From Spirochaetales bacterium Spiro_02 (GTDB lineage: Bacteria; Spirochaetota; Spirochaetia; Sphaerochaetales; Sphaerochaetaceae), in assembly GCA_001604275.1 (NCBI GenBank), contig LVBD01000008.1, forward strand, positions 1 to 64,000: a stretch of DNA of 64,000 nt. The letters run 5' to 3'. Positions 1 through 64,000 of this stretch are shown here, piece by piece. Within the stretch, counting starts at the first letter, position 1, and each line of letters begins with the position of its first letter. The notes under the pieces were generated by a model. It did no database searches. It was not told where the DNA came from and worked only from the letters and a program-made list of their open reading frames with translations. The position numbers and the translations under genes were made by a program.

Positions 1-85
1 ATTCAAATTCCTTAATCAGGGGGCTTGACGGGAATCATAGAAGACAAAGGGCTTAGCTAAGAGTTTTTTTGTATGAAAAAAATAA

Positions 86-115
86 TTGACACGTTTCAAT
101 TTTGGATGCAATACT
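86..115 (+). promoter_or_regulatory. sigma70-type promoter for the first ABC operon
   Basis: A perfect -35 TTGACA (86-91) is followed after 18 bp by AATACT (110-115). It lies 68 bp upstream of the binding-protein start codon and in the right orientation. Confidence 0.6.
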
Positions 116-120
116 GTTGT

Positions 121-161
121 TGGATGGATGTTGCGTGCGTGTGAAAGGTTCTATCCATCCA
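121..161 (+). other. 5'-UTR stem-loop before ABC binding-protein gene
   Basis: TGGATGG (121-127) and CCATCCA (155-161) form a perfect 7-bp stem with a large loop. The structure would sit at the 5' end of the mRNA made from the promoter at 86-115. Its function is unknown; it could protect the message. Confidence 0.35.
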
Positions 162-183
162 GAGAAAGAAAAAGGAGTGGCAT

Positions 184-1512
184 ATGAAAAGACAGATGCT
201 TGTTGCGCTGCTTGTGGTGTGTGTGCTTGGGTCCGCCCTGTTCGCGGCGGGCAGTCAGGAATCGGCCAAGCAATCCGAAAAGATGGAATTGACGTTCTTC
301 TTTCCAGTGAATGTCGGCGGGGCGGTTACCAAATTCGTCGATAAGATCTGCAATGATTGGAACGAATTGCATCCGGAAGCGATCGTCAAGCCGGTATATA
401 CGGGAAATTATGACGACACGGTGGTGAAGATCCAGTCTTCGATACAGGGAAAGAATCCCCCCGACTTATTCATCAGTCTGGCGACACAACGGTTTTCCAT
501 GTATGTGCAGGACGCCGTGATCCCGCTTGACGATTTCATCGCCGCCGATGGCGCGGCTGGCAAAGCCTATATCGACGACTTTCTTTCCGGCTTCATGGAA
601 GATTCGTATGTGGAAGGAAAAATTATCAGCATTCCGTTCCAGCGGAGCACGATGATTCTCTATTACAACAAGGATGCGTTCCGCGAGGTCGGACTCGATC
701 CCGATCGACCTCCGAAGACCTGGGCCGAGCTCGTCGAATATTCGCAGAAATTGACGAAAGTCGGTCCTGACGGAAACATCCAGCGCTATGGCGTCGGCAT
801 CGCGCTCAACAGCGGGAGCGCTCAATGGGGATTCACCGGATTCGCATTGCAGAACTCCAAGAACGGCGAGAACTTGATGAGCGACGACGGCAAGCAGATA
901 TTCTTCGACACTCCGGAGAATGTCGAGGCGTTGCAGTTCTGGTGCGATCTGCAGACGAAATACAAGGTGATGCAGCCCGGCATCGTCCAGTGGACCGATC
1001 TGCCTGGACAGTTCCTCAGCGGGAAAGTGGCGATGATCTACCATACGACGGGGAATCTCGGGAATATCAGCCAGAACGCGACGTTCGATTACGGCACGGC
1101 GTTCCTGCCGGGCAACAAGAGGCAGGCTGCGCCGACCGGCGGCGGAAATTTCTATATCTCGAAGGGAATTTCGCCGGAACGGCAGAAAATGGCCTGGGAG
1201 TTCATCAAGTTCGCTACTTCCACTGAGCGTGCGGCGCAATGGAGCATCGATACCGGCTACGTCGCAACGAGAAAGTCGGCGATCGAGACCCCGCAGATGC
1301 AGGAATACTATGCGAATCTGCCCCAGGCGCGCGTGGCGTACGAGCAGATCCCCATCAGCAAGCCTGAACTGACCAGTTATGACTCGACGCGGATGTGGAG
1401 GATTCTGAACGACAGCATCCAAAGCGCGATTACCGGAGAGAAGACGCCTGCCCAGGCGCTGAAGGACGCGCAGGCCGAAGCCGACACGGTCATGAAGAAG
1501 TTTCAGAAGTAG
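184..1512 (+). CDS. ABC transporter substrate-binding protein, carbohydrate family 1 (UgpB/MalE-like)
   Basis: Predicted periplasmic binding protein of 442 residues that would deliver a sugar or sugar-phosphate derivative to the two permeases downstream. Residues 1-20 form a signal peptide (MKRQ, then a hydrophobic stretch ending LFAAGS). There is no lipobox cysteine, so signal peptidase I processing is more likely than lipidation. The length and the repeated 'FYISKGISPERQKMAWEFIKFA' type C-terminal pattern fit family 1. The start is supported by AAAGGAG at 171-177, six bases upstream. It is followed by a strong intergenic hairpin and then by two permeases in the same orientation. The substrate cannot be read from sequence; the neighbouring phosphatase and hydrolase hint at a phosphorylated polyol or phosphodiester. 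Confidence 0.9.
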   Translation: MKRQMLVALLVVCVLGSALFAAGSQESAKQSEKMELTFFFPVNVGGAVTKFVDKICNDWNELHPEAIVKPVYTGNYDDTVVKIQSSIQGKNPPDLFISLATQRFSMYVQDAVIPLDDFIAADGAAGKAYIDDFLSGFMEDSYVEGKIISIPFQRSTMILYYNKDAFREVGLDPDRPPKTWAELVEYSQKLTKVGPDGNIQRYGVGIALNSGSAQWGFTGFALQNSKNGENLMSDDGKQIFFDTPENVEALQFWCDLQTKYKVMQPGIVQWTDLPGQFLSGKVAMIYHTTGNLGNISQNATFDYGTAFLPGNKRQAAPTGGGNFYISKGISPERQKMAWEFIKFATSTERAAQWSIDTGYVATRKSAIETPQMQEYYANLPQARVAYEQIPISKPELTSYDSTRMWRILNDSIQSAITGEKTPAQALKDAQAEADTVMKKFQK

Positions 1513-1523
1513 AAATGATTAGG

Positions 1524-1556
1524 AACGGGACGGTGCCTCGAAGGCATCGTCTCGTT
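1524..1556 (+). other. intergenic hairpin between binding protein and permease
   Basis: Fourteen bases at 1524-1537 pair with 1543-1556 around the loop TCGAA. All pairs are Watson-Crick except two G-U wobbles. No T-tract follows, so this is unlikely to be a full terminator. It sits exactly at the binding-protein/permease boundary, where such structures stabilise upstream mRNA in malE-malF-type operons. Confidence 0.75.
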
Positions 1557-1579
1557 GATCGATAGAGAAGGAGTTCTTC

Positions 1580-2488
1580 ATGCACAACGACCAGAAGGGT
1601 AGGAAACAGCCTTGGAAGATGCCCGAATCGATGAAGGCTTGGATATTGCTCGCTCCGACCCTGATTTTCTTGATCGTGTTCACCGTATATCCCATCCTGC
1701 GCAGCGGGTATCTCAGTCTCAATGCATATGAGCTGGGAATGCGGAAACCCGAGTTCATCGGACTGCAAAACTATATCGGATTCGCGAAAAGTCCTTTGTT
1801 CTGGAAGGTGATGCGTAATACTTTGTATTTTTCGCTGCTTACCGTGATTCCCGCCTTCTTCATCGGCTTGGGGCTGGCGTTGCTGGTCAACACAAAAAGA
1901 GCGAAAGGAATCGGACTGTATCGAACCAGTTTCTTCTATCCGGTGATGATGCCGATGATCGCGATCGCGAGTATCTGGATGTTCATGTACATGCAGGAAA
2001 GCGGCATGCTTGACCAGCTGATTCTGAAACTGGGAGGCAGGCCGCTCGGCGTGCTTTCGAACAAGCGGACGGTTCTTCCTGCCATGGCGGTGATGTATGT
2101 CTGGCGCGAAGCGGGCTATCTGATGATCTTCTTCCTTTCCGGGCTGCAAAGTCTGGACAAGGAATTGTATGAGGCGGCGTTGATCGACGGCTCGACTCCG
2201 ATCCATACATTCAGGAAGATCACGCTTCCATTGTTGGCCCCGACCACTTTGTTCGTCACGATCACCGCTTTGACCGATAGCCTGAAACTGGTCGATCACA
2301 TCGTGATCATGACGGAAGGTGCGCCGAACAATGCCAGTACGTTGCTGCTGTACTACATTTATCAGCAAGGGTTCGTATTCTTCGACCAGGCGAGAGCTTC
2401 CACGCTGACCGTCGTCATGCTCGTCATCATGCTGATCGTCTCCATGGGGCAGTTTTTCAACAACGACAAGAAAATCTACTACAACTAA
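1580..2488 (+). CDS. ABC sugar permease, UgpA/MalF type
   Basis: Integral inner-membrane subunit of 302 residues with about six hydrophobic helices, the first at residues 17-40. The cytoplasmic EAA loop that docks the ATPase is visible as EAALIDGSTPIHTFRKITLP near residue 200. It forms an importer with the next permease and the preceding binding protein. Start ATG at 1580 follows GAAGGAG at 1567-1573. No ATPase gene belongs to this operon, so the pair probably shares an MsmK/UgpC-type ATPase encoded elsewhere (the one at 17430 is a possible but unproven partner). Confidence 0.9.
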   Translation: MHNDQKGRKQPWKMPESMKAWILLAPTLIFLIVFTVYPILRSGYLSLNAYELGMRKPEFIGLQNYIGFAKSPLFWKVMRNTLYFSLLTVIPAFFIGLGLALLVNTKRAKGIGLYRTSFFYPVMMPMIAIASIWMFMYMQESGMLDQLILKLGGRPLGVLSNKRTVLPAMAVMYVWREAGYLMIFFLSGLQSLDKELYEAALIDGSTPIHTFRKITLPLLAPTTLFVTITALTDSLKLVDHIVIMTEGAPNNASTLLLYYIYQQGFVFFDQARASTLTVVMLVIMLIVSMGQFFNNDKKIYYN

Positions 2489-2501
2489 GGGGAAGTCTGC
2501 G

Positions 2502-3320
2502 ATGAGTCTGAGAAAAAAGGTCAATCCGCTCTACTATGTGGTGGCGATCACGCTTTCCTGCCTGTTCTTGATTCCTTTGGTCTGGATGGTCCTGACGGCA
2601 TTCACGAAAGCTACGTTCGTCATGAAAGTCTTTCCCCATGAAAACTGGACGCTGGACAACATCAAGTACGTATGGGGACAGGTCCCGTTCGCCCGCTACT
2701 ATCTCAATACGATCATGGTGGTCGTGTCCACGTATGCGATCCAGTTCATTACCATCACTATGGCGGCATACGCACTGGCTGTCTTGAAATTCAAAGGGGA
2801 GAAGCTGGTGTTCCTCATCATCTTCATCCAGATCATCATTCCGAACGATGTGTTGATCATTCCGAATTTCATGACGATTTCTGATTTGGGGCTGACCGAT
2901 AGGAAGGTCGCGATCATGCTCCCGTTCCTCGGCAGCGCGATGGGGACGTTCCTGCTCCGGCAGCATTTCAAGACGATTCCCCGCGCGCTGAGCGATGCGG
3001 CGACGATCGACGGATGCAATACCGCGCAGATCATCAGGCATGTCTATGTCCCGAATTCGAAGACGGCATATATTTCTTTCGGGCTCGTTTCCGTGAGCTA
3101 TCATTGGAACAACTTCCTATGGCCCTTGATCGTGACGAATTCCGTGGAGAACCGGACGCTGACGGTAGGGCTTGCGTTGTTCGCGAAAAGCAAGGAAGCG
3201 GTATTGCAATGGACGAACGTATGTGCCGCTACGTTCATCATTTCCGCTCCTCTGGTCCTCGTCTTCTTCATTTTCCAGAAGAAGTTCATCGAAAGTTTTG
3301 TGGCATCGGGAATCAAGTGA
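2502..3320 (+). CDS. ABC sugar permease, UgpE/MalG type
   Basis: Second membrane subunit, 272 residues, six predicted helices. The EAA loop reads DAATIDGCNTAQIIRHVYVP around residues 165-185. It lies 13 bp after the first permease with GGGGAAG as ribosome binding site. Its TGA stop overlaps the next start by one base (TGATG at 3318-3322), so the hydrolase downstream is translationally coupled and probably works on the imported compound. Confidence 0.9.
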   Translation: MSLRKKVNPLYYVVAITLSCLFLIPLVWMVLTAFTKATFVMKVFPHENWTLDNIKYVWGQVPFARYYLNTIMVVVSTYAIQFITITMAAYALAVLKFKGEKLVFLIIFIQIIIPNDVLIIPNFMTISDLGLTDRKVAIMLPFLGSAMGTFLLRQHFKTIPRALSDAATIDGCNTAQIIRHVYVPNSKTAYISFGLVSVSYHWNNFLWPLIVTNSVENRTLTVGLALFAKSKEAVLQWTNVCAATFIISAPLVLVFFIFQKKFIESFVASGIK

Positions 3321-4012
3321 TGGAACATAGTATCGACGATCTGCATTTTCTTGGTTCAGGATCCGCTTTCAATCCTGAAATGGACAACACGAGCGCATGG
3401 TTCGTCCGTGGCGATATGTTCTTTCTGCTTGATTGCGGAGAAACTGTATTCGGAAAGATCTGGAATCTTCCGGAATTCACTTTTGCGACTTCCATCGCGG
3501 TGATCCTTACCCATATGCATTGCGACCATGTCGGAAGCCTGGGGACGCTGCTTTCCTATTGCAAGCTGGTGCTCGGAAAGCAGGTGACGGTTTTCTATCC
3601 TTCGGACAATCTCGAGCCGTATCTGCGTCTGGTCGGTATCGCGCCGCAGTTCTACTCGCATGTGCGCGAAGTGCCTCCCGCCTGGGGGATTGCCATTTCT
3701 GTTCATCATGTCGAGCATGCCGACGATATGGACTGCTTCGGCTACGTGATTCAGCTGGATGACCTGTCGTTCTATTACAGCGGCGATGCCGCGGATATTC
3801 CGGAGGCCGTCCTCTCTCAGTTCTTGGATGGTGCGATCGATATTATGTTCCATGATACCGGAACGAATCAGTCGGTCTTCCATTGTCCGCTGTCTCGTCT
3901 CGCACGGCGGATTCCCCCTGAATACCGCGGCCGTGTGATTTCCATGCATGTTCCGAGCAAGGAGTTCGTCGATACGATCCTCGATGCGGGATTCAAGGTG
4001 GTCGTGGTATGA
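3320..4012 (+). CDS. metallo-beta-lactamase-fold hydrolase (RNase Z/phosphodiesterase-like)
   Basis: A 230-residue MBL-fold enzyme. The metal-binding motif THMHCDHVG gives H65, H67, D69 and H70. LGSGSAF at residues 11-17 followed by NTS and LDCG is the usual start of RNase Z/PhnP-like MBL phosphodiesterases. The start is the ATG at 3320 that overlaps the stop of the permease. An upstream in-frame extension to 3014 exists but lies antisense-free inside the permease gene and is not credible. With the phosphatase that overlaps its own end, it suggests sequential hydrolysis of an imported phosphodiester; this is inference. Confidence 0.8.
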   Translation: MEHSIDDLHFLGSGSAFNPEMDNTSAWFVRGDMFFLLDCGETVFGKIWNLPEFTFATSIAVILTHMHCDHVGSLGTLLSYCKLVLGKQVTVFYPSDNLEPYLRLVGIAPQFYSHVREVPPAWGIAISVHHVEHADDMDCFGYVIQLDDLSFYYSGDAADIPEAVLSQFLDGAIDIMFHDTGTNQSVFHCPLSRLARRIPPEYRGRVISMHVPSKEFVDTILDAGFKVVVV

Positions 4013-4821
4013 ATCCATCGATGCTGACTTTGCGGCTGGCGGCTGCGGAACATATCGCCAGATGCGCCGGTGCCATGCTGCTCGAACGGGAACGGAAACG
4101 GGATTTCTCGATAGCCGAGAAGCAGGAGAACGACTATGTCACCGAGGCGGATGTCCTTTGCGAGCGGATGATCGCGGAGTATCTTTCCTGCCTGTTCCCC
4201 GGGGATGGGTTCCATGGCGAAGAGTCCGGCGATTCCGGTAGTGCCGGTCCCCGGTGGATCGTTGATCCCATCGATGGAACGATGAATTTCATGCGCGGGA
4301 TTCCGAATTACACGATCAGCATCGCTTGGGAAACCGAGCCTGGAGATCCGTTGCTCGGCGTCGTCTACCTTGTCCGCCAGGAAGAAATGTTCAGCGGTTG
4401 CCAAGGAATGGGCGCTACCTGCAATGGGATTCCGATCAATGTGTCTTCCATCGAAGATCCCGGCAATGCGCTGTTGGTCTGCGAGACTCCGCATCGGCGC
4501 AAGCAATGGGCGGACAGATACTGGGAGCTGTTTTCTTCCTTGTTCATGCAGTGCAGCGACATCAGGACGTTTGGCAGCATCGCGTTGGAACTATGCTATA
4601 TCGCCTGCGGAAGGCTGGATGCGGTGTTCGAATATTCGCTCGGCTACTGGGATATCGCGGCAGGGGCGGCGATACTGCAAGCCGCCGGCGGGCGCATCGA
4701 ACCGATTGATAGGAATCGGAGACTCGGTGACGAACCGTGCGATTTCATCGCAAGCAACGGACTCCTCCATGATTGGATCGCTCCGCAAGTCAGGGAGTTC
4801 GGAACGATCAGAAACGGCTGA
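4009..4821 (+). CDS. inositol monophosphatase family protein
   Basis: Mg-dependent phosphatase of the IMPase/SuhB/CysQ superfamily, 270 residues. Visible motifs are GEES at residues 70-73 (metal ligands), DPIDGT at 86-91 (metal ligands and nucleophilic water site) and YWDIAAGAAI near residue 210. Start ATG at 4009 overlaps the preceding stop (ATGA). It could dephosphorylate inositol phosphate, a sugar phosphate or PAP; the operon with an ABC importer and an MBL hydrolase favours a sugar or polyol phosphate. It ends only two bases from the convergent gntR gene. Confidence 0.88.
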   Translation: MNPSMLTLRLAAAEHIARCAGAMLLERERKRDFSIAEKQENDYVTEADVLCERMIAEYLSCLFPGDGFHGEESGDSGSAGPRWIVDPIDGTMNFMRGIPNYTISIAWETEPGDPLLGVVYLVRQEEMFSGCQGMGATCNGIPINVSSIEDPGNALLVCETPHRRKQWADRYWELFSSLFMQCSDIRTFGSIALELCYIACGRLDAVFEYSLGYWDIAAGAAILQAAGGRIEPIDRNRRLGDEPCDFIASNGLLHDWIAPQVREFGTIRNG

Positions 4822-4823
4822 GC

Positions 4824-5585
4824 CTATTTCCCGATCGGCTGGATCGTATCGAGGAAGTTTTCGGTAAAGTCCTCTTTCGTCCGGATCTTTTGCGGAATCG
4901 AGGTATCGTTCGCGGTCGTGAACAGGGCGGGGTATGCCGCCACCAGTGTCGTGATCTCCGTCGTGATTCTGGCAAGATGCTGCTCCTCGATCTGGAGGAC
5001 TGCGTCGAGATTCCTGTCGCGCAGGAAACGGACGATATCCCGATGGTTTTGCAGAACGAATTCCTGGGTAGTCGCTATGGCCTTTTCCGCAAGCAACCTG
5101 ACCCGATACTCATTGGCTGAATACCGGGTGCCGATTTCCCAGCAATACTCCTTGTGTATGCATCTGAATATCTGAAAATGGAACTGGGAGTCCCAGTAGA
5201 GGGTGTCGATGTATCTGTTTTCCTTGAATGCGAGCTCATGTTCCTTGATGCAGGTCTCCATTGTCGAAAGATACGATTCGTCATAATTGTAGAACATTTC
5301 CCGTATGGCGCTTAGTTCAAGCGCTTTGCGGATGAACCGTTCGTCTTCCGTCCGCTTGATATCGATCAGCGATACTCGCGACCCGCTTTTCGGAAACACA
5401 TCGATCAGATTCTCGTTCGAGAGCTTCAGGATCGCGTCATGGACCGGGGTGCGGCTCACTTGCAAAGCATCCGCCAACGTGGCTACGCTGATAGGTTTTC
5501 CCGGTCTGAATTCAAGATGCAAGATCTTGTTCTTGATCGTCGTGTACACCGTGTCGAAAATGGATGATTCCTTCCTGCTCGTCAT
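4824..5585 (-). CDS. GntR-family transcriptional regulator, FCD subfamily
   Basis: Probable repressor of about 253 residues, counting from the ATG at 5585 (MTSRKESSIFDTVYTTIKNK). An upstream in-frame ATG at 5687 is possible but adds an unusual N-terminus. The winged helix-turn-helix contains VATLADALQVSRTPVHDAIL, and the C-terminal half is the all-helical FCD ligand domain with the acidic/histidine pattern expected for sugar-acid sensors. It is the last gene of a minus-strand operon behind two alcohol dehydrogenases, so it probably autoregulates that operon and may control the divergent TRAP genes. Candidate operators lie at 7804-7852. Confidence 0.88.
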   Translation of the reverse strand: MTSRKESSIFDTVYTTIKNKILHLEFRPGKPISVATLADALQVSRTPVHDAILKLSNENLIDVFPKSGSRVSLIDIKRTEDERFIRKALELSAIREMFYNYDESYLSTMETCIKEHELAFKENRYIDTLYWDSQFHFQIFRCIHKEYCWEIGTRYSANEYRVRLLAEKAIATTQEFVLQNHRDIVRFLRDRNLDAVLQIEEQHLARITTEITTLVAAYPALFTTANDTSIPQKIRTKEDFTENFLDTIQPIGK

Positions 5586-5691
5586 ACTGATATGCCTGTC
5601 CTGCCTTTCATTGTGGATTTTCTCACATTGCAAGGCAAAACTCAACGATGAATCGTCGGAAACGGGAATAAAAGGAAATGACGACATCGCA

Positions 5692-6732
5692 CTAGCTCAA
5701 AGATTCATCAACGAGTATGACCACTTTCATGTATTTGTCTGGTCTTCGCTCGATGTCCTGGATGATTCGCGGAGCTTGATCAAGGTCGACCGTCTCGGTC
5801 AGGATCCTGGTCATGTCGACCTGTTTCGTCCTGATCAGTTCTAGGGCTTCCTGGAACTCTCCCGCGCTTGTGCGGGCGCCGCAGATATCGAGTTCCTTTT
5901 TCGTGATCATGTCGGTGGGAAGGCTCGTTTCCCGTTTCGGCCATCCTGTGAGGACGATCCGTCCTGCGTTGGACGCATAGTCGAGCGTGTTCCTGATCGC
6001 CACGTTCGCACCGGAACATTCGAGGACTTGCTGGGCCATGGTGCCTCCGGTAATGGCGCGGATCGCCTCCGATGGGTCTTCTTTCGTAGAGTTGACGACA
6101 TGCTCGATCCCCAGTCTTCGCGCGAAATCCAATCGTTCCTGGACGATGTCGATCAGGATCGCATGCGCTTTGTATCCCTGCGCGACCAGCCCTGCTACCA
6201 GTCCTATCGGTCCCGCTCCGATCACCGCGCAGTACTCGCCGGCCTGCAAGCGTCCTCTGTGGATTCCGTGGAGGGAGATCGTCAGTGGCTCCGCCATGGC
6301 AGCCTGGACATAGGAAAGTTCATCCGGGATGCGCACGAGCAGGTTCGTTGGGTGGGCGAAATACTCCGCCATGCCTCCATCCACATGGACTCCAAGCACC
6401 TGGAGGTGTTCGCAGCAGTTCGTGCGGCCGATCGAACAGGGATAGCAGGCGCCGCAATAGCGATAAGGATCGACCACCACGCGGTCTCCGACCTTGATTC
6501 CGTGCGTATCGCCGGGTCCCAACGCGACCACTTTTCCGGCAAGTTCATGGCCGATGAGCCGAGGGTATCGTATCAGACTGTTGGTGCCCCTAAAGGCTCC
6601 GATATCGCTGCCGCAGATGCCTGCCGCGCCTATTTTGATCAACGCTTCGTTTTCCCTGGGATGCGGGATCTCCGTCGTCACGCAGGTTATGTCGAACGGT
6701 TGCGCGAGCCTGATCGCTTTCATGGTCGCCAT
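5692..6732 (-). CDS. zinc-dependent alcohol dehydrogenase (MDR family)
   Basis: A 346-residue medium-chain dehydrogenase/reductase of the sorbitol/threonine/L-idonate dehydrogenase type. Visible are the catalytic zinc region AAGICGSDIGAFRG and IGHELAG, the four-cysteine structural zinc loop (CGACYPCSIGRTNCC) and the NAD-binding GAGPIGLVAG motif. It oxidises a secondary alcohol of a polyol or aldonate. It is the second gene of the operon, 16 bp from its paralogue, and five bp ahead of the gntR upstream ATG. The co-located TRAP transporter suggests a sugar acid as substrate. Confidence 0.9.
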   Translation of the reverse strand: MATMKAIRLAQPFDITCVTTEIPHPRENEALIKIGAAGICGSDIGAFRGTNSLIRYPRLIGHELAGKVVALGPGDTHGIKVGDRVVVDPYRYCGACYPCSIGRTNCCEHLQVLGVHVDGGMAEYFAHPTNLLVRIPDELSYVQAAMAEPLTISLHGIHRGRLQAGEYCAVIGAGPIGLVAGLVAQGYKAHAILIDIVQERLDFARRLGIEHVVNSTKEDPSEAIRAITGGTMAQQVLECSGANVAIRNTLDYASNAGRIVLTGWPKRETSLPTDMITKKELDICGARTSAGEFQEALELIRTKQVDMTRILTETVDLDQAPRIIQDIERRPDKYMKVVILVDESLS

Positions 6733-6748
6733 ATGGGTGCCTCCTGCA

Positions 6749-7771
6749 TTAGAAATCGAACGTAAGCACGATTTTCCTGATGGAAGGATCGTGGCTGTCT
6801 ATGAAATCGAACGCTTGCTGCGCCTGCGTAAGCTGGAACGTATGGGAACACGAACCGGTAAGATCCAGTTTCCCTTCTTCGATCAGTCTGATCGCTTCCC
6901 CGAACATTTTGTTCTGGAGCCGGGAACCGCGGATGTCCAGCTCCTTGGACGTGACCGAAAACTGGGTGACTTGCGATGGTGAAATCGAAAAGCCCATCGT
7001 GATCACTCTTCCGGCATTACCGGTCGCCTGCAGCAGGGTGGGAAGGCTTGTGGTGTTGCAGACCGCATCGATCGATACCGTAGCGCCATGTCCTGCTGTA
7101 TATTCGAGGACTTTCGTCTGCAGATCCTCCTGGAGTACGTTGATCGTGTGCGTCGCCCCGTTTTCCCTGGCGATCGCAAGTTTTTCGTCGTTGATGTCCG
7201 ATACGATGATATGGTCGCAATGCAGCCGTGCGATCTTGAGGATCGAAGACCCCAGCGCTCCGCAACCGAACAGCAGCAGCATGTCGTCGCGCTCCAGCTG
7301 GGCACGGGAGCTGGCCTGGATGGCAATGGTGGTAGGTTCTATCATGACGGCATCGGTATCGGATATCGAATCGGGGAGGAGATAGCAGTCGGATTCGGGA
7401 ACTGCGATGTATTGGCGATACCCGCCGTCGATATGGACGCCTCTCACTTTCAAGTTGTCGCAGACGTTTCCCCTCCCTTTCCGGCATGGGTAGCAATGTC
7501 CGCAGCTTGTGACTTGATTGATGATGACTCGATCTCCCTCCTTGAGACGGGTGGCACCGGAACCTGTTTCAACGACCTGTCCGACCATTTCGTGCCCGAT
7601 GATCCTCGGATAGGTCGCTGCTGCGTTCGTCCCGTGATAGATGCCCACATCAGAACCGCAGATTCCGGCCGCGGTCATCCTGACAAGTATGTTATCCCGT
7701 TCCGAGAGAACGGGGATTTCCGTATCGATGATTCTCAGGTCGTTCGGTCGTACGATTTGAACAGCTTTCAT
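6749..7771 (-). CDS. zinc-dependent alcohol dehydrogenase, paralogue of the neighbour
   Basis: A 340-residue MDR dehydrogenase with AAGICGSDVGIYHG, IGHEMVG, the structural zinc cysteines in CGHCYPCRKGRGNVC, and a nucleotide loop FGCGALGSS in which the usual GxGxxG is kept. It shares the same architecture as the next gene, so the two probably arose by duplication and act on successive or epimeric substrates, as pairs of such enzymes do in idonate/galactonate-type pathways. First gene of the operon; the promoter is at 7842-7871. Confidence 0.9.
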   Translation of the reverse strand: MKAVQIVRPNDLRIIDTEIPVLSERDNILVRMTAAGICGSDVGIYHGTNAAATYPRIIGHEMVGQVVETGSGATRLKEGDRVIINQVTSCGHCYPCRKGRGNVCDNLKVRGVHIDGGYRQYIAVPESDCYLLPDSISDTDAVMIEPTTIAIQASSRAQLERDDMLLLFGCGALGSSILKIARLHCDHIIVSDINDEKLAIARENGATHTINVLQEDLQTKVLEYTAGHGATVSIDAVCNTTSLPTLLQATGNAGRVITMGFSISPSQVTQFSVTSKELDIRGSRLQNKMFGEAIRLIEEGKLDLTGSCSHTFQLTQAQQAFDFIDSHDPSIRKIVLTFDF

Positions 7772-7803
7772 GTAGTTAGGTTTCCTTTTGTATATACTGG
7801 TAT

Positions 7804-7852
7804 GTTCATATCAAGAAAAATGCCATTACTGACATGTCAATAGTATATGAAC
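7804..7852. promoter_or_regulatory. candidate GntR operators, inverted repeat GTTCATAT/ATATGAAC
   Basis: GTTCATAT (7804-7811) and ATATGAAC (7845-7852) are perfect inverted copies 33 bp apart. The second overlaps the -10 of the dehydrogenase promoter, which suits repression. A GTATATAC palindrome lies beside it at 7789-7796. Assignment to the operon's own GntR protein is inference. Confidence 0.5.
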
Positions 7853-7871
7853 GCTTTTTGTTCGTTGTCAA
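7842..7871 (-). promoter_or_regulatory. promoter of dehydrogenase-gntR operon
   Basis: On the minus strand TTGACA (7871-7866) is separated by 18 bp from TATACT (7847-7842). The start codon follows about 70 bp downstream. Confidence 0.65.
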
Positions 7872-8260
7872 CAACTTTATCTGAGTTTACGCAAGTTGAC
7901 TTTCCCTCCCCAAGAATGTCAGGACGGATGATGACGCCCCGTTCTTTCGTATGCTGGAGATGGACGACGAGTCGGCTTCCTTATTGCAGCCTGTATTGGC
8001 GGATGTTTGTGCTGATACAGAAATGTAGTATGCTAATTCATTATTATACAAAAAATATAAAAAATATTAGTCAATTTTTTCAGACATCATCGGCGGCGAT
8101 TGAGTGTTGCCGACTGGCTGGAAAGAGGTTGACGCAAGCGTCTTGTGCAGTTCCTGGCAGGATGCGTATTTTCCATGAGCCCTCAGCATGGATTCTCGCG
8201 CCGTGAGATGTTTCAGTGCGAAAGCATGGTTCTTCCTGTTTCGATTCTCATTTTTTTTGC

Positions 8261-8288
8261 TTGACAACTGAATGAACAGTGTTAAGAT
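8261..8288 (+). promoter_or_regulatory. promoter of TRAP operon
   Basis: TTGACA (8261-8266), 16 bp, TAAGAT (8283-8288). It begins three bases after a run of eight T residues and lies about 100 bp upstream of the TRAP binding-protein gene. Confidence 0.6.
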
Positions 8289-8390
8289 AGATTAAAAAAC
8301 AAACATGTTAGTAAGTCAGTGAAAGCTCTTGCGCTTCCTCTGGACTTTCGACATCGTTTGTAGATTCAATCGGAAGAAAAGGAGTGGTAC

Positions 8391-9389
8391 ATGAAAAAAA
8401 TCGTATCGTTCGTGCTGGTCGTCCTTCTTGCGGCGACATGTGTGTTCGCAGGAGGATCTCAGGAAAACGGTAGCTACACGATCAAGGTAGGTGATAACTG
8501 GGGTGTCACCCACCCGATGGGCAGGGCCATAGCGGAAGTTTTCAAACCAATGGTAGAATCGAAAACCAACGGTGCCGTCAAAGTGGACATCTATTCCGAC
8601 GGAACGCTCGGAAGCGAAGGCGACCTGTGGAACGGGGTCCGCAATGGCTCGATCGAAATGGCGGTAGTGGGAACGCCTTTCAATCAGGAATGGCCGAAAA
8701 GTCTCATTTCCGACTGGCCATTCCTGTATTCGGATCTTTCTCATGCGAAGCGGGTCTGGACCGGTACGATCGCCGATGAAATGAATGCCGAGTTCCATCA
8801 GAAATTTCCGACTGCATATATGCTCGCATGGGGGCCGAACAGCGCAAGGACATTCAGCAGCAACAAGAAGTTGACTCAGGTCGACGATTTCGTCGGACAG
8901 AAATTCCGCATGCCTTCCAACCCGATCCATGTCGGCATCGCGCAGAATCTCGGTGCCAGTGCGCAGGTCATCCCGCTCAATGAACTCTTCTCTGCCCTTG
9001 AGACTGGAGTCGTCGACGGACAGGACAACGGTATGGTCACCATCCTCAGCCAAAGCTTCGATCAGGTTCAAAAGTACATCTATGAAACGAACCACATCAT
9101 TGCGACGTTGGAAATCATCGTCAGCGCGTCTTTCTTCGACAAGCTGCCTGCCGAGTACCAAGAGACGATCAAGGAAGCGGCGAAAGCGACGACCGAAAAA
9201 GCGTGGAACGACTATATCGAGAGCGTGGACGTCGATAGAGAGACGTTGCGCAGCCGGGGTTTGACCGTGACCGCATGTACTGATGCTGATAGGCAGACAA
9301 TCATTGCGAAGATCCAGCCGTTGCTCGACAAGCTATATGCGGACAATGCTTGGGCAACAGATTTGACCGCAAGAATCCAGAAATACTGA
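8391..9389 (+). CDS. dctP: TRAP transporter substrate-binding protein, DctP family
   Basis: Periplasmic binding protein of 332 residues for a carboxylate substrate. Signal peptide at residues 1-21 ending CVFAGGS. The FRMPSNPIHVGIAQNLGASA segment carries the family's carboxylate-binding arginine, followed by the hallmark LFSALETGVVDGQDN. Start ATG is preceded by AAAAGGAG. The operon continues with the two membrane subunits. Location opposite MDR dehydrogenases and an FCD regulator points to a sugar acid (uronate or aldonate), but this is inference. Confidence 0.92.
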   Translation: MKKIVSFVLVVLLAATCVFAGGSQENGSYTIKVGDNWGVTHPMGRAIAEVFKPMVESKTNGAVKVDIYSDGTLGSEGDLWNGVRNGSIEMAVVGTPFNQEWPKSLISDWPFLYSDLSHAKRVWTGTIADEMNAEFHQKFPTAYMLAWGPNSARTFSSNKKLTQVDDFVGQKFRMPSNPIHVGIAQNLGASAQVIPLNELFSALETGVVDGQDNGMVTILSQSFDQVQKYIYETNHIIATLEIIVSASFFDKLPAEYQETIKEAAKATTEKAWNDYIESVDVDRETLRSRGLTVTACTDADRQTIIAKIQPLLDKLYADNAWATDLTARIQKY

Positions 9390-9404
9390 TCAGAGAAACG
9401 CATG

Positions 9405-9441
9405 CCGGGAAATAGACCGCATCGTAGCGCCTATCTCCCGG
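9405..9441 (+). other. intergenic hairpin between dctP and dctQ
   Basis: CCGGGA (9405-9410) pairs with TCCCGG (9436-9441), continued inside by ATAG/CTAT. No T-tract follows. It occupies the same position as the hairpins behind the other binding-protein genes of the window. Confidence 0.6.
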
Positions 9442-9471
9442 TCATCCGTCACCACACATAGGGATAACCGA

Positions 9472-10002
9472 ATGAAAACGCTTATTGACAAACTGTTCAA
9501 AGGCATCGGAGTGCTCATCGCCCTCTTCCTCGGGGCGATGATAGCGTTGATGTTCATGAACGTAGTGCTACGATATCTGTTCAACAAGGGGTTCGCCTGG
9601 TCTGAGGAAATCGCGCGCATCTGCTTCATCAATCTGGTCTATCTGGGTTCGATCGAAGCCGCCAGGGACAACAGACATCTGCTGATTGACTCCCTATTGC
9701 TCAAGCTGAAGCCTCGTTCGCAGAAAGTCGTATATATCATGATCCAGGCGTGTATTATCTGGCTGATGGGAATCCTCACCGCCGGTAGCTGGGGGCTGAT
9801 GAAACAGAACCGCTATGATCGGTGGGTTGCGACTGGATTTCCGATATATCTCGTCTATCTTTCCGGTGCGATACTCGGCATCGCGATCATCGTCATATCC
9901 ATCATGAACCTCGTACGCCTGATCGTCCAGAAGCAACCTGTCGCCGAACTGATTTCGGTCCCGATGGGAGAACAGGACGATCCGGGCGCGAGCGCCGAAT
10001 AG
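9472..10002 (+). CDS. dctQ: TRAP transporter small permease, DctQ family
   Basis: A 176-residue membrane protein with four predicted helices. It has the family pattern FMNVVLRYLFNKGFAWSEEIAR, in which the R and the WSEE are characteristic. It couples to the large permease encoded 9 bp downstream and uses the sodium gradient. Confidence 0.92.
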   Translation: MKTLIDKLFKGIGVLIALFLGAMIALMFMNVVLRYLFNKGFAWSEEIARICFINLVYLGSIEAARDNRHLLIDSLLLKLKPRSQKVVYIMIQACIIWLMGILTAGSWGLMKQNRYDRWVATGFPIYLVYLSGAILGIAIIVISIMNLVRLIVQKQPVAELISVPMGEQDDPGASAE

Positions 10003-10011
10003 GAGATACAC

Positions 10012-11310
10012 ATGGTAACCGTATATAGCATAGTATTTCTCGGATCGCTTGTCATAGGCATCCTGTTCGGACTTCCCATCGCCCACTCCTTGCTGTTCAG
10101 TGCTGCATCCACAGCGCTAGCGATCGGAGGGAGCGCGACGAATCCACAAATCGTTGCCGCACAGCTGATGCGAGGCACCGATTCTGTGACGATGATGGCT
10201 TTGCCGTTCTTCATTCTGGTCGGTGAACTGATGAATCGCGGCGGCTTGACCAAACGTATCATAGATTTCTGCAATATCTTTGTAGGAAGAGTGAAGGGCG
10301 GGCTTGGATATGTGACGATCTTCGCGTGTCTCATGTTCGCCAGCCTCGTCGGTTCCGCAGTAGCCAGCACGGCGGCGCTCGGGGCCATTCTCATCCCTAT
10401 GATGGTGGAATCCGGATATGACCGAGAGAAATCCGCTGGATTGCTTGCCAGTGCGAATTTGGTGGCGCCCATCATGCCTCCCTCGGTACCTATGATCGTC
10501 TACGGCGTGACGGCGGGAGTCTCGATCAAGTCCCTGTTTCTGGGAGGCATAGCGCCGGCAATCTATTTGACGGCTATCATGTGCGTGGTCTGGTTCTTTG
10601 TATCACGCAAAGATGGCATCAAGACGGAAATGCCGAAAATGACGATACATTATGTGGTCAAATGTTTTCTCAATGGACTATGTGCGTTGTTGTTGCCGGT
10701 TATCATCCTGGTAGGGCTTCGGGGAGGAATCTTCACGGCCACCGAAGCAGGCGTCGTCGCCGTAGTCTATTCCCTGGTCATCGGGTTGTTCGTCTATCGG
10801 GAAATGACACTCAAGGACGTGATGCATGCATTCATCGCCGCTGCCAAGATGTCGGCGGTCGTCATGTTCCTCGCCGCCACTGCGCAGGTCGCCGCATATA
10901 TCCTGACGATCTCCAGGATACCTCAGCTGATCACTGAATCCCTCCATCCTTTGATCGAGCATCCAATGCTGTTGAACTTCGTTCTTCAGGTCATCATCAT
11001 TCTCATGGGAACGTGCGTCGATGTCACACCGACGATTCTGATCATGACTCCGATCATGCTTCCCTTGCTTCGGGCGGCGAACATCGACCTCGTATATTTC
11101 GGTGTCGTCTTCACTCTCGCAAATGTGCTGGGACTCACATCTCCTCCCGTCGGCCCGGTATTGAACGTCGCATGTGCGACAGGTAATGTAAAAATGGACA
11201 AATTGGTACCAAAAGTCATACCGTATTACATCCCGCAGGTCCTGCTTGTATTCCTCTTGATATTCGTACCGCAGTTGGTGACCGTACCGCTTGCATGGAT
11301 CAATGGATGA
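10012..11310 (+). CDS. dctM: TRAP transporter large permease, DctM family
   Basis: A 432-residue protein with about twelve helices. Typical DctM sequences are visible: PFFILVGELMNRGGLTKRII, the substrate-site stretch around GSAVASTAALGAILIPMM, and LTSPPVGPVLNVACATG near the C-terminus. Start ATG follows AGGAGA. Last gene of the TRAP operon. Confidence 0.93.
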   Translation: MVTVYSIVFLGSLVIGILFGLPIAHSLLFSAASTALAIGGSATNPQIVAAQLMRGTDSVTMMALPFFILVGELMNRGGLTKRIIDFCNIFVGRVKGGLGYVTIFACLMFASLVGSAVASTAALGAILIPMMVESGYDREKSAGLLASANLVAPIMPPSVPMIVYGVTAGVSIKSLFLGGIAPAIYLTAIMCVVWFFVSRKDGIKTEMPKMTIHYVVKCFLNGLCALLLPVIILVGLRGGIFTATEAGVVAVVYSLVIGLFVYREMTLKDVMHAFIAAAKMSAVVMFLAATAQVAAYILTISRIPQLITESLHPLIEHPMLLNFVLQVIIILMGTCVDVTPTILIMTPIMLPLLRAANIDLVYFGVVFTLANVLGLTSPPVGPVLNVACATGNVKMDKLVPKVIPYYIPQVLLVFLLIFVPQLVTVPLAWING

Positions 11311-11629
11311 TGGCTAGGTTGCAGAAGCGATAGCAGCGTTGATGCAGTTCCAAGAGGCCGTTTCATGGTATCGAGAAGATGCCGTGAGCGGCCGTTCTGG
11401 TTTTTGATTCAGGGAGTGTTCCTCGTCATCGTGCTGATGGCGTCTGTTTCCAGCGATACACGTAAAAATGATCCAGAAGCTCTTATCTGGAAGAACGCAA
11501 GCAATTGTTGCGTTCTGTTGTATTCATGTTATGCTTATCAAAGAAAATATAATACATTTAGTTGAAAAAATCATGCTTGAACAATCATGCTAATCTTTAT
11601 TCTACGCAAGACCAGAGGAGTACAGACAA
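11311..11629. other. intergenic region with hairpin and possible promoter
   Basis: GAACGCAA (11493-11500) and TTGCGTTC (11508-11515) form an 8-bp hairpin that may end the TRAP transcript, although only a weak T-rich tail follows. TATAAT at 11548-11553 with TTCATG 19 bp upstream may serve the hydrolase gene. ATCATGCT occurs twice (11570-11577 and 11584-11591), 14 bp apart, as an operator candidate. A 66-codon frame at 11365-11565 lacks a good ribosome binding site and is not called. Confidence 0.4.
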
Positions 11630-13456
11630 ATGGAGCAACAGAAACGGAACGCTATTCGCTGGATGATCGTCGCATTGGCGTTGTGCCTGCTCGGCATGAT
11701 CGGCGCTTCGCTCGTGCAAAGCAGTGGGGGAAAGGTCGCCGTACGGGATCTCCGGTGGGAGACGACGCATGGCAGGACGATGAGTGGTCTACTGTTCATC
11801 CCTGAAGGCGTCTCGGCAAAGAATCCCGTCCCCGGCATCGTGGTGAGTCATGGAATGTACAACAACCGTGAGATGCAGGATCTGAACTTCGTGGAACTTT
11901 CCCGCCGCGGATTCGTGGTGCTTTCGATGGATATGTACAGCCATGGAAATTCCGAAAGTTGGACATCCTCGTCGAAGGAGATCCTGACCGGCATGTACGA
12001 GGCCGTGAAGATGATGGATTCTCTTTCCATCGTCGATTCATCGAAGATCGGGATCACTGGGCATTCGTTGGGAGGAATGTCATCAAATAGGGCCGTCGTG
12101 CTTGACAACGCCGCCGACCGGCAGCTGGTCAGCGCCGTCCTGTTGAATTGCGCCGATCCGACGTATGTCGATGCTGAGGGCAAATATGCGAATATCTATG
12201 GAAACCGCGATGTAGGTGTCATCGCCGCACAATACGACGAGTGGTTCTTCCGTCAGGACGACGGCAAGGGAAATCGGACCGCTCCTCGCGACAATATCAG
12301 GAACAGCAACGCCCAGTCGTTCCTCCATTTCGGTTCGGATCCCTCCGGACTTGACGCGAGGAATGCCGGGATGTTCCATACCCGGATGATCGAGGGCAAG
12401 CAGGCGGTACGGATCGTGTATGATCCGGCGATCATACACCCTTGGTCGCACTTTTCCAGACGTTCGACCGTTGCGACCATTGAGTTCTTCGAACGGACGC
12501 TTGGGACTCCTCACCCGATTCCCGCGATTCGACAGGTCTGGCAGTGGAAAGTTCTGTTCAATCTGCTGGGCGTGATCGGATTCGGAATGTTCGTTGTCAA
12601 TTTCACCAGCTTTATGCTGTTCACTCCTGCATTCGCTTCGTTGCGCGCGCGGGAAATCATGCGACCCGTTCCTGTAAAGGATGCAAAGGGCAAGCTCTGG
12701 TTTTGGGGAACGTTGTCCGCTTGCGCGGTTTTCGGTACCTTGGTATATCTTCCGATCCTCAAGGCCGTGAAAGGGCACGCTTCCGTCCGCGGGCTCTGGC
12801 GACAGTCAGGCCCGTGGGGTATCGGCCTGTGGGCTGCGACCTGCGGGCTTGCGGCGATCGTCTGTATGGTGCTCAGCTATCGGGTGTATGGAAAGCGGAG
12901 CGGCATGTCCTTGGCCGCACGAGGAGTGAGCGTTTCCCCTCGGAAACTGGGCAGGACGGCGCTTCTGGCGTTGATCGCCGTTGCGGCTTCCTATGCGCTG
13001 GTATTCATCGCTGACTACTTCTTCAACGTCGATTTCCGCATCTGGGTGCTGGCGCTCAAAGCGTTTGGTCCGGAAAAGATATTAGTAGCGCTGTTCCCGT
13101 ATCTGCCGTTGTTCTTGGTGTACTATGTCGCCAATTCCGTAGCGGTCAACGCATTCGACTACAACACGGTCGGTAAATCGGAGCGCGGGAATCTCGCGAT
13201 TCTCGCGGTGTTCAACGCCGTGCCGATTGTCGTTCTGCTACTGATGCAGTACATCCATTTCTTTATCACCGGACAGTTGCTGTTTGCATCGAACATGTAC
13301 ATCGTGTGGCTCTTCCCGATGCTCGTGATCCTTCCCGTGGCGGCCGTCATTTCCCGGAAGATCTACTGTCTGACCGCGAACCCGTACCTTGGAGGATTCA
13401 TCAACGCCATGCTCGTCACGATGATCAGCTGCAGCAACACGCTTACGTTCCTGTAG
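11630..13456 (+). CDS. membrane-anchored alpha/beta hydrolase
   Basis: A 608-residue protein in two parts. Residues 1-300 carry an N-terminal signal-anchor (residues 11-30) and an alpha/beta-hydrolase domain with oxyanion region IVVSHGMYNN and nucleophile elbow GHSLGG. The catalytic histidine could be in PAIIHPWSHF. Residues 305-608 are a multi-pass membrane domain of about eight helices. The architecture suggests an extracytoplasmic esterase or acyltransferase acting on lipids or a cell-surface substrate. Start ATG 11630 follows AGAGGAG. It stands alone between a TRAP operon and a convergent transporter gene. Confidence 0.75.
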   Translation: MEQQKRNAIRWMIVALALCLLGMIGASLVQSSGGKVAVRDLRWETTHGRTMSGLLFIPEGVSAKNPVPGIVVSHGMYNNREMQDLNFVELSRRGFVVLSMDMYSHGNSESWTSSSKEILTGMYEAVKMMDSLSIVDSSKIGITGHSLGGMSSNRAVVLDNAADRQLVSAVLLNCADPTYVDAEGKYANIYGNRDVGVIAAQYDEWFFRQDDGKGNRTAPRDNIRNSNAQSFLHFGSDPSGLDARNAGMFHTRMIEGKQAVRIVYDPAIIHPWSHFSRRSTVATIEFFERTLGTPHPIPAIRQVWQWKVLFNLLGVIGFGMFVVNFTSFMLFTPAFASLRAREIMRPVPVKDAKGKLWFWGTLSACAVFGTLVYLPILKAVKGHASVRGLWRQSGPWGIGLWAATCGLAAIVCMVLSYRVYGKRSGMSLAARGVSVSPRKLGRTALLALIAVAASYALVFIADYFFNVDFRIWVLALKAFGPEKILVALFPYLPLFLVYYVANSVAVNAFDYNTVGKSERGNLAILAVFNAVPIVVLLLMQYIHFFITGQLLFASNMYIVWLFPMLVILPVAAVISRKIYCLTANPYLGGFINAMLVTMISCSNTLTFL

Positions 13457-13571
13457 GTACGCCAGCGTGATCGGTGCTCTTTTCCCATATGCCGGAGCTC
13501 CCCCGACTCCCTTCGTTCCTGATCGCCGGCATGGCAATTCGCTGCGGCGGCGTACGCGCCTGCTCCCGTTT

Positions 13572-14291
13572 TTACGCCGTGGCGGCGCTGCCCGCTTCCT
13601 GATCCGCTTTCGCGATGACCCCTTTGTCCATCCATCGTCTGCCGAGGTAGATGAACGGGACGTCGAGCGTCGCGACCACCCACTTGAACAGGCAGGTGGT
13701 CAGCAGGATCTGCCACAGGACCGAAGGTTCGTAGACCCCGTAGAAGGCTCCGAACGTGAAGATGAACGAATCGATGAACTGACTGATGAAGGTGCTGAGA
13801 TTCTTCCGGAGCCATAGCGTCCGTGTGCCGGGGAACCGCTTCTTCACAGCGCTGAAAATCCAGATGTCGCTCAAGTTGGATATCAGATAGGCCACGAGGC
13901 TGGAGAGGGCGATGCGTGGCATGAAGCCGAAAATGGTTTGCAACGCCTCGTTGGAGAAGTCGGACGGAGCAGGTTCGAACCACAGCGCGATCTGCATGAA
14001 GACCGTCAGTGCGATCAACGCTGCGAACCCGATGCCGACCGCCCGGCGCGCGTGCTTGGCGCCGTAGCATTCGTTGAGCAGATCGGTGACGAGCGCTCCT
14101 CCGGTGAAGACGACGTTGCCCAGCGTCGCTTCCAGCCAGAAGAGCTCGACCGTCTTGGTGACCTGGATGTTGGCGATGATGATGCAGATCGGCATCCAGA
14201 TGTACAGACCGAGCCGGCCCCATTTGCGGAACACGACCATGATCGCGAAGAAATTGAACAAGAGCATCAGCAAGGAAAGAAATTCATTCAT
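13572..14291 (-). CDS. VUT-family transporter (YhhQ-like queuosine precursor transporter)
   Basis: Integral membrane protein of about 239 residues starting at the ATG at 14291 (MNEFLSLLMLLFNFF), which has GGGGTG upstream; an in-frame ATG at 14315 is less likely. About six helices. The VUT signature is seen in NIQVTKTVELFWLEATLGNVVF, LVTDLLNECYG, SLVAYLISNLSDIWIF and FISQFIDSFIFT. Characterised members import queuine or preQ precursors for tRNA modification; the substrate here is assumed by homology. Downstream of lacI on the same strand, convergent with the hydrolase. Confidence 0.85.
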   Translation of the reverse strand: MNEFLSLLMLLFNFFAIMVVFRKWGRLGLYIWMPICIIIANIQVTKTVELFWLEATLGNVVFTGGALVTDLLNECYGAKHARRAVGIGFAALIALTVFMQIALWFEPAPSDFSNEALQTIFGFMPRIALSSLVAYLISNLSDIWIFSAVKKRFPGTRTLWLRKNLSTFISQFIDSFIFTFGAFYGVYEPSVLWQILLTTCLFKWVVATLDVPFIYLGRRWMDKGVIAKADQEAGSAATA

Positions 14292-14427
14292 GACATCACC
14301 CCGAATACCCCGCACCAGCTATGTCACCTCGCCGGGGCAGGGGGGAAAAGAGAATATCCGCTTTCAATCGAAAACGCTTTGAATCTGGCTCCACTATAGC
14401 AGAGACAGGGAAGAAACGACAAGCGTT

Positions 14428-15519
14428 TCACGTACTGCTTCGTACTATCAGACTGTTCTCGATGTAGATGACGCTGCTCTGTAGGTCCGGAGCGGCGATC
14501 AGTTTCTCCAATTCCCGGATCGCCGTGCGCCCGATTTCCTTGCGGTCGACACGGACCGTGGTCAGAGCAGGCGTCACCGCGGTGGCGCTGATGATGTCGT
14601 CATACCCTGCGACAGCGACATCTTCCGGAACGCGAAGCCCCGCTTCCTGTAGCGCATGGATCGCCCCGATGGCGAGGGAATCCGAGACGGCGAAGATAGC
14701 GCTCGGCACATCGCCCGTTGCGATCAATCGCTGAATCGCTTCATAGGCCACGTTCGTCCTCATGCCTACCACGACCATTGGCGATCCGATACGGGGGATG
14801 TCCTCGTATCCGTAACGATTGAGGAAGTAGTCGCTGGTCAGCGGGTATCCGCCTGCCAGATCATCCTGGGGCAGTAGCGGATTCGTATAGACAGGAATCC
14901 CGGCGTCGCGGTGTGCGTCGATGTATGCGAAATACCGAAGCAGATAGCTCGTATGGCTGAGGCGGTCGGTAAGGAACCCGATCCTCCGGTGCCCTTTTTC
15001 GTATATGAGATGCTGCATCAGACGATATGCTCCACCGTAGTTGTCGTCCATGATGAACGTATTGTTGTCCGTCGGAAGGACATCGTTGATCAGAACCTGA
15101 GGAATGCCGCGGTTCTTGAATTCACGCACGGCTTTCGCCGGCGCGAACGACGAGAGCACCACGCCTTCGATGCAGTCCTGCATGAACGGTTCGTCGAACA
15201 CGTAGTCGTCCCCGCTGTTCGCCGCGAGGATGATGTGGTATCCGTCCTTACGAGCCTGCTCCAGAGCTCCGTCAAGCACAGGTCCGAAAAACGGATGTCC
15301 GAACGACGGGTTGTTCTTGTTCAGAAGACAGAAGCCGATGATGCCCGATTTCTTGCGGGCGAAGGCGCTAGCCAGGGTATGCGGCCGATAGTTGTGTTCC
15401 TTTGCTATCCGCTTGACAAGTTCTTTTGTCGAATCTTTCACCAGAGGGGAGTCTGCAAGTGCCCTGGATGCGGTCGTTTTGGAAACTTGCGCAAGAGAGG
15501 CGATGTCTTCAAGTTTCAT
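14428..15519 (-). CDS. LacI-family transcriptional regulator of the GDPD/ABC operon
   Basis: Repressor of 363 residues counted from the ATG at 15519 (MKLEDIASLAQVSKTTASRA); the open frame extends to 15609 without a better start. The N-terminal LacI helix-turn-helix and hinge (residues 1-60) are followed by a periplasmic-binding-like sensor domain. It is divergent from a glycerophosphodiesterase/ABC operon, and three CG-centred operator sites lie between the two genes, so it most likely represses that operon. Confidence 0.92.
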   Translation of the reverse strand: MKLEDIASLAQVSKTTASRALADSPLVKDSTKELVKRIAKEHNYRPHTLASAFARKKSGIIGFCLLNKNNPSFGHPFFGPVLDGALEQARKDGYHIILAANSGDDYVFDEPFMQDCIEGVVLSSFAPAKAVREFKNRGIPQVLINDVLPTDNNTFIMDDNYGGAYRLMQHLIYEKGHRRIGFLTDRLSHTSYLLRYFAYIDAHRDAGIPVYTNPLLPQDDLAGGYPLTSDYFLNRYGYEDIPRIGSPMVVVGMRTNVAYEAIQRLIATGDVPSAIFAVSDSLAIGAIHALQEAGLRVPEDVAVAGYDDIISATAVTPALTTVRVDRKEIGRTAIRELEKLIAAPDLQSSVIYIENSLIVRSST

Positions 15520-15548
15520 GGTAATTTTCCTGTGGTAAAATTTTTTTG

Positions 15549-15579
15549 TTGACAGCACTGCAAAACGGTGTGGTATCTT
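15549..15579 (+). promoter_or_regulatory. promoter of GDPD/ABC operon
   Basis: TTGACA (15549-15554), 19 bp, TATCTT (15574-15579). A short inverted repeat GGTAT/ATACC overlaps the -10. The three LacI-type operators begin about 25 bp downstream, where they would block transcription. Confidence 0.5.
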
Positions 15580-15604
15580 TACTATACCGTGGTACATGGT
15601 TGAA

Positions 15605-15660
15605 TGCAATCGGTTTCATTATGATTGCAAACGTTACCATTAGAAATGAAACCGGTTGCA
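15605..15660. promoter_or_regulatory. three LacI-type operators at 21-bp spacing
   Basis: TGCAATCGGTTTCA (15605-15618), TGCAAACGTTACCA (15626-15639) and TGAAACCGGTTGCA (15647-15660) are each centred on CG or CCGG. The centres lie at 15611.5, 15632.5 and 15653.5, exactly 21 bp (two helical turns) apart. The outer two are inverted copies within 16-bp arms (15605-15620 and 15645-15660, one mismatch). Confidence 0.7.
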
Positions 15661-15707
15661 AAGCGATAATTTTGTACCTGTTGAATAAAGAGAGGGAAAG
15701 ACTGGAA

Positions 15708-16490
15708 ATGACCGTTGCGCCGCAGATTACCGCCCATTCCGGGTGTGAGGGAACTGAAAGGGATTCCTTGGAGTCCATCAAGATCGCGATCGATCTCGGC
15801 GTCGATGCGGTGGAGGTCGATGTCAGGAAATCTCCCGACGGAACGCTACGGATCTCCCACGACAGGAAAGCGTCCTCCGCCATGTACGAGCAAGTACCCC
15901 GCCTCGAAGAGGTCTTCGCGATGCTTCGTTCCACGCGCCTGTCGGTCAACTGTGATCTGAAGGAACGAGAACACCTGTACGATGTGCTGGCCCTCGCCCT
16001 GAAATATGGCTTCGGTCCTGATCGGCTGATCCTCACCGGTTCCGTCTCGCCAGAGCAGCTGGCATACGACGGCGATATCCGCTTTCGGGCTTCGGTCCAT
16101 ATGAACATCGAGGAGCTGTTCAAGTATCTGTACCTGCAGGCGGAAGGTCGCTCCATAGCGGACTTTCCTCGACTGATGGTCGAACCATGGGCGTTCACGC
16201 GGCAGTACATGTCCGACCTTGGCTCCCATCTGACGCAAGTCATCGCCTTCGTCAACGCCATGGACATCGATATCATCAACTTACCGTACCGTGGGTTGAC
16301 CGAGGAGTGCTGCAGGACGCTGGATGAGGCGGGCGTCGCCGTGTCCGTCTGGACGATGGACGACGAGGCTTCGCTGGATGCGATCCTCGGCTATTCCGTA
16401 TCGAATCTCCGCAATATCACCACGCGCCAGGTGCGGATGGTGCAGGACCGCATGTCCGCCATCTTTGAGAAGAACAGGACGGCCTTGTAG
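15708..16490 (+). CDS. glycerophosphodiester phosphodiesterase family protein
   Basis: A 260-residue TIM-barrel enzyme predicted to cleave glycerophosphodiesters to glycerol 3-phosphate and an alcohol. ITAHSG replaces the usual AHRG, keeping the catalytic histidine but not the arginine. EVDV gives the metal-binding ExD and ISHD the second histidine. The start is ATG 15708 after AGAGAGGGAAAG; the frame is open further upstream but crosses the operators. First gene of the operon, so an imported phosphodiester is the likely substrate. The HS variant may have altered substrate range. Confidence 0.8.
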   Translation: MTVAPQITAHSGCEGTERDSLESIKIAIDLGVDAVEVDVRKSPDGTLRISHDRKASSAMYEQVPRLEEVFAMLRSTRLSVNCDLKEREHLYDVLALALKYGFGPDRLILTGSVSPEQLAYDGDIRFRASVHMNIEELFKYLYLQAEGRSIADFPRLMVEPWAFTRQYMSDLGSHLTQVIAFVNAMDIDIINLPYRGLTEECCRTLDEAGVAVSVWTMDDEASLDAILGYSVSNLRNITTRQVRMVQDRMSAIFEKNRTAL

Positions 16491-16498
16491 CGGCCGTC
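16478..16498 (+). other. hairpin at the end of the GDPD gene
   Basis: GACGGCC (16478-16484) and GGCCGTC (16492-16498) form a perfect 7-bp stem whose loop contains the TAG stop. No T-tract follows. Confidence 0.4.
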
Positions 16499-16531
16499 GA
16501 AACCGCCGTTTTCGCAAAAGGAGGAACTTGG

Positions 16532-17380
16532 ATGTCGTCGCTATCCTTTCTCGGTCCGAGGCACATGGCCAGGACGTTGGGCAGGAGGAAATTCTGGGAG
16601 GTCGTGCTGCTGGTAGGCTTCCTGCTGGTGTTCTACGGGCCGTTGCTCTATACGCTGGTGCTCGCGTTCGCCGGGCAGTACACGTACCCAGATATCCTAC
16701 CGAAGACCTGGAGCCTGCAATGGTGGAAATATGTGCTCAAGCAACCGGCGCTGATCAAGTCGATGGTCTACTCGTTCGAGTTCGCGATCTGTTCCGTGTT
16801 GCTGTCCCTTGCCGTATGTCTGCCCGCTGCGTACGTGCTCGCCCGGTATAAGTTCACTGGCAGACGCCTGATCATGTTCACGTTCCTGATCGGCAACGCG
16901 TTTCCCAAGATCGGCATGTATACGTCGATGGGCATCATCTACTACAAGGTGGGGCTGATGGGTACGTTCCTCGGCGTCCTGCTGGTCCACATGCTGGGCA
17001 GCATGATGCAGATGATCTGGCTGCCTGCCGGAGCGTTCCGCAGCGTTCCTGTCCAGCAGGAGGAGGCGGCCAGGGATGCAGGGGCAGGGCCGCTTCGCAC
17101 GTTCTTCTATGTCACGCTGCCCATGGCATGGCCGGGAATCGCCGTTGCGTGCATGTTCGCGTTCATAGGTTCCCTGGGGGAGAGCGTGGGGACGTTGATG
17201 GTCGGCCTGCCGACATATCGGACGATGATGGTGGAGATGTACGGTGTCATCCTCGACTATCCTGCGACCGCCGGCGCGGTATTCTCCATCCTGCTGATCA
17301 TGCCGAACCTGCTGCTGATCCTCGTCATGAGGAAGTATATCGGTGCAGATACCATATCGAAGGGCTACAAGATGGGATGA
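16532..17380 (+). CDS. ABC permease, PotC/UgpE-like
   Basis: Membrane subunit of 282 residues with six helices. The EAA loop reads EEAARDAGAGPLRTFFYVTLP near residues 175-195. The ribosome binding site AAAGGAGG lies 7 bp before ATG 16532. It pairs with the permease at 19696. The spermidine/phosphonate/iron type of EAA sequence, rather than a classical sugar-type one, leaves substrate class open; the GDPD neighbour favours a phosphodiester. Confidence 0.88.
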   Translation: MSSLSFLGPRHMARTLGRRKFWEVVLLVGFLLVFYGPLLYTLVLAFAGQYTYPDILPKTWSLQWWKYVLKQPALIKSMVYSFEFAICSVLLSLAVCLPAAYVLARYKFTGRRLIMFTFLIGNAFPKIGMYTSMGIIYYKVGLMGTFLGVLLVHMLGSMMQMIWLPAGAFRSVPVQQEEAARDAGAGPLRTFFYVTLPMAWPGIAVACMFAFIGSLGESVGTLMVGLPTYRTMMVEMYGVILDYPATAGAVFSILLIMPNLLLILVMRKYIGADTISKGYKMG

Positions 17381-17429
17381 TCCCGTGGCCTGGAATTCGA
17401 TCGGAACGCAAAAGAGGAGGTACACTGCG

Positions 17430-18401
17430 GTGGACGAAACGATAAAACTGGAAATCCGCAATATGACGAAACTGTACAAGAACGGCGACGGGGTCAAGAA
17501 CATCAATCTCAAGGTCCGCAAGGGGGAGCTGATGACATTGCTCGGTCCGTCAGGGTGCGGCAAGACGACGATCTTGCGCACGATCGGTGGATTCCTGCAA
17601 TGCAACGCAGGGGAGATACTGATCGATGGAAAGAACATCGTCGCGATGCCGCCGGAGAAGCGGCCGACCGCGATGGTCTTCCAGAGCTACAATCTGTGGC
17701 CGCACATGACTGTCTACGATAACCTCGCGTTTGGACTGAAACTGCGCAAGATTCCGAAGCCGGAAATAGCCGAACGGATCGCCGACGCCCTGAAGCTGGT
17801 GAAGATGGAGGGAATGGAGAAGAAATATCCCAACCAGATGTCAGGCGGCCAGCAACAGCGGGTAGCGATAGCGCGATCCCTGTTGCTCAAGCCCGAGGTG
17901 CTGTTGCTCGACGAGCCGTTCTCGGCGCTCGACGCGAAGATCCGCATGCAGATGCGAGAGGAACTACGGAAGATACAGACGGACCTCGACATAACTGTGG
18001 TGTTCGTTACCCATGACCAGGAGGAGGCCATGGCCCTGTCGGACGTTACGGTGGTGATGAACAAGGGCAGTGTCGAGCAGATCGGTTCCCCGTATGAAAT
18101 CTATCATCATCCGGCGAGCCGGTATGTCGCAGACTTCATCGGCGAGATGAATTTCATCGAGGCGAAACTGGGAGTGCATACGGCGATCCGACCGGAGAAC
18201 ATCACGGTCCGAAAGGGGCCCGGCGGAGATTTGGACGGCACCGTCCGCAATATCATGATGCTCGGACACTATACGGAAATGATAGTTGATACCGAACTCG
18301 GACTAATAAAGGCGTTTTTATCAGGAGGCGAGGCCGAGGAATTCGTCCGAGGCGAGGCGGTATCCCTGTATTTCAGCGAAACCAAGGAGTTTTCCGAATA
18401 G
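17430..18401 (+). CDS. ABC transporter ATPase, PotA/UgpC type
   Basis: A 323-residue importer ATPase. Walker A LGPSGCGKTT, Q-loop MVFQSYNLWP, signature MSGGQQQRVAIARSL, Walker B VLLLDEPFSALDAKIR and the H-loop VTHDQEEAM are all intact. A short C-terminal OB/TOBE region with FIGEMNFIEA follows. The start is the GTG at 17430, nine bases after GAGGAGG; reading further upstream would run into the permease gene. Might also serve the ATPase-less ABC operon at 184-3320; this is inference. Confidence 0.9.
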   Translation: MDETIKLEIRNMTKLYKNGDGVKNINLKVRKGELMTLLGPSGCGKTTILRTIGGFLQCNAGEILIDGKNIVAMPPEKRPTAMVFQSYNLWPHMTVYDNLAFGLKLRKIPKPEIAERIADALKLVKMEGMEKKYPNQMSGGQQQRVAIARSLLLKPEVLLLDEPFSALDAKIRMQMREELRKIQTDLDITVVFVTHDQEEAMALSDVTVVMNKGSVEQIGSPYEIYHHPASRYVADFIGEMNFIEAKLGVHTAIRPENITVRKGPGGDLDGTVRNIMMLGHYTEMIVDTELGLIKAFLSGGEAEEFVRGEAVSLYFSETKEFSE

Positions 18402-18452
18402 CAGAAACAGCAAGGCTGGAGGGTCTTGCTCAAAGACAATAGGAGGTCTTAT

Positions 18453-19613
18453 ATGAAGAAGGTACTAGCACTTGTTTTGGTACTGGGTATGGTGCTCGCA
18501 CTGTTGCCTGCGGCGGGTGGCAAGGAAAGCGCCGCTACGGAAAATGCATCAGGCAAGCCGACCGTGACTGTGTGGACCGATGGAAGTCAGAACGTGTCCG
18601 ATCTGTTCACCGCGTTGATCGAAGCGTACAATGCACGCCCTGAATCGACATCCAACGTCAAGCTTCAGTTCATTCTCTCCGGTACCGGCGACGAAGGTTT
18701 CAACGCTCGTATCGCTGCGGCGTACAAGACGCAGCAGAAGGGAGCGGGAATCGACATTCTTGCGAACAACACCTCGACCCTCGCTGCGCTCGCCGATATC
18801 GCGGGGAGCAAGGATCTGTTCCGGGATATCGACTATTCCAGGCTGAAGAACTGGCCGAACGTCACCATGAAACCGACCGAGCTGGAAGGCAAGCTGGTTC
18901 CGTACCGCGGCACGACCGTCGTGTTCGCATACGATTCCAAGCGGCTTCCGAATCCTCCGACGACTTGGGCTGAACTGACTCGGTGGATCAAGGCGAATCC
19001 AGGCAGGTTCGCTTATTCTTCATCCGGCGGAGCGTTCTCTGCGTTCGTCAGGACGGCGACCTATCATCTCATCCCCGATATGAGCGCCAGACTGTCCAAC
19101 GATCCGAAGTGGGCCGAGCAGTGGGATCCTGGATTCGCATGGCTGAAGGAGATCCATCCGTATCTGTACAAGTCAGGCGGTTCGGTCGTGTATCCCAACA
19201 AGAACCAGGGATCCCTCGACCTGCTGATCAACAGCGAAGTCGACATGATTCCCGCATGGGCGGACCAGGTTCTGAGCAACATGGCCAACGGAACGCTTCC
19301 TCCGACGACGAAGATGACCCAGATGAGCGACGATGCGCTTTCCGGCACCGACGTGTCCCTGAGCATCGCATCGCTGTCCGAGAACCCGGACGCATGCTAC
19401 GATTTCATCGATTTCGTCATCAGTCCCGTCGGACAGAAAATCTGTCTCGAAGTCATGTATGCGGTTCCTGTCATCAACCCCGACCTGATCGACTCCGACA
19501 TGAAGAACGCTGTGTCCGGGCTTGATCCCTCGAAGTTCGCGATTCTTTCCATCGGCGACCTTGGAGATAAGCATACGCAGCGTTGGGAACGCGAGATCGC
19601 GACGCTCCGGTAG
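18453..19613 (+). CDS. ABC transporter substrate-binding protein, family 1
   Basis: Extracytoplasmic binding protein of 386 residues from the ATG at 18453 (MKKVLALVLVLGMVLALLPA), with TAGGAGG upstream. The signal peptide covers about residues 1-21 and lacks a lipobox cysteine. The body resembles PotD/FbpA-type receptors (TVWTDGSQN; PPTTWAELTRWIKANPGRF). Supplies the permeases at 16532 and 19696. Confidence 0.88.
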   Translation: MKKVLALVLVLGMVLALLPAAGGKESAATENASGKPTVTVWTDGSQNVSDLFTALIEAYNARPESTSNVKLQFILSGTGDEGFNARIAAAYKTQQKGAGIDILANNTSTLAALADIAGSKDLFRDIDYSRLKNWPNVTMKPTELEGKLVPYRGTTVVFAYDSKRLPNPPTTWAELTRWIKANPGRFAYSSSGGAFSAFVRTATYHLIPDMSARLSNDPKWAEQWDPGFAWLKEIHPYLYKSGGSVVYPNKNQGSLDLLINSEVDMIPAWADQVLSNMANGTLPPTTKMTQMSDDALSGTDVSLSIASLSENPDACYDFIDFVISPVGQKICLEVMYAVPVINPDLIDSDMKNAVSGLDPSKFAILSIGDLGDKHTQRWEREIATLR

Positions 19614-19639
19614 TTCGTTCCGCACGTAGTGCAGAAAAA

Positions 19640-19677
19640 GGGGAGGGGCGTCCGCGCTTTCGTGTCCGCCCCCTCCC
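19640..19677 (+). other. intergenic hairpin between binding protein and permease
   Basis: The G-rich arm GGGGAGGGGCG (19640-19650) pairs with CGCCCCCTCCC (19667-19677) with a single bulge. A short GGTTTT follows, too weak for a standard terminator; partial termination or mRNA protection is likely. Confidence 0.7.
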
Positions 19678-19695
19678 GGTTTTGGAGGAAACTAT

Positions 19696-20559
19696 ATGGG
19701 ACAGGCCAAGGAAACATGGAAAAAGACGCTGCTGATCGTGGCGATGCTGGCTCCGGCATTGCTGATCACTATCGGGATCGTCATCTATCCGATCATCAAT
19801 ACGGTTATCAACAGCTTCGTGGATGCTGAGACCGGCGCGCCGACTTTGCGTTACTACACATATCTGTTCACCGATGAACTTGCACGGGACCATATCGTCT
19901 ACACCCTGTGGATCGCGGTGCTTACCGTCGCGATCTCGATGATCCTTGCGTATCTGCTTGCGCTGTATCTGCGTTTTTCCGATACCAAGATCAGCAAGAC
20001 GATCGGGACGCTATATCTGCTGCCCCGATTCATCCCGAACCTCGTCACGATCTACGCTGTCATGACGATCGTGCGTGACTCCGGCCTGATCAACCGGATC
20101 TTCATGGCGTTCGGCGTGAATTTCAAGCCTGGGCTACTGTTCAATTCGAAGGGCGTCATCATGATGAACGTGATCTTCAACATCCCGTTCGCAACGATGA
20201 TCATAGTAGCGGCGCTGTCGGGGATTTCCGAGTCAATCGTCGAGAGCGCCAGGGATGTCGGCGCCAGCCGGTTCCGCGTGTTCTTCCAGATGATCCTGCC
20301 TCTTTCGTTCAAAGACGTGATGATCGCCATGGTGTTCATATTCATGAGCAACATCAGTTCGTTCACGACCCCGTACCTGATCGGTCGCAACCATCCGCTG
20401 TTGCTGGGCGTATATCTGCGCAAGACGTTCGCCAACCGGGAATACAATCTCGCCGCGGCGATATCGGTCGTTATCTTCCTCTTCAGCGCGGTATCGGCGT
20501 TCGTGTATCTGTATACGAACCTGAAGGAGAAGGACTGGGAATCCAGGGCTCCGCAGTGA
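19696..20559 (+). CDS. ABC permease, PotB-like
   Basis: Membrane subunit of 287 residues with six helices; EAA loop SARDVGASRFRVFFQMILPLS near residue 190. ATG 19696 follows TTTGGAGG. It is the last gene of the GDPD operon. The order hydrolase-permease-ATPase-receptor-permease is unusual and places the two permeases apart. Confidence 0.88.
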   Translation: MGQAKETWKKTLLIVAMLAPALLITIGIVIYPIINTVINSFVDAETGAPTLRYYTYLFTDELARDHIVYTLWIAVLTVAISMILAYLLALYLRFSDTKISKTIGTLYLLPRFIPNLVTIYAVMTIVRDSGLINRIFMAFGVNFKPGLLFNSKGVIMMNVIFNIPFATMIIVAALSGISESIVESARDVGASRFRVFFQMILPLSFKDVMIAMVFIFMSNISSFTTPYLIGRNHPLLLGVYLRKTFANREYNLAAAISVVIFLFSAVSAFVYLYTNLKEKDWESRAPQ

Positions 20560-20617
20560 CGGACTCCGTGGCGGGCTCCCACCGCCGTCGGAAACGAGGC
20601 ATGGTAGTACCGATGCC

Positions 20618-21394
20618 TCAGTTCTCCGTACCCGCCTGTTCCTTAATGGGGATCTGGATTTCGGTGATGTAGTTTGCGCTGTCGTTCTCGACGAACTGGT
20701 CGATGATGTTGAAGCTGATATGCTCGTCTTCGTGCGCCAGTTCGGGAAAGACTGCACAGGCTCTCCGGTATGTGTCCTTGATGCCGGCATACGGACCTTG
20801 GTGGAACGCGCAGATGAACCTGCCCGCCGGGATGGTCTCCGTTTCAATGGGTTCGGCTTTCTGCGCTTCCAGTTCGATGCCGCTGAACGAGGTGTCGAGA
20901 TATGCGCCGAACATCTTCTCCGTTCCATGGTAGAATACCACCGTGGGATAGAAATAGAACGAATCGTGGAAGTAGAGGCTCTCCTCTTTCGATGGCTCGA
21001 TGGCCAGCCCGTAGCGCTCGCTAATAGCCTTGAGCCGCTTGTCCAGATACTTCCGGTCGGTGAACGGGTATCTCTTTTCGTGCAGACCGAGGGTGATGTT
21101 CTGCGATACGGTGAGTTTCGGAACCAGGGTGAAGTGCTGGTGCACCATCCCGATGTTCCGGGCGATCGCATCCTTGGGGGACCGGAAGATGACCGGTTCT
21201 CCCTTCCAAGTAATCATCCCGCGATCATACGGATAGAGACCGTAGAGGATGTTCATCAGCGTCGTCTTTCCTGCACCGTTCTCGCCGAGCAGCGCATGGA
21301 TCTCCCCGGATGCGACTTCCAGCGAGATATCGTCGTTCGCCGGAACGCCGAAAAACGACTTGCAGATGTGTTTCATCGACAGGACAGTGTCCAT
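20618..21394 (-). CDS. truncated ABC ATPase fused to a GyrI-like effector-binding domain
   Basis: A 258-residue chimera. Residues 1-130 match the N-terminal part of a nucleoside/BMP-type ATPase: Walker A LGENGAGKTTLMNILYG and Q-loop MVHQHF. The match stops at RYGLAIEPSK, where the signature motif and Walker B should follow. From about residue 137 the sequence matches a GyrI-like/AraC_E_bind domain (IPAGRFICAFHQGPYAGIKDTYR), as found at the C-terminus of BmrR-like regulators. Start ATG 21394 follows GAGGAGGT. It cannot work as an ATPase. It follows the BMP binding protein where a full ATPase and two permeases would be expected. Probably the product of a deletion; whether the fusion has a function is unknown. 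Confidence 0.8.
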   Translation of the reverse strand: MDTVLSMKHICKSFFGVPANDDISLEVASGEIHALLGENGAGKTTLMNILYGLYPYDRGMITWKGEPVIFRSPKDAIARNIGMVHQHFTLVPKLTVSQNITLGLHEKRYPFTDRKYLDKRLKAISERYGLAIEPSKEESLYFHDSFYFYPTVVFYHGTEKMFGAYLDTSFSGIELEAQKAEPIETETIPAGRFICAFHQGPYAGIKDTYRRACAVFPELAHEDEHISFNIIDQFVENDSANYITEIQIPIKEQAGTEN

Positions 21395-21435
21395 ACCGGT
21401 ACCTCCTCGTGTGTTCTTTCCCTTGGATACGCAAG

Positions 21436-21481
21436 GCTCCAGCAGTGGAGCGGGCAAGGCCGGAGGGCCGCCGGCCTTGCC
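21436..21481 (-). other. twin hairpins between BMP receptor and ATPase fragment
   Basis: GGCAAGGCCGG (21453-21463) pairs perfectly with CCGGCCTTGCC (21471-21481), an 11-bp stem. GCTCCA/TGGAGC (21436-21451) forms a second small stem beside it. No T-tract on either strand. Confidence 0.75.
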
Positions 21482-21491
21482 GCCAGCGACA

Positions 21492-22496
21492 TCATTTCGT
21501 CGGTGAAGAAATGATCGGAACCTCCAGTTCACCCGACTTGATCCTGTCGCAGGCCTGGGCGACGAGATCCTTGACGCTCTGCGGAATCTTGTCCGCCAGA
21601 CCATGGTATCCGGCGATCTCCACCACGCCCTTGTCCATGCCGAGGTTGTAGACGCCGCCCTTGAACGTACCGTCGAGGATCGACGAAACAGCGGTGATCA
21701 TGACCTGGTCCATGTTGTAGATGGTGGAGGAGAGTACGTAGTCCGGAGCGATCGAGTTCTGGTCGTAGGAATTGCCTGCGCAGTAGATACCCCGTTCGGC
21801 GCATGCGATGAGCGCTCCATTGCCAGCCTGGTTCGCGACCTGATAGACCACGTCCGCGCCGCGGTTGATCATGGTGACGGCGGCTTCATAACCCAGGTTC
21901 GTGTCCGTGAACGAATTGATGTAGATTTCCAGGACCTTGATCGAAGGATCGATGGTCTGAGCCGCGAGCTTGAACGCCTCGAGTTCCTTTGTGATGGAGG
22001 GCTGTTCGAATCCTCCAATGACTCCGATGGTCTTTGTCCTGCTCATGCTGGCCGACAACAATCCCATGACATATGCGCCCTGTTCGCACGCCATGACGTA
22101 CGAGGCCGCGTTGTCGGAATAAGAGTCGGCTTCCGTGGCCAGGAAGTATTTGTCAGGGAATTCGGAAGACACCGCAGCGGCCGGTTCTCCGTATTGGTAT
22201 CCATGTCCGATGACAATATCGTACCCATCGGCGGCAAGCTGACGGAACGCCGCTTCGGAAGAGGCGATGTCAACATTCTCCATGATCGTCGTCTTGAAAC
22301 CGAACTTCGCGGCGGTGGCTTCAAGTCCGGATACAGCGACCGCGTTCCAACCCTGATCGTTGGCGGGGCCGGAAAGGATCAGGGCCATGGAACTCGGCGC
22401 GCTTGTTCCGACCGTCGTCTGTTCTTTTGCGCCGCCGGCAAAAACGCTTGCCAGGGCTACTGTCACGATGAGCAGAATCACAGTAACTTTTTTCAT
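21492..22496 (-). CDS. BMP-family ABC substrate-binding protein
   Basis: A 334-residue receptor of the basic membrane protein/PnrA family, whose characterised members bind purine nucleosides. Signal peptide ends SVFAGGAKE. The family features ILSGPANDQGWN, VIGHGYQY, IGVIGGFEQP and GADVVYQVANQAGNG are visible. Start ATG is preceded by TAGGAGGGAAACG. Its neighbours are a guanine/8-oxoguanine-type deaminase upstream and a broken ATPase downstream with no permease, so uptake through this system has probably been lost unless permeases are encoded elsewhere. Confidence 0.9.
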   Translation of the reverse strand: MKKVTVILLIVTVALASVFAGGAKEQTTVGTSAPSSMALILSGPANDQGWNAVAVSGLEATAAKFGFKTTIMENVDIASSEAAFRQLAADGYDIVIGHGYQYGEPAAAVSSEFPDKYFLATEADSYSDNAASYVMACEQGAYVMGLLSASMSRTKTIGVIGGFEQPSITKELEAFKLAAQTIDPSIKVLEIYINSFTDTNLGYEAAVTMINRGADVVYQVANQAGNGALIACAERGIYCAGNSYDQNSIAPDYVLSSTIYNMDQVMITAVSSILDGTFKGGVYNLGMDKGVVEIAGYHGLADKIPQSVKDLVAQACDRIKSGELEVPIISSPTK

Positions 22497-22517
22497 CGTT
22501 TCCCTCCTAGGAAAGAT

Positions 22518-23912
22518 TTAGAACAAAGTATGAAAAGCTTCGCACGGCTGTCGAAGAACCCTGTCGCAGACCGCTTCCCCCTCGGCCCGCAATCTGTGCT
22601 CATCGACGCCCTGCAGCGTTCCATCTCGATAGACCGTCCTACCGTTGATCATGGTAAGGAATACATTGCCCGTCACTCCGACGCGGGCGAGCAGGTTCGC
22701 CGGGTCGTGCTCCGTCCCCGTCAGTTCGAGGCTCCGAGCATCGACCATGAACAGATCGGCCCCCTTGCCGGCGGAAAGCGAGCCGAGATCTGTCCTCCCA
22801 AGTGTCTTCGCACCGCCGACCGTCGCGATCTTCAGCATGTCGTACGCCGATATCGCACCTCGTCGCTCCTTGCTGTAGTAGCACTGCATGGTGTATGCCA
22901 TGCGCAGGGAGTCCAGCAGGTTCGACGAATCATTCGTCGCCGATCCATCGCAACCGAGGCTGACGTTCACGCCGATCTCGTTCAACCACTTGATCGAAAG
23001 GATCGGAAAACCGCCGAGAACCGCTGGGGCGGGGCAGTGGCTGACTCCGGTTCCCGCCTTTGCCATCCGCTCGAATTCCTCGGCGGTGAGCTCCCAGCAA
23101 TGGGCGTACCAGACGTCTGGCCCGGCGAAGCCGATGTCCTCGCACCAAGTCAGCGTCCGTTTTCCCCATCGCTGGACCATGGTCTCGTTCTCTCCCTCGC
23201 CGAGATGGGTGTGCATGAACACCCGGTTCTTGCGCGCCATGGCCACCGTTTCCTCGAACGTCTCTTTGTAGGAATTCATCGGCTGACATGGCGCCATGAC
23301 AATCCGGCTCATCGAGAAGGGCTCTGGGTCGTGATACAATCCTATGATCCGTTCGCAGTCCCTGAGGAACTTGTCGGTGGTCTCCAGCATGTTCTCCGGA
23401 ATCGTACTTCCTTGCTCTCTGGGAAGCGTGTTGGCACCGCGTCCGGCATGATAGCGGATCCCCAGTTCCTTCGCCGCCTGCATCTGTCGATCGACCGGGG
23501 TGTCCCCTGTGGCGGTCGTGTAGCAGTACTGATGGTCGAAGGCAGTGGTGCAGCCATGCTTGATCAGATCGGACAGCGCGGTGAGTGTCGAATAATAGAT
23601 GACATCGCCGTTGATTCGCTGGAATATCCGGTATATCTTGTCCAGCCACTGCGGAACCGTCATGTTCGGATAATCGATCGTCCTGAGGTTCCTGACGAAT
23701 GTCTGGAAAAAATGGTGATGGGTGTTGATCAACCCGGGATAGATAAATTTCCCGGCGGCGTCGATCGTCTCGTCGTACGGTCGGTCAATGTTCTTGCCGA
23801 TCGCCACGATGCTCGGTCCGTCGACCAGCATGTCGGCATCATAGTATATCGTATCGCTCTCGTCACAGGTTACAATCGCCTGTGCGTTCTTGATCAGGAT
23901 TTTCTTCCCCAT
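22518..23912 (-). CDS. amidohydrolase, 8-oxoguanine deaminase/atrazine chlorohydrolase type
   Basis: A 464-residue metal-dependent deaminase. Metal ligands appear in PGLINTHHHFFQT, HTHLGEGE, YAHCWELT and LGCDGSATND. These match 8-oxoguanine deaminase and hydroxy-s-triazine hydrolases better than cytosine deaminase. Start chosen at ATG 23912, eight bases after AGGAGG; an ATG six bases upstream is too close. Next to a purine-type BMP receptor, so a role in salvage or disposal of an amino-purine is likely. Confidence 0.85.
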   Translation of the reverse strand: MGKKILIKNAQAIVTCDESDTIYYDADMLVDGPSIVAIGKNIDRPYDETIDAAGKFIYPGLINTHHHFFQTFVRNLRTIDYPNMTVPQWLDKIYRIFQRINGDVIYYSTLTALSDLIKHGCTTAFDHQYCYTTATGDTPVDRQMQAAKELGIRYHAGRGANTLPREQGSTIPENMLETTDKFLRDCERIIGLYHDPEPFSMSRIVMAPCQPMNSYKETFEETVAMARKNRVFMHTHLGEGENETMVQRWGKRTLTWCEDIGFAGPDVWYAHCWELTAEEFERMAKAGTGVSHCPAPAVLGGFPILSIKWLNEIGVNVSLGCDGSATNDSSNLLDSLRMAYTMQCYYSKERRGAISAYDMLKIATVGGAKTLGRTDLGSLSAGKGADLFMVDARSLELTGTEHDPANLLARVGVTGNVFLTMINGRTVYRDGTLQGVDEHRLRAEGEAVCDRVLRQPCEAFHTLF

Positions 23913-24223
23913 GAACATATCCTCCTGCAAAACCTTTCCGGCTCTGGCTACACCGTAGAGCATATAGTAACTATAGGTTCAATCACCAAAATGAAAAAAA
24001 AGTCCCGCTGCGCGAAATTCATCGACCTCCCTTTTCCGGACCAGAGCGCACACCTCCGGGCTTTCCCCGAACGCCGTTGTTTCGCTCTCCGCGCAATATC
24101 TTGCGCGAAGCATCGAAAGATGATAGGATTGTGCTGGTTGAATTATTTAATAAACTTTAGTAATTAATATACCAATGAGGTACGCCCGCTTCCGGCGTAC
24201 ATGCGAGGCAGGAGGGATCACGT
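23913..24223. other. divergent intergenic region with AT-rich operator-like patch and 5'-UTR hairpin
   Basis: Between the deaminase and the SIS gene. GTACGCC and GGCGTAC (24181-24201) form a 7-bp stem in the leader of the SIS gene. Upstream of it an AT-rich patch (24140-24172) with TTATTTAATAA could be the site of the ROK regulator encoded in the same operon. No coding frame is convincing. Confidence 0.4.
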
Positions 24224-25282
24224 ATGAAAATGATCGACTACATCAACGAACAGCCGAAACTCTTCCGTGAAGTACTGGCGGACCGTAACGATATCTGCGC
24301 CAAGTTCGTCGGGCTCTATCAGAATGGGATGTTCGACAGAATCTATCTGGTGGCGAGCGGAACAAGCAAGAACGCGGCGGCCGCGGCGGCCCCGTTCATG
24401 GAGCAAATCCTCGGTATATCGGTAGACATCGTCGAATCCTCGCGCTCCCTGCGCTTTTTCGGGAACGTTCCGCTTGCTATCTTCATCAGCCAGGGCGGCA
24501 ACTCGACCAATACCATCGCAGCGATCAGGCGTGCGAAAGGGATCGAATCGCTGGTACTGACCGGTAATCCCGAAGGAAAAGCCAACGCACTGTCCGTGAA
24601 CCGCATGCTCATTCCCTGCGGCGAGGAGACCGTCGGACCGAAGACGAAAGGCTACACGATCACAGTGCTGACGCTCTACCTTATGGCGCTCGAGGCGGCT
24701 CTTGCCGTCGGTCGGCTCACCTCAGGGGAATATGAGTCGTACATCGCCGTTCTTGAATCGACGGGAAGGAACTTGCAGGAAAACATCGAGCGGTCGCGCC
24801 GATGGGTCGAATCGAACGCAGATCGTCTGTCGCACATGGGAACCGTCTATGTGGTCGGCAAGGGACAGGGATATTCCATCGCGAACGAAGGCGCCCTGAA
24901 AATGATGGAGACATTGCTGATTCCTGCGTTCGGATTTGAGTTCGAAGAGTACCTGCACGGACCGGATTGCTCGCTCAAGCAGCAGATATCCGGCTGCTAT
25001 CTGCTTCCCGTCGAAAGCGATCCCGACCATGCCCGAATGCAGCGGTTCGCCCGCCTTCACTGGAACCTGTCCGATACCGTGTTCACCGTCGGTTGGTCGA
25101 CATCCGACAAGCGGGATCTCGCGTTGGTCGGAAGCGGCAACTGGTATACTGCTCCGTTCGAGCAAATCCTCCCGTTCCAGATTCTGAGCGCCGATATTCC
25201 TGTCGCGCTGGGCATCGAGGGCGAAGGTGCCCGACGTTTCAAAGAGATGGACGGGTTGTTCGATGTCAAGGCGAAAGCCTGA
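24224..25282 (+). CDS. SIS-domain sugar isomerase/deaminase (GlmS C-terminal/FrlB/AgaS-like)
   Basis: A 352-residue protein with two SIS domains. The first shows VASGTSKNAAAAAAPFM and IFISQGGNSTNT; the second shows YVVGKGQGYSIANEGALKMME and the EEYLHGPDC stretch typical of GlmS/FrlB/AgaS relatives. The glutaminase domain of GlmS is absent, so it should deaminate or deglycate an amino-sugar phosphate rather than make one. Start ATG 24224 after GCAGGAGGG. First gene of an operon with a kinase, ROK regulator and deacetylase. Confidence 0.85.
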   Translation: MKMIDYINEQPKLFREVLADRNDICAKFVGLYQNGMFDRIYLVASGTSKNAAAAAAPFMEQILGISVDIVESSRSLRFFGNVPLAIFISQGGNSTNTIAAIRRAKGIESLVLTGNPEGKANALSVNRMLIPCGEETVGPKTKGYTITVLTLYLMALEAALAVGRLTSGEYESYIAVLESTGRNLQENIERSRRWVESNADRLSHMGTVYVVGKGQGYSIANEGALKMMETLLIPAFGFEFEEYLHGPDCSLKQQISGCYLLPVESDPDHARMQRFARLHWNLSDTVFTVGWSTSDKRDLALVGSGNWYTAPFEQILPFQILSADIPVALGIEGEGARRFKEMDGLFDVKAKA

Positions 25283-25298
25283 TCGTAAGGAACCGCAT

Positions 25299-26270
25299 AT
25301 GCAACATATTGATTATGTGATCGGCATCGACAGCGGCGGCACGCACTACCGGCTGAAAGCGGCGGACCTGCACGGTACGGTCCTTGGCGAATATGTCGGA
25401 ACCCCCGCGAACCATCATCAGATGTCACGACAGGAGATGCTGGACCGGATCGACCGGCACGTCGACGCCTTGCTCGCCCAGTTCGGCGGCAGCAGAGCCG
25501 AGGCGCAGGCATTGGTATGCGGTACGACGGGGCTGGACAGCGACGAGGAAGGCTTGATGCTCCAAGCCCTCTATGAAGGCATCGCCGGTTTCTCGTGTCC
25601 GATGCGGATCATGAACGACGCGGAGCTTGCCCACTATACAGTGACCGGCGGCGAGGGGATTCTCGTCATCTGCGGCACCGGCTCCATCGCCTACGGACGC
25701 AACTCGGCCGGCCGGACCGCCCGGGCAGGTGGCTGGCTGTTCACGATCATGGGGGACGAAGGCAGCGGCGCCTGGATCAGCAGGATGGCGCTGCGTCATC
25801 TCGGCCGGTATTTCGACGGCGCGGTCGCACAGTCTCCGCTGGTACGGCTGACCCGCGGACGTCTGGACCTGGAGAGCCGCAACGACCTTATCGAGTTGTC
25901 CCGCCGCATGGGCACGCAGCCGTGGTTCACGCCCCAGCTGGGACAGACGGTGGACGAAGCGGCCGCACAAGGCGACGGAACGGCCATAGAAATTCTCAAG
26001 ACAGCAGCGCACCATGTGTTCGGTGTCGTGGAAGATCTGGTCGTGGCGTTGCAGATGGATGGAGAGGATTCGTTCAAGCTCGGTCTATGGGGGAGCACCA
26101 TCCTCCGTTCCCCTGTGCTCAAGCGGACATTTCTCGAACTGGTTCATGAGCGGTATCCCCATGTGGAAGTACGCTATGCGGACAAGCAGGCCGTGGACGG
26201 TGCTGTCGACTTGGCCCTGTCCATGTGTCGCGCCGGAGGCAACTGCAATGCCGATGGCTGCCACCGTTAG
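25299..26270 (+). CDS. BadF/BadG/BcrA/BcrD ATPase family kinase, N-acetylglucosamine kinase-like
   Basis: A 323-residue ASKHA-fold kinase from the ATG at 25299. The phosphate-1 loop is GIDSGGTHYRLKAAD, the phosphate-2 region ICGTGSIAYGR and the following AGGWLFTIMGDEGSGAW matches NAGK-type kinases. Only 16 bp after the SIS gene. Predicted to phosphorylate an amino sugar that the SIS enzyme then processes. Confidence 0.82.
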   Translation: MQHIDYVIGIDSGGTHYRLKAADLHGTVLGEYVGTPANHHQMSRQEMLDRIDRHVDALLAQFGGSRAEAQALVCGTTGLDSDEEGLMLQALYEGIAGFSCPMRIMNDAELAHYTVTGGEGILVICGTGSIAYGRNSAGRTARAGGWLFTIMGDEGSGAWISRMALRHLGRYFDGAVAQSPLVRLTRGRLDLESRNDLIELSRRMGTQPWFTPQLGQTVDEAAAQGDGTAIEILKTAAHHVFGVVEDLVVALQMDGEDSFKLGLWGSTILRSPVLKRTFLELVHERYPHVEVRYADKQAVDGAVDLALSMCRAGGNCNADGCHR

Positions 26271-26287
26271 GATGCCATGGAGGCTGT

Positions 26288-27448
26288 ATGATCGACTCGT
26301 ATGTCCCGGAATATCTGAAAATCAAGAATCGCAAGCTGATCTTCGACCTGTTCCTCGAACACAAGGAGCTTGCCCGGTCGCAGCTTGCGGCCATGACGAG
26401 GATGAGTTTCCCCACCGTCAGCAAAAGCGTGGACTTCCTGCTGTCTCGCGGCATTCTGGCAGAAGAGACCGAACCCGACAAGGGGTCGGCGGGTCCCGGA
26501 AGAAAACGAAGGAAACTGGTGTTCAATTCATCGGCGTACTGTGCGCTTGCCATCAACTTCGAGGGGCAGATCATCGAAATCGGGTTCATCGACCTATCGG
26601 GAAACGTGCTGACGTATGAACGGCATGAATGTTCCGATTTCATGGATCCCCGTTCCCAGAAGAAGCTCGGCGCAATGATCAGGAACCTACTCGCGACACC
26701 GCCGTCGCAGGTGCTCGGAGTATGCCTTGCGTTCCCATCGAACATCAATTTGCTGACCAACGAAATCGTCAGCTTCCAGTCCATCGGCGGGGGGATCGAC
26801 CAGCCGATCGCGATAGAGTCTGCGTTGGCCCCGCTGTTCTCCGAGTTTTCGGCGAACGTATATATCGAGAACGATGTCAACCTCGCCGCAAAAGGGGAGA
26901 TGATGTTACGCGCGGCCTTGGAGAAGCGATGCAATCTCTGCTATCTGACTCTCGGAAGCGGATTCGGTTCCGGCATCATCCTCAACGGCGAGCTCTGGGC
27001 GGGCGCTGGTTTCCGGGCCGGGGAGATCGGCAACATGGTGCTTCATTCCGTCGACTTCTCGCAACCGGTCGAGTCGCAGATCCGCCCGCTGGAGCAAAGC
27101 ATCAATATCGCGGCGCTCAACGCTCGGTTCGGGGTGAACTTGGTGGATAACGCCGATGTGGACGACCATGTCAAGGACGAAATGGTTGACTTCATTCTTC
27201 CTGTTCTTTGTCCGGCGCTGTTCAACGCCACCTATCTGCTTGATATAGATGAATATATCCTCTCTGGTTTCATTCCGGAAGTGTTGGGCGCCCGGTTGGG
27301 AATGAACGTGGAGGCCAGGGTCAACGAAATGTTGCGTGGCAGGGGGCGGCGCATCCGGGTCTCTGCGCCGACTTCTCCGTATTCGACGCTTGTCGGGGCT
27401 GCCTCCATGGTATTCGAGAAGACAATTCTCGACGGATTGCAGGACTGA
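26288..27448 (+). CDS. ROK-family transcriptional regulator (NagC/XylR-like)
   Basis: A 386-residue protein: winged HTH at residues 10-65 (RSQLAAMTRMSFPTVSKSVD), then a ROK sugar-kinase-like domain with IENDVNLAAKGE and LGSGFGSGIILNGELWAGAG. The CxCGxxGCxE zinc motif common in ROK kinases is not visible, consistent with a sensor rather than an enzyme. Start at ATG 26288 after GGAGG. Probably senses an amino sugar and regulates this operon. Confidence 0.88.
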   Translation: MIDSYVPEYLKIKNRKLIFDLFLEHKELARSQLAAMTRMSFPTVSKSVDFLLSRGILAEETEPDKGSAGPGRKRRKLVFNSSAYCALAINFEGQIIEIGFIDLSGNVLTYERHECSDFMDPRSQKKLGAMIRNLLATPPSQVLGVCLAFPSNINLLTNEIVSFQSIGGGIDQPIAIESALAPLFSEFSANVYIENDVNLAAKGEMMLRAALEKRCNLCYLTLGSGFGSGIILNGELWAGAGFRAGEIGNMVLHSVDFSQPVESQIRPLEQSINIAALNARFGVNLVDNADVDDHVKDEMVDFILPVLCPALFNATYLLDIDEYILSGFIPEVLGARLGMNVEARVNEMLRGRGRRIRVSAPTSPYSTLVGAASMVFEKTILDGLQD

Positions 27449-27520
27449 TGGCGCTGTGCGCCGGACGAATGCCGACCGTCGTGCCGAGAGAGCTACGAAC
27501 AGTTCGCAAGGAGCAAGTTG

Positions 27521-28372
27521 ATGAAACATTCACCGAATTTCGAAGTTGGATCACGGATCGTGCTGTGCATCGGTGCTCACCCCGATGATTGTGAATTCCG
27601 TTGCGGCGGTACGGCCGCGCTCTGGAGCGGTCTGGGGGACACGATCATTTTCCTCAGTCTGACTGACGGCAGCAGCGGAACGTTTCGCGAGAATCCTCAA
27701 CAGATCCGGGAACGCAGGAAACTGGAAGCAGCCGCTTCTGTCGCAATCATCCATGGGAAAAGCCGTTGTATGGAATGCGTCGATGGGAGTTTGACGCCGA
27801 GTCTGGAGAACCGGTTCCGGCTGATCAGTCTGATCAGGGAGATCCAGCCGGACATCATCGTGACCAACCGCCCCAACGACTACCATCCCGACCATCGATA
27901 TGCCGCGCAGTTGGTCCAGGACGCCTCCTATATGCTGCAGGTCCCCAACGTCGTTCCCGAGGTCCCTCCGCTCCGCTATGTGCCGGTCATCATGTACTGG
28001 GGCGACTCGTTCGAATTCCCATATCGATTCTCCCCGCGGGCCATTGTCGATATCGACAGTGTCCTCGACACGAAGATCGCCATGCTCAGCGCCCACGAAA
28101 GCCAGATGTATGAATGGTTGCCGTGGGTCGATTCCCAACTGGAGCAGGTTCCTCCTCCCGAAGCGGGATCCGCGGCGCGAAAGGCCTGGACCCTCGCGCT
28201 ATACCGGAGAAGGGCTGTACCCACATATGCGGAGCGCTATCGGGATCTGCTGTGCGAGCGGTACGGAGAACTCCGGGGGATGGCCGTCGTAGAGGCGGAA
28301 GCGTTCGAAATGTGCGAATACGGGTATCATGTCGACGGCGCGCTGATCAAGCGCATCTTCGCAGGAGTCTAG
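27521..28372 (+). CDS. PIG-L family deacetylase (LmbE-like)
   Basis: A 283-residue zinc-dependent de-N-acetylase. The zinc motif is CIGAHPDDCEFRCGGT with a later histidine in NDYHPDHRYAAQL. Family members remove acetyl groups from GlcNAc-containing substrates such as GlcNAc-inositol, GlcNAc-malate and diacetylchitobiose. ATG 27521 after AAGGAG (a TTG one codon upstream is also open). In the amino-sugar operon it could supply deacetylated sugar to the kinase and SIS enzyme, and may compensate for the broken nagA at 33117; this is inference. Confidence 0.85.
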   Translation: MKHSPNFEVGSRIVLCIGAHPDDCEFRCGGTAALWSGLGDTIIFLSLTDGSSGTFRENPQQIRERRKLEAAASVAIIHGKSRCMECVDGSLTPSLENRFRLISLIREIQPDIIVTNRPNDYHPDHRYAAQLVQDASYMLQVPNVVPEVPPLRYVPVIMYWGDSFEFPYRFSPRAIVDIDSVLDTKIAMLSAHESQMYEWLPWVDSQLEQVPPPEAGSAARKAWTLALYRRRAVPTYAERYRDLLCERYGELRGMAVVEAEAFEMCEYGYHVDGALIKRIFAGV

Positions 28373-28474
28373 GCTTTGGCGCGAAAGCGGGGGCCGGCGG
28401 AAAGGCTGGACAGGCATGTACACGTTGCCATGACCGCATTTCCATGGAAACAATCATAAATATTGGAGGTCAGG

Positions 28475-29068
28475 ATGAACCAGTCCAAAACATCGCTCGT
28501 GACGCTGTTCGCAACGTTCGCGAAAATCGGGGTGATGACGTTCGGCGGAGGATACGCGATGCTGCCGATGCTGCAAGATGAGATCGTCAACAGGAAGCAC
28601 TGGTGTTCGGAAGAAAATCTGCTTGATTATTTTGCTGTCGGACAATGTACGCCGGGAATTATCGCGATCAATACGGCGACGTTCATCGGCTACAAGACGC
28701 GGGGGAACATCGGCGGAATCGTGGCGACGCTAGGGATGGTCTTTCCTTCCCTGGTGATCATATCGGTTGTCTATCATGTACTGGAGGCGTTCCAGTCGAA
28801 TATTTACGTACAGTATGCGCTCAGCGGAATCCAGGTGGCGGTAGCCGCCCTGATTTCCTGTAGCGTGATCAAGCTTGCGAAGAAGTCGCTGGTCGATGCG
28901 CCGGCTGTGCTGCTTGCAGTGGCTGTGCTTGCTTCTCTTGTCGCTTTTGGACTATCACCCATCATCTTCATTCTCGTCGGAATCGCGTTCGGTCTCACCG
29001 TCTCGGGCGTCAAGGAGCGGAAAAAGCATGGAGCCGACACTTCTGACCAGGGAGGATCGTCATGCTGA
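28475..29068 (+). CDS. CHR (chromate ion) family transporter, half-size protein 1
   Basis: A 197-residue membrane protein with about six helices. The CHR motif FAKIGVMTFGGGYAMLPMLQDEIV and PGIIAINTATFIGYKTRG are clear. ATG 28475 after TTGGAGG. Short CHR proteins work in pairs; the partner overlaps its 3' end by seven bases. Chromate is the textbook substrate, but the natural ion of such pairs is often unknown. Confidence 0.88.
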   Translation: MNQSKTSLVTLFATFAKIGVMTFGGGYAMLPMLQDEIVNRKHWCSEENLLDYFAVGQCTPGIIAINTATFIGYKTRGNIGGIVATLGMVFPSLVIISVVYHVLEAFQSNIYVQYALSGIQVAVAALISCSVIKLAKKSLVDAPAVLLAVAVLASLVAFGLSPIIFILVGIAFGLTVSGVKERKKHGADTSDQGGSSC

Positions 29069-29643
29069 CACTGCTTTTGCTGTTTTTGGAATTCTTCAAG
29101 ATCGGTTTGTTTGCGATCGGCGGCGGGCTTGCCACCTTGCCGTTTCTCATGCAGCTCGCCGTCACGCATCCCGACTGGCTGACTTTGCGGGACATCACCA
29201 ATATGATCGCCGTTTCCGAATCGACTCCGGGACCGATCGGAATCAATATGGCGACATTCGTCGGCAATAGCGTGGGTAGCGGGATGTTCGGAACCGTATG
29301 GGGAGGCATGCTCGGCGGTCTCGTCGCCACGCTCGGCGAAGTGGCTCCGTCCATCATCATCATTCTGATCGTCGCGCGTGTACTTGAGGCGTTCCAGGAC
29401 AACAAATATGTCAAACGGGCGTTCTATGGCCTGCGGGCGACGGTCATCGCCTTGATCGCCTATGCGGCATACCAGGTCTATCGTGTCGCACTTTTCGACG
29501 GACCGAACGTGAAAATGCTCGAGGTGGTTCTGTTCGCGGTATTCATGTTCGTCATGCTGAAATTCAAGAACGTGCATCCGATCGTCTGGATCGCCTTCGC
29601 CGCGGCGTTTGGTATCCTGTTCAAGCTTCCGAGCCTGCCGTAA
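29062..29643 (+). CDS. CHR (chromate ion) family transporter, half-size protein 2
   Basis: A 193-residue membrane protein homologous to its partner, with FKIGLFAIGGGLATLPFLMQLAV and PGPIGINMATFVGNSVG. ATG 29062 lies inside the preceding gene, after GGAGGATCGTC. Expected to form an antiparallel heterodimer with the product at 28475-29068. Followed by a clean terminator. Confidence 0.88.
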   Translation: MLTLLLLFLEFFKIGLFAIGGGLATLPFLMQLAVTHPDWLTLRDITNMIAVSESTPGPIGINMATFVGNSVGSGMFGTVWGGMLGGLVATLGEVAPSIIIILIVARVLEAFQDNKYVKRAFYGLRATVIALIAYAAYQVYRVALFDGPNVKMLEVVLFAVFMFVMLKFKNVHPIVWIAFAAAFGILFKLPSLP

Positions 29644-29682
29644 CTGAGGCGCGGCTTTCCTTCCATCTTCTGTCCCGCATTC

Positions 29683-29714
29683 CAGGGAGGCTCTCCGGCC
29701 TTCCTGTTTTTTTG
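29683..29714 (+). terminator. rho-independent terminator after CHR pair
   Basis: CAGGGAGGC (29683-29691) pairs with GCCTTCCTG (29698-29706) with one G-U pair around a six-base loop, followed directly by eight T residues. Confidence 0.85.
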
Positions 29715-29725
29715 TGTGATACTGC

Positions 29726-29780
29726 TTGCGTCGTCTGTGTTTTAGGTGTATCATATAAATGTAATTAGGTATGCCTAAAT
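29726..29780 (+). promoter_or_regulatory. promoter with DtxR/MntR-like operator
   Basis: TTGCGT (29726-29731), 17 bp, TATCAT (29749-29754) make a good sigma70 promoter. Overlapping the expected start of transcription is the dyad TTAGGTATGCCTAA (29765-29778), extended to AATTAGG/CCTAAAT (29763-29780). This resembles the metal-dependent DtxR/IdeR/MntR operators (TTAGGnnnnCCTAA). Binding by such a regulator is inferred. Confidence 0.6.
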
Positions 29781-29805
29781 ATAAATCGCCGACAGGAGGC
29801 CGTGT

Positions 29806-29910
29806 ATGGACATGTTCACCAGACGCTTGCTCATGCGGAAACTGCCGATACTGGTAGCGTCGGCGCTCGCCTTGGCGGCTGCGATTCTCGTCCGTTTCTT
29901 CGTAGGCTGA
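29806..29910 (+). CDS. 34-residue single-span membrane peptide
   Basis: A short gene with its own promoter, a strong ribosome binding site (CAGGAGG, 29793-29799) and an ATG seven bases later. The 34-residue product has a basic N-terminus (RR at 6-7, RK at 11-12), then one hydrophobic helix rich in Ala, Leu and Val (about residues 13-28), then R and FFVG at the end. It follows a terminator and a DtxR-like operator, so it is probably expressed alone under metal or iron limitation. I do not recognise a family. It could be a small regulator of a metal transporter, but nothing adjacent shows its partner. Confidence 0.6.
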   Translation: MDMFTRRLLMRKLPILVASALALAAAILVRFFVG

Positions 29911-29940
29911 ATATCCCGAAAGGGAGTAGGTCTCCACTGA

Positions 29941-30041
29941 TAATCCAAAATTTTGGATTAAAATAAACAATAATTTGGTTGACCAAACGAAACTCCGTGG
30001 TATCATTATGGCGTAACATGCTATCTTTTAAATGTTAACAT
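29941..30041. promoter_or_regulatory. palindrome cluster upstream of lacI-pfk operon
   Basis: TAATCCAAAATTTTGGATTA (29941-29960) is a perfect 20-bp palindrome. TTTGGTTGACCAAA (29974-29987) is a perfect dyad that overlaps the -35 TTGACC (29979-29984) of a promoter whose -10 is TATCAT (30001-30006). ATGTTAACAT (30032-30041) is a third perfect palindrome, and TAACAT (30014-30019) pairs with ATGTTA. These are likely operators for the LacI protein encoded next, or for another regulator. Confidence 0.55.
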
Positions 30042-30071
30042 GTATCCAAAAAATTGAATCCGGAGTTGCAC

Positions 30072-31100
30072 ATGGCGGAAGTCAAGCTCAAGAATATCGC
30101 CGCCGAATGCGGTGTTTCGATTTCGACCGTGTCGCGCGTCCTGTCCGGCGATACGAAGCGCAAGACAAATGGGGAGACGGCACGGCGGATTCTCGAGACG
30201 GCATCGGAGATGGGATATTTCGACGAAAAGTCCCGGAGGCTCATGGCTCAGGGGAGTCGGCCTCTTTCCATCGGTTGCATCTTTATCTCGGATCACGAAT
30301 CGGTCGTCTCTCCGTTCTTTTCCGAGGTCGTCAGGGGCATTCAGAGCGAGATCGGCGAGCTCGGTCACTACGTGCCGCTCGATTTCCATACAGTGAACAT
30401 CGCCGAGCCGGGGTTCGAGGAAAGCGTCAGGAAACTGTCGCTGGATTCCGCCATCATCCTCGGCCGTTCCCCCCTGTCCACGATCCAGTTTCTGAAGGAT
30501 ACGATTCCGCATCTCGTGTATGCCGGCCTGAATAGCATCGGCGGAATGGACGAAGTGCTGTGCGACTCCCGTTCCGGTATGATCGAGGCCGTCAGGTACC
30601 TCCGCTCGCTGGGACATGAACGGATCGCGTACATCGGTCCGGCGGACCGGCAGTCGGATCTCTACAACGAGCATCGGTTCGATGGATACCGGCAGGGGAT
30701 GCTCGAATGCGACTTGTCGCAGTGGATTCAATACGAAGATGCGTATTTGAGCGCGGCCGACGGATATGAAAGTGCGTCGCGCCTGTTTTCCCGCGCAAGC
30801 CAGGTCACGGCGGTGGTGTGCGCCAACGATATCACCGCCGTCGGCGTCATGAAGTTCCTCAGGGACTCGGGCCGGGGCATCCCTCAGGATGTCTCCGTCA
30901 TCGGTTTCGACAATATTGAAAGCTCGGCGTTCCTGCAACCAGCGCTGACGACGTTCGATGTCCCGAAGCGCGAGTTGGGTCGGTTCGCGGTAAAGACTAT
31001 CGTGGACCGCCGGATGTCGTCGCGTGCGTGCGACATCGTCATCAAGTTGCCGTTCGCCTTGGTCGAGCGGCAGTCGTGTGGGAGCATTTTGACGACATGA
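30072..31100 (+). CDS. LacI-family transcriptional regulator
   Basis: A 342-residue repressor. HTH KLKNIAAECGVSISTVSRVL at residues 5-24 and a sugar-binding core ending with the common VIGFDNIESSAFLQPALTT. Start ATG 30072 after CCGGAG. Its stop overlaps the PFK start (ATGA at 31097-31100), which shows that regulator and pathway enzymes are one operon and implies autoregulation. Confidence 0.9.
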   Translation: MAEVKLKNIAAECGVSISTVSRVLSGDTKRKTNGETARRILETASEMGYFDEKSRRLMAQGSRPLSIGCIFISDHESVVSPFFSEVVRGIQSEIGELGHYVPLDFHTVNIAEPGFEESVRKLSLDSAIILGRSPLSTIQFLKDTIPHLVYAGLNSIGGMDEVLCDSRSGMIEAVRYLRSLGHERIAYIGPADRQSDLYNEHRFDGYRQGMLECDLSQWIQYEDAYLSAADGYESASRLFSRASQVTAVVCANDITAVGVMKFLRDSGRGIPQDVSVIGFDNIESSAFLQPALTTFDVPKRELGRFAVKTIVDRRMSSRACDIVIKLPFALVERQSCGSILTT

Positions 31101-32266
31101 AGAAGAATCTGCTGTTCATGCATGGTGGAGCGCCTACGGCGGTCATCAACGCTTCGTTGTACGGCTCGTACCGCGAGGCAAAAAAAAACGCGTCGGTGGG
31201 GAGGATCCTCGCCGCTGCCGGAGGCACCGGAGGATTGTTGCACGGCAGCGTCCTGGATCTTACAGACATTTCTGAGCGGGATCTCGGCCTGTTGGCGACG
31301 ACCCCCGGTTCCGCCATCGGGACCGGACGCGACCATCTGGAGCCCGAGGACTATCTCCGGCTTCGGGAGATATTGCGGGAATTGGACGTCAGCTATGTAG
31401 TCATGACCGGAGGGAATGGGACCATGGATACCTGTCGACGCCTTGCCGATGCCTGCGAAGGGCATGGAATCGTGGTGTGCGGGGTTCCCAAGACGATGGA
31501 CAACGACCTGTCCTTGACCGACCACAGCCCGGGATACGGTTCGGCCGCCCGATACCTCGCCGGTTCCGTCAAGGAGGTCGCCCAGGATGTCCGGGGGCTT
31601 GCGATCCATGTGGTGATCATCGAAGCGTTCGGTCGCGATGCCGGTTGGATCGCCGCGGCCAGCGCATTGGCCAGGGACTCCGATGGAGATGCCCCCGATA
31701 TGATCCTGCTGCCCGAAGTGCCGTTCGACGAGGCTCGCTTTCTGGAACATGTGGGGAATCTATACGAGCGGAAGGGAGGGGTGGTCGTAGTCGCCGGCGA
31801 AGGCTTGCGCTATGCGGACGGTACTTCGATCGTCGAGCCAGTCTTCCAGGTCGGTAGAAGCGTCTATTTCGGCGATGTCTGTGCGCATCTTTCCCAACTT
31901 GTCATTAAAAAGCTGGGGATCAAGGCACGTTCGGAAAAGCCCGGCATCCTCGGACGAGCGTCCGAGAAATGGGCGAGCGAAGTCGATCGGGACGAGGCGG
32001 TCGTCTGCGGGGAGGTTGCGGTGCGGGCGGCTCTGGAAGGTCGCAATGGATGGATGAGCATCATCCGCAGGGTCTCCGACGATCCGTACCGGTCGAAGAT
32101 CGAGCCGGTGGAGATTACGGCGGAAATCCTGAAGGCGCGATGCCTTCCCCCGCAGTTCATCGATCGGGATTCGTTCGATGTCACAGAAGAGTTCCTGCGA
32201 TGGGCCCGCCCGCTGGTCGGTCCTGATCTGGGGGAGTATGTGTCGTTCCTGCCTCAGCGCAGCTGA
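31097..32266 (+). CDS. 6-phosphofructokinase family protein (plant/PPi-PFK-like)
   Basis: A 389-residue PFK-fold kinase phosphorylating a sugar phosphate at C1. Key motifs: TGGNGTMDT (nucleotide site; Gly at the position that is Asp in PPi enzymes, so ATP is favoured), PKTMDNDL (Lys where bacterial ATP-PFK has Gly, as in PPi and plant-type enzymes) and EAFGRDAGWIAAAS (substrate binding). The mixed signature leaves phosphoryl donor open. Coupled to lacI and followed by nagB, so fructose 6-phosphate from glucosamine 6-phosphate is a natural substrate, though tagatose 6-phosphate is possible. Confidence 0.85.
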   Translation: MKKNLLFMHGGAPTAVINASLYGSYREAKKNASVGRILAAAGGTGGLLHGSVLDLTDISERDLGLLATTPGSAIGTGRDHLEPEDYLRLREILRELDVSYVVMTGGNGTMDTCRRLADACEGHGIVVCGVPKTMDNDLSLTDHSPGYGSAARYLAGSVKEVAQDVRGLAIHVVIIEAFGRDAGWIAAASALARDSDGDAPDMILLPEVPFDEARFLEHVGNLYERKGGVVVVAGEGLRYADGTSIVEPVFQVGRSVYFGDVCAHLSQLVIKKLGIKARSEKPGILGRASEKWASEVDRDEAVVCGEVAVRAALEGRNGWMSIIRRVSDDPYRSKIEPVEITAEILKARCLPPQFIDRDSFDVTEEFLRWARPLVGPDLGEYVSFLPQRS

Positions 32267-32301
32267 GTGGATTGTATGGAGAACTACGGAGGATGACGAC
32301 A

Positions 32302-33120
32302 ATGGATAGACGATATTACATGACGGACGCCGAAGCGCTGACGCATGGAAGGATTCCCGTCAAGTTGCTGGGCGACAACGGGGAAGTGTTCTATGAGCTG
32401 GCGCAGGAGATGTGCGATCAGATCGCGGCGAACAACGCAGCCGGCGGGAGGACCGTGTTCATTGTGCCGGTAGGACCGGTAGGACAGTATCCGATTTTCG
32501 TCAGGCTTGTACGGGAGCGGCGGCTTTCGCTGAAAGATTGCTGGTTCATCAATATGGACGAATATCTCGCCGATGAACGGCATCCCGTCGGCACCGAGGA
32601 CCGGCTTTCGTTCCGTGGTTTCATGGATCGGAATGTGTACGGCAGGATTCCCGACGAACTGAACATTCCCCGCGAGCACCGGATATTCCCCGACCCGCAG
32701 GATCTTGGCGCCGTCCAGCGGCTGATCGAAGAATTCGACGGCGTGGACATCGCGTTCGGCGGCATCGGAATCACCGGACATCTGGCGTTCAACGAACCTG
32801 AGGACGTCCCTGTCGATGAATTCGCCGGACGGGAGACCCGCGTGCTGCGCATCAGCCGTGAGACGCGAACGATCAACGCGGTCGGCGACCTCGGGGGGGC
32901 GGTCGACGCCATGCCCGACTATGCGGTGACGATCGGGATGCGCCAGATTCTCGGCGCCCGGAAGATCCGACTTGCTGTGTTTCGGGATTGGCATCGCGCG
33001 GTGATCCGCAGGGCTGTGTTCGACGAACCTTCGGCCCTATTTCCTGTCACGTTGGCCCAGATGCATCCCGACGCGATGATCTATGTGAACGAAAATGCGG
33101 CGCGGAGGCCGTTCCGATGA
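32302..33120 (+). CDS. glucosamine-6-phosphate deaminase family protein (NagB-like)
   Basis: A 272-residue NagB/6PGL-fold enzyme. ATG 32302 lies nine bases after GGAGG; an ATG at 32293 is too close to it. The catalytic-base aspartate is in INMDEYL. The second motif reads GGIGITGHLAFNEP, in which the aspartate of the E. coli motif (GNDGHIAFNEP) is replaced by threonine while His and Glu remain. It may therefore act on a related amino-sugar phosphate or be slower in ring opening. Overlaps nagA (ATGA). Confidence 0.82.
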   Translation: MDRRYYMTDAEALTHGRIPVKLLGDNGEVFYELAQEMCDQIAANNAAGGRTVFIVPVGPVGQYPIFVRLVRERRLSLKDCWFINMDEYLADERHPVGTEDRLSFRGFMDRNVYGRIPDELNIPREHRIFPDPQDLGAVQRLIEEFDGVDIAFGGIGITGHLAFNEPEDVPVDEFAGRETRVLRISRETRTINAVGDLGGAVDAMPDYAVTIGMRQILGARKIRLAVFRDWHRAVIRRAVFDEPSALFPVTLAQMHPDAMIYVNENAARRPFR

Positions 33121-33455
33121 TCGTCTCCGGAACGAACATCTGTATCGGAGGCCGCTTCAGAGCCGCTGATCTGCTGGTGCAGGATGGCTGTATCCGAAAC
33201 ATCTCGAACCGAGGGACTCTTGGCGTCGCCGATCTTGACATCGGGGGAAATCCGGTACTGCCTGGGTTCGTCGATGTGCATTCCCACGGCGGGGACATGA
33301 TCGATGTGAATCATATCGCTTCTCTGGATGATATCCGTCATCTCGCCCGGTTCCACGCCGCGCATGGTACGACCGGGTTCCTTGCATCGGTCATGACCGA
33401 CACCCGCGGACAGACCGAATCGCTGCTTGCGCTATTGGGAGGAGCTGTCGGGCAG
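33117..33455 (+). pseudogene. nagA: N-acetylglucosamine-6-phosphate deacetylase, 5' fragment
   Basis: About 113 residues match the N-terminus of NagA: the beta-sandwich start IVSGTNICIGGRF, the metal motif LPGFVDVHSHGGDMIDVNH and the AAHGTTGFLASVMTD helix. The match stops near ESLLALLGGAV. The frame then runs on to 33527 through sequence antisense to a DUF554 gene and ends. A full NagA is about 380 residues and needs further metal ligands, so this fragment cannot be active. The lost 3' part points to a deletion with a junction at about 33440-33455. Confidence 0.8.
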
Positions 33456-33623
33456 GCTCTCCAGCTTGACGATGTTCACGATTCCGATGGCGATCGCGCA
33501 GAATCCAAGGACGGGGGTGAGCGATGAGAACAGCTGTTTCGGCAGATGCCGTGCGCCGATCGCTCCCAGCACCCCCCCGGCGGCCACGGCGAATCCGTTG
33601 GCGAAAACCCCGACCGGAATCAC
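33432..33623 (-). pseudogene. DUF554 membrane protein, 5' fragment
   Basis: Sixty-three residues from a GTG start at 33623 match the N-terminus of DUF554 proteins (MIPVGVFANGFAVAAGGVLG; LTPVLGFCAIAIGIVNIV). The frame ends at 33432 shortly after the match is lost, whereas complete members are about 230 residues. The GTG overlaps the stop of lacI (GTGA), so it was the second gene of that operon before its 3' part was lost at the same junction that cut nagA. Confidence 0.75.
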
Positions 33624-34696
33624 GGTTGGTCCGCCGGGTGGAGGGCCATTGACGTTTCCTTGACCCGTAGTTCCACGTCGAGACGCGTGTCGTGCGCTTC
33701 CTTGCCCTCGATCAGCCGGTTGAGCGTCCGTACCGATTCCTGTCCCATCGTGACCAGATGCAGTTCGATGTATGTGAAGGTATAGTCCGCCTTGCTCTCG
33801 TTCGCATCGAAAAGCACCACTGAGATATCTTCGGGAATCCTGTAGCCGAACCGCTTGGCCTGCGCCGTGAACCCATTCGCCACCGCTTGCGTCATGGCGA
33901 TCACCCCGTTGCAGTTGAGAAACCGTGATTTCAGGATCGAAGCCGCTTCCACGCCATGATTGTGGCCATAGCCAGTCACGACCACGAAATCGGGATTATA
34001 GGGGATTCCCGCCTCTTTCAGCGCCCGCAGATACCCTAGGAACCGGTCCACGGAAGATCGGGAGCGGATCGACGGTCTATCCAGATTTTCCAGTAGATCC
34101 TTGTTGGAGCAGGGGGAATCCCAGAAACTTGCGATGAACGCAATATTCCGCCTGCCGAGACTCAGCAGATGTTTCGTGGCGAGATACCCGCCTTCTTCGC
34201 CATCGTGGTAGATATGGGGAACGCCTCGGATGATGTCCTTACGCGCGGTTATGACGAGAGGCAGATTTCTGAAGCTCTCGATCGCTGGTATGTTCTCTGC
34301 TTTCGCCACCGGAATGTAGATGAGTCCGTCGAGGATCGATTGGCTGAACCGGTCGATGATCTGCTTTTCAATTTCGACAGAACCTTCGCTCGAACCGCAG
34401 AGTACCAGCTGTCCGTTTTCACGTGCTTCCCGCATCACGCCCTCGGCTATCAGTGCGAAGAATGGGTGAGTGATATCCGGCACGATCAGGCCGATCACGC
34501 CCGATGCATGCCCCTTGATGAACCGGGCGGCGATGCTCGGTCGGTACCCGGTCTCGTCGAGGATCTTCTTGATTTTCCTTTCGTTCGACGGTCTGATCGA
34601 CTGTCCGTTGAAATACCTGGACAGTGTCGCGATCGAGACGCCGCTGAGGCGCGAAATATCTTTTATCGAGTACTGAGCCTTTTCATTGGGTGCCAT
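33620..34696 (-). CDS. LacI-family regulator of the EPSPS-like/TAXI operon
   Basis: A 358-residue LacI protein with HTH YSIKDISRLSGVSIATLSRYF and a complete sensor domain (VIGLIVPDITHPFFALIAEG). It is divergent from the EPSPS-like gene; two copies of ACTGAAAAYGTTTATCAAT lie between them, one next to each gene. The sensor domain lacks obvious anomalies. Ligand unknown. Confidence 0.9.
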   Translation of the reverse strand: MAPNEKAQYSIKDISRLSGVSIATLSRYFNGQSIRPSNERKIKKILDETGYRPSIAARFIKGHASGVIGLIVPDITHPFFALIAEGVMREARENGQLVLCGSSEGSVEIEKQIIDRFSQSILDGLIYIPVAKAENIPAIESFRNLPLVITARKDIIRGVPHIYHDGEEGGYLATKHLLSLGRRNIAFIASFWDSPCSNKDLLENLDRPSIRSRSSVDRFLGYLRALKEAGIPYNPDFVVVTGYGHNHGVEAASILKSRFLNCNGVIAMTQAVANGFTAQAKRFGYRIPEDISVVLFDANESKADYTFTYIELHLVTMGQESVRTLNRLIEGKEAHDTRLDVELRVKETSMALHPADQP

Positions 34697-34739
34697 GTAG
34701 TTGAGTATATCACAGGAACAGGATTTTTCTCAAGAAAAA

Positions 34740-34758
34740 ACTGAAAATGTTTATCAAT
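34740..34758. promoter_or_regulatory. LacI operator, lacI-proximal copy
   Basis: ACTGAAAATGTTTATCAAT matches the copy at 34940-34958 at 18 of 19 positions. The centres are exactly 200 bp apart, close to 19 turns of B-DNA. Confidence 0.7.
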
Positions 34759-34898
34759 ATAATGAAGACTCATTGCTTATTTTGTATCGAAAAGTGTTTT
34801 AGCATGGTATTAACAGTAACCTTCCCATGGCATGAAATTGGGTGATATTAGTATTTAATACTTTATACTATATGATATTATTTTTTTATATTTTTTTA

Positions 34899-34926
34899 TT
34901 GACAATGAGAGATGGTATGATATTAT
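34899..34926 (+). promoter_or_regulatory. promoter of EPSPS-like/TAXI operon
   Basis: TTGACA (34899-34904), 16 bp, TATTAT (34921-34926), in a very AT-rich stretch. The operator at 34940-34958 covers the start of the transcript. Confidence 0.6.
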
Positions 34927-34939
34927 TATTGCGAAGCTA

Positions 34940-34958
34940 ACTGAAAACGTTTATCAAT
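34940..34958. promoter_or_regulatory. LacI operator, EPSPS-proximal copy
   Basis: ACTGAAAACGTTTATCAAT; the core TGAAAACGTTTATCA is a CG-centred near-palindrome of the LacI-family type. It lies just downstream of the promoter and eight bases before the ribosome binding site. Confidence 0.75.
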
Positions 34959-34978
34959 TAAATTTGGAGGATACAGCT

Positions 34979-36265
34979 TTGAAATTTGTAATCAACCCAT
35001 CGACACTGTCAGGACAGGCCCGGATCCCCGGCAATAAGTCGGGAACGGCGAGGGGCGTCGTCTTCGGCTCTCTCGCTTGCGGGACATCCACTCTCGTCAA
35101 TCCTTTGACAAACCTGGACAGCTATTCCATAGTGAAGATGATGACCGCCCTCGGAGCGAAGATCGATACTTCAGACAATGCGAAATGGATCATAGAAGGT
35201 ACCGGTGGAAAACTGAACGTTCCGTCCTGCGTGCTGGATGCCGAGAACTCTGGAACCGGATTCTATTTTCTGCTTGCCCTGTGCGGGTTGATCCCCGGCT
35301 ACAGTGTGCTGACCGGCGATTATCAGATTTGTTACCGGCCCGCCCAGCCGATGATCGACGCCATCAATGCACTGGGCGGTCAAGCATTCTCCACCCGTGG
35401 AACAGGGACTGCGCCGGTCGTGGTGAAGGGCCCGTTCCATGGAGGAGAGATTTCGTTCCCCGGCGTCAACTCCCAGTGGATGACCCCGTTCCTCTGCGCC
35501 TGCGCGCTGGCGGACGGGGACACCCTCATTCATGAGACCGATCTACTGGAGCGGCCGTACGTCGACATGACCATCGGCATGCTCAAGATCGCCGGCATCG
35601 AGGTGGAGAACCGCAACTACGAAGAATTCTTCGTCCGCGGTAACCAGCGGTTCAAGCCATTTACCTATGTGCTTCCTAGCGACTGGGGCAGCTCAGGCTA
35701 TCCACTCATTGCCACGGCGATTACCAAGGGGTCGAACGTGACGTTCCATGGCCTGGATCTTGGAGACTATGCTGGAGAAAAGGCGTTCGTGCAGATTCTC
35801 AAGGATATGGGTGCTAAGATCAACGTCGTAGACCAAGGTCGTGGTGGTATCACCGTCGAAGGTGGACATCCCTTGCACGGAATCGAGATCGACTGCAGCG
35901 GGACTCCTGACGCGGTGCCGATCCTCGCGGTACTCGGATGCTACGCACAGGGCAGTACCGTTCTCAAGAATATCGGCGCCTGCCGGCTGAAAGAGACCGA
36001 CAGGGCGAAATCGATTAGGGAAGAGCTGGAGAAGATGGGTGCGAAGTTCGACGAAACGGCCGATACGCTGACCATCCATCACTCCAGGCTCCACGGCGCG
36101 AAACTGAGCGGACATCACGACCATCGGATCGTCATGGCGTCCTCGGTGGCGGCTTTGATCGCCGATGGACAGAGCGAAGTGGATAACGCGGAGTACTCTG
36201 CAGTGTCATTTCCGAATTTCTATGAGTTGATGTCTTCCATCAATGCGGATATCAAGCGTTTGTAA
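34979..36265 (+). CDS. EPSP synthase-like (enolpyruvyl transferase fold) protein, divergent paralogue
   Basis: A 428-residue AroA-fold protein. It starts at TTG 34979, eight bases after GGAGG. Conserved relative to E. coli AroA by eye: K and S in GNKSGTAR (also its R), SGT, a Q in NSQW, the Asp in TPDAVPILAV, K, E and R in LKETDR, and DHR. Changed: the arginine after SGTxM (now Y), R124 (Q in DYQICYRP), S169 (N), S197 (E), N336 (A) and K411 (V in SAVSFP). Several of these bind shikimate-3-phosphate or PEP, so it is unlikely to be a standard EPSP synthase. Cotranscribed with a TAXI TRAP transporter under a LacI regulator, not with shikimate genes. Confidence 0.8.
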   Translation: MKFVINPSTLSGQARIPGNKSGTARGVVFGSLACGTSTLVNPLTNLDSYSIVKMMTALGAKIDTSDNAKWIIEGTGGKLNVPSCVLDAENSGTGFYFLLALCGLIPGYSVLTGDYQICYRPAQPMIDAINALGGQAFSTRGTGTAPVVVKGPFHGGEISFPGVNSQWMTPFLCACALADGDTLIHETDLLERPYVDMTIGMLKIAGIEVENRNYEEFFVRGNQRFKPFTYVLPSDWGSSGYPLIATAITKGSNVTFHGLDLGDYAGEKAFVQILKDMGAKINVVDQGRGGITVEGGHPLHGIEIDCSGTPDAVPILAVLGCYAQGSTVLKNIGACRLKETDRAKSIREELEKMGAKFDETADTLTIHHSRLHGAKLSGHHDHRIVMASSVAALIADGQSEVDNAEYSAVSFPNFYELMSSINADIKRL

Positions 36266-36278
36266 AAAGGAGAAAACG

Positions 36279-37283
36279 ATGAAAAAACTTTTCGTATTGT
36301 TCGCGGTGCTGAGCATCGTTGTCGTTCCCGTATTCGCGCAGGGTGGGGCGGAATCTGCCACCCAGCCGGCCGTCAAGAGGATTTCGATCGGGACCGCGGG
36401 GACCGCAGGTTCCCTGTACCCGATGGGAGTGGCGATGTCGGAGACCATCACTAAGCATGTCCCCGGAATCGCAAGCACCGGCGAGGCGACCGCAGCGTCG
36501 GTGGAGAATGTTCGCAACCTGACCAGCGGCAAACTCGCCATGGGAATTTCTCAGAGCGATATCGCCTGGCTGGCCTACAACGGACAGGGCGATTTTGAGA
36601 AGCGTAAAGCGGATGATCTGCGTTCCTTGTTCAGCACCATTTATAGCTACATCCAGGTCTTCACCCTAGCCGACAGTCCGATCGACGGAATCTCCGATTT
36701 CAAGGGGAAGGCGATCGGCGTCGGAGCCGCAGGAAGCGGGGGTGAGATGGCCGCAAGAATGATCCTGAACTTCTATGGGCTGACCTACAACGATATCAGG
36801 CCGCAGTTCATTCCTGAAAGCGAGGCAGTCACGGCCCTGAAGGACAACAAGATCGCAGCGTTCATCTGTACGCATCCGCTCAAGTCCGCGGCGCTCATGG
36901 ACCTGACGACTTCTACGAAGGTCAAGATGATCTCATTCACCGATGACGCCCTGTACTCCGCCTATCCATTCTGGACCCGCTACGAGATTCCCGCTGGGAC
37001 CTATACCAACGTCGATGTTCCCGTGACCGTGCCCATCAGCCGCGTCATCATGCTGACCTCCACGAAGTCCGGACTGACGGACGACGAAGTGTACAATATC
37101 GTCAAGGCCATCTGGGAGAATCGCAACGAATGGGCATCCGTGACCGCCGCAGTCTCCAGTCAGGTGTTGCTGGACACGGCGTTGTCCGAGATCCCCGTTC
37201 CCCTGCATCCCGGCGCTCTCAGATATTTCAAGGAGAAAGGGTTCGACATTCCGGCTTCGCTGATTCCGCCGGAAGCGAAGTAA
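36279..37283 (+). CDS. TAXI-family TRAP transporter substrate-binding protein
   Basis: A 334-residue receptor with a signal peptide ending VPVFAQGG and the TAXI start ISIGTAGTAGSLYPMG. LAMGISQSDIAWLAYNG and GKAIGVGAAGSGGEMAARMIL also fit. ATG 36279 after AAAAAGGAG. TAXI receptors bind small carboxylates (for example glutamate or 2-oxoglutarate). It follows the EPSPS-like gene by 13 bp, so its cargo may feed that enzyme. Confidence 0.9.
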   Translation: MKKLFVLFAVLSIVVVPVFAQGGAESATQPAVKRISIGTAGTAGSLYPMGVAMSETITKHVPGIASTGEATAASVENVRNLTSGKLAMGISQSDIAWLAYNGQGDFEKRKADDLRSLFSTIYSYIQVFTLADSPIDGISDFKGKAIGVGAAGSGGEMAARMILNFYGLTYNDIRPQFIPESEAVTALKDNKIAAFICTHPLKSAALMDLTTSTKVKMISFTDDALYSAYPFWTRYEIPAGTYTNVDVPVTVPISRVIMLTSTKSGLTDDEVYNIVKAIWENRNEWASVTAAVSSQVLLDTALSEIPVPLHPGALRYFKEKGFDIPASLIPPEAK

Positions 37284-37313
37284 ACGGTTCCGCCATTCCC
37301 TGCAAGGATGTCT

Positions 37314-37349
37314 CGGGATGCACCTCGAAAAGAATTCGGGTGCATCCCG
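37314..37349 (+). other. intergenic hairpin between TAXI receptor and permease
   Basis: CGGGATGCACC (37314-37324) pairs perfectly with GGTGCATCCCG (37339-37349) around a 14-base loop. No T-tract. Same position as hairpins in the other four transporter operons. Confidence 0.75.
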
Positions 37350-37370
37350 TATGAAAAGGAGATGATTCTC

Positions 37371-39278
37371 GTGCAAACTATTCAATCCGCTAGGTCGAAG
37401 GTATCCGAATGGACTCTGATCGTACTGTCCGCCGGCATCTGCCTATTTCATATCTTTATCTCGGTCAGCACTTCGGTCGGCGTGATGCAGAGTAGGGTGA
37501 TCCACCTCTTCTCACTGATGCTCCTATGGTATCTGTACAAGGTGCGGGCATCACAGGGCCATATGGGAAGAAAGATCATCTTTACGGTAGTCGCGGTTCT
37601 CGTGTTCGCGCTTTGGATGTACTACATGACACAGACGACCCGCGAAATGTTGATGGACAAAGGTATCTGGGGCATTTCGCCACTGGATATGGTCGCCGGC
37701 GTCGTGCTGATTCTGCTGATCCTTGAAACTTCCAGGCAATCGATCGGCCTTGCATTGCCGATCATCGCGGTCGTGTTCCTTGTCTACGCCGTTATCGGTC
37801 CGTATCTGCCGGGCATCATCGCCCACAGAGGCTACGACCTAACCTATATCACCAGCTATATCGGTTGGACCAACGAAGGCATCTACGGAACGCCCATCGG
37901 CGCCGCCGTGTCGTTCGTCGTTCTGTACATTATTTTCGGAGAGTTGCTCGACAAGTTCGGTGCGGGCAAGTTCTTCATCGATATCGCCTATGCGCTGACC
38001 GGGAGGATGCGGGGAGGCCCCGCCGAAGCCGCGGTCCTGTCCAGCGCCCTGATGGGATCCATCAACGGATCCGCGGTCGCGAACGTCGTCACGACAGGAA
38101 CGTTCACAATTCCGCTGATGAAGAAGGTCGGATACGAGAAGAACTACGCAGGGGCCGTCGAGGCCGTAGCCTCTACCGGCGGGCAGATTCTTCCGCCTGT
38201 CATGGGCGCCGCCGCGTTCGTCATGGCCGACATGACGGGTATCCCGTATTCCACGATCATCATCGCCGCCCTGATTCCCGGCATTCTCTACTATGTCAGC
38301 CTCGCCATGGCCGTCTATTTCGAGGCGGGACGGCTGGGGATCAAGCCGGAGGAAAGCTCCAAGCTGCAGAAAGCGGGTGCGATCCTGCGCCGTGATTTCT
38401 ACCACCTGATTCCGATGGTCGTCCTGATCGTCTGCTTGCTCGGCTTCGGCTTCTCGGCGAGCTATTCGGCGATCTTCGCGATCGTCTCCATCATCCTCAT
38501 CGGCATCGTCAGGACGTACGTTACCGAGAGGAGGTTCCCATGGAAGGAGTTCCGTGACGTGGCGCTGCATGCGGCAAAATCCTCGATCCCTGTCACGATC
38601 GCATGTGCTTCGGCGGGAATCGTGATCGGCATCGTCAGCATGACCGGCCTTGGCGTCAGGTTCGCCCAGATCGTGTTCCAACTAGCGAACGGGAAACTGA
38701 TCCTCATGCTGCTGATGACGATGGTGGCATGCATCATCCTCGGCATGGGGCTGCCGTCGACCGCCGCGTATGTAATCGCGGCTACCGTAGCCGCTCCGGC
38801 GTTGCTTGAAGCTGGCGTGCCGGTTCTCGCTTCGAACCTCTTCGTATTCTATTTCGCAATCATTTCGTTCATCACGCCTCCTGTGGCGATGGCCGCATAT
38901 GCGGCGGCGGGGATCGCCGAAGCGGATTCGATGAAAACCGGACTGAAAGCGTTCAAGCTGGGAATCGCCGGGTTCATCATTCCGTTCCTGTTCGTCTACT
39001 ATCCAGGTCTGATGATCGTCGGCACCTCGACGCTGGAGACGCTCTATGCCCTGTTGGTCGCCCTTTGCTCCGTTTTTCTGCTGGCAGCGGCGTTCGAAGG
39101 GTGGGTCGGCGTCCCCCTTGGAATGGGTCTGCGGCTTGTCATGTTCCTGCTGGGATGCGTGACCATTCTGCCGTTCCCGATCGCCGACCTCATCGGCATC
39201 ATCGGAACGATCCTCATCGTCGTGCTACTCGTCTTCATGATCCGGAAAGCGAAAAAGGCGGAGGTTCCCGCATCGTGA
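37371..39278 (+). CDS. TRAP transporter fused permease (DctQM-type, 4TM+12TM)
   Basis: A membrane protein of about 635 residues combining the small and large TRAP permeases, the usual partner of TAXI receptors. LMGSINGSAVANVVTTGTFTIPLM, GGQILPPVMGAAAFVMADMT and MGLPSTAAYVIAATVAAPAL are typical. GTG 37371 lies nine bases after AAGGAG; an in-frame ATG at 37362 is directly adjacent to it and is less likely. Last gene of the operon, followed by a terminator. Confidence 0.9.
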   Translation: MQTIQSARSKVSEWTLIVLSAGICLFHIFISVSTSVGVMQSRVIHLFSLMLLWYLYKVRASQGHMGRKIIFTVVAVLVFALWMYYMTQTTREMLMDKGIWGISPLDMVAGVVLILLILETSRQSIGLALPIIAVVFLVYAVIGPYLPGIIAHRGYDLTYITSYIGWTNEGIYGTPIGAAVSFVVLYIIFGELLDKFGAGKFFIDIAYALTGRMRGGPAEAAVLSSALMGSINGSAVANVVTTGTFTIPLMKKVGYEKNYAGAVEAVASTGGQILPPVMGAAAFVMADMTGIPYSTIIIAALIPGILYYVSLAMAVYFEAGRLGIKPEESSKLQKAGAILRRDFYHLIPMVVLIVCLLGFGFSASYSAIFAIVSIILIGIVRTYVTERRFPWKEFRDVALHAAKSSIPVTIACASAGIVIGIVSMTGLGVRFAQIVFQLANGKLILMLLMTMVACIILGMGLPSTAAYVIAATVAAPALLEAGVPVLASNLFVFYFAIISFITPPVAMAAYAAAGIAEADSMKTGLKAFKLGIAGFIIPFLFVYYPGLMIVGTSTLETLYALLVALCSVFLLAAAFEGWVGVPLGMGLRLVMFLLGCVTILPFPIADLIGIIGTILIVVLLVFMIRKAKKAEVPAS

Positions 39279-39317
39279 CCTGTTCGCGGGGATTTCTTCC
39301 TCGTCGACATGCGATGG

Positions 39318-39368
39318 ACAGACCGTCCCGGACAGCGCCTTGCGCTACGGGGCGGCTGTTCCTTTTTT
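39318..39368 (+). terminator. rho-independent terminator of TAXI operon
   Basis: CCGTCCCG (39323-39330) pairs with CGGGGCGG (39348-39355), with AGCGC/GCGCT nested inside and ACAG/CTGT outside; six T residues follow at 39363-39368. Confidence 0.8.
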
Positions 39369-39401
39369 GCCGCAGAGTCATGTGCGAAATTCCCGAAGGT
39401 C

Positions 39402-39430
39402 TTGTCTCGACGACCGGTTTCCGCTAGGCT
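39402..39430 (+). promoter_or_regulatory. promoter of uppP
   Basis: TTGTCT (39402-39407), 17 bp, TAGGCT (39425-39430), 33 bp upstream of the start codon. Confidence 0.45.
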
Positions 39431-39463
39431 AGGAACGTCGTCGCCGCACAGTGGGGAGGGAAG

Positions 39464-40294
39464 ATGGATTTTGTCGAATTGTTGAAGGCCGTATTCCTCG
39501 GAATCGTGCAGGGGATCACGGAATGGCTGCCGGTCAGCTCCACCGGTCATATGATCCTCCTCGACGAACTGATGCCGCTGCATGTATCCGAATCCTTCAA
39601 GGAATTGTTCTTCGTCGTCGTCCAGCTTGGCTCGATTTTTGCCGTCCTGGTCCTATACTTCAGGAAGCTCAACCCGTTCTCGTCGACGAAGGATCGTCAG
39701 GAAAAGCTCGATACCTGGATGCTGTGGGCGAAGGTCGTCGTCGCATCGGTGCCGGTGGGAATCGTCGGCATCCTGTTCGACGACTGGATCGACGCGACGT
39801 TCTTCCGCTGGCAGGTGATCGTCGTCGCGCTCGCTTTCTACGGCGTGCTGTATATCCTGCTGGAGCGATACCGGAACGGGCGGCGACCCAGGATCACGAC
39901 GCTGGAGGACCTTTCGTGGAAAGATGCGCTGGGTATCGGCGTATTCCAGATGCTTGCCGTGGTGCCGGGCACCAGCCGTTCCGGGTCGACCATTCTCGGC
40001 GGAATCATCATGGGTATCGACCGTCCGGTGGCCGCCGAATTCTCGTTCTTCCTCGCTCTTCCCGCGATGCTCGGGGCGTCGTTGCTGAAAATCTTCAAGA
40101 TCGGACTCTCGTTCAGCGCCCTGGAGTGGACGGTCCTCGCCGTCGGATGCCTGACAGCGTTCATCGTGTCGCTGGTCGCGATCCGCTTCCTTGTCGGCTA
40201 TGTACGCAAGCACGATTTCAGCGTCTTCGGGTGGTATCGTATCGCTCTGTCCCTCGTCGTGACGATCTTCTTCCTGTTGCTCGGACACGCATGA
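39464..40294 (+). CDS. uppP: undecaprenyl-diphosphatase (UppP/BacA)
   Basis: A 276-residue inner-membrane phosphatase that recycles the undecaprenyl lipid carrier for cell-wall synthesis. Both diagnostic motifs are present: GIVQGITEWLPVSSTGH at residues 13-29 and VPGTSRSGSTI near residue 167. ATG 39464 after GGGGAGGGAAG. Monocistronic between two terminator-like structures. Confidence 0.95.
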   Translation: MDFVELLKAVFLGIVQGITEWLPVSSTGHMILLDELMPLHVSESFKELFFVVVQLGSIFAVLVLYFRKLNPFSSTKDRQEKLDTWMLWAKVVVASVPVGIVGILFDDWIDATFFRWQVIVVALAFYGVLYILLERYRNGRRPRITTLEDLSWKDALGIGVFQMLAVVPGTSRSGSTILGGIIMGIDRPVAAEFSFFLALPAMLGASLLKIFKIGLSFSALEWTVLAVGCLTAFIVSLVAIRFLVGYVRKHDFSVFGWYRIALSLVVTIFFLLLGHA

Positions 40295-40347
40295 TACGCC
40301 GTCGTGGAATCGGACGGACGCACATCGCGCTCATGTTCATGATAATG

Positions 40348-40389
40348 ACGGCCGCCGGACGGTGAAGGGGCAGGCTGTCCGACGGCCGT
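40348..40389. terminator. probable bidirectional terminator between uppP and radical SAM gene
   Basis: ACGGCCG and CGGAC (40348-40360) pair with GTCCG and CGGCCGT (40377-40389) with one mismatch. Only a weak T/A tail is present, so efficiency is uncertain. Confidence 0.5.
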
Positions 40390-40424
40390 AGCGAAATATA
40401 TCCTCTACAGAAGAACGGCGCCCG

Positions 40425-41789
40425 CTAACGGGTCCGTTTGCTGTAGCGCGGATGCTCCTTCCAGATTTCATCGGCCGTAACCGCCCATTTCTCGGCCTTT
40501 TCGGTGCATTTGCCGGCTAGAACGTGTACATCCTCCGGATTCTTCAGATCGGTCGATGCAGCTTTGGAAGCTTCCACCATCTCCGGGAGTCTCGTCGGAT
40601 TGTCCAGCAGCGGGCAGGGCCGGAGCATGTTGTCGTTGAACGGTTGGTTCTTGTGATAGGCCATGAACAGCGGCGACTGGTACGCCTCGAGCAGCGTCTT
40701 GTCCTTGATGTTGCTGTCCGAATAATGGATGAACGCGCACGGCTCGATGTCGCCGTTCGCATTGATGTGCAGGTAGTACCTGCCTCCTGCGATGCACCCT
40801 CCGACAAACTCCCCGTCGTTCCAGAAGTCCATCGTGAACAATGGCTTCGTTTTGCGGAACTCTCTGATCCGGTCATACATGAACGCCCGTTGTTCGGCGG
40901 TGACCATCAGGTCGGGGACTGCGTCGGCACCGACGGGCATGTAGGTGAAGAACCATGCGAACTTCGCTCCCTTGGCGATCATGTCGTCGAAATACTTCTC
41001 GCTGCCGATATCCTGATAGTTCTTGCTGGTGTAGCAGCAGGAGATGCCGAACGGCAGCTTGTGCGTCCTGAGGATATCCATCGTCCTGACGACCGCCGCA
41101 TAGGTCCCTTTCCCCCTACGGTCGTCGGTCGACTCCTCGAATCCTTCCACGCTGATGGCCGGGATGAAATTGCCGACTTCCAGCATCTGGTCGGCGAACG
41201 CATCGTCGAACAACGTTCCGTTGGTGAATGCCAGGAACATGCAGTCCGGATGCTTGCGGCACATCTTGATGATGTCGTTCTTCCGTACCATCGGTTCCCC
41301 GCCGCTGTAGATGTACATGAACGTCCCCATTTCCTTGCCCTGGGTAATGATCGAATCCCACTGTTCGAGGGTGAGATTGAGCTTGTTGCCGTATTCTGCT
41401 GCCCAGCAGCCGGTGCAGTGGAGGTTGCAGGCCGAAGTGGGATCCATCAGGATCGCCCACGGGACGCTGCATCCGTATTTCTCCCGATACGCTTTCTGTC
41501 GCTTCATGCCGATGATCGTCGCATTGATGATGAAGTTCTCGAACATCTTCTTCCTCACCGATGCGTCGACATCCGTCCATAGGCTCCTGATCAGCGTGGC
41601 CCAGTTTCCGTCCGGTTTCTGCATCTCATCGCGGATCAGCTGTATCTTTTTCGCCTGCGAGTGTTCCTTGTCCAACTTGTCCAGCCAATCCAGGATTTTC
41701 GGGATGTTTTCGTCAGGATTCGAATCGAGCCAACCGATCGCCTTCTTCAAGCCCCAGCTCTTTACGATTTCACCATACGTTTTGTCCAT
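40425..41789 (-). CDS. radical SAM protein with SPASM-like C-terminus
   Basis: A 454-residue iron-sulfur enzyme. The SAM cluster motif CNLHCTGC gives C121, C125 and C128, followed by YIYSGGEPMVR. C-terminal cysteines in GGCIAGGRYYLHINANGDIEPC and LRPCPLLDNP resemble a SPASM auxiliary-cluster region. The first 110 residues are a helical extension. Substrate unknown; no precursor peptide gene was found beside it. Start ATG 41789 after GGGG. It stands alone. Confidence 0.88.
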   Translation of the reverse strand: MDKTYGEIVKSWGLKKAIGWLDSNPDENIPKILDWLDKLDKEHSQAKKIQLIRDEMQKPDGNWATLIRSLWTDVDASVRKKMFENFIINATIIGMKRQKAYREKYGCSVPWAILMDPTSACNLHCTGCWAAEYGNKLNLTLEQWDSIITQGKEMGTFMYIYSGGEPMVRKNDIIKMCRKHPDCMFLAFTNGTLFDDAFADQMLEVGNFIPAISVEGFEESTDDRRGKGTYAAVVRTMDILRTHKLPFGISCCYTSKNYQDIGSEKYFDDMIAKGAKFAWFFTYMPVGADAVPDLMVTAEQRAFMYDRIREFRKTKPLFTMDFWNDGEFVGGCIAGGRYYLHINANGDIEPCAFIHYSDSNIKDKTLLEAYQSPLFMAYHKNQPFNDNMLRPCPLLDNPTRLPEMVEASKAASTDLKNPEDVHVLAGKCTEKAEKWAVTADEIWKEHPRYSKRTR

Positions 41790-42110
41790 ACCGTATCCCC
41801 TTTGTGTGTCCTTTGTTTACAATTTACCGCTGATTGGAGATATGGATATTGTACAAATGAATAGTAATGTCTTTTTTTAAGACATTTTTATAAATATGTA
41901 TAATAAGATTGGGTTGATCGAGAAATTCCAAGACACCGCACAGGCCGGCCGTCCCCATGACGGCATATCTATATGGGAAGGGGTGCAACTTTCCAGGGCG
42001 GAAAGCATTTCGCCGGGATAAAACTCCTCTGCCCTCGGGAAGCCCTCGATCATTACAAGGAATGGCGGCGGCTGATATGATGCCGCGGATTTGTTCGCTT
42101 GCATCGAATC
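41790..42110. other. AT-rich intergenic region without recognised gene
   Basis: Contains the leader of the radical SAM gene and a perfect stem AATGTCTT/AAGACATT (41866-41886) with a T5 loop and T-rich flank. A 75-codon minus-strand frame (41877-42104) has no convincing start or composition and is not called. Confidence 0.4.
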
Positions 42111-42165
42111 AAAAAAAGAGCCATCCCTCAGTCGCGTACGAGCGCGACATACGGGACAGCCACTC
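42111..42165 (-). terminator. rho-independent terminator of the acidic-protein gene
   Basis: On the minus strand a long stem (GAGnGGC..GTCCC paired with GGGA..GGCTC, plus a nested GTCGCG/CGCGAC) runs from 42165 to 42118 and is followed by seven T residues (42117-42111). Confidence 0.8.
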
Positions 42166-42212
42166 TAAATGTCGGAGAACCGTGAAATCCGGCGAATACG
42201 GATGCTGTTTCG

Positions 42213-43373
42213 CTAGAGAGTTTCTTTCAACTCCTCGATTCGTTCCTTCGCTACTCCCGGTACGGAGCTATGGGCTACCCGTTCGCTCAGAGGGATGATG
42301 TTCTCAGACAAGTCTGGATCGACGGGATTGAGACGAGGTTCCTTGCGGTAGTCCACTTCCTTCTCCAGTAGCCAGGACGCGACGGCCGAATACTCGTCGC
42401 TTGCCCGTTCCAGACTGATCGCTTTCTCGCAGGCGATCAGACCCTTGCGGCGGAAGGCGTCCCGTTCCTTGCGCAATGCGGCTCGCTTGCCGTTCAGTTC
42501 CTTGCGAAGATCGTCGGAAGCATCCTTGGGAGTCTTGGCCGCTTTCAGTTCCGTCTCAATCCGTTCCAGTTCGGCCTCGATCGCGCGATGCTCCTTGATC
42601 GCCGCATCCGCTCCCGCGGCCGTCTGACGGGCGAATCGGAGCAACTCGAGCTTCGGAACGCGTTTCAGTTTCTGATACAGTTCGACTACCTGTTCCGAAG
42701 AGGCCTGCTTTGCCTCACGGTCTTCCGCTACGATCGCCTCCGCAAATTGTTGCGAGGGCTCCTCTTCGCCGATCGTCGCCGCTTCCGCCTGTTCCACCGC
42801 CTCGGCCTCTTCGACCGCAGCTATCTCTTCGTCTTCAGGCTCCGCCGACACCGCTTCAAAAGCGTCCGCCGGTTCGACGACGGCTTCCTCCGCCGATTCC
42901 TGCGCATCCTGTCGCGGCGCTTCTACCACTTGGGCCACCACGGACTCTTCCACGATCTTCATAGGAGTCTCGACCACCGTAGTCTCCATTACGATCGTTT
43001 CGGATCGCGCCGATGTTTCCTGCTTCTTGTCGGACTGATTGTCATCGCCCTGTTTCCCCTGCTTCGGTGGTGCGGACGACGGCTTCCTGTTCCTGCCGAA
43101 CAGCCACATGAAGAACCGCTTGCATGGTCCTGGTTTCTTATACTTTCCGGAAGGTGAGGATGTCCTTTGCGTCGGCTGCTCGATGATCTGTCCTTTCGTC
43201 ACCGCAGGCTTCGGAGCCGGATTCGCGGCCTCGCTCTGCTTCTTTTCCGACGCTTTCTTTCTGAGAAGCGCTTCACGTTCGGTGGAAGTCATCTGGACCC
43301 CATCGTACATGACGTAGGACGACTTGGGTTTCTCGCGACGTTTCGAGGTGAGCTTGACATACTTGTTGGACAT
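42213..43373 (-). CDS. hypothetical acidic low-complexity protein
   Basis: A 386-residue protein counted from ATG 43373 (MSNKYVKLTSKRREKPKSSY), which follows GGAGG; the frame continues to 43529 without a good start. Basic, Lys/Pro-rich residues 1-140 include a short hydrophobic FFMWLFGRNRK. Residues 140-240 are rich in Glu, Ala and Val (for example EEAEAVEQAEAATIGEEE), then a helical, probably coiled-coil part (residues 240-340). No enzyme motif. It may be a structural or nucleic-acid-associated protein; I do not recognise a family. Confidence 0.6.
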   Translation of the reverse strand: MSNKYVKLTSKRREKPKSSYVMYDGVQMTSTEREALLRKKASEKKQSEAANPAPKPAVTKGQIIEQPTQRTSSPSGKYKKPGPCKRFFMWLFGRNRKPSSAPPKQGKQGDDNQSDKKQETSARSETIVMETTVVETPMKIVEESVVAQVVEAPRQDAQESAEEAVVEPADAFEAVSAEPEDEEIAAVEEAEAVEQAEAATIGEEEPSQQFAEAIVAEDREAKQASSEQVVELYQKLKRVPKLELLRFARQTAAGADAAIKEHRAIEAELERIETELKAAKTPKDASDDLRKELNGKRAALRKERDAFRRKGLIACEKAISLERASDEYSAVASWLLEKEVDYRKEPRLNPVDPDLSENIIPLSERVAHSSVPGVAKERIEELKETL

Positions 43374-43500
43374 TGGGATCCTCCTTCCGGCGATTGTGTT
43401 TTTCGTAAGCAACAGATCCCCTGGCGGCCGTTTTTCATTGGCGTCGCTGTGTGTCCGGTTGATGCGGCGGGTGGAGAATCGGCTCACGGAGTATATCGAC

Positions 43501-43529
43501 ACTGTACAATAAGTTTCTGGAAGGTGCAA
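43501..43529 (-). promoter_or_regulatory. promoter of the acidic-protein gene
   Basis: On the minus strand TTGCAC (43529-43524), 17 bp, TACAGT (43506-43501). It implies a leader of about 120 bases before the start codon at 43373. Confidence 0.55.
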
Positions 43530-43614
43530 ACATTACTCCATGAAATAATGGAAATTCACGGCTAAAAACATGGAATTCTTTCATTTGGCGCAGGTCGGCG
43601 TCCTGTCTCCGAGG

Positions 43615-43640
43615 AAAAAATCGCCATCGGACGACTGGCG
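43615..43640 (-). terminator. terminator of MFS gene
   Basis: On the minus strand CGCCA (43640-43636) pairs with TGGCG (43626-43622), followed by A and then six T residues (43620-43615). The stem is short. Confidence 0.55.
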
Positions 43641-43674
43641 GCGCTACATGGCTTGCTGTGGACCCGGCCGGTTC

Positions 43675-44976
43675 CTACAGACCGGACCCCTCGTCCGGCA
43701 GAACGGAAGGAGAGCCCGCCGCATCCTCGCCTGTCGGATGGTACGGCGCTGCGTTCCCATGGGCTTCCGACGCCGCCAGAGACCGCTTGCCCAACAGCCA
43801 GACCCCCAGCGCCGCAAGCAGCGCTCCCGAACCGACCATGATCCACTGCACCGGAATCCGGTCCGCGAGCGGACCGTAGACCAGCATTCCCGCCGGAGCC
43901 ACCAGATTGCTGATCATGCTCCACAGCGAGAAGACCCGTCCCATGAACATTGGCTCGGTCGTTTCCTGGATCAGGACCGTGGATGCGGTGGCCATCAGCG
44001 GCATGAACAGTCCCGCGACGACCATCAGGGCGAGATAGAACGTGAAGTTTCCTGCTATCCCCATCAGACCGAACATCAGGCCGAACCACAGCGCGCCGAA
44101 GGACATCGTCACGATCTTGTTCTTCCATCCGCCCCAGATCGACACGAACGCTCCGCCGGCCAACGTCCCGATCGACCACGACAGCTCGTTGGCAGTTAGT
44201 CGCCAGACTTCGGAACCGAACGTCCGTTCCACCAGAAGCGGGGTGAGGAAGATCGCCGGAGTGAGCAGCAGGATGTACGCTCCGAAGAACTTGAGCACCG
44301 TCGAAATGACTGCGTCGCGCTTCACATACAGCATGCCTTCCTTCAGGTCGTGGAACAGTGTCAGGGATGCCTGCTTCCGCTCGTACGGCTGCACCCGCAA
44401 AAACAGCATGATCACGATCGCCAGTATGGCGGTGGTGGCGTCCACGAGCAGCGACCACGTGAACCCGAGTGCCGACAGTATCAGGCCTCCTGCGGCAGGA
44501 GCCGCCAGTGAGATGATCGACTGGAGCGTGCTGGTGATGCCGTTGAACCGCGTCAGCTGTTGCTGCGGGACCATCTGCGGGACGATCGCCTGCACGGCCG
44601 GAGACTGGATTCCCTGGCCCGCGGACCGCACCGTCAGCACCAGATAGACCAGCCACAAGGCCTCGTATCCGCTGAAAAGGAAATAGGCGAGGACCAGCGT
44701 GGCCACCGCTATGAATAGATCGGACGCTATGATCAGGACCTTGCGGTTGTACCGGTCGGCCCATACTCCTCCCAACGGGGATATGAGCACTTGCGGCAGA
44801 CAGCTGCAGAGCACGGAGATCATCATGACCTTGCCGGAGGATGTGCTGAGAGTCAGTTCCCATGTGATGGCGAAGCTGACGAGCATCGAGCCGAACATCG
44901 ATACGGTCTGGCTCGCAAGAAACAGGACGGCCGGAAGCAACCATTTCGCTTTCGGCGTTTCTCTGATGGATTTCAA
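43675..44976 (-). CDS. MFS transporter (DHA3/enterobactin-exporter-like)
   Basis: A 433-residue, twelve-helix permease. The loop 2-3 motif GGVWADRYNRK is the MFS signature; VRSAGQGIQSPAVQAIVPQMV is typical of the DHA3 branch that includes macrolide and enterobactin exporters. The C-terminal 35 residues are hydrophilic. Likely an efflux pump of unknown specificity. A leader hairpin sits at 44994-45031. Confidence 0.88.
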   Translation of the reverse strand: MKSIRETPKAKWLLPAVLFLASQTVSMFGSMLVSFAITWELTLSTSSGKVMMISVLCSCLPQVLISPLGGVWADRYNRKVLIIASDLFIAVATLVLAYFLFSGYEALWLVYLVLTVRSAGQGIQSPAVQAIVPQMVPQQQLTRFNGITSTLQSIISLAAPAAGGLILSALGFTWSLLVDATTAILAIVIMLFLRVQPYERKQASLTLFHDLKEGMLYVKRDAVISTVLKFFGAYILLLTPAIFLTPLLVERTFGSEVWRLTANELSWSIGTLAGGAFVSIWGGWKNKIVTMSFGALWFGLMFGLMGIAGNFTFYLALMVVAGLFMPLMATASTVLIQETTEPMFMGRVFSLWSMISNLVAPAGMLVYGPLADRIPVQWIMVGSGALLAALGVWLLGKRSLAASEAHGNAAPYHPTGEDAAGSPSVLPDEGSGL

Positions 44977-44993
44977 GGAAGCATCTCCTCATG

Positions 44994-45031
44994 CCGCCTG
45001 TCCGGAATGAATCGGAACGTACTACAGGCGG
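44994..45031 (-). other. 5'-UTR hairpin upstream of MFS gene
   Basis: CCGCCTGT (44994-45001) and ACAGGCGG (45024-45031) are perfect 8-bp arms with an inner CCG/CGG pair. Located 17 bp before the start codon, so it could modulate expression or be the tail of the dinB transcript. Confidence 0.4.
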
Positions 45032-45214
45032 AAACGTCGCATCCGTTGTCGCGACGCGACGACGGACAATGCCGGTCTTTGCGGCCGGCGCGGTTACGGC
45101 TGGAACAGTCGGGCTGTGACGCGACTAGAGGAAACTATAGCGCATGGTCTCTCCTTCCCGCAGGATACCGTCAGCAGAACATGGAAGAGCGTCGTTTGTC
45201 AAGATTCCCCCCCG

Positions 45215-46459
45215 TCAGGGATCTTCGACGACATCCGACGGCGACATGCCTTTCGCGCCGCCTTCGCGCTTCTGTCGCTTGCCCACCGACGGTACGTATC
45301 CGCCCATGTTCGTCGCCTTGAGGACCTCGCGGCCCTTGCTGTTGAGCTTCAGGACCACTTTTTCGATCTCCCGTTGTTTCTTGCTGATGTCTTCGAACAG
45401 TTCCTCCTGCATCGGGGCGTCGCCTTTGTACGTCTGGTACAGTCCGACACCAAGCAATCTGATCGGAATTCCCGGCTTCCACTTCGACAGGAGCAGTTCC
45501 TTCGCAAGTTCGTATACCTGTTCCGCGCTGTACAGGGGGAAGGTCGGAGTCTTCTGAACGCTGATCGTCGTAAAGTCGCTGAACCGGATCTTGACGCCCA
45601 CGGTCCTGGCCATCACCTGTTCTTCCAGCGATCTGGCGAGAATTTCATGGCTCATCTGCAGCAGGCACTGGGACAGGATATCTTCGTCGCCGATGTCGAC
45701 GGGGAACGTCTGTTCGCTGCTGATCGAATGGCTCTTCGCTTCGCCCGAGTAGATGCCCGGGTCGATGCCGCGGCACACTTTGTACAGGTATTCCCCCTGC
45801 GCCTGGCCGAAGAGCCTCCGCAGGGTGTCCAGCGAGATCTCCCGTAGTTGCGCGGTCGTGGAGACATGGTGTCTGGCAAGCGCGTCGAGGGTGCTCTTGC
45901 CGATCCCCCAGAGTTTTTTCAGGCCTATCGCATCGACGAACTCGGTCTCTCGGCCGGGCGACACCCTGCATAGTCCGTCAGGCTTGCGGTAGTCGCTGGC
46001 CAGCTTCGCGATGAATTTCGACGGGCCGATCCCCACCGATATGGTCAGTTGCGTCTCTTCCTTTACCCGGCGCTTGAGCAGCATCGCCGCATCGCGCGGC
46101 AACCCGTAGAGCCTGCGGGTGCCGGTCATGTCGAGGAACGCTTCGTCGATCGACACCTGCACGATGTCCGGACTGAACTGTTCGAATATCCCCATGATCT
46201 GGCGGCTGACCTTGTGGTATTTTGCCATGTCCCCGTGAACGACGATCGCCTGGGGGCAGAGCCGTAGTGCCTGTGTCATCGGCATGGCCGAATGCACGCC
46301 GAACTTGCGTGCTTCATAGGAGCATGTCGAGGCTACGGATCTGGGGCCCGTTCCGCCGACGATCAGGCATTTGCCCCGGTACTCGGGATGGTCCCGTTGT
46401 TCGACCGCGGCGAAGAAGGCGTCCATGTCGACATGGAAGAAGATCGGTTCCTGGTCCAT
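45215..46459 (-). CDS. dinB: DNA polymerase IV
   Basis: A 414-residue Y-family translesion polymerase. Catalytic acidic residues appear in FHVDMDAFFAAVE and VSIDEAFLDMTG; YEARKFGVHSAMPM and the GIGPSKFIAKLASDYRKPDG segment are characteristic. ATG 46459 after GAGGAACC. Ten bases downstream of ddl. No LexA-type operator was recognised; it appears to be transcribed with the cell-wall genes. Confidence 0.95.
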   Translation of the reverse strand: MDQEPIFFHVDMDAFFAAVEQRDHPEYRGKCLIVGGTGPRSVASTCSYEARKFGVHSAMPMTQALRLCPQAIVVHGDMAKYHKVSRQIMGIFEQFSPDIVQVSIDEAFLDMTGTRRLYGLPRDAAMLLKRRVKEETQLTISVGIGPSKFIAKLASDYRKPDGLCRVSPGRETEFVDAIGLKKLWGIGKSTLDALARHHVSTTAQLREISLDTLRRLFGQAQGEYLYKVCRGIDPGIYSGEAKSHSISSEQTFPVDIGDEDILSQCLLQMSHEILARSLEEQVMARTVGVKIRFSDFTTISVQKTPTFPLYSAEQVYELAKELLLSKWKPGIPIRLLGVGLYQTYKGDAPMQEELFEDISKKQREIEKVVLKLNSKGREVLKATNMGGYVPSVGKRQKREGGAKGMSPSDVVEDP

Positions 46460-46468
46460 GGGTTCCTC

Positions 46469-47707
46469 CTACAGCGTATGGTTCAGTCGCTCAAGCCGGT
46501 CGAACCTGTCGATGGCCTCCTGTATGGCAGTCCGTATCATCGTAGGCATGTCGTAGCCTTGGGAAGCTATCAGACGTGGGTAGTGGCTGGTCTTCGTCAT
46601 GCCAGGCAGCGTGTTGATCTCGTTGAGGAATATCCGCTGACCGCGCAGTTGTCCAGGTTCCGCATCGGTGTCCTTGACAACGAAGAAGTCCACCCGGGCG
46701 TAGCCGTTGGCTCCTATGGTTCTGAACGCCAAGGTAGCGTAGTCCTTGATCCGTTGCGCCGTCCTCCAGGGAATCGGGGCGGGGATGCGCATCGTGGCGG
46801 GCATGTCGGATCCGTATTTCTGTTCGTACGATAGGAAGCCGCTTTCAGTCTGTCCTGGATTGCATACCATGCCGGGGCCGCCGACCACCAGTCCTTCGTC
46901 GGGTGTCTCCAGGACCGCGCACTCGACTTCTTCCATCGGGGACACGAGCGTTTCTATCAGCACTGTGTCGCATACTGCGGCCGCGGTCGCGATCGCCTGA
47001 AGTAGTTCGCGGCCCGTGCGGTCGAACTCCGACGGGTCGTCGAGGTCCCTGACGATCGTCACACCGACCGAAGAGCCTCCCGCCTCAGGTTTCACGACCA
47101 CCGATTCGCCCAGTGTCCCTGCCACGGTCATCCGCAACAGTTCTTCCCTGGTCGCGGTATGGGGGCGGGCGGTGATGGTGCGGTCGATGAAGGATTCGAT
47201 GAAGCGGGGCAGCGTGGCGTCGTCGTTGTCGGCAAGCCATGCCATGTCTTCCCTGCGCAACATGATGGACGGTACTACGGGGATTCCGACGGCGGAAAAC
47301 AGCCGTTTGGCCATGTCCTTGTGCATGCCGACGGTGCTGCTAGGGGCATCGCAACCCACGCAGGGCAGATGGGCCAGGTCGCAGAGGCCTTGCAGGCGGC
47401 CGTCCTCCCCTTCGGTGCCGTGCGTGACCGGCAGTACGGCGTCGATCGCAAGCCGTCCGTTCGCATCCCACAGTCCGAGTCCGGGCTTGACGTACACGTC
47501 GTCGCCGTCCCTGCGCGTCACGACGCCGGGCAGGCCGTCGTGCGTGTCCGCCGGATCCTGCAGGTGCCAGGTGCCGTCCTTCGCGATGCCGACGCATGTT
47601 ACGTCGAAACCGCTTCCGATCAGTGCCTGGAATATGTTCTTCGCCGAATCGACGGATACTTCGTGTTCCGTTGAGCGGCCTCCGTACAGGAGTGCGATGC
47701 GGCTCAT
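46469..47707 (-). CDS. ddl: D-alanine--D-alanine ligase
   Basis: A 412-residue ATP-grasp enzyme making the D-Ala-D-Ala terminus of peptidoglycan. Start motif LLYGGRSTEHEVSVDSA, then VTHGTEGEDGRLQG, VVKPEAGGSSVGVT and FLNEINTLPGMT near the C-terminus. About 40 residues longer than E. coli DdlB. ATG overlaps the murE stop by four bases, so the two are coupled. Confidence 0.94.
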   Translation of the reverse strand: MSRIALLYGGRSTEHEVSVDSAKNIFQALIGSGFDVTCVGIAKDGTWHLQDPADTHDGLPGVVTRRDGDDVYVKPGLGLWDANGRLAIDAVLPVTHGTEGEDGRLQGLCDLAHLPCVGCDAPSSTVGMHKDMAKRLFSAVGIPVVPSIMLRREDMAWLADNDDATLPRFIESFIDRTITARPHTATREELLRMTVAGTLGESVVVKPEAGGSSVGVTIVRDLDDPSEFDRTGRELLQAIATAAAVCDTVLIETLVSPMEEVECAVLETPDEGLVVGGPGMVCNPGQTESGFLSYEQKYGSDMPATMRIPAPIPWRTAQRIKDYATLAFRTIGANGYARVDFFVVKDTDAEPGQLRGQRIFLNEINTLPGMTKTSHYPRLIASQGYDMPTMIRTAIQEAIDRFDRLERLNHTL

Positions 47708-49263
47708 AGCTGGCAGTTCTCCTTGCAGGCGGTCAGGCGTGCGAGCTCCTGAGCGATCGTCTGCGTTTCGTCCCAGGGCAGTTTCCGTCCGTTCTCGTAT
47801 TCGATGCTCCGTTCATGTCCTTTGCCGAGGAACAGAACGATGTCCCCTTCCCGGGCTTCGGAGAGGGCGTCGGCGATGGCCTGTCTGCGGTCGGCGATCC
47901 TATGGATCTCCCGCCTGGATGCGAGGCTGGCGGGGATGCCCGCCTCGAGGTCATCGAAGATCGCCTGCGAGGGTTCGTTGCGCGGGTCTTCGTCGGTAAG
48001 GTAGATGACCGAGCACCACGTGGCCGCCTGCCTGCCCATCGGGGCTCGTTTGCTGGTGTCGCGTTCCCCGGCGGCTCCGAATACGGCGATCAGGCGGGCG
48101 GACGGGGCCATGGCGTGCAGTTCTCCCATCAGGCGGGAGAATGCGTCGGCGGTATGGGCGAAGTCGACGATTACTGTGAATCCGAGGGTGTTCGGTATCA
48201 TGTTGAACCGTCCGGGCACCGGACGGATGTCTTCGATCGCCGGGGCGAGGGTTTCGATCGGTTCGCCGGTCAGCAGGGAGGCGGCCGTCAGCGCTTCGAT
48301 GGCGTTGCTCAGGAACACGGGGGAACCGATGGGAAAGCGATAGATCCTTCCTGGGGTTCCGCGGAGGACGAAGGAGCAGCCTTCGAGGGTCTTGTCGAGG
48401 ATGTCCGCCCTTATGGCTGTCTGCGCCTGATCTTCTTCGGAACCGATATGGCAGGTGACGACGGTAGCGTGCTCCGGCGCGGCGCCAAGGATCCGTGCGG
48501 CGTAGGGGTTGTCGTCGCAGAGGACGAGGCAACCGTCGTCGGCGATCCTGCGGGCCAGGTTGAGTTTGGCTTCGACGTAGGCGTCCAAGGTCTTGTGGAA
48601 CTCGAGGTGCTCGCTGCTGATCGTGGTATAGACGGCGCATGCGTATTCTATGCCGGCCAGCCGGTCGTACTGTTCGCTCAGCGCATGGCTGGTTGTTTCA
48701 AGGATCACGGTCTTCAGTCCGTTGCGCCGGCAGCGGTCGAGGAACGCCTGGATTTCGAATGCTTCGGGGGTGCTCTGCCGGTAGGGGCTCGGTCCGTGCG
48801 TCGATCCGTCGTCCATTGCCACAGTGCCCAGCAACCCTGCTCGGATCCCCCTGCTTTCCAGCATCTGCCACAAGAAGTCGCAGGTGCTGCTTTTCCCGTC
48901 GGTTCCGGTCACGCCGACGATGCGCATTGCTTTCGACGGATGGTCGAACCATGCTTCGGAGAACCGTGCGAACATCCGTCTGGGGTGGGAAGTGACCAGA
49001 TACTGCACGCCGTCGGTTACTGTGGCAGGTTCCGAAGGGCAGACGACCAGGCGGGCTCCGAGCTCGATGGCTTGGTCGATATAGCGTTGTCCGTCGGTAT
49101 GGATGCCGTCGAAGGCGAAGAACGCGCAGCCGTCGCGGCAGGTCCGTGAGTCGTAGGTGAGTGTGGACAGTTCGTAATCGACGCTCCCCGCCTCGATGTC
49201 GGTGGGGAGCAGCCGGTCCGCGGGGCCGGCGAGCAGGGAGCAGAGTTCCGCTAGTCGTCTCAT
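47704..49263 (-). CDS. murE: UDP-N-acetylmuramyl-tripeptide synthetase (MurE)
   Basis: A 519-residue Mur ligase adding the third stem-peptide residue. ATP loop GVTGTDGKSSTCDF, the carbamylated-lysine region YVEAKLNLA and the amino-acid specificity site TDEDPRNEPSQAI are present. The latter differs from the DNPR of diaminopimelate-adding enzymes; spirochaetes often use L-ornithine, but the residue cannot be assigned. Start ATG 49263 has no Shine-Dalgarno sequence and sits where transcription is expected to begin, suggesting a leaderless message. Confidence 0.9.
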   Translation of the reverse strand: MRRLAELCSLLAGPADRLLPTDIEAGSVDYELSTLTYDSRTCRDGCAFFAFDGIHTDGQRYIDQAIELGARLVVCPSEPATVTDGVQYLVTSHPRRMFARFSEAWFDHPSKAMRIVGVTGTDGKSSTCDFLWQMLESRGIRAGLLGTVAMDDGSTHGPSPYRQSTPEAFEIQAFLDRCRRNGLKTVILETTSHALSEQYDRLAGIEYACAVYTTISSEHLEFHKTLDAYVEAKLNLARRIADDGCLVLCDDNPYAARILGAAPEHATVVTCHIGSEEDQAQTAIRADILDKTLEGCSFVLRGTPGRIYRFPIGSPVFLSNAIEALTAASLLTGEPIETLAPAIEDIRPVPGRFNMIPNTLGFTVIVDFAHTADAFSRLMGELHAMAPSARLIAVFGAAGERDTSKRAPMGRQAATWCSVIYLTDEDPRNEPSQAIFDDLEAGIPASLASRREIHRIADRRQAIADALSEAREGDIVLFLGKGHERSIEYENGRKLPWDETQTIAQELARLTACKENCQL

Positions 49264-49269
49264 ACGTCC

Positions 49270-49298
49270 ATCGTAGCAAGATTCCGGCGACCGCGCAA
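49270..49298 (-). promoter_or_regulatory. promoter of murE-ddl-dinB
   Basis: On the minus strand TTGCGC (49298-49293), 17 bp, TACGAT (49275-49270); only six bases separate the -10 from the ATG. Confidence 0.5.
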
Positions 49299-49499
49299 TC
49301 GGGATCGTACGCGATCTCGTCATGGTCGATACCAGTCGGGGAGAGTCCCGATTCCTTTACCGGCGGATCATGTCTGCGCTTCCGGCGTCTTTTCCCGAAG
49401 GCGCGACCCTGCATTCCCCCCCCCCTTGTCGAAAAATGCCGGAATGGGATGGCGGACCTCGGCTTTTTTTGCTATGCTGAATGCGGAGTCTACTGCGAC

Positions 49500-49757
49500 A
49501 TGAGCGAGAAAAACATCACATACAGACCATCGGGGATCTGCGCGACGAGCATCTCCGTTTCCATAGATGAGAAAGGTATCGTGACGGGCGTGGAGTTCGT
49601 CAGAGGGTGCGATGGCAACCACAAGGGTCTGGCGGCCCTGTGCGTCGGACAGCCTGCATCCGAGGTCAAGGACAAGCTGGCGGGCATCACCTGCGGGCGG
49701 CGCGACACTTCCTGTCCTGACCAGCTGGCGAAGGCGATCGGGAAACTGCTGGCGTGA
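49500..49757 (+). CDS. TSCPD domain protein
   Basis: An 85-residue protein matching the small TSCPD family (TIGR03905-like): ITYRPSGICATSISVSI, VRGCDGNHKGLAALCVG, CGRRDTSCPDQLAKAI. The same domain caps the C-terminus of some ribonucleotide reductases. Conserved cysteines suggest metal or redox chemistry; function unknown. ATG 49500 with GGAG 12 bases upstream. Runs into the next gene region with a small overlap of the alternative start. Confidence 0.8.
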   Translation: MSEKNITYRPSGICATSISVSIDEKGIVTGVEFVRGCDGNHKGLAALCVGQPASEVKDKLAGITCGRRDTSCPDQLAKAIGKLLA

Positions 49758-49780
49758 ACGACTCCGCGGGGAGGGAAGGA

Positions 49781-50881
49781 ATGAAAAGACGACGGATACA
49801 GCGAACCGGAGCTCTGGTCTGCGCGATCCTGCTTTTCGCAGCGTCTTCCCCGCATGCATCGGCGTTGCCCGACGCAGGTTCGGTCCGTTCGAAGGGAATG
49901 GGGCTGGTCGGTGTGTCGCTTTCGGAGACCCATGCCTCCATGACATCCAATCCGGCGGCCCTCTACTTCCGCGGGCTGGAGAAAGATTCCAGTTTCTACG
50001 CCTCCGTCAGCTTCGGCGACGCCGTCGTTCCGGCCGCCATGCAGGCTGGGGAACCCGTGGCGCTGATGCAGCAGTCGGAATTCGGCTTCGACCTTTCCTT
50101 TTCCGGTCGGAACCTCGGTCTCACCATCCAGCTGGACAATCGTCTCTCAAACCGGACGATCGACGGAACCTCCGCCACGTATGACGCATATTACCATTCC
50201 TTGATCCAGCTGGATTTCGCATTCGGCTTCAGGAACCTCGGCATCGGCGCCTTCCTGCGCGGTGGCAACCGATCGGTACGTGAGAACATCACGATTTCTG
50301 AACAGAATCCGTTCTTCGGCTATCTGACCCAAACCTTGCTCGAACGCTACGTTCCTGTCGAGAATTCCGACTTCTTCAACATCGGGCTAGGCATCCAGCT
50401 GAACAACGACTGGGTCAGCATGGGGCTGTGCACCGAAAGCCTCGTGTCCTCCAGTGGTGCCGACACAGCGGTCCTGTCGGGCACGGGAGTGTTCGACACG
50501 CTGACCTGCGGCGTCTCCTTCAAGACCCCCACCTATACCCGCGACAACCAGCTGAGCATGCTCGTGTTCCAGTGCGCCGGCGACTTCTACCATCTCGGCG
50601 ACGACGATACCCGCGAGCTTCGCCTCGGTGCGGAACTGACTGTCCAGCTGTACCCCGACTGGTCAGTATACCTGCGTACCGGCTATGTCGAACAGAAGGC
50701 GAGTCTTGAGAAGATGTTCTCGTTTTCGGCCGCCGACGCCCTCCAGACGTTCGGCTTGGGTGCCGGCCTGGAGAACTTCAGCGTCGACCTGTTCTGCCAA
50801 ATCCCCGTGTCATGGTATCTAGGCGAAACGAGCGACGCAGACTCCGTCCTGTGGTCCCTTGCGCTGAGCTTCTCCATGTAG
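49781..50881 (+). CDS. predicted outer-membrane beta-barrel protein (FadL/OmpP1-like)
   Basis: A 366-residue protein from ATG 49781 after GGGAGGGAAGG. Signal peptide residues 1-29 (RRRIQRTG, hydrophobic, SPHASA). After it, MGLVGVSLSETHASMTSNPAALYF resembles the N-terminal NPA motif of FadL/PorV barrels. The rest alternates hydrophobic residues in short strands, ending LALSFSM with the aromatic near the C-terminus expected for BAM substrates. Specific role unknown. Confidence 0.75.
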   Translation: MKRRRIQRTGALVCAILLFAASSPHASALPDAGSVRSKGMGLVGVSLSETHASMTSNPAALYFRGLEKDSSFYASVSFGDAVVPAAMQAGEPVALMQQSEFGFDLSFSGRNLGLTIQLDNRLSNRTIDGTSATYDAYYHSLIQLDFAFGFRNLGIGAFLRGGNRSVRENITISEQNPFFGYLTQTLLERYVPVENSDFFNIGLGIQLNNDWVSMGLCTESLVSSSGADTAVLSGTGVFDTLTCGVSFKTPTYTRDNQLSMLVFQCAGDFYHLGDDDTRELRLGAELTVQLYPDWSVYLRTGYVEQKASLEKMFSFSAADALQTFGLGAGLENFSVDLFCQIPVSWYLGETSDADSVLWSLALSFSM

Positions 50882-50916
50882 CGGATCCTTCCTCGGTGCA
50901 TACTGCCGGCGACTCC

Positions 50917-50945
50917 TTGACATAGCCGATGTACGCAAGTATAGT
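50917..50945 (+). promoter_or_regulatory. strong promoter of zinc-ribbon protein gene
   Basis: TTGACA (50917-50922), 17 bp, TATAGT (50940-50945), near consensus; the start codon is 39 bp downstream. Confidence 0.75.
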
Positions 50946-50984
50946 CATACGGTAGCGTTTTATACCAAGCAAGGAGTTACACAT

Positions 50985-51152
50985 ATGGCCAAGGCACATA
51001 GAGGGACCGGAATCCGGAAGGAGAAGAATCATGGGCGCGGCGATTGCCCGGTGTGCAAGCGCACCGGAATCAAGGTGCTCTACGAAGCGGAGTTCGACGG
51101 CGAGAAGAAGAAGATCTGTAAGCAGTGCAGTGCGAAGATCAAGAACGCCTGA
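50985..51152 (+). CDS. 55-residue zinc-ribbon protein, spirochaete-type
   Basis: A small basic protein encoded between a strong promoter and a terminator, with AAGGAG at 50971-50976. It begins MAKAHRGTGIRKEKNHGRGD and has two CxxC knuckles, CPVC (residues 21-24) and CKQC (45-48), enough to bind one zinc ion. Lysine-rich and highly expressed by inference, it resembles ribosome-associated small proteins. I believe it to be conserved in spirochaetes but cannot name it. Confidence 0.75.
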   Translation: MAKAHRGTGIRKEKNHGRGDCPVCKRTGIKVLYEAEFDGEKKKICKQCSAKIKNA

Positions 51153-51171
51153 GGCGATCTGCGTTCCGTTG

Positions 51172-51201
51172 AAAAGGCTGTCCTTTCGGCAGTCTTTTTT
51201 T
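51172..51201 (+). terminator. rho-independent terminator of zinc-ribbon gene
   Basis: AAAGGCTG pairs with CAGTCTTT around TCCTTTCGG, followed by a run of T residues ending at 51201. Confidence 0.75.
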
Positions 51202-51449
51202 GTGCCCGGAGAAATGATCGGAGGGTGTTCATGCCATGAGCCCCTTCCTGGACGTCCTGTAGGACGATGGAACATCCCTCCGGAAGCCTTGATGGAAAAA
51301 ATGTAGGCGCCGTCGCGTTTCCTCCTGGTGGCGCCACGTTCAGCATTTGCATCAGGCTCTGAAAAACTCGTAGCAGATCATGATCCGCGACTTTCTCCTT
51401 GCATGCTACATGCTGTATACTGATTCCGTTGCACGTACGGAGGCTCGCG
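51202..51449. other. intergenic region with compact stem-loop and murC promoter
   Basis: CTTCC..CGTCC TGTA GGACG..GGAAG (about 51244-51285) can fold as a nested hairpin of unknown role. TATACT (51416-51421) with TTCTCC 17 bp upstream may be the murC promoter. No coding frame was supported. Confidence 0.4.
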
Positions 51450-52988
51450 ATGGATTTTACTGGAAAGCATGTGTTTCTTGTCGGGATCAAAGGGACGGGC
51501 ATGGCGTCACTCGCCGTGTTGCTTTCCCATGCCGGAGCCGATGTGACAGGCTGCGATACCGCCGAAGTATTCGCAACCGACGCACTGCTTTCGGATGCCG
51601 CGATTCCTGTTTCCATCGGGTTCGATTCAGTCCTCCTGCCAGCCGACGCCGCGCTGGTCGTCCATTCGAGCGCATGGAAGATTGAGAGCTGTCCTGTATT
51701 GGCGGAAGCCGTGAGACGTGGAATCGAAGTGCTGACCTATCCCCGGATGCTCGCCGCCATGTCGGAACAATGCGTCTGCTACGCTGTGGCCGGCACCCAC
51801 GGAAAGACCACCACCACCGGTTGCGCCGCCTGGCTGCTTTCCCGCCCGGTCCGCAAGGAATACCCGTTCTTTGCCCTCTATGGCGCCGCTGTACAGAGCC
51901 GTGACGGCCATCCGCAAGTAGCAGGCATCTGGCAAGGTTCCGAAGTCGGATTGTTGGAGGCGTGTGAATATGAAGACCATTTCCTTGCCTACACAGTGCG
52001 CGGTGCGCTTGTCACCACCGTAGAGCACGATCATCCAGACTACTTCCCGAATATCGCCGCGGTCAAGGCTTCGTTTCGAACGTTCGTGTCGCATCTGGCG
52101 AAAAACGGCTTCCTGATCTGTTGTTCGGACGATGCCGGCGCGAAGGAACTCGCCGCTTGGGCGAAGCGGAACCGTCCCGATCTGATGGTCATTCAATACG
52201 GCTTCCGCGAGAACGGACCGTTCGCAATCCGCGAAGCATCGGGCCTGTGGCACCGGGACATCCCCGCCGGCAAGGCCGGCTACGAGGTCGCGCTGCTGCA
52301 AGGGCGGTGCTTCTTTGCACAGCTGTTCGGCAGGGAATTGATCGGCGACATCGTCGGAGGCGCACTGCTGGCGACCTGCATGTTGCTCGACCGGCCGAAC
52401 CCGCGCCTCTATCTGGAACCGGATGCGCTAGTCTGCGACGAAGCGCTCGCCACCGTCCTGGGGGCGATGCTCAACGATGCCTCGGCCTTTCCCGGATGCA
52501 TCGGCAGAAGCGAAATCGTCCTGGAGCAGGATGGAATAACGTATATCGACGACTATGCGCACCATCCGACGGAAATTCGGGCCACGCTGGCATCGTTGCG
52601 GATGCGCTTCCCCTCCAGGACGCTGGTCGTGGCGTTCTCTCCCCACACCGCCAGCAGAAGCAAGGCCTACTTCGACGACTTTGTCGCCGCACTGTCCCAG
52701 GCCGACCGAGTCATCGTCCAGGCTACCTACGCATCGGCTCGACACGATGTCTCTCCGAACGACGATATTTCCCGCGCCCTAGCCGACGCGCTTTCAGACA
52801 GAATGCTGCGTTCGATGCGTACGCGATTGGCGGCTGTTGTCTATGCCCAGGATGACGCGCAGGCCGCAGCCATCCTTGCCGGCTGGTTGCAACAAGGCGA
52901 TTTGTGTATTACCATGGGAGCCGGCAACAACCGGGCGTTGTCCCTCGCCGTGGCCCGGATTCGTCAAGAATCGCACAATGGAGTATAG
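51450..52988 (+). CDS. murC: UDP-N-acetylmuramate--L-alanine ligase (MurC)
   Basis: A 512-residue Mur ligase that adds the first stem-peptide alanine. The N-terminal UDP-binding GIKGTGMASLAVLL, ATP loop AVAGTHGKTTTTGCAAWLL, EYEDHFL and the MurC-specific IDDYAHHPTEIRATL are visible. Start ATG 51450 after ACGGAGG; the frame is open to 51399. The two alanine/UDP-MurNAc steps of peptidoglycan synthesis are thus split between this operon and murE-ddl on the other strand. Confidence 0.92.
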   Translation: MDFTGKHVFLVGIKGTGMASLAVLLSHAGADVTGCDTAEVFATDALLSDAAIPVSIGFDSVLLPADAALVVHSSAWKIESCPVLAEAVRRGIEVLTYPRMLAAMSEQCVCYAVAGTHGKTTTTGCAAWLLSRPVRKEYPFFALYGAAVQSRDGHPQVAGIWQGSEVGLLEACEYEDHFLAYTVRGALVTTVEHDHPDYFPNIAAVKASFRTFVSHLAKNGFLICCSDDAGAKELAAWAKRNRPDLMVIQYGFRENGPFAIREASGLWHRDIPAGKAGYEVALLQGRCFFAQLFGRELIGDIVGGALLATCMLLDRPNPRLYLEPDALVCDEALATVLGAMLNDASAFPGCIGRSEIVLEQDGITYIDDYAHHPTEIRATLASLRMRFPSRTLVVAFSPHTASRSKAYFDDFVAALSQADRVIVQATYASARHDVSPNDDISRALADALSDRMLRSMRTRLAAVVYAQDDAQAAAILAGWLQQGDLCITMGAGNNRALSLAVARIRQESHNGV

Positions 52989-52991
52989 CCG

Positions 52992-53864
52992 ATGAAGAGC
53001 ATGACCGGGTACGGATACCACGAGATCCAGACCGAACAGTTCCAGATTTCCGTCGAAGTGAAGTCCTACAACAACCGTTTCCTCGACATCGTCCACAATA
53101 TCCCGTACTATCTTGCTCCGTTTGAGATTGAGATCGACGAACGTGTCAAACAGCATGCGGGGCGCGGACACGTGGAAGTGTCCGTCCGGGTCAAGCAGTT
53201 GGCGAGCGACATGCAGGTGGTGGTCGACGACCAGGCTGTGCTCAGGTACAAGGCCGCGTACGACGAGATCGCCCGGGTGATCGGAATGGACGCCCCTGTC
53301 TACGACTTGTCCGATTTCGCCCAAGCCGAAGGCGTCATAACCAGCATCCGTCAGAACGACGCCGAGATATACCGCCTGCCGCTGTTCCAGGCGCTGGATG
53401 CCGCGTTGCAGCAGTTCGGCGCGAGCAAGGCACGGGAGGGGGAGGCAACCAAGCGGGATCTCTCGCTCCTGTCCGGCAAGCTCTCGGGCGGTCTCGACGT
53501 GGTGAGAACCCATGCTCGGGAACTGGAGGATATGGTCAAGACGAACCTTCGTTCCCGGTTCGAGGAGATGCTCGGTTCCCAAGGCTACGACGAAGGCCGG
53601 TTCCTGCAGGAAGTGGCCGTCATGCTCGTCAAGTATTCGGTCAACGAGGAGATCGTACGACTTGGCACCCATCTGAAAGAATTCGGCAAGTTGCTGGACA
53701 ACGCAGAACCGGTTGGCAAGCGGCTCGATTTCCTGTGCCAGGAGATGAATCGCGAAATCAACACCATCGGTAGCAAGAGCCAGATGGTAGAAGTCAATCT
53801 GCAGGTCGTGGCAATGAAGGACTCCCTGGAGAATATCAGGGAGCAGATCCGGAATATAGAATAA
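52992..53864 (+). CDS. yicC: YicC-family endoribonuclease/stress protein
   Basis: A 290-residue member of the YicC/YloC family. The N-terminal MKSMTGYGYHEIQTEQFQIS and SYNNRFLDIVHNIP and the C-terminal QEMNREINTIGSKS and IREQIRNIE are diagnostic. Homologues cleave small RNAs in E. coli. Starts three bases after murC. Its linkage to a nucleotide kinase and rpoZ mirrors the yicC-gmk-rpoZ order of other bacteria. Confidence 0.93.
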   Translation: MKSMTGYGYHEIQTEQFQISVEVKSYNNRFLDIVHNIPYYLAPFEIEIDERVKQHAGRGHVEVSVRVKQLASDMQVVVDDQAVLRYKAAYDEIARVIGMDAPVYDLSDFAQAEGVITSIRQNDAEIYRLPLFQALDAALQQFGASKAREGEATKRDLSLLSGKLSGGLDVVRTHARELEDMVKTNLRSRFEEMLGSQGYDEGRFLQEVAVMLVKYSVNEEIVRLGTHLKEFGKLLDNAEPVGKRLDFLCQEMNREINTIGSKSQMVEVNLQVVAMKDSLENIREQIRNIE

Positions 53865-53886
53865 GTAGAGAGAGTAGGGGGCTCCC

Positions 53887-54423
53887 ATGCGAATCGCCAT
53901 TTCTGGAAAAAGCGGGTGCGGCAATACCACCGTCACCACCCTTGTCGCCGAGCGGCTCGGCTATCCCATGATCAACTTCACGTTCCGCAACATGGCGCAG
54001 GAACGAGGGATCGAATTCTGGGATTTCTGCCATATGGCCGAGAAGGACGACTCCATCGACAAGGAACTGGACGCCCGCCAGGTGGCCATGGCCATGGAGC
54101 AGGAGGACTGCGTCCTCGGTTCTCGTCTTGCTATCTGGATGCTCGATCAGGCCGACCTGAAGGTCTATCTGACCGCCACGACCGAAGAACGCGCCCGACG
54201 CATCCACCGACGCGAGGGTGGATCCTACGAACAGCGCCTGGAGGAGACGGCGCGTCGGGACCGCCGCGACACCACCCGATACAAGCGCATCTACGGCATC
54301 GACAATGAGGATGCGTCCTCCGTAGCCGACATGGTGATCGAGACCGACTCGCTTGCTCCTGAGGATGTGGCGGAACTGATCGTCGAAGAAGCGCTCCGTC
54401 GAGGCGCGAAACGACGTACATAG
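53887..54423 (+). CDS. cmk: cytidylate kinase-like P-loop protein
   Basis: A 178-residue nucleoside monophosphate kinase of the short (archaeal-type) CMK class. The P-loop is GKSGCGNTTVTTLVAERLG, in which the Walker lysine is replaced by Asn. Later VYLTATTEERARRI and RRDRRDTTRYKRIYGID form the lid and arginine finger region. ATG 53887 after GTAGGGGGCTCCC. Its last codons (KRRT, stop) lie inside a 35-bp repeat that recurs at 56584, marking the edge of an inserted segment. Confidence 0.85.
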   Translation: MRIAISGKSGCGNTTVTTLVAERLGYPMINFTFRNMAQERGIEFWDFCHMAEKDDSIDKELDARQVAMAMEQEDCVLGSRLAIWMLDQADLKVYLTATTEERARRIHRREGGSYEQRLEETARRDRRDTTRYKRIYGIDNEDASSVADMVIETDSLAPEDVAELIVEEALRRGAKRRT

Positions 54424-54441
54424 TCCGATGCCTACCTCGCC
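54407..54441. repeat. 35-bp direct repeat, left copy
   Basis: Identical at 33 of 35 positions to 56584-56618. It starts CGAAACGACG and ends CCTACCTCGCC and covers the cmk stop codon. Together the copies bound the AAA-ATPase/transposase island. Confidence 0.85.
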
Positions 54442-54527
54442 CTGTGCTTGATCAGGCTTATCATCGAGTTGAATCCCTCCGGCGGTGCGCTTGCCTTCCT
54501 GGATTCGAAGTAGTTGACTCCTGCAAC
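54432..54527 (-). pseudogene. ISL3-type transposase, C-terminal remnant
   Basis: Thirty-one codons, in frame directly behind the ATPase stop and ending in TAG. NYFESRKASAPPEGFNSMIS, followed by LIKHRAR, matches the C-terminal NGxxEGxNsxIkxxKRxARG region of ISL3/IS204-family transposases. The rest of the element is missing. Confidence 0.55.
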
Positions 54528-55841
54528 TTATGACCTGTTATGAAAAACCTGTTGAATCTCTTCTACCGCATACAGCGGCAGATTTGTAAGCCAGTCTTCC
54601 TTTTTATAGTCTGCCATGGATGTGCGGACACAGATTTCCGGTTCGAACTTATCTTTATACACTCGCAGGCTTTTGGCTTTGAGATTGACCTCGGCTTTGA
54701 CCTCCACCGGGATGACTTTTTCGCCGGTATCGATGACGAAATCCACCTCACAGGAGCCGCGGTCGTTGGTATAATAATAAACGCCCAAATCCTCAATGGC
54801 TTTGAACTGCTGGCAGACATACTGCTCAGTCAGCGCGCCCTTGAACTCGGTGAACATGTCGTTGCCGTCAAGCAGCGTGCGTTGCCTCAGGCCGGTCATA
54901 CAGCCAAGCAGCCCCACATCCACAAGAAACAGCTTGAATGCCCGCAAGTCTTCATAGGCTTTCAGCGGGATTCCTGCGGCGTTTACCCTGCTGACCTTGT
55001 GCACCAGCCCGCAATCAGTGAGCCACATGATCGCTGTCTCGTATTCCTTCGCCCTACCGCCCTCGCGGACAAGGCCGTAAATAAACTTTTTATTTTCCTT
55101 TGCCAACTGAGACGGAATGCTGTTCCAGATCATGCGGATTTTCGGCACGATCTCATAGGGCGCGTGTTTGGAAAAATCCTGCTCATATGCCGCTAAGATA
55201 CGCTTTTGGATCTCCCGCACCTCGTTGAAGTCCTTGTTTTCGGAAAAGTTCACGACAGCTTCCGGCATACCGCCCACGAAATAGTAGTGCTTGAGCGCGT
55301 CGATGTAGGTCTGCTTAAAAGATGTGATCATCTCATAATCCTGCTTGTCAAGCTGCTCAGCGAACCGCTCATTGCCGGTCGCCATCAGAAATTCTCGGAA
55401 AGACAGCGGATAGAGCTTGAGAAAATCCACCTTGCCCACGGGAAACGACGTGCCTCCATGGAGTGCAATGCCCCACAGCGAACCTGCACAGATAATATGA
55501 TACCGTGGCGCGTTCTCATAAAAATATTTGAGGGAGGAAAGCGCTCTCGGCACCTCCTGCACCTCGTCAAAAATCAGCAGCGTATTCTCAGCGTCAATCT
55601 TATGACCGGCATAAAGCTCCAGCCCCATGACAAGGCGGTCGGTGTTCAGGTCGGACGCAAAAAGCTCCGCCATCCTTGAATTGGAGTCGAAGTTAATATA
55701 TACAGTATTTTCATACGCCTTGGAGCCGAATTCTTTCATCAGCCAGGTCTTGCCGACCTGCCGCGCGCCCTCAATGATCAGCGGCTTGCGGTGCTTGCTT
55801 TGTTTCCATTTATATAGTCTTTCAATGGCGAATCGGTACAT
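54528..55841 (-). CDS. AAA-family ATPase with DUF4143 domain
   Basis: A 437-residue protein of the widespread DUF4143 class. Walker A IEGARQVGKTWLMKEFG (residues 22-38), Walker B LLIFDEVQEVP and the C-terminal nuclease-like DUF4143 part with YYYTNDRGSCEVDFVID and VIPVEVKAE. The function of these proteins is unsettled; they are common on mobile and laterally acquired DNA. Base use is more AT-rich than in the neighbours, and the gene lies between direct repeats and transposase remnants, all signs of transfer. Confidence 0.88.
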   Translation of the reverse strand: MYRFAIERLYKWKQSKHRKPLIIEGARQVGKTWLMKEFGSKAYENTVYINFDSNSRMAELFASDLNTDRLVMGLELYAGHKIDAENTLLIFDEVQEVPRALSSLKYFYENAPRYHIICAGSLWGIALHGGTSFPVGKVDFLKLYPLSFREFLMATGNERFAEQLDKQDYEMITSFKQTYIDALKHYYFVGGMPEAVVNFSENKDFNEVREIQKRILAAYEQDFSKHAPYEIVPKIRMIWNSIPSQLAKENKKFIYGLVREGGRAKEYETAIMWLTDCGLVHKVSRVNAAGIPLKAYEDLRAFKLFLVDVGLLGCMTGLRQRTLLDGNDMFTEFKGALTEQYVCQQFKAIEDLGVYYYTNDRGSCEVDFVIDTGEKVIPVEVKAEVNLKAKSLRVYKDKFEPEICVRTSMADYKKEDWLTNLPLYAVEEIQQVFHNRS

Positions 55842-56140
55842 GGATACACCCCCAGACTATGATACAGGCACAGTAAAGCACACATAATCAGAAATAGCAA
55901 CGATAATCAGAGATTATATCACACTTTTTACAGCGAACATCTAATATGCTGAGACTCTTGCAAAAAGAGCGAGCATCGTGAATCTGCCTGCCTGAACTGA
56001 TGTCATTATCTTCAAACCGAAGTGTCAGACCGGCTGGTTTGCGGCCTTGAACGAAAGATCACTCCGAATCTCCCGTCGGTCGGGCATGGGAAGACGCACC
56101 TGTCCCCCGACAGGTGGAATCGCTATCGTTCTTCCTGTCG
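55842..56140. other. AT-rich gap inside the island
   Basis: Nearly 300 bp between the ATPase and the transposase fragment. No gene, promoter or repeat was convincing, apart from the probable ATPase leader. Confidence 0.4.
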
Positions 56141-56398
56141 CTATGCCGTTTCCTGTAGGTCCGGCAGGATGCAATACTGCAATATCTTGATCGCCGCAAG
56201 ACACTGCACGCCGGTCATCAGGCAATGGGACACCTTCTCCGGCCCCCGTACCATGATCTTCGTGGAGATCAGACAATCCTTCAGATGGGAATTGGAGCGT
56301 TCTACGGTGGAACGTATCTTGAACCGTTGCTTCTCGGCTGGCGAGAGCACGCGCTGCTGCTTGCGCCGCTTGTTCGAATCGATGATGGGGACGCGGCC
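56141..56398 (-). pseudogene. IS5/IS1182-type DDE transposase, C-terminal remnant
   Basis: About 86 residues from GRVPIIDSNKRRKQQ to the end match the C-terminal third of DDE transposases. The catalytic-glutamate region is seen as FKIRSTVERSNSHLKDCLIS followed by VRG and LAAIKIL. No start, no N-terminal DDE region and no clear terminal inverted repeats are present. Confidence 0.7.
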
Positions 56399-56583
56399 GC
56401 TGGATCGACTTGGACGAGTATCGCCAGCCGAGCCGCAGCTCCAGCAGCCGTTGGAGGACCAGGGAGATGAAGCATATTGTTTTTTAAAAGCTACAGGTAT
56501 GGGCATGAAAAAACCACTCTGGGGTGGCTAGCGTGTGGTTTTGGGGTTGTGGCATAGATTATGTAGCTGTTAAAGCGTGGGGA

Positions 56584-56618
56584 CGAAACGACGCACATAG
56601 TCCGATACCTACCTCGCC
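56584..56618. repeat. 35-bp direct repeat, right copy
   Basis: Second copy of 54407-54441, differing at two positions. Read in the cmk frame it would also encode KRRT and stop, using CGC in place of CGT. Confidence 0.85.
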
Positions 56619-56649
56619 TCTTTGGCAGGACTGTACAAAGACGGGGAAA

Positions 56650-56695
56650 AACGGTATAGTAGTATCTTGCGCAATACTCGAACATCAATACCGTT
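56650..56695 (+). other. nested inverted repeats in rpoZ leader
   Basis: AACGGTAT (56650-56657) pairs with ATACCGTT (56688-56695); inside, AGTAT (56661-56665) pairs with ATACT (56674-56678). TATAGT at 56655-56660 may be the -10 of a promoter, so the structure could be an operator or a leader RNA fold. Confidence 0.45.
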
Positions 56696-56716
56696 CCGAC
56701 GGAAGGAGAATATACC

Positions 56717-56920
56717 TTGAGCATTCCTTTGGACACGCTTATCGACAAGCAGACGAATGTCTATGAAATGACCTGTGTCGCCATCAAGGAGGCTACGATC
56801 CTCAGCAGCCCCAACGGCGGCGGTCGGGAAATCGAGGAGAACAACGGCAAGATCGTCTCCACCGTGCTTGAAAGAGTCTTGAATGACGAAATCGAGTACA
56901 CGTTCGACAACAAGGACTGA
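56717..56920 (+). CDS. rpoZ: DNA-directed RNA polymerase omega subunit
   Basis: A 67-residue protein starting at TTG 56717, eight bases after AAGGAG. MSIPLDTLIDKQTNVYEMTC, VAIKEA and GKIVSTVLERVLNDEIEY follow the omega pattern (residues before the first helix, YEx-VAxxRA, then the short C-terminal helix). Omega promotes assembly of beta-prime. Its position after yicC and a nucleotide kinase supports the call. The 3' end overlaps miaA by 38 bp in another frame. Confidence 0.75.
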   Translation: MSIPLDTLIDKQTNVYEMTCVAIKEATILSSPNGGGREIEENNGKIVSTVLERVLNDEIEYTFDNKD

Positions 56921-57851
56921 CGGACCGGCTCGTGCAGCTTCGCAACGGGTCGTGTTCCTGTTCGGTCCTACCGGCGTAGGCAAGACCGAACTGCTTTCCC
57001 GCCTTTTCCATTCAGGGTTCTCGATCATCAACGCCGATTCGATGCAGGTATATCGGTATCTTGACATCGGGTCGGCCAAGCCGTCTCTCCAGCTCCGGAA
57101 TGAAATCCCCCATTTCCTCGTTGATCTGTACGATCCCTGGGAACAGTTCTCGGTGGGAGACTTCATCCGGCTCGCCGACCAGGCATGCTCTGAAATTACG
57201 GCGCAGGGGCGGATTCCGATCGTATGCGGGGGCACTGCGTACTATTTCAAGCATTTTCTCTACGGGCTGAGCGAAGCCCCGCCTTCCGATCCCGCGAACA
57301 GGCAGATGGTGCAGGCCTTGCTGGAGGATCGTGGTCTTCCCTGGTGCTACGCTCGGCTGCAGGCCGTGGATCCTGTCAGCGCCGCCCGGATCCATCCGGC
57401 GGACGCCTATCGCGTCACCCGCGCGCTGGAAGTCTATGAATGTTCGGGCCGCCCCCTCTCCTCGTTCACCGTCCCCGACACACCGCGTAGCGGGATGGAG
57501 CCGCTGATCATCGGATTACACCGCGAACGCGATGAGCTGAACCGCAGGATAGAACTGCGCGTCGCCCAGATGTTCGAACAAGGATTGGTCGATGAAATCC
57601 GCGAGCTGGTCCGGATGGGGGCGCAGGATTCCTGGCCGGGAATGCAGGGAATCGGCTACCAGGAGTTCTTCCGGGCGATGCGTGGCGGTGAACTGTCCAT
57701 CGACGGCATCGCCTCCCAGATTATCCGAAACAGTCGTCTCTACGCAAAACGCCAGAACACATTCTTCAAGAGCTTCGCCGAAGTGAACTGGATGTATCCG
57801 GAGGACTTCGACGGAATCCGCGCGCTGGTCGGATCCTATCTCGGGACATGA
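56883..57851 (+). CDS. miaA: tRNA dimethylallyltransferase
   Basis: A 322-residue enzyme that prenylates A37 of tRNAs reading UNN codons. The P-loop is FLFGPTGVGKTELL at residues 25-38, followed by INADSMQVYRYLDIGSAKP, GGTAYYFKHFLYGL and the C-terminal MQGIGYQEF. The first 20 residues are a Thr/Arg-rich extension. ATG 56883 overlaps the rpoZ end. It ends four bases from a convergent gene. Confidence 0.94.
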   Translation: MTKSSTRSTTRTDGPARAASQRVVFLFGPTGVGKTELLSRLFHSGFSIINADSMQVYRYLDIGSAKPSLQLRNEIPHFLVDLYDPWEQFSVGDFIRLADQACSEITAQGRIPIVCGGTAYYFKHFLYGLSEAPPSDPANRQMVQALLEDRGLPWCYARLQAVDPVSAARIHPADAYRVTRALEVYECSGRPLSSFTVPDTPRSGMEPLIIGLHRERDELNRRIELRVAQMFEQGLVDEIRELVRMGAQDSWPGMQGIGYQEFFRAMRGGELSIDGIASQIIRNSRLYAKRQNTFFKSFAEVNWMYPEDFDGIRALVGSYLGT

Positions 57852-57854
57852 GCC

Positions 57855-59399
57855 TCATTGCATCGAGCTTGCCGCTGCGCCGCCGAGCGTCGGCCTCGAT
57901 CCAGCCACGACTCCTACGGTAAGCGTTCCTGCCGGAGTATAGTGGAGATCCCCGATGCGGACAATCTCCCACCAGCCGCGCTTGTTCCACTGCAACGTGA
58001 ACTCCTGCGTCTGTTCGTACAGATATATCGTCTTGGAAGTCACCGGCTGTTCGGAAGTCTCCGTTCCTGCCGCAGCCTCCGTTTCCGAGGCTTTCGCTTC
58101 GTAGTCGTAGGGGGAGTAGAGCGTCGAGACCGCCGTCCATGTGTCGTCGCCGGTCTGGTGCACGCGCACATCGTCCACTCCGTAGATGTACGCATAGTCC
58201 GGTATGTCCGGCCGGCCTTCGGCGTTCCACTGCGGAGCCGGTATGACGGTGTTGATCCCTTCGTATGCAAGTCGCATCTGGCGTGTGACGAACAGGTTCG
58301 ACACTTCCATCGAGACTGGACTCTTCGCCCTGCCTGCCAGACTCGCCTCGAGCTTCTGGATATCGAGCTCGCTCTGTCCGACATAGTATTCCTCGATGAC
58401 CTGGACGGGATCCATGCCTGCGGTGTACGGTGGTGCGAGCGCCGTCTTGATCTGCGAACCCGCGAACGACGCGACCGCGGCGAACGCGACCACGCTTGCG
58501 ATGACGATCCAGCCTTTCTTGCGCCAGAAGATGTTCCGCCTGGCTTTCTGATCCTGCTTTTCAAGGAACGCGACGCACTGGGCGTCGCCCGATAACTTCT
58601 CCGCGTTCCCTTGCTCGTCGCGCGAGGGCAGATCGGGAAGAGACCACGCAAGCGCATCTGTCTGCGCGAGCCACCAGCCGAGCCCCTGTTCGGGCGGCAG
58701 GTTCTCGGTAGCTTTCTTTTGGTCGTAATTGGAGATGCGCATCGCCGCATCGATCCATTGCGCGGTAGTCGGATCCAGTTGCGGTGCAAGGGCTTGTGCG
58801 GCCAGTGCGAGCGGAAGCGGACGGAATCGGGTTTCGCGCACCGCCTGGCCTTTGTATGGCGCCATCCCTGTCGCTGCGAAATACAGCAACTGTGTCATCT
58901 GGTCGCACAACGTGAACGAGGCTTCCAGACCCGGGCGGATCCAGCCGCCGATGGAGTCGAACCGATCCGAGTCATCGCCCGTCGCAGCGAAAATTTCCGA
59001 CAGAAATTCCGGAAACACCAGGACGCCGCCTTCCGCAAGGAAATAGACCCTCCACAGCGGCATGATGCCGTTCGTCGGCCGTATAAAATCCTTCGGTAGC
59101 GCCATGAGCGCCCGAGCCAGATCCCGTACCAGCGGTAGTGCCCGAGATCTGAGGGTGGTAGCGAGACTGGTGGCGGGAACTATGTCCAGCTTGGAGAAAT
59201 AGACATACCGGACACCGTCCTGTTCGGAAAAGCCTTCCCAATACCAAGGCTCCGCCTTGCCGTCCCTGACGATGTAGCCAGGCTCCTTTTCTCCTTGCAG
59301 CATGTAGCGGGGCAACGACCCCTCGGCGCCTCCGATGGCGATATAGGTCAGATCCCTGCCATCGACGATCCGATGCCGGATATCCCGCTGTTCAATCAT
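57855..59399 (-). CDS. single-span membrane protein, possible degenerate kinase-like domain
   Basis: A 514-residue protein. Residues 1-290 are cytoplasmic; LCDQMTQLLYFAATGMAPYKG, RPLPLAL and later LDPTTAQWIDAAMRI recall the alpha-F to alpha-H part of eukaryotic-type kinases, but no catalytic HRD/DFG motif is visible. One helix (GWIVIASVVAFAAVASFAG, about residues 297-315) precedes an extracytoplasmic part with an NTF2-like look. Last gene of a minus-strand operon with Memo-like, NFACT and folC genes. Function unknown; probably a spirochaete lineage protein. Confidence 0.65.
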   Translation of the reverse strand: MIEQRDIRHRIVDGRDLTYIAIGGAEGSLPRYMLQGEKEPGYIVRDGKAEPWYWEGFSEQDGVRYVYFSKLDIVPATSLATTLRSRALPLVRDLARALMALPKDFIRPTNGIMPLWRVYFLAEGGVLVFPEFLSEIFAATGDDSDRFDSIGGWIRPGLEASFTLCDQMTQLLYFAATGMAPYKGQAVRETRFRPLPLALAAQALAPQLDPTTAQWIDAAMRISNYDQKKATENLPPEQGLGWWLAQTDALAWSLPDLPSRDEQGNAEKLSGDAQCVAFLEKQDQKARRNIFWRKKGWIVIASVVAFAAVASFAGSQIKTALAPPYTAGMDPVQVIEEYYVGQSELDIQKLEASLAGRAKSPVSMEVSNLFVTRQMRLAYEGINTVIPAPQWNAEGRPDIPDYAYIYGVDDVRVHQTGDDTWTAVSTLYSPYDYEAKASETEAAAGTETSEQPVTSKTIYLYEQTQEFTLQWNKRGWWEIVRIGDLHYTPAGTLTVGVVAGSRPTLGGAAASSMQ

Positions 59400-59415
59400 C
59401 CGATCCGCTCCTTGT

Positions 59416-60288
59416 CTACCGGTGCAGTGCGGCGCCGTGCCACACTACCGATCGTTTGTCATCGTTTTCCGTATCCTGCTCAGGCACTTCCGTATGAAAT
59501 GTTTTTCCGTCGTCGGTCGTGGAGAGCATCATCCATCCATTCGATTTCCATGGCAGACGCTCGATAGCATCCAGCCACGGAACGCCGCAACCACCGATCG
59601 TGCCCTTGGCCTTTGCATCGAGCAACGGCTTGCCGCGACCGAGCAACGACTCGAGCGAGCGCGCCTGCTCGAGCGCCCGACGCCTGTTCGTCTCTTCGCT
59701 CATGTTCGCTGTCACGATGAACAGCGTCTCAGCTTCCCGTTCCAGCAATGAAAGGAGCAATTCGGAAAGCTCCCTCGTCCTTGCCGCGTTGCAGGAGTCG
59801 TCGGCCAGGAGCGGAAGCGCCGGCACTCCCGGGAATGCGGAGACGAGTAGCGGGAAAAAAAGCTCCGCCGCCGGTTCCTCGGTAAAATAGCTGTCCTCGA
59901 CGCTCGCTATCGCCGGAAACCGTCCGACAATCGAGTCTCGTTCGGCGCAGGCGAACGGAAGCATTCCTATCGGTGTCGTCGCTCCGTCCTGCGACGGCAT
60001 GAAAACCGTCTTCGGCCGGTCGGAGAGCACGACTTGCCCATGCAATGGCGCCAGCAGCACGATCAGTTTCGGCTGGAGCGTCCTTGCCGCCGCCAATACC
60101 TGCCGAAGCTGCGGAAGCACCCACTGCCAAGCTGCATGCGGGGCCAGTAGCGCCGCCGGAAGCCTCGCCGCCTGACAATTCATCGGCAGGTCGTCGGCGC
60201 GTTCCGAAGCCATATCGCACAGCTGGCGAACCGTCTGACTGTCGGAAGGGTAGAAAATGTCATGATGTTCAGGGTTTCTCAACTGCAT
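59416..60288 (-). CDS. Memo-like protein (AmmeMemoRadiSam system protein B family)
   Basis: A 290-residue protein from ATG 60288, eight bases after CTGGAGG. It matches the Memo fold by the order of LLAPHAAWQW, the VVLLAPLHG-type beta strand, GMLPF and FIVTANMSEETNRRRA. The metal-ligand histidines of AmmeMemo proteins (PHAGY and DMSHY) are only partly kept. No AMMECR1 or matching radical SAM gene is adjacent. Its 5' end overlaps the NFACT gene by 20 bp. Confidence 0.7.
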   Translation of the reverse strand: MQLRNPEHHDIFYPSDSQTVRQLCDMASERADDLPMNCQAARLPAALLAPHAAWQWVLPQLRQVLAAARTLQPKLIVLLAPLHGQVVLSDRPKTVFMPSQDGATTPIGMLPFACAERDSIVGRFPAIASVEDSYFTEEPAAELFFPLLVSAFPGVPALPLLADDSCNAARTRELSELLLSLLEREAETLFIVTANMSEETNRRRALEQARSLESLLGRGKPLLDAKAKGTIGGCGVPWLDAIERLPWKSNGWMMLSTTDDGKTFHTEVPEQDTENDDKRSVVWHGAALHR

Positions 60289-61729
60289 CTTCACCTCCAG
60301 AAAGTAATCTCGACAACCGCTTCTCGTCCAGCTGAACCGAAAGATTTTTTTCCTGAGTCGGAAGAACGAGTCCGGCCTTGCCATCCTTCGGCTTCCTCAG
60401 GTACTTGACCTGCGTATAGTAGAGGTCGGCCCGTCCTTCGTTCTTGGCTTTCGAGAAGACGATCGCGAGGTTCGCCGCATCGAGCAGCACGTCCAGCGGT
60501 ACGCTCTTGTCCTTGATGTATTTTATGAACACATACCCGCCGGGAAAGTCCCTGGTATGCATCCAGTAGTCGTTGCCGCGGGTATGATGGCGCAGAAGTC
60601 CTTCGTTCTCCTTCGCGTTGCGTCCCACAAGGATCGTATATTGTCCGCTGGTGCATATCAGCCCCGGGGCCTTGCGCTTGTCCGTCTCCTTGACCGGCGC
60701 ATGCCGCTCAAGGAGACGTTGCAGCCGGGCGATGTCCTGCTCCACGTCGTCGGTCTGTCTCAGCGCCTCCTCGAACCGGGCTTTCTCCCGCTCAAGCTCG
60801 GCGGCTGCCTGACTGTATTCGGCCAGCGCGTTCTCCCATGTCCCCTTCGCCTTCTGGTAGCGGCTGTAGTATGCCGCCACGTTCTCCGACGGGCTGAGCT
60901 TGGGATCGAGGGCGATGGAAGCCGGCGCGCCGCCTTTCTCCCAGTCGGGTACCGATACCCAGCTCTGGTGCGCCTTGATCAGGTGTATCGACGACGAAAG
61001 CAGATCCCCAGTTTTCCGGTAGCTGTCGTACGAAGCGTTCTCGTCCCGTTTCCGCTCCAGCGACCGTACCGTCGCCTCCAGACGCCTCAGTTCCCTGTCC
61101 CGGAGCTGTTGTGCTCGTGTCCGCAGCTGTTCGATGGTCGTTTCGCTGGACTGCAACCCGTATTCCTGCTCGATCTGCCGGTTGAAGCTCCCTTCCGTCC
61201 GATGCCTGACAACGAATCGGTCGGCCTGAAGCTCGGCTTCGCTTCGGGACGACGGCAGGACCAGCGTTCTGCCGCTTGTCTCGTCCCGGTTCGGACGACG
61301 CAGCAGCAGGTCGAGGATCCTGTCGTTCCCGTCGGTGACGATGATGTTCGCCTGGGCTCCGCTGTATAGCCTGATGTACAGCCTGAACATAGTTCCATGA
61401 TTGTCGAGGTCGAGCCGAACCAGTCGTTCCCCCGGAATCTGTTCCGCATGCGTGATCTTCGCACCTTCCAGATTCGCCCGGGCGAACTGGACGAACCGCT
61501 GGAGTTTTGCCGTCTTCTGCCGTTGCGGCGGCGCGACCTGTTCCGTCAGCGCATGGATGCGGCTGTACGGCGTGCCGATTTCCGTGTAGAGCCGCCACCG
61601 CCCGCAGTCGGACCGATAGAGATCCCATGTCAGCGCATGGAACGTATTCTGAGTCACATGCTGTATCGTGCTTCCTTGCAGCGGAAGCTCAGAAAGTATG
61701 AGCGCGATTTCACGCCAGTTCAACGACAT
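60269..61729 (-). CDS. NFACT family protein, RqcH-like
   Basis: A 486-residue protein of the fibronectin-binding-protein A/RqcH family. An NFACT-N domain (residues 1-200), a central coiled coil (about 200-345, with REKARFEEALRQTDDVEQD) and an NFACT-R domain with ILVGRNAKENEGLLRHHTRG then DYWMHTRDFPGGYVFIK. RqcH homologues sense obstructed large subunits and add Ala tails. Shorter than the 570-residue Bacillus protein, so some domain may be reduced. In an operon with folC. Confidence 0.88.
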   Translation of the reverse strand: MSLNWREIALILSELPLQGSTIQHVTQNTFHALTWDLYRSDCGRWRLYTEIGTPYSRIHALTEQVAPPQRQKTAKLQRFVQFARANLEGAKITHAEQIPGERLVRLDLDNHGTMFRLYIRLYSGAQANIIVTDGNDRILDLLLRRPNRDETSGRTLVLPSSRSEAELQADRFVVRHRTEGSFNRQIEQEYGLQSSETTIEQLRTRAQQLRDRELRRLEATVRSLERKRDENASYDSYRKTGDLLSSSIHLIKAHQSWVSVPDWEKGGAPASIALDPKLSPSENVAAYYSRYQKAKGTWENALAEYSQAAAELEREKARFEEALRQTDDVEQDIARLQRLLERHAPVKETDKRKAPGLICTSGQYTILVGRNAKENEGLLRHHTRGNDYWMHTRDFPGGYVFIKYIKDKSVPLDVLLDAANLAIVFSKAKNEGRADLYYTQVKYLRKPKDGKAGLVLPTQEKNLSVQLDEKRLSRLLSGGEDAVEKP

Positions 61730-61759
61730 CTGTTCTCCTCATGCATCGCAGGATGCATC

Positions 61760-63109
61760 TCAGGCATGCAGGATATCGTATGCTTTTTTTATCTCTCCCG
61801 CAAGATAGAAAGAACCGCAGGCGAGGATCGCCTTGTCCTCCGGCGTCTGCTCCAGCGCCTGGCGCAACGCATCGACGGGCGAGGGGACGAGGTATATTTC
61901 CTTGTGCCTGGCATCATCCTTCGCCATCTCCCGGAATAGGTCGTAGAGCCCGCCGATGTCGCTTGCCTTGTATGTTCCCGGGGTCGAAATGATGACTCGG
62001 TCGAACTGGTCGAGCACCTCGCGGACCATGTGCGGATGATCCTTGTCCCGCAGCGCCCCGTAGATCACTGTGTTCCCTTCCTTGCCGTGCAGTTGTCCGA
62101 AGCTGTGGAACAGGTGCCCCAGACTCTGCACCGTATGCGCCCCGTCAAGATAGATCGGCGTCGATTCCTCGAGCTTCTGCATCCGTCCCGGAAGCCGGTT
62201 GCGCTCCATCGCAGCCTCAGTGAGGCCCTGACGATGCAATCCCAGTTTCTTGAGCGTCAGCAGCGCGAGGGCGCAGTTGTCCGCCTGCACCTCGCCCCGC
62301 ATGGCCAGCGTCAGATCGGTCCGCGATCCATCCTTCCAGAGGATCGTGGAAACCTGGCCTTCGGCAGTGGAGCGCGAGGCGATGCCGGTCGTTTCTTCGT
62401 CAAGAAAATACGCCGTGCTTCCCTGGGCCTTCGCCTCCGCTTCGAACACTTGCCGCGCCTCGGGCTTCTGCCTGGCAATGAAGCATGGAACCGACGGCTT
62501 GATGATCTTCGCCTTTTCTCCTGCGATCTTTGCTATGGTGTCGCCCAGCAGCGCGGTATGCTCCAGCTCGATCGGACAGAGAACCGATGCCTGCGGCGTG
62601 ATCGTGTTGGTCGCATCGAGCCTTCCTCCCAGCCCGGTCTCGATCACCGCCCACTGGCATGCCGTCCTGGAAAACAGCAGGAACGCATAGCAGGTGTACA
62701 GCTCGAACGTCGTAGGGTTCGTCTCCCCCCATTGGTCGGTGAACCGGAAGTCCTTGATCCTGTCCGCCAGCTCCCCACCGACCTCGATAAGCGTCGGATC
62801 GTCGAAAAAGACTCCCGCGAGACTGAACCGTTCCCGATAGTCCGTCAGATGCGGGGAAAGATACAGTCCGGTCTTGAATCCGGCCGCGACCAGTCCTGCC
62901 GCAAGGAAACTGGCGGTGGAGCCTTTGCCTTTTGACCCCGCGACATGGATCGACAGGAAATCCTGCTCCGGGTGTCCGAGCAGATCGAGCAACTTGAACA
63001 TCCTGTCGAGCCTGTAGGTCCGTGTCGTATAGTGGTCTGCGCTTTTCTTTTCCAGGTTGTTGAAACTTTCCATGAAAGCCACCACTTCGTCGAATGTCTT
63101 GAACTCCAT
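61760..63109 (-). CDS. folC: folylpolyglutamate synthase/dihydrofolate synthase
   Basis: A 449-residue Mur-ligase-related enzyme. The P-loop reads IHVAGSKGKGSTASFLAAGL and is followed by FKTGLYLSPHLTDYRERF; AVIETGLGGRLDATN contains the omega-loop metal site. It adds glutamate to folates; whether dihydropteroate is also used cannot be seen. ATG 63109; first gene of the operon toward 57855. Confidence 0.92.
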   Translation of the reverse strand: MEFKTFDEVVAFMESFNNLEKKSADHYTTRTYRLDRMFKLLDLLGHPEQDFLSIHVAGSKGKGSTASFLAAGLVAAGFKTGLYLSPHLTDYRERFSLAGVFFDDPTLIEVGGELADRIKDFRFTDQWGETNPTTFELYTCYAFLLFSRTACQWAVIETGLGGRLDATNTITPQASVLCPIELEHTALLGDTIAKIAGEKAKIIKPSVPCFIARQKPEARQVFEAEAKAQGSTAYFLDEETTGIASRSTAEGQVSTILWKDGSRTDLTLAMRGEVQADNCALALLTLKKLGLHRQGLTEAAMERNRLPGRMQKLEESTPIYLDGAHTVQSLGHLFHSFGQLHGKEGNTVIYGALRDKDHPHMVREVLDQFDRVIISTPGTYKASDIGGLYDLFREMAKDDARHKEIYLVPSPVDALRQALEQTPEDKAILACGSFYLAGEIKKAYDILHA

Positions 63110-63205
63110 CTCTTCGGATTACCTCGGGCGATACTGTAGTACAGCCGTGGCTTTTGGTCAACGAAACTCGCCCGTGAAATGCCGCGCATTTCCGTTCCTC
63201 GGGTG

Positions 63206-63227
63206 ATTGGCTAGGAACATTGCCAAT
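63206..63227. promoter_or_regulatory. dyad ATTGGC-N10-GCCAAT
   Basis: Perfect 6-bp arms in the divergent region between folC and the acyl-CoA synthetase. Possible regulator site; no protein can be assigned. Confidence 0.3.
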
Positions 63228-63280
63228 GGACAAATAAACCTGACAAGTTGACGTTTTGTGATTTTTTGTATTTATTGAGC

Positions 63281-63309
63281 TTGAATTTTTTTCTACACCG
63301 AAATATAGT
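63281..63309 (+). promoter_or_regulatory. promoter of acyl-CoA synthetase gene
   Basis: TTGAAT (63281-63286), 17 bp, TATAGT (63304-63309), in an AT-rich leader. Confidence 0.6.
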
Positions 63310-63385
63310 AGACCCAAGACCCGGTAATCCATCGGGATTTTCGTATATCCGGCCGTCTGGCAGTGAGAAGGAGCGGCGTGTAGCC

Positions 63386-64000
63386 ATGGGTAAGCAGAAA
63401 CGAGATGAAATGCCTTGGAGATTCCTTGCCGAGTACAAGGGAAGATTCTTTGACGGTGAATGGCCTACCGTTCCCGAGATGTTCGAGATCACCTGCGAAC
63501 GCTATCCGCAGAACATGTGCTTCCGCGCTTTCGTCCCCAAGCCGCTTCAGCTGGACTATACCGAAGCTTTGGCCGTGATCAAGGGCGTGGCGAACTATCT
63601 CCTGTCCCAGGGGGTGAAATCGGGCGACAAGATCGGTGTCAGCGGCAAGAACAGCCCCGAATGGGCCATTGCGTATCTCGCCATCCTGTATGCCGGAGCG
63701 ATCGTCGTTCCGCTGGACAATGCGCTGCATGACGGCGAGATGGAGAAACTGATGGCGTTTGCAGGAGTTACTCGTCTGTTCGCCGACGCGGACCGGCTCG
63801 AACGCATCGATGCCGACGGTTCCGTCGGTCTCGTGGAGAAGATCAGCCTTGAGCCTGCCGGTTCGAGCTATGTCCTCGACTGTCAGATCGCCGAGGACCA
63901 GCCGCGCGTCAAGTCCAAGGAGGACGATCTGGCGGCGATTCTGTTCACCAGTGGAACTACCGGCACTCCGAAAGGCGTCATGCTCACCCATAGGAATCTC
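63386..64000 (+). CDS. AMP-dependent long-chain acyl-CoA synthetase, 5' part
   Basis: The frame opens at ATG 63386 with AAGGAG about 13 bases upstream and runs off the end of the window after 205 codons. The N-terminus (ERYPQNMCFRAFVPKPLQLD) and the adenylate-forming P-loop LFTSGTTGTPKGVMLTH near the end identify the ANL superfamily. Long-chain fatty acid activation is the best guess; the substrate pocket is beyond the window. Confidence 0.85.
   Translation, partial: MGKQKRDEMPWRFLAEYKGRFFDGEWPTVPEMFEITCERYPQNMCFRAFVPKPLQLDYTEALAVIKGVANYLLSQGVKSGDKIGVSGKNSPEWAIAYLAILYAGAIVVPLDNALHDGEMEKLMAFAGVTRLFADADRLERIDADGSVGLVEKISLEPAGSSYVLDCQIAEDQPRVKSKEDDLAAILFTSGTTGTPKGVMLTHRNL

Follow-up and report, generated by a model that had tools for sequence, protein, structure and literature searches.

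The window analysed here, 64,000 nucleotides of DNA from Spirochaetales bacterium Spiro_02, carries on the + strand at 29806-29910 a gene of 34 codons, MDMFTRRLLMRKLPILVASALALAAAILVRFFVG, whose sequence and surroundings point to a real, unnamed small protein produced at metal shortage. The reading we favour, at a probability of roughly 0.6, is that of a stand-alone gene, in a metal-starvation regulon governed by a ScaR/SloR-type DtxR regulator, which encodes a single-helix membrane protein that adjusts metal transport. The gene, its promoter, an operator in common with a feoA-feoB-dtxR operon of the same genome, its synteny in Clostridia and its conservation at the protein level are described in turn.

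Transcription unit

An intrinsic terminator, CAGGGAGGCTCTCCGGCCTTCCTG followed by T7 (29683-29713, + strand; a 10-pair stem, then the T run), ends the upstream gene pair, two half-size chromate transporters (Chromate_transp, Pfam PF02417), and isolates the peptide unit from it. By direct reading, the -35 element is TTGCGT (29726-29731, +) and the -10 element TATCAT (29749-29754, +), with a spacer of 17 bp. A TTAGG half-site (29742-29746, +) lies within that spacer, 23 bp 5' of a dyad, TTAGGTATGCCTAA, at 29765-29778. The dyad, an unstranded feature, is the predicted DtxR-family operator and is positioned over the expected start site or just 3' of it. The Shine-Dalgarno sequence CAGGAGG (29793-29799, +) is 6 bp 5' of the ATG at 29806, and the frame closes with TGA at 29908-29910. 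The terminator, promoter, dyad, ribosome binding site and 34-codon frame of the original prediction are therefore all in place. TTGCGT-17-TATCAT was missing from the list returned by a generic promoter scan, TTGCGT being too distant from consensus, and the promoter call is supported by the conservation of its spacing in the promoters of relatives.

No terminator was found 3' of the peptide frame and no Rfam match in the window. Both observations bear on the notion that the unit encodes a metal-responsive small RNA of the RyhB kind, in which the open reading frame is incidental or secondary. A short unit with a metal-type operator would suit such an RNA, and MntS was itself at first thought to be a possible small RNA (PMC4361602), but conservation here is at the level of the protein, and we regard this explanation as highly improbable.

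Operator and regulator

When up to one mismatch was allowed, a search of the complete 2.61-Mb genome for TTAGGNNNNCCTAA (TTAGG-N4-CCTAA) gave five sites, compared to 87 for a reversed control pattern, and the only exact copy is the site before the peptide gene. Two of the five sites are in tandem, 22 bp apart, directly behind the promoter (TTGACA-17-TAGACT) of the feoA-feoB-dtxR operon on contig C25; the remaining two lie 5' of another DtxR-like gene and close to an Lrp-like gene, respectively. A search for the same dyad before feo genes had been proposed as a check, and the tandem pair is what it returned. This pair, and the presence of the dyad 5' of related dtxR genes (below), lend strong support to the call of a DtxR/MntR-type operator. 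Like the DtxR/IdeR operators, the site is built of TTAGG...CCTAA half-sites in inverted order, but there are 4 bp between its half-sites, whereas the sites of C. diphtheriae are 19 bp long with 9 bp between half-sites (PMC524172).

Two other explanations for the pattern were considered and rejected. An operator common to the organism's family can be dismissed since the sites found in the family are in unrelated contexts (within genes, before gdhA, at rpmI) and none is before feo. Contamination is contradicted by a tetranucleotide correlation of 0.94-0.96 between the feo contig and the window.

Three DtxR-family genes in the genome score above the Pfam cut-off. The other two adjoin feoAB and feoB and go with a different site, GTTAG-N6-CTAAC, and so the peptide was assigned to the C25 regulator. 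That protein, encoded at 27918-28580 of C25, has the DNA-binding and metal-binding DtxR domains and a FeoA-like domain, and the solved structures nearest to it are those of the metalloregulators ScaR and SloR. At one metal-ligand column it has His, in contrast to Glu in the majority of clostridial homologues and Cys in the archaeal ones; its metal can therefore not be read from the sequence. In a tree which took in only six recovered relatives from the host's class, the C25 regulator is next to L051 in a clostridial group (support 100/100), apart from the host-class proteins. Its identity to clostridial matches is about 52%, and at most about 40% to those of the host's class. The grouping and these identities together suggest that the regulator was acquired by horizontal transfer.

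Related loci in Clostridia

A scan of genome contigs with the C25 DtxR gave 19 loci, in Clostridia and archaea. TTAGG-N4-CCTAA, with all ten specified bases, is 5' of dtxR in 17 of the 18 loci for which upstream DNA was present, from Clostridia to archaea. In five clostridial loci (L048, L050, L052, L054 and L055) a homologue of the peptide, 34-35 codons long and 32-47% identical to that of the window, is encoded between the operator and dtxR; the L050 homologue has 34 codons if read from the shared ATG. Genes for a metal ABC transporter (lipoprotein, ATPase and two permeases) are found 3' of dtxR in four of these loci, and the fifth, L050, has the ATPase and permeases with a longer open reading frame at the lipoprotein position. 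Five further Lacrimispora species have a homologue, for a total of ten, and (C)AGGAGG recurs as the Shine-Dalgarno sequence in several of the Lacrimispora genes. The original prediction had called the peptide an orphan and had named a lack of conservation in relatives among the findings that would refute it. The ten homologues, all in Clostridia and none in the host's own family or class, show that the peptide is conserved and is no orphan.

The promoters are also related. In an ungapped alignment, the window and the clostridial promoters have in common TTGC at the -35 position, the TTAGG half-site, the -10 box and the dyad; TTGC is found in most clostridial dtxR promoters at an equal distance to the dyad, and TATCAT is aligned with their TATAAT. 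The half-site is at -23 from the dyad in the window and in seven of the nine clostridial loci compared, the exceptions being L050 (-24) and L051 (-22). Outside the dyad, 22-25 of 39 positions are identical in seven loci, compared to 19 or fewer in shifted controls; the identities of L050 and L051 are no higher than those controls.

In Clostridia the peptide gene is the first after the operator in a dtxR-ABC transporter operon; in the window the operator is present and dtxR is elsewhere. The downstream neighbours here are a gene for a LacI-type regulator (30072), phosphofructokinase and then a NagB-like frame, which was assigned by sequence and has no Pfam hit at 1e-5. This arrangement bears on whether the peptide is simply a translated leader for its 3' neighbour, whose expression it would tune in cis (dtxR for Clostridia and the LacI-type gene for the window), in which case its amino acids would hardly matter. 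The position directly before dtxR in Clostridia would fit, and with no terminator behind the frame the transcript may reach the LacI-type gene. However, the LacI-type gene is served by a better promoter of its own (TTGACC-16-TATCAT), very similar dtxR operons at L049, L053 and L057 have no peptide and yet retain the same promoter, and the amino acids are conserved although silent sites are nearly saturated. Because the gene is apart from dtxR and its downstream neighbour is wholly unlike that in Clostridia, the peptide is unlikely to be a leader and nothing else.

Some minor features of these loci were seen. Between 29940 and 29990 of the window there is a perfect palindrome, AATCCAAAATTTTGGATT, and a second sequence, TTTGGTTGACCAAA, overlaps the -35 element of the LacI-type gene; both may be operators through which the LacI-PFK-NagB-like operon is autoregulated. 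In L052, L054, L055 and L105-L108 a second DtxR/MarR-like regulator gene is divergent from the peptide-dtxR operon, and a large palindrome-like stretch, TTAGGGGAGGGAAA...TTTCCCTTGGCTAA, lies between the two. In L053 the gap of 230 bp that separates the operator from dtxR (4767-5001) contains a stretch, ATGCATACT..., resembling a remnant of the peptide gene with a frameshift.

Peptide sequence and structure

The window peptide has the traits of the family, ie 34-35 residues, an MD start, an RL(F/L)xRK-like motif and one helix. Six residues (M1, L8, K12, L16, A20 and L23) are invariant in the 11 aligned sequences. A profile built from the clostridial homologues alone, with the window peptide left out, gave that peptide 25 bits, whereas the runner-up among 2,942 reading frames reached 7.3, and none of about 10,000 shuffles, either full or with the hydropathy pattern kept, equalled its score. 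With a dyad that is the genome's sole exact copy of a pattern depleted relative to its control, these scores establish that the observed unit is not due to chance.

Comparisons of the window gene with its relatives gave pN/pS values of 0.36-0.57, silent sites being almost saturated, and the GC3 of the gene is 0.76, at the host's G+C, compared to 0.29-0.41 in Clostridia. By these measures the gene has long been kept as a protein. No Pfam or NCBIfam model covers the peptide at the curated cut-off, and no description of it was found in the literature.

The character of a basic, single-helix membrane peptide given to it by the original prediction was upheld by hydropathy and by AlphaFold2, which predicted a single helix from residue 3 to 33; the net charge is +4. 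Basic single-helix peptides may have other roles, for example as membrane toxins. By its size, charge and helix this one could be a membrane-damaging peptide resembling a type I toxin, expressed in starvation to slow growth, but a shallow look identified neither an antisense RNA nor an antitoxin, and in Clostridia the close linkage of the peptide gene to those of a metalloregulator and metal transporters makes such a role very unlikely. A further possibility, unproven, is that the peptide derives from the signal sequence of the metal-binding lipoprotein encoded in the operon. Only the signal peptide of the Tissierellia locus L058 is similar (15 bits, with 5 of 9,998 shuffles equally high), and unrelated membrane N-termini among the weak profile hits score as high. 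Such an origin is claimed for MntS in the title of Wright et al. (2023), as cited in PMC11539335.

Distribution

A search of 150 relatives with the peptide alone gave chance matches only. Within the host's class, 296 other genomes were searched and the peptide was found in none of them; the weak matches there (E at least 0.004) are partial and mostly within longer frames. In a sample of the class Clostridia it was found in one genome of 391, the query genome itself, together with two weaker matches in longer frames; in Lacrimispora, 6 of 25 genomes have it. No relatives were found in plasmids and phages. Given this patchy occurrence and the several very similar dtxR operons which do without it, the peptide gene is accessory and dispensable.

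Its absence from the rest of the class, taken with the clostridial grouping of the feo-linked regulator, would also suit a relic of horizontal transfer, ie a clostridial-type piece of operator, peptide and dtxR which was acquired and broken up, leaving a peptide unit now without function. The third codon positions are already at host composition, however, and decay would be expected over such a time scale, yet the frame, Shine-Dalgarno sequence, promoter, half-site and operator are all intact. We consider this quite unlikely.

Discussion

The reading of a stand-alone, metal-regulated membrane protein gene would work as follows. When metal is plentiful, metal-loaded C25 DtxR would occupy TTAGG-N4-CCTAA over the start site and keep the gene off. 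When metal is low the repressor would be released, and the peptide would be produced along with FeoAB. It would then insert in the membrane, most likely with its basic N-terminus in the cytoplasm, and would adjust metal transport, most likely by binding to a transporter so as to help an importer or block an exporter, as the analogies below suggest. The linked transporter differs between the two settings, being a metal ABC system in Clostridia and FeoAB, in trans, in the window genome.

To our knowledge, very few of the small proteins involved in the metal balance of bacteria have been assigned a role. MntS of E. coli, a protein of 42 residues induced at low manganese, is a proposed inhibitor of the MntP exporter and has been reported only in enterics possessing MntP (PMC4361602). 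The peptide resembles it in being small, in its presumed induction on release of a metal-loaded repressor and in its association, in Clostridia, with a regulator of the manganese type and with metal transporter genes. It is set apart from MntS, as described, by a clear single membrane helix, by its occurrence in Clostridia and one unrelated genome and by its place at the beginning of the regulator's own operon in Clostridia. MgtS of E. coli, as cited in PMC11539335, is a 31-residue membrane protein which acts on magnesium transport. It is likewise tiny and in the membrane, and action on a transporter is a plausible mode for the peptide too; metal and regulator differ. MntS and MgtS may serve as models of possible action and not as relatives.

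A broader reading is put forward tentatively. The unnamed 34-residue protein may directly control the metal transporter or the metalloregulator in Clostridia, as part of a transferable regulator-peptide module. Its promoter and DtxR would have moved along with it into an unrelated bacterium, where the regulator now runs FeoAB and the peptide has been kept in trans.

The homologues form a conserved family of small proteins which occurs in cultured Clostridia, is linked to a named regulator and a metal transporter and has been missed by Pfam and NCBIfam; the family is open to experiment in a culturable host. The case also demonstrates that one exact operator site, seen in raw DNA, can serve to uncover an actual small gene along with its regulon.

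Other feo loci of the genome

Two further feo loci, L110 (C38) at 5703-6995 and L109 (C71) at 3510-6379, each adjoin their own DtxR-like gene, with four GTTAG-N6-CTAAC dyads at L110 and one at L109. The one genome has three feo systems and two operator classes. GTTAG-N6-CTAAC is also present 5' of an AhpC/peroxiredoxin-like gene (L025:13258), and a small open reading frame, MESILDLLGIGLTSPLEGG..., is located between feoB and dtxR at about 11836-11920 of L025.
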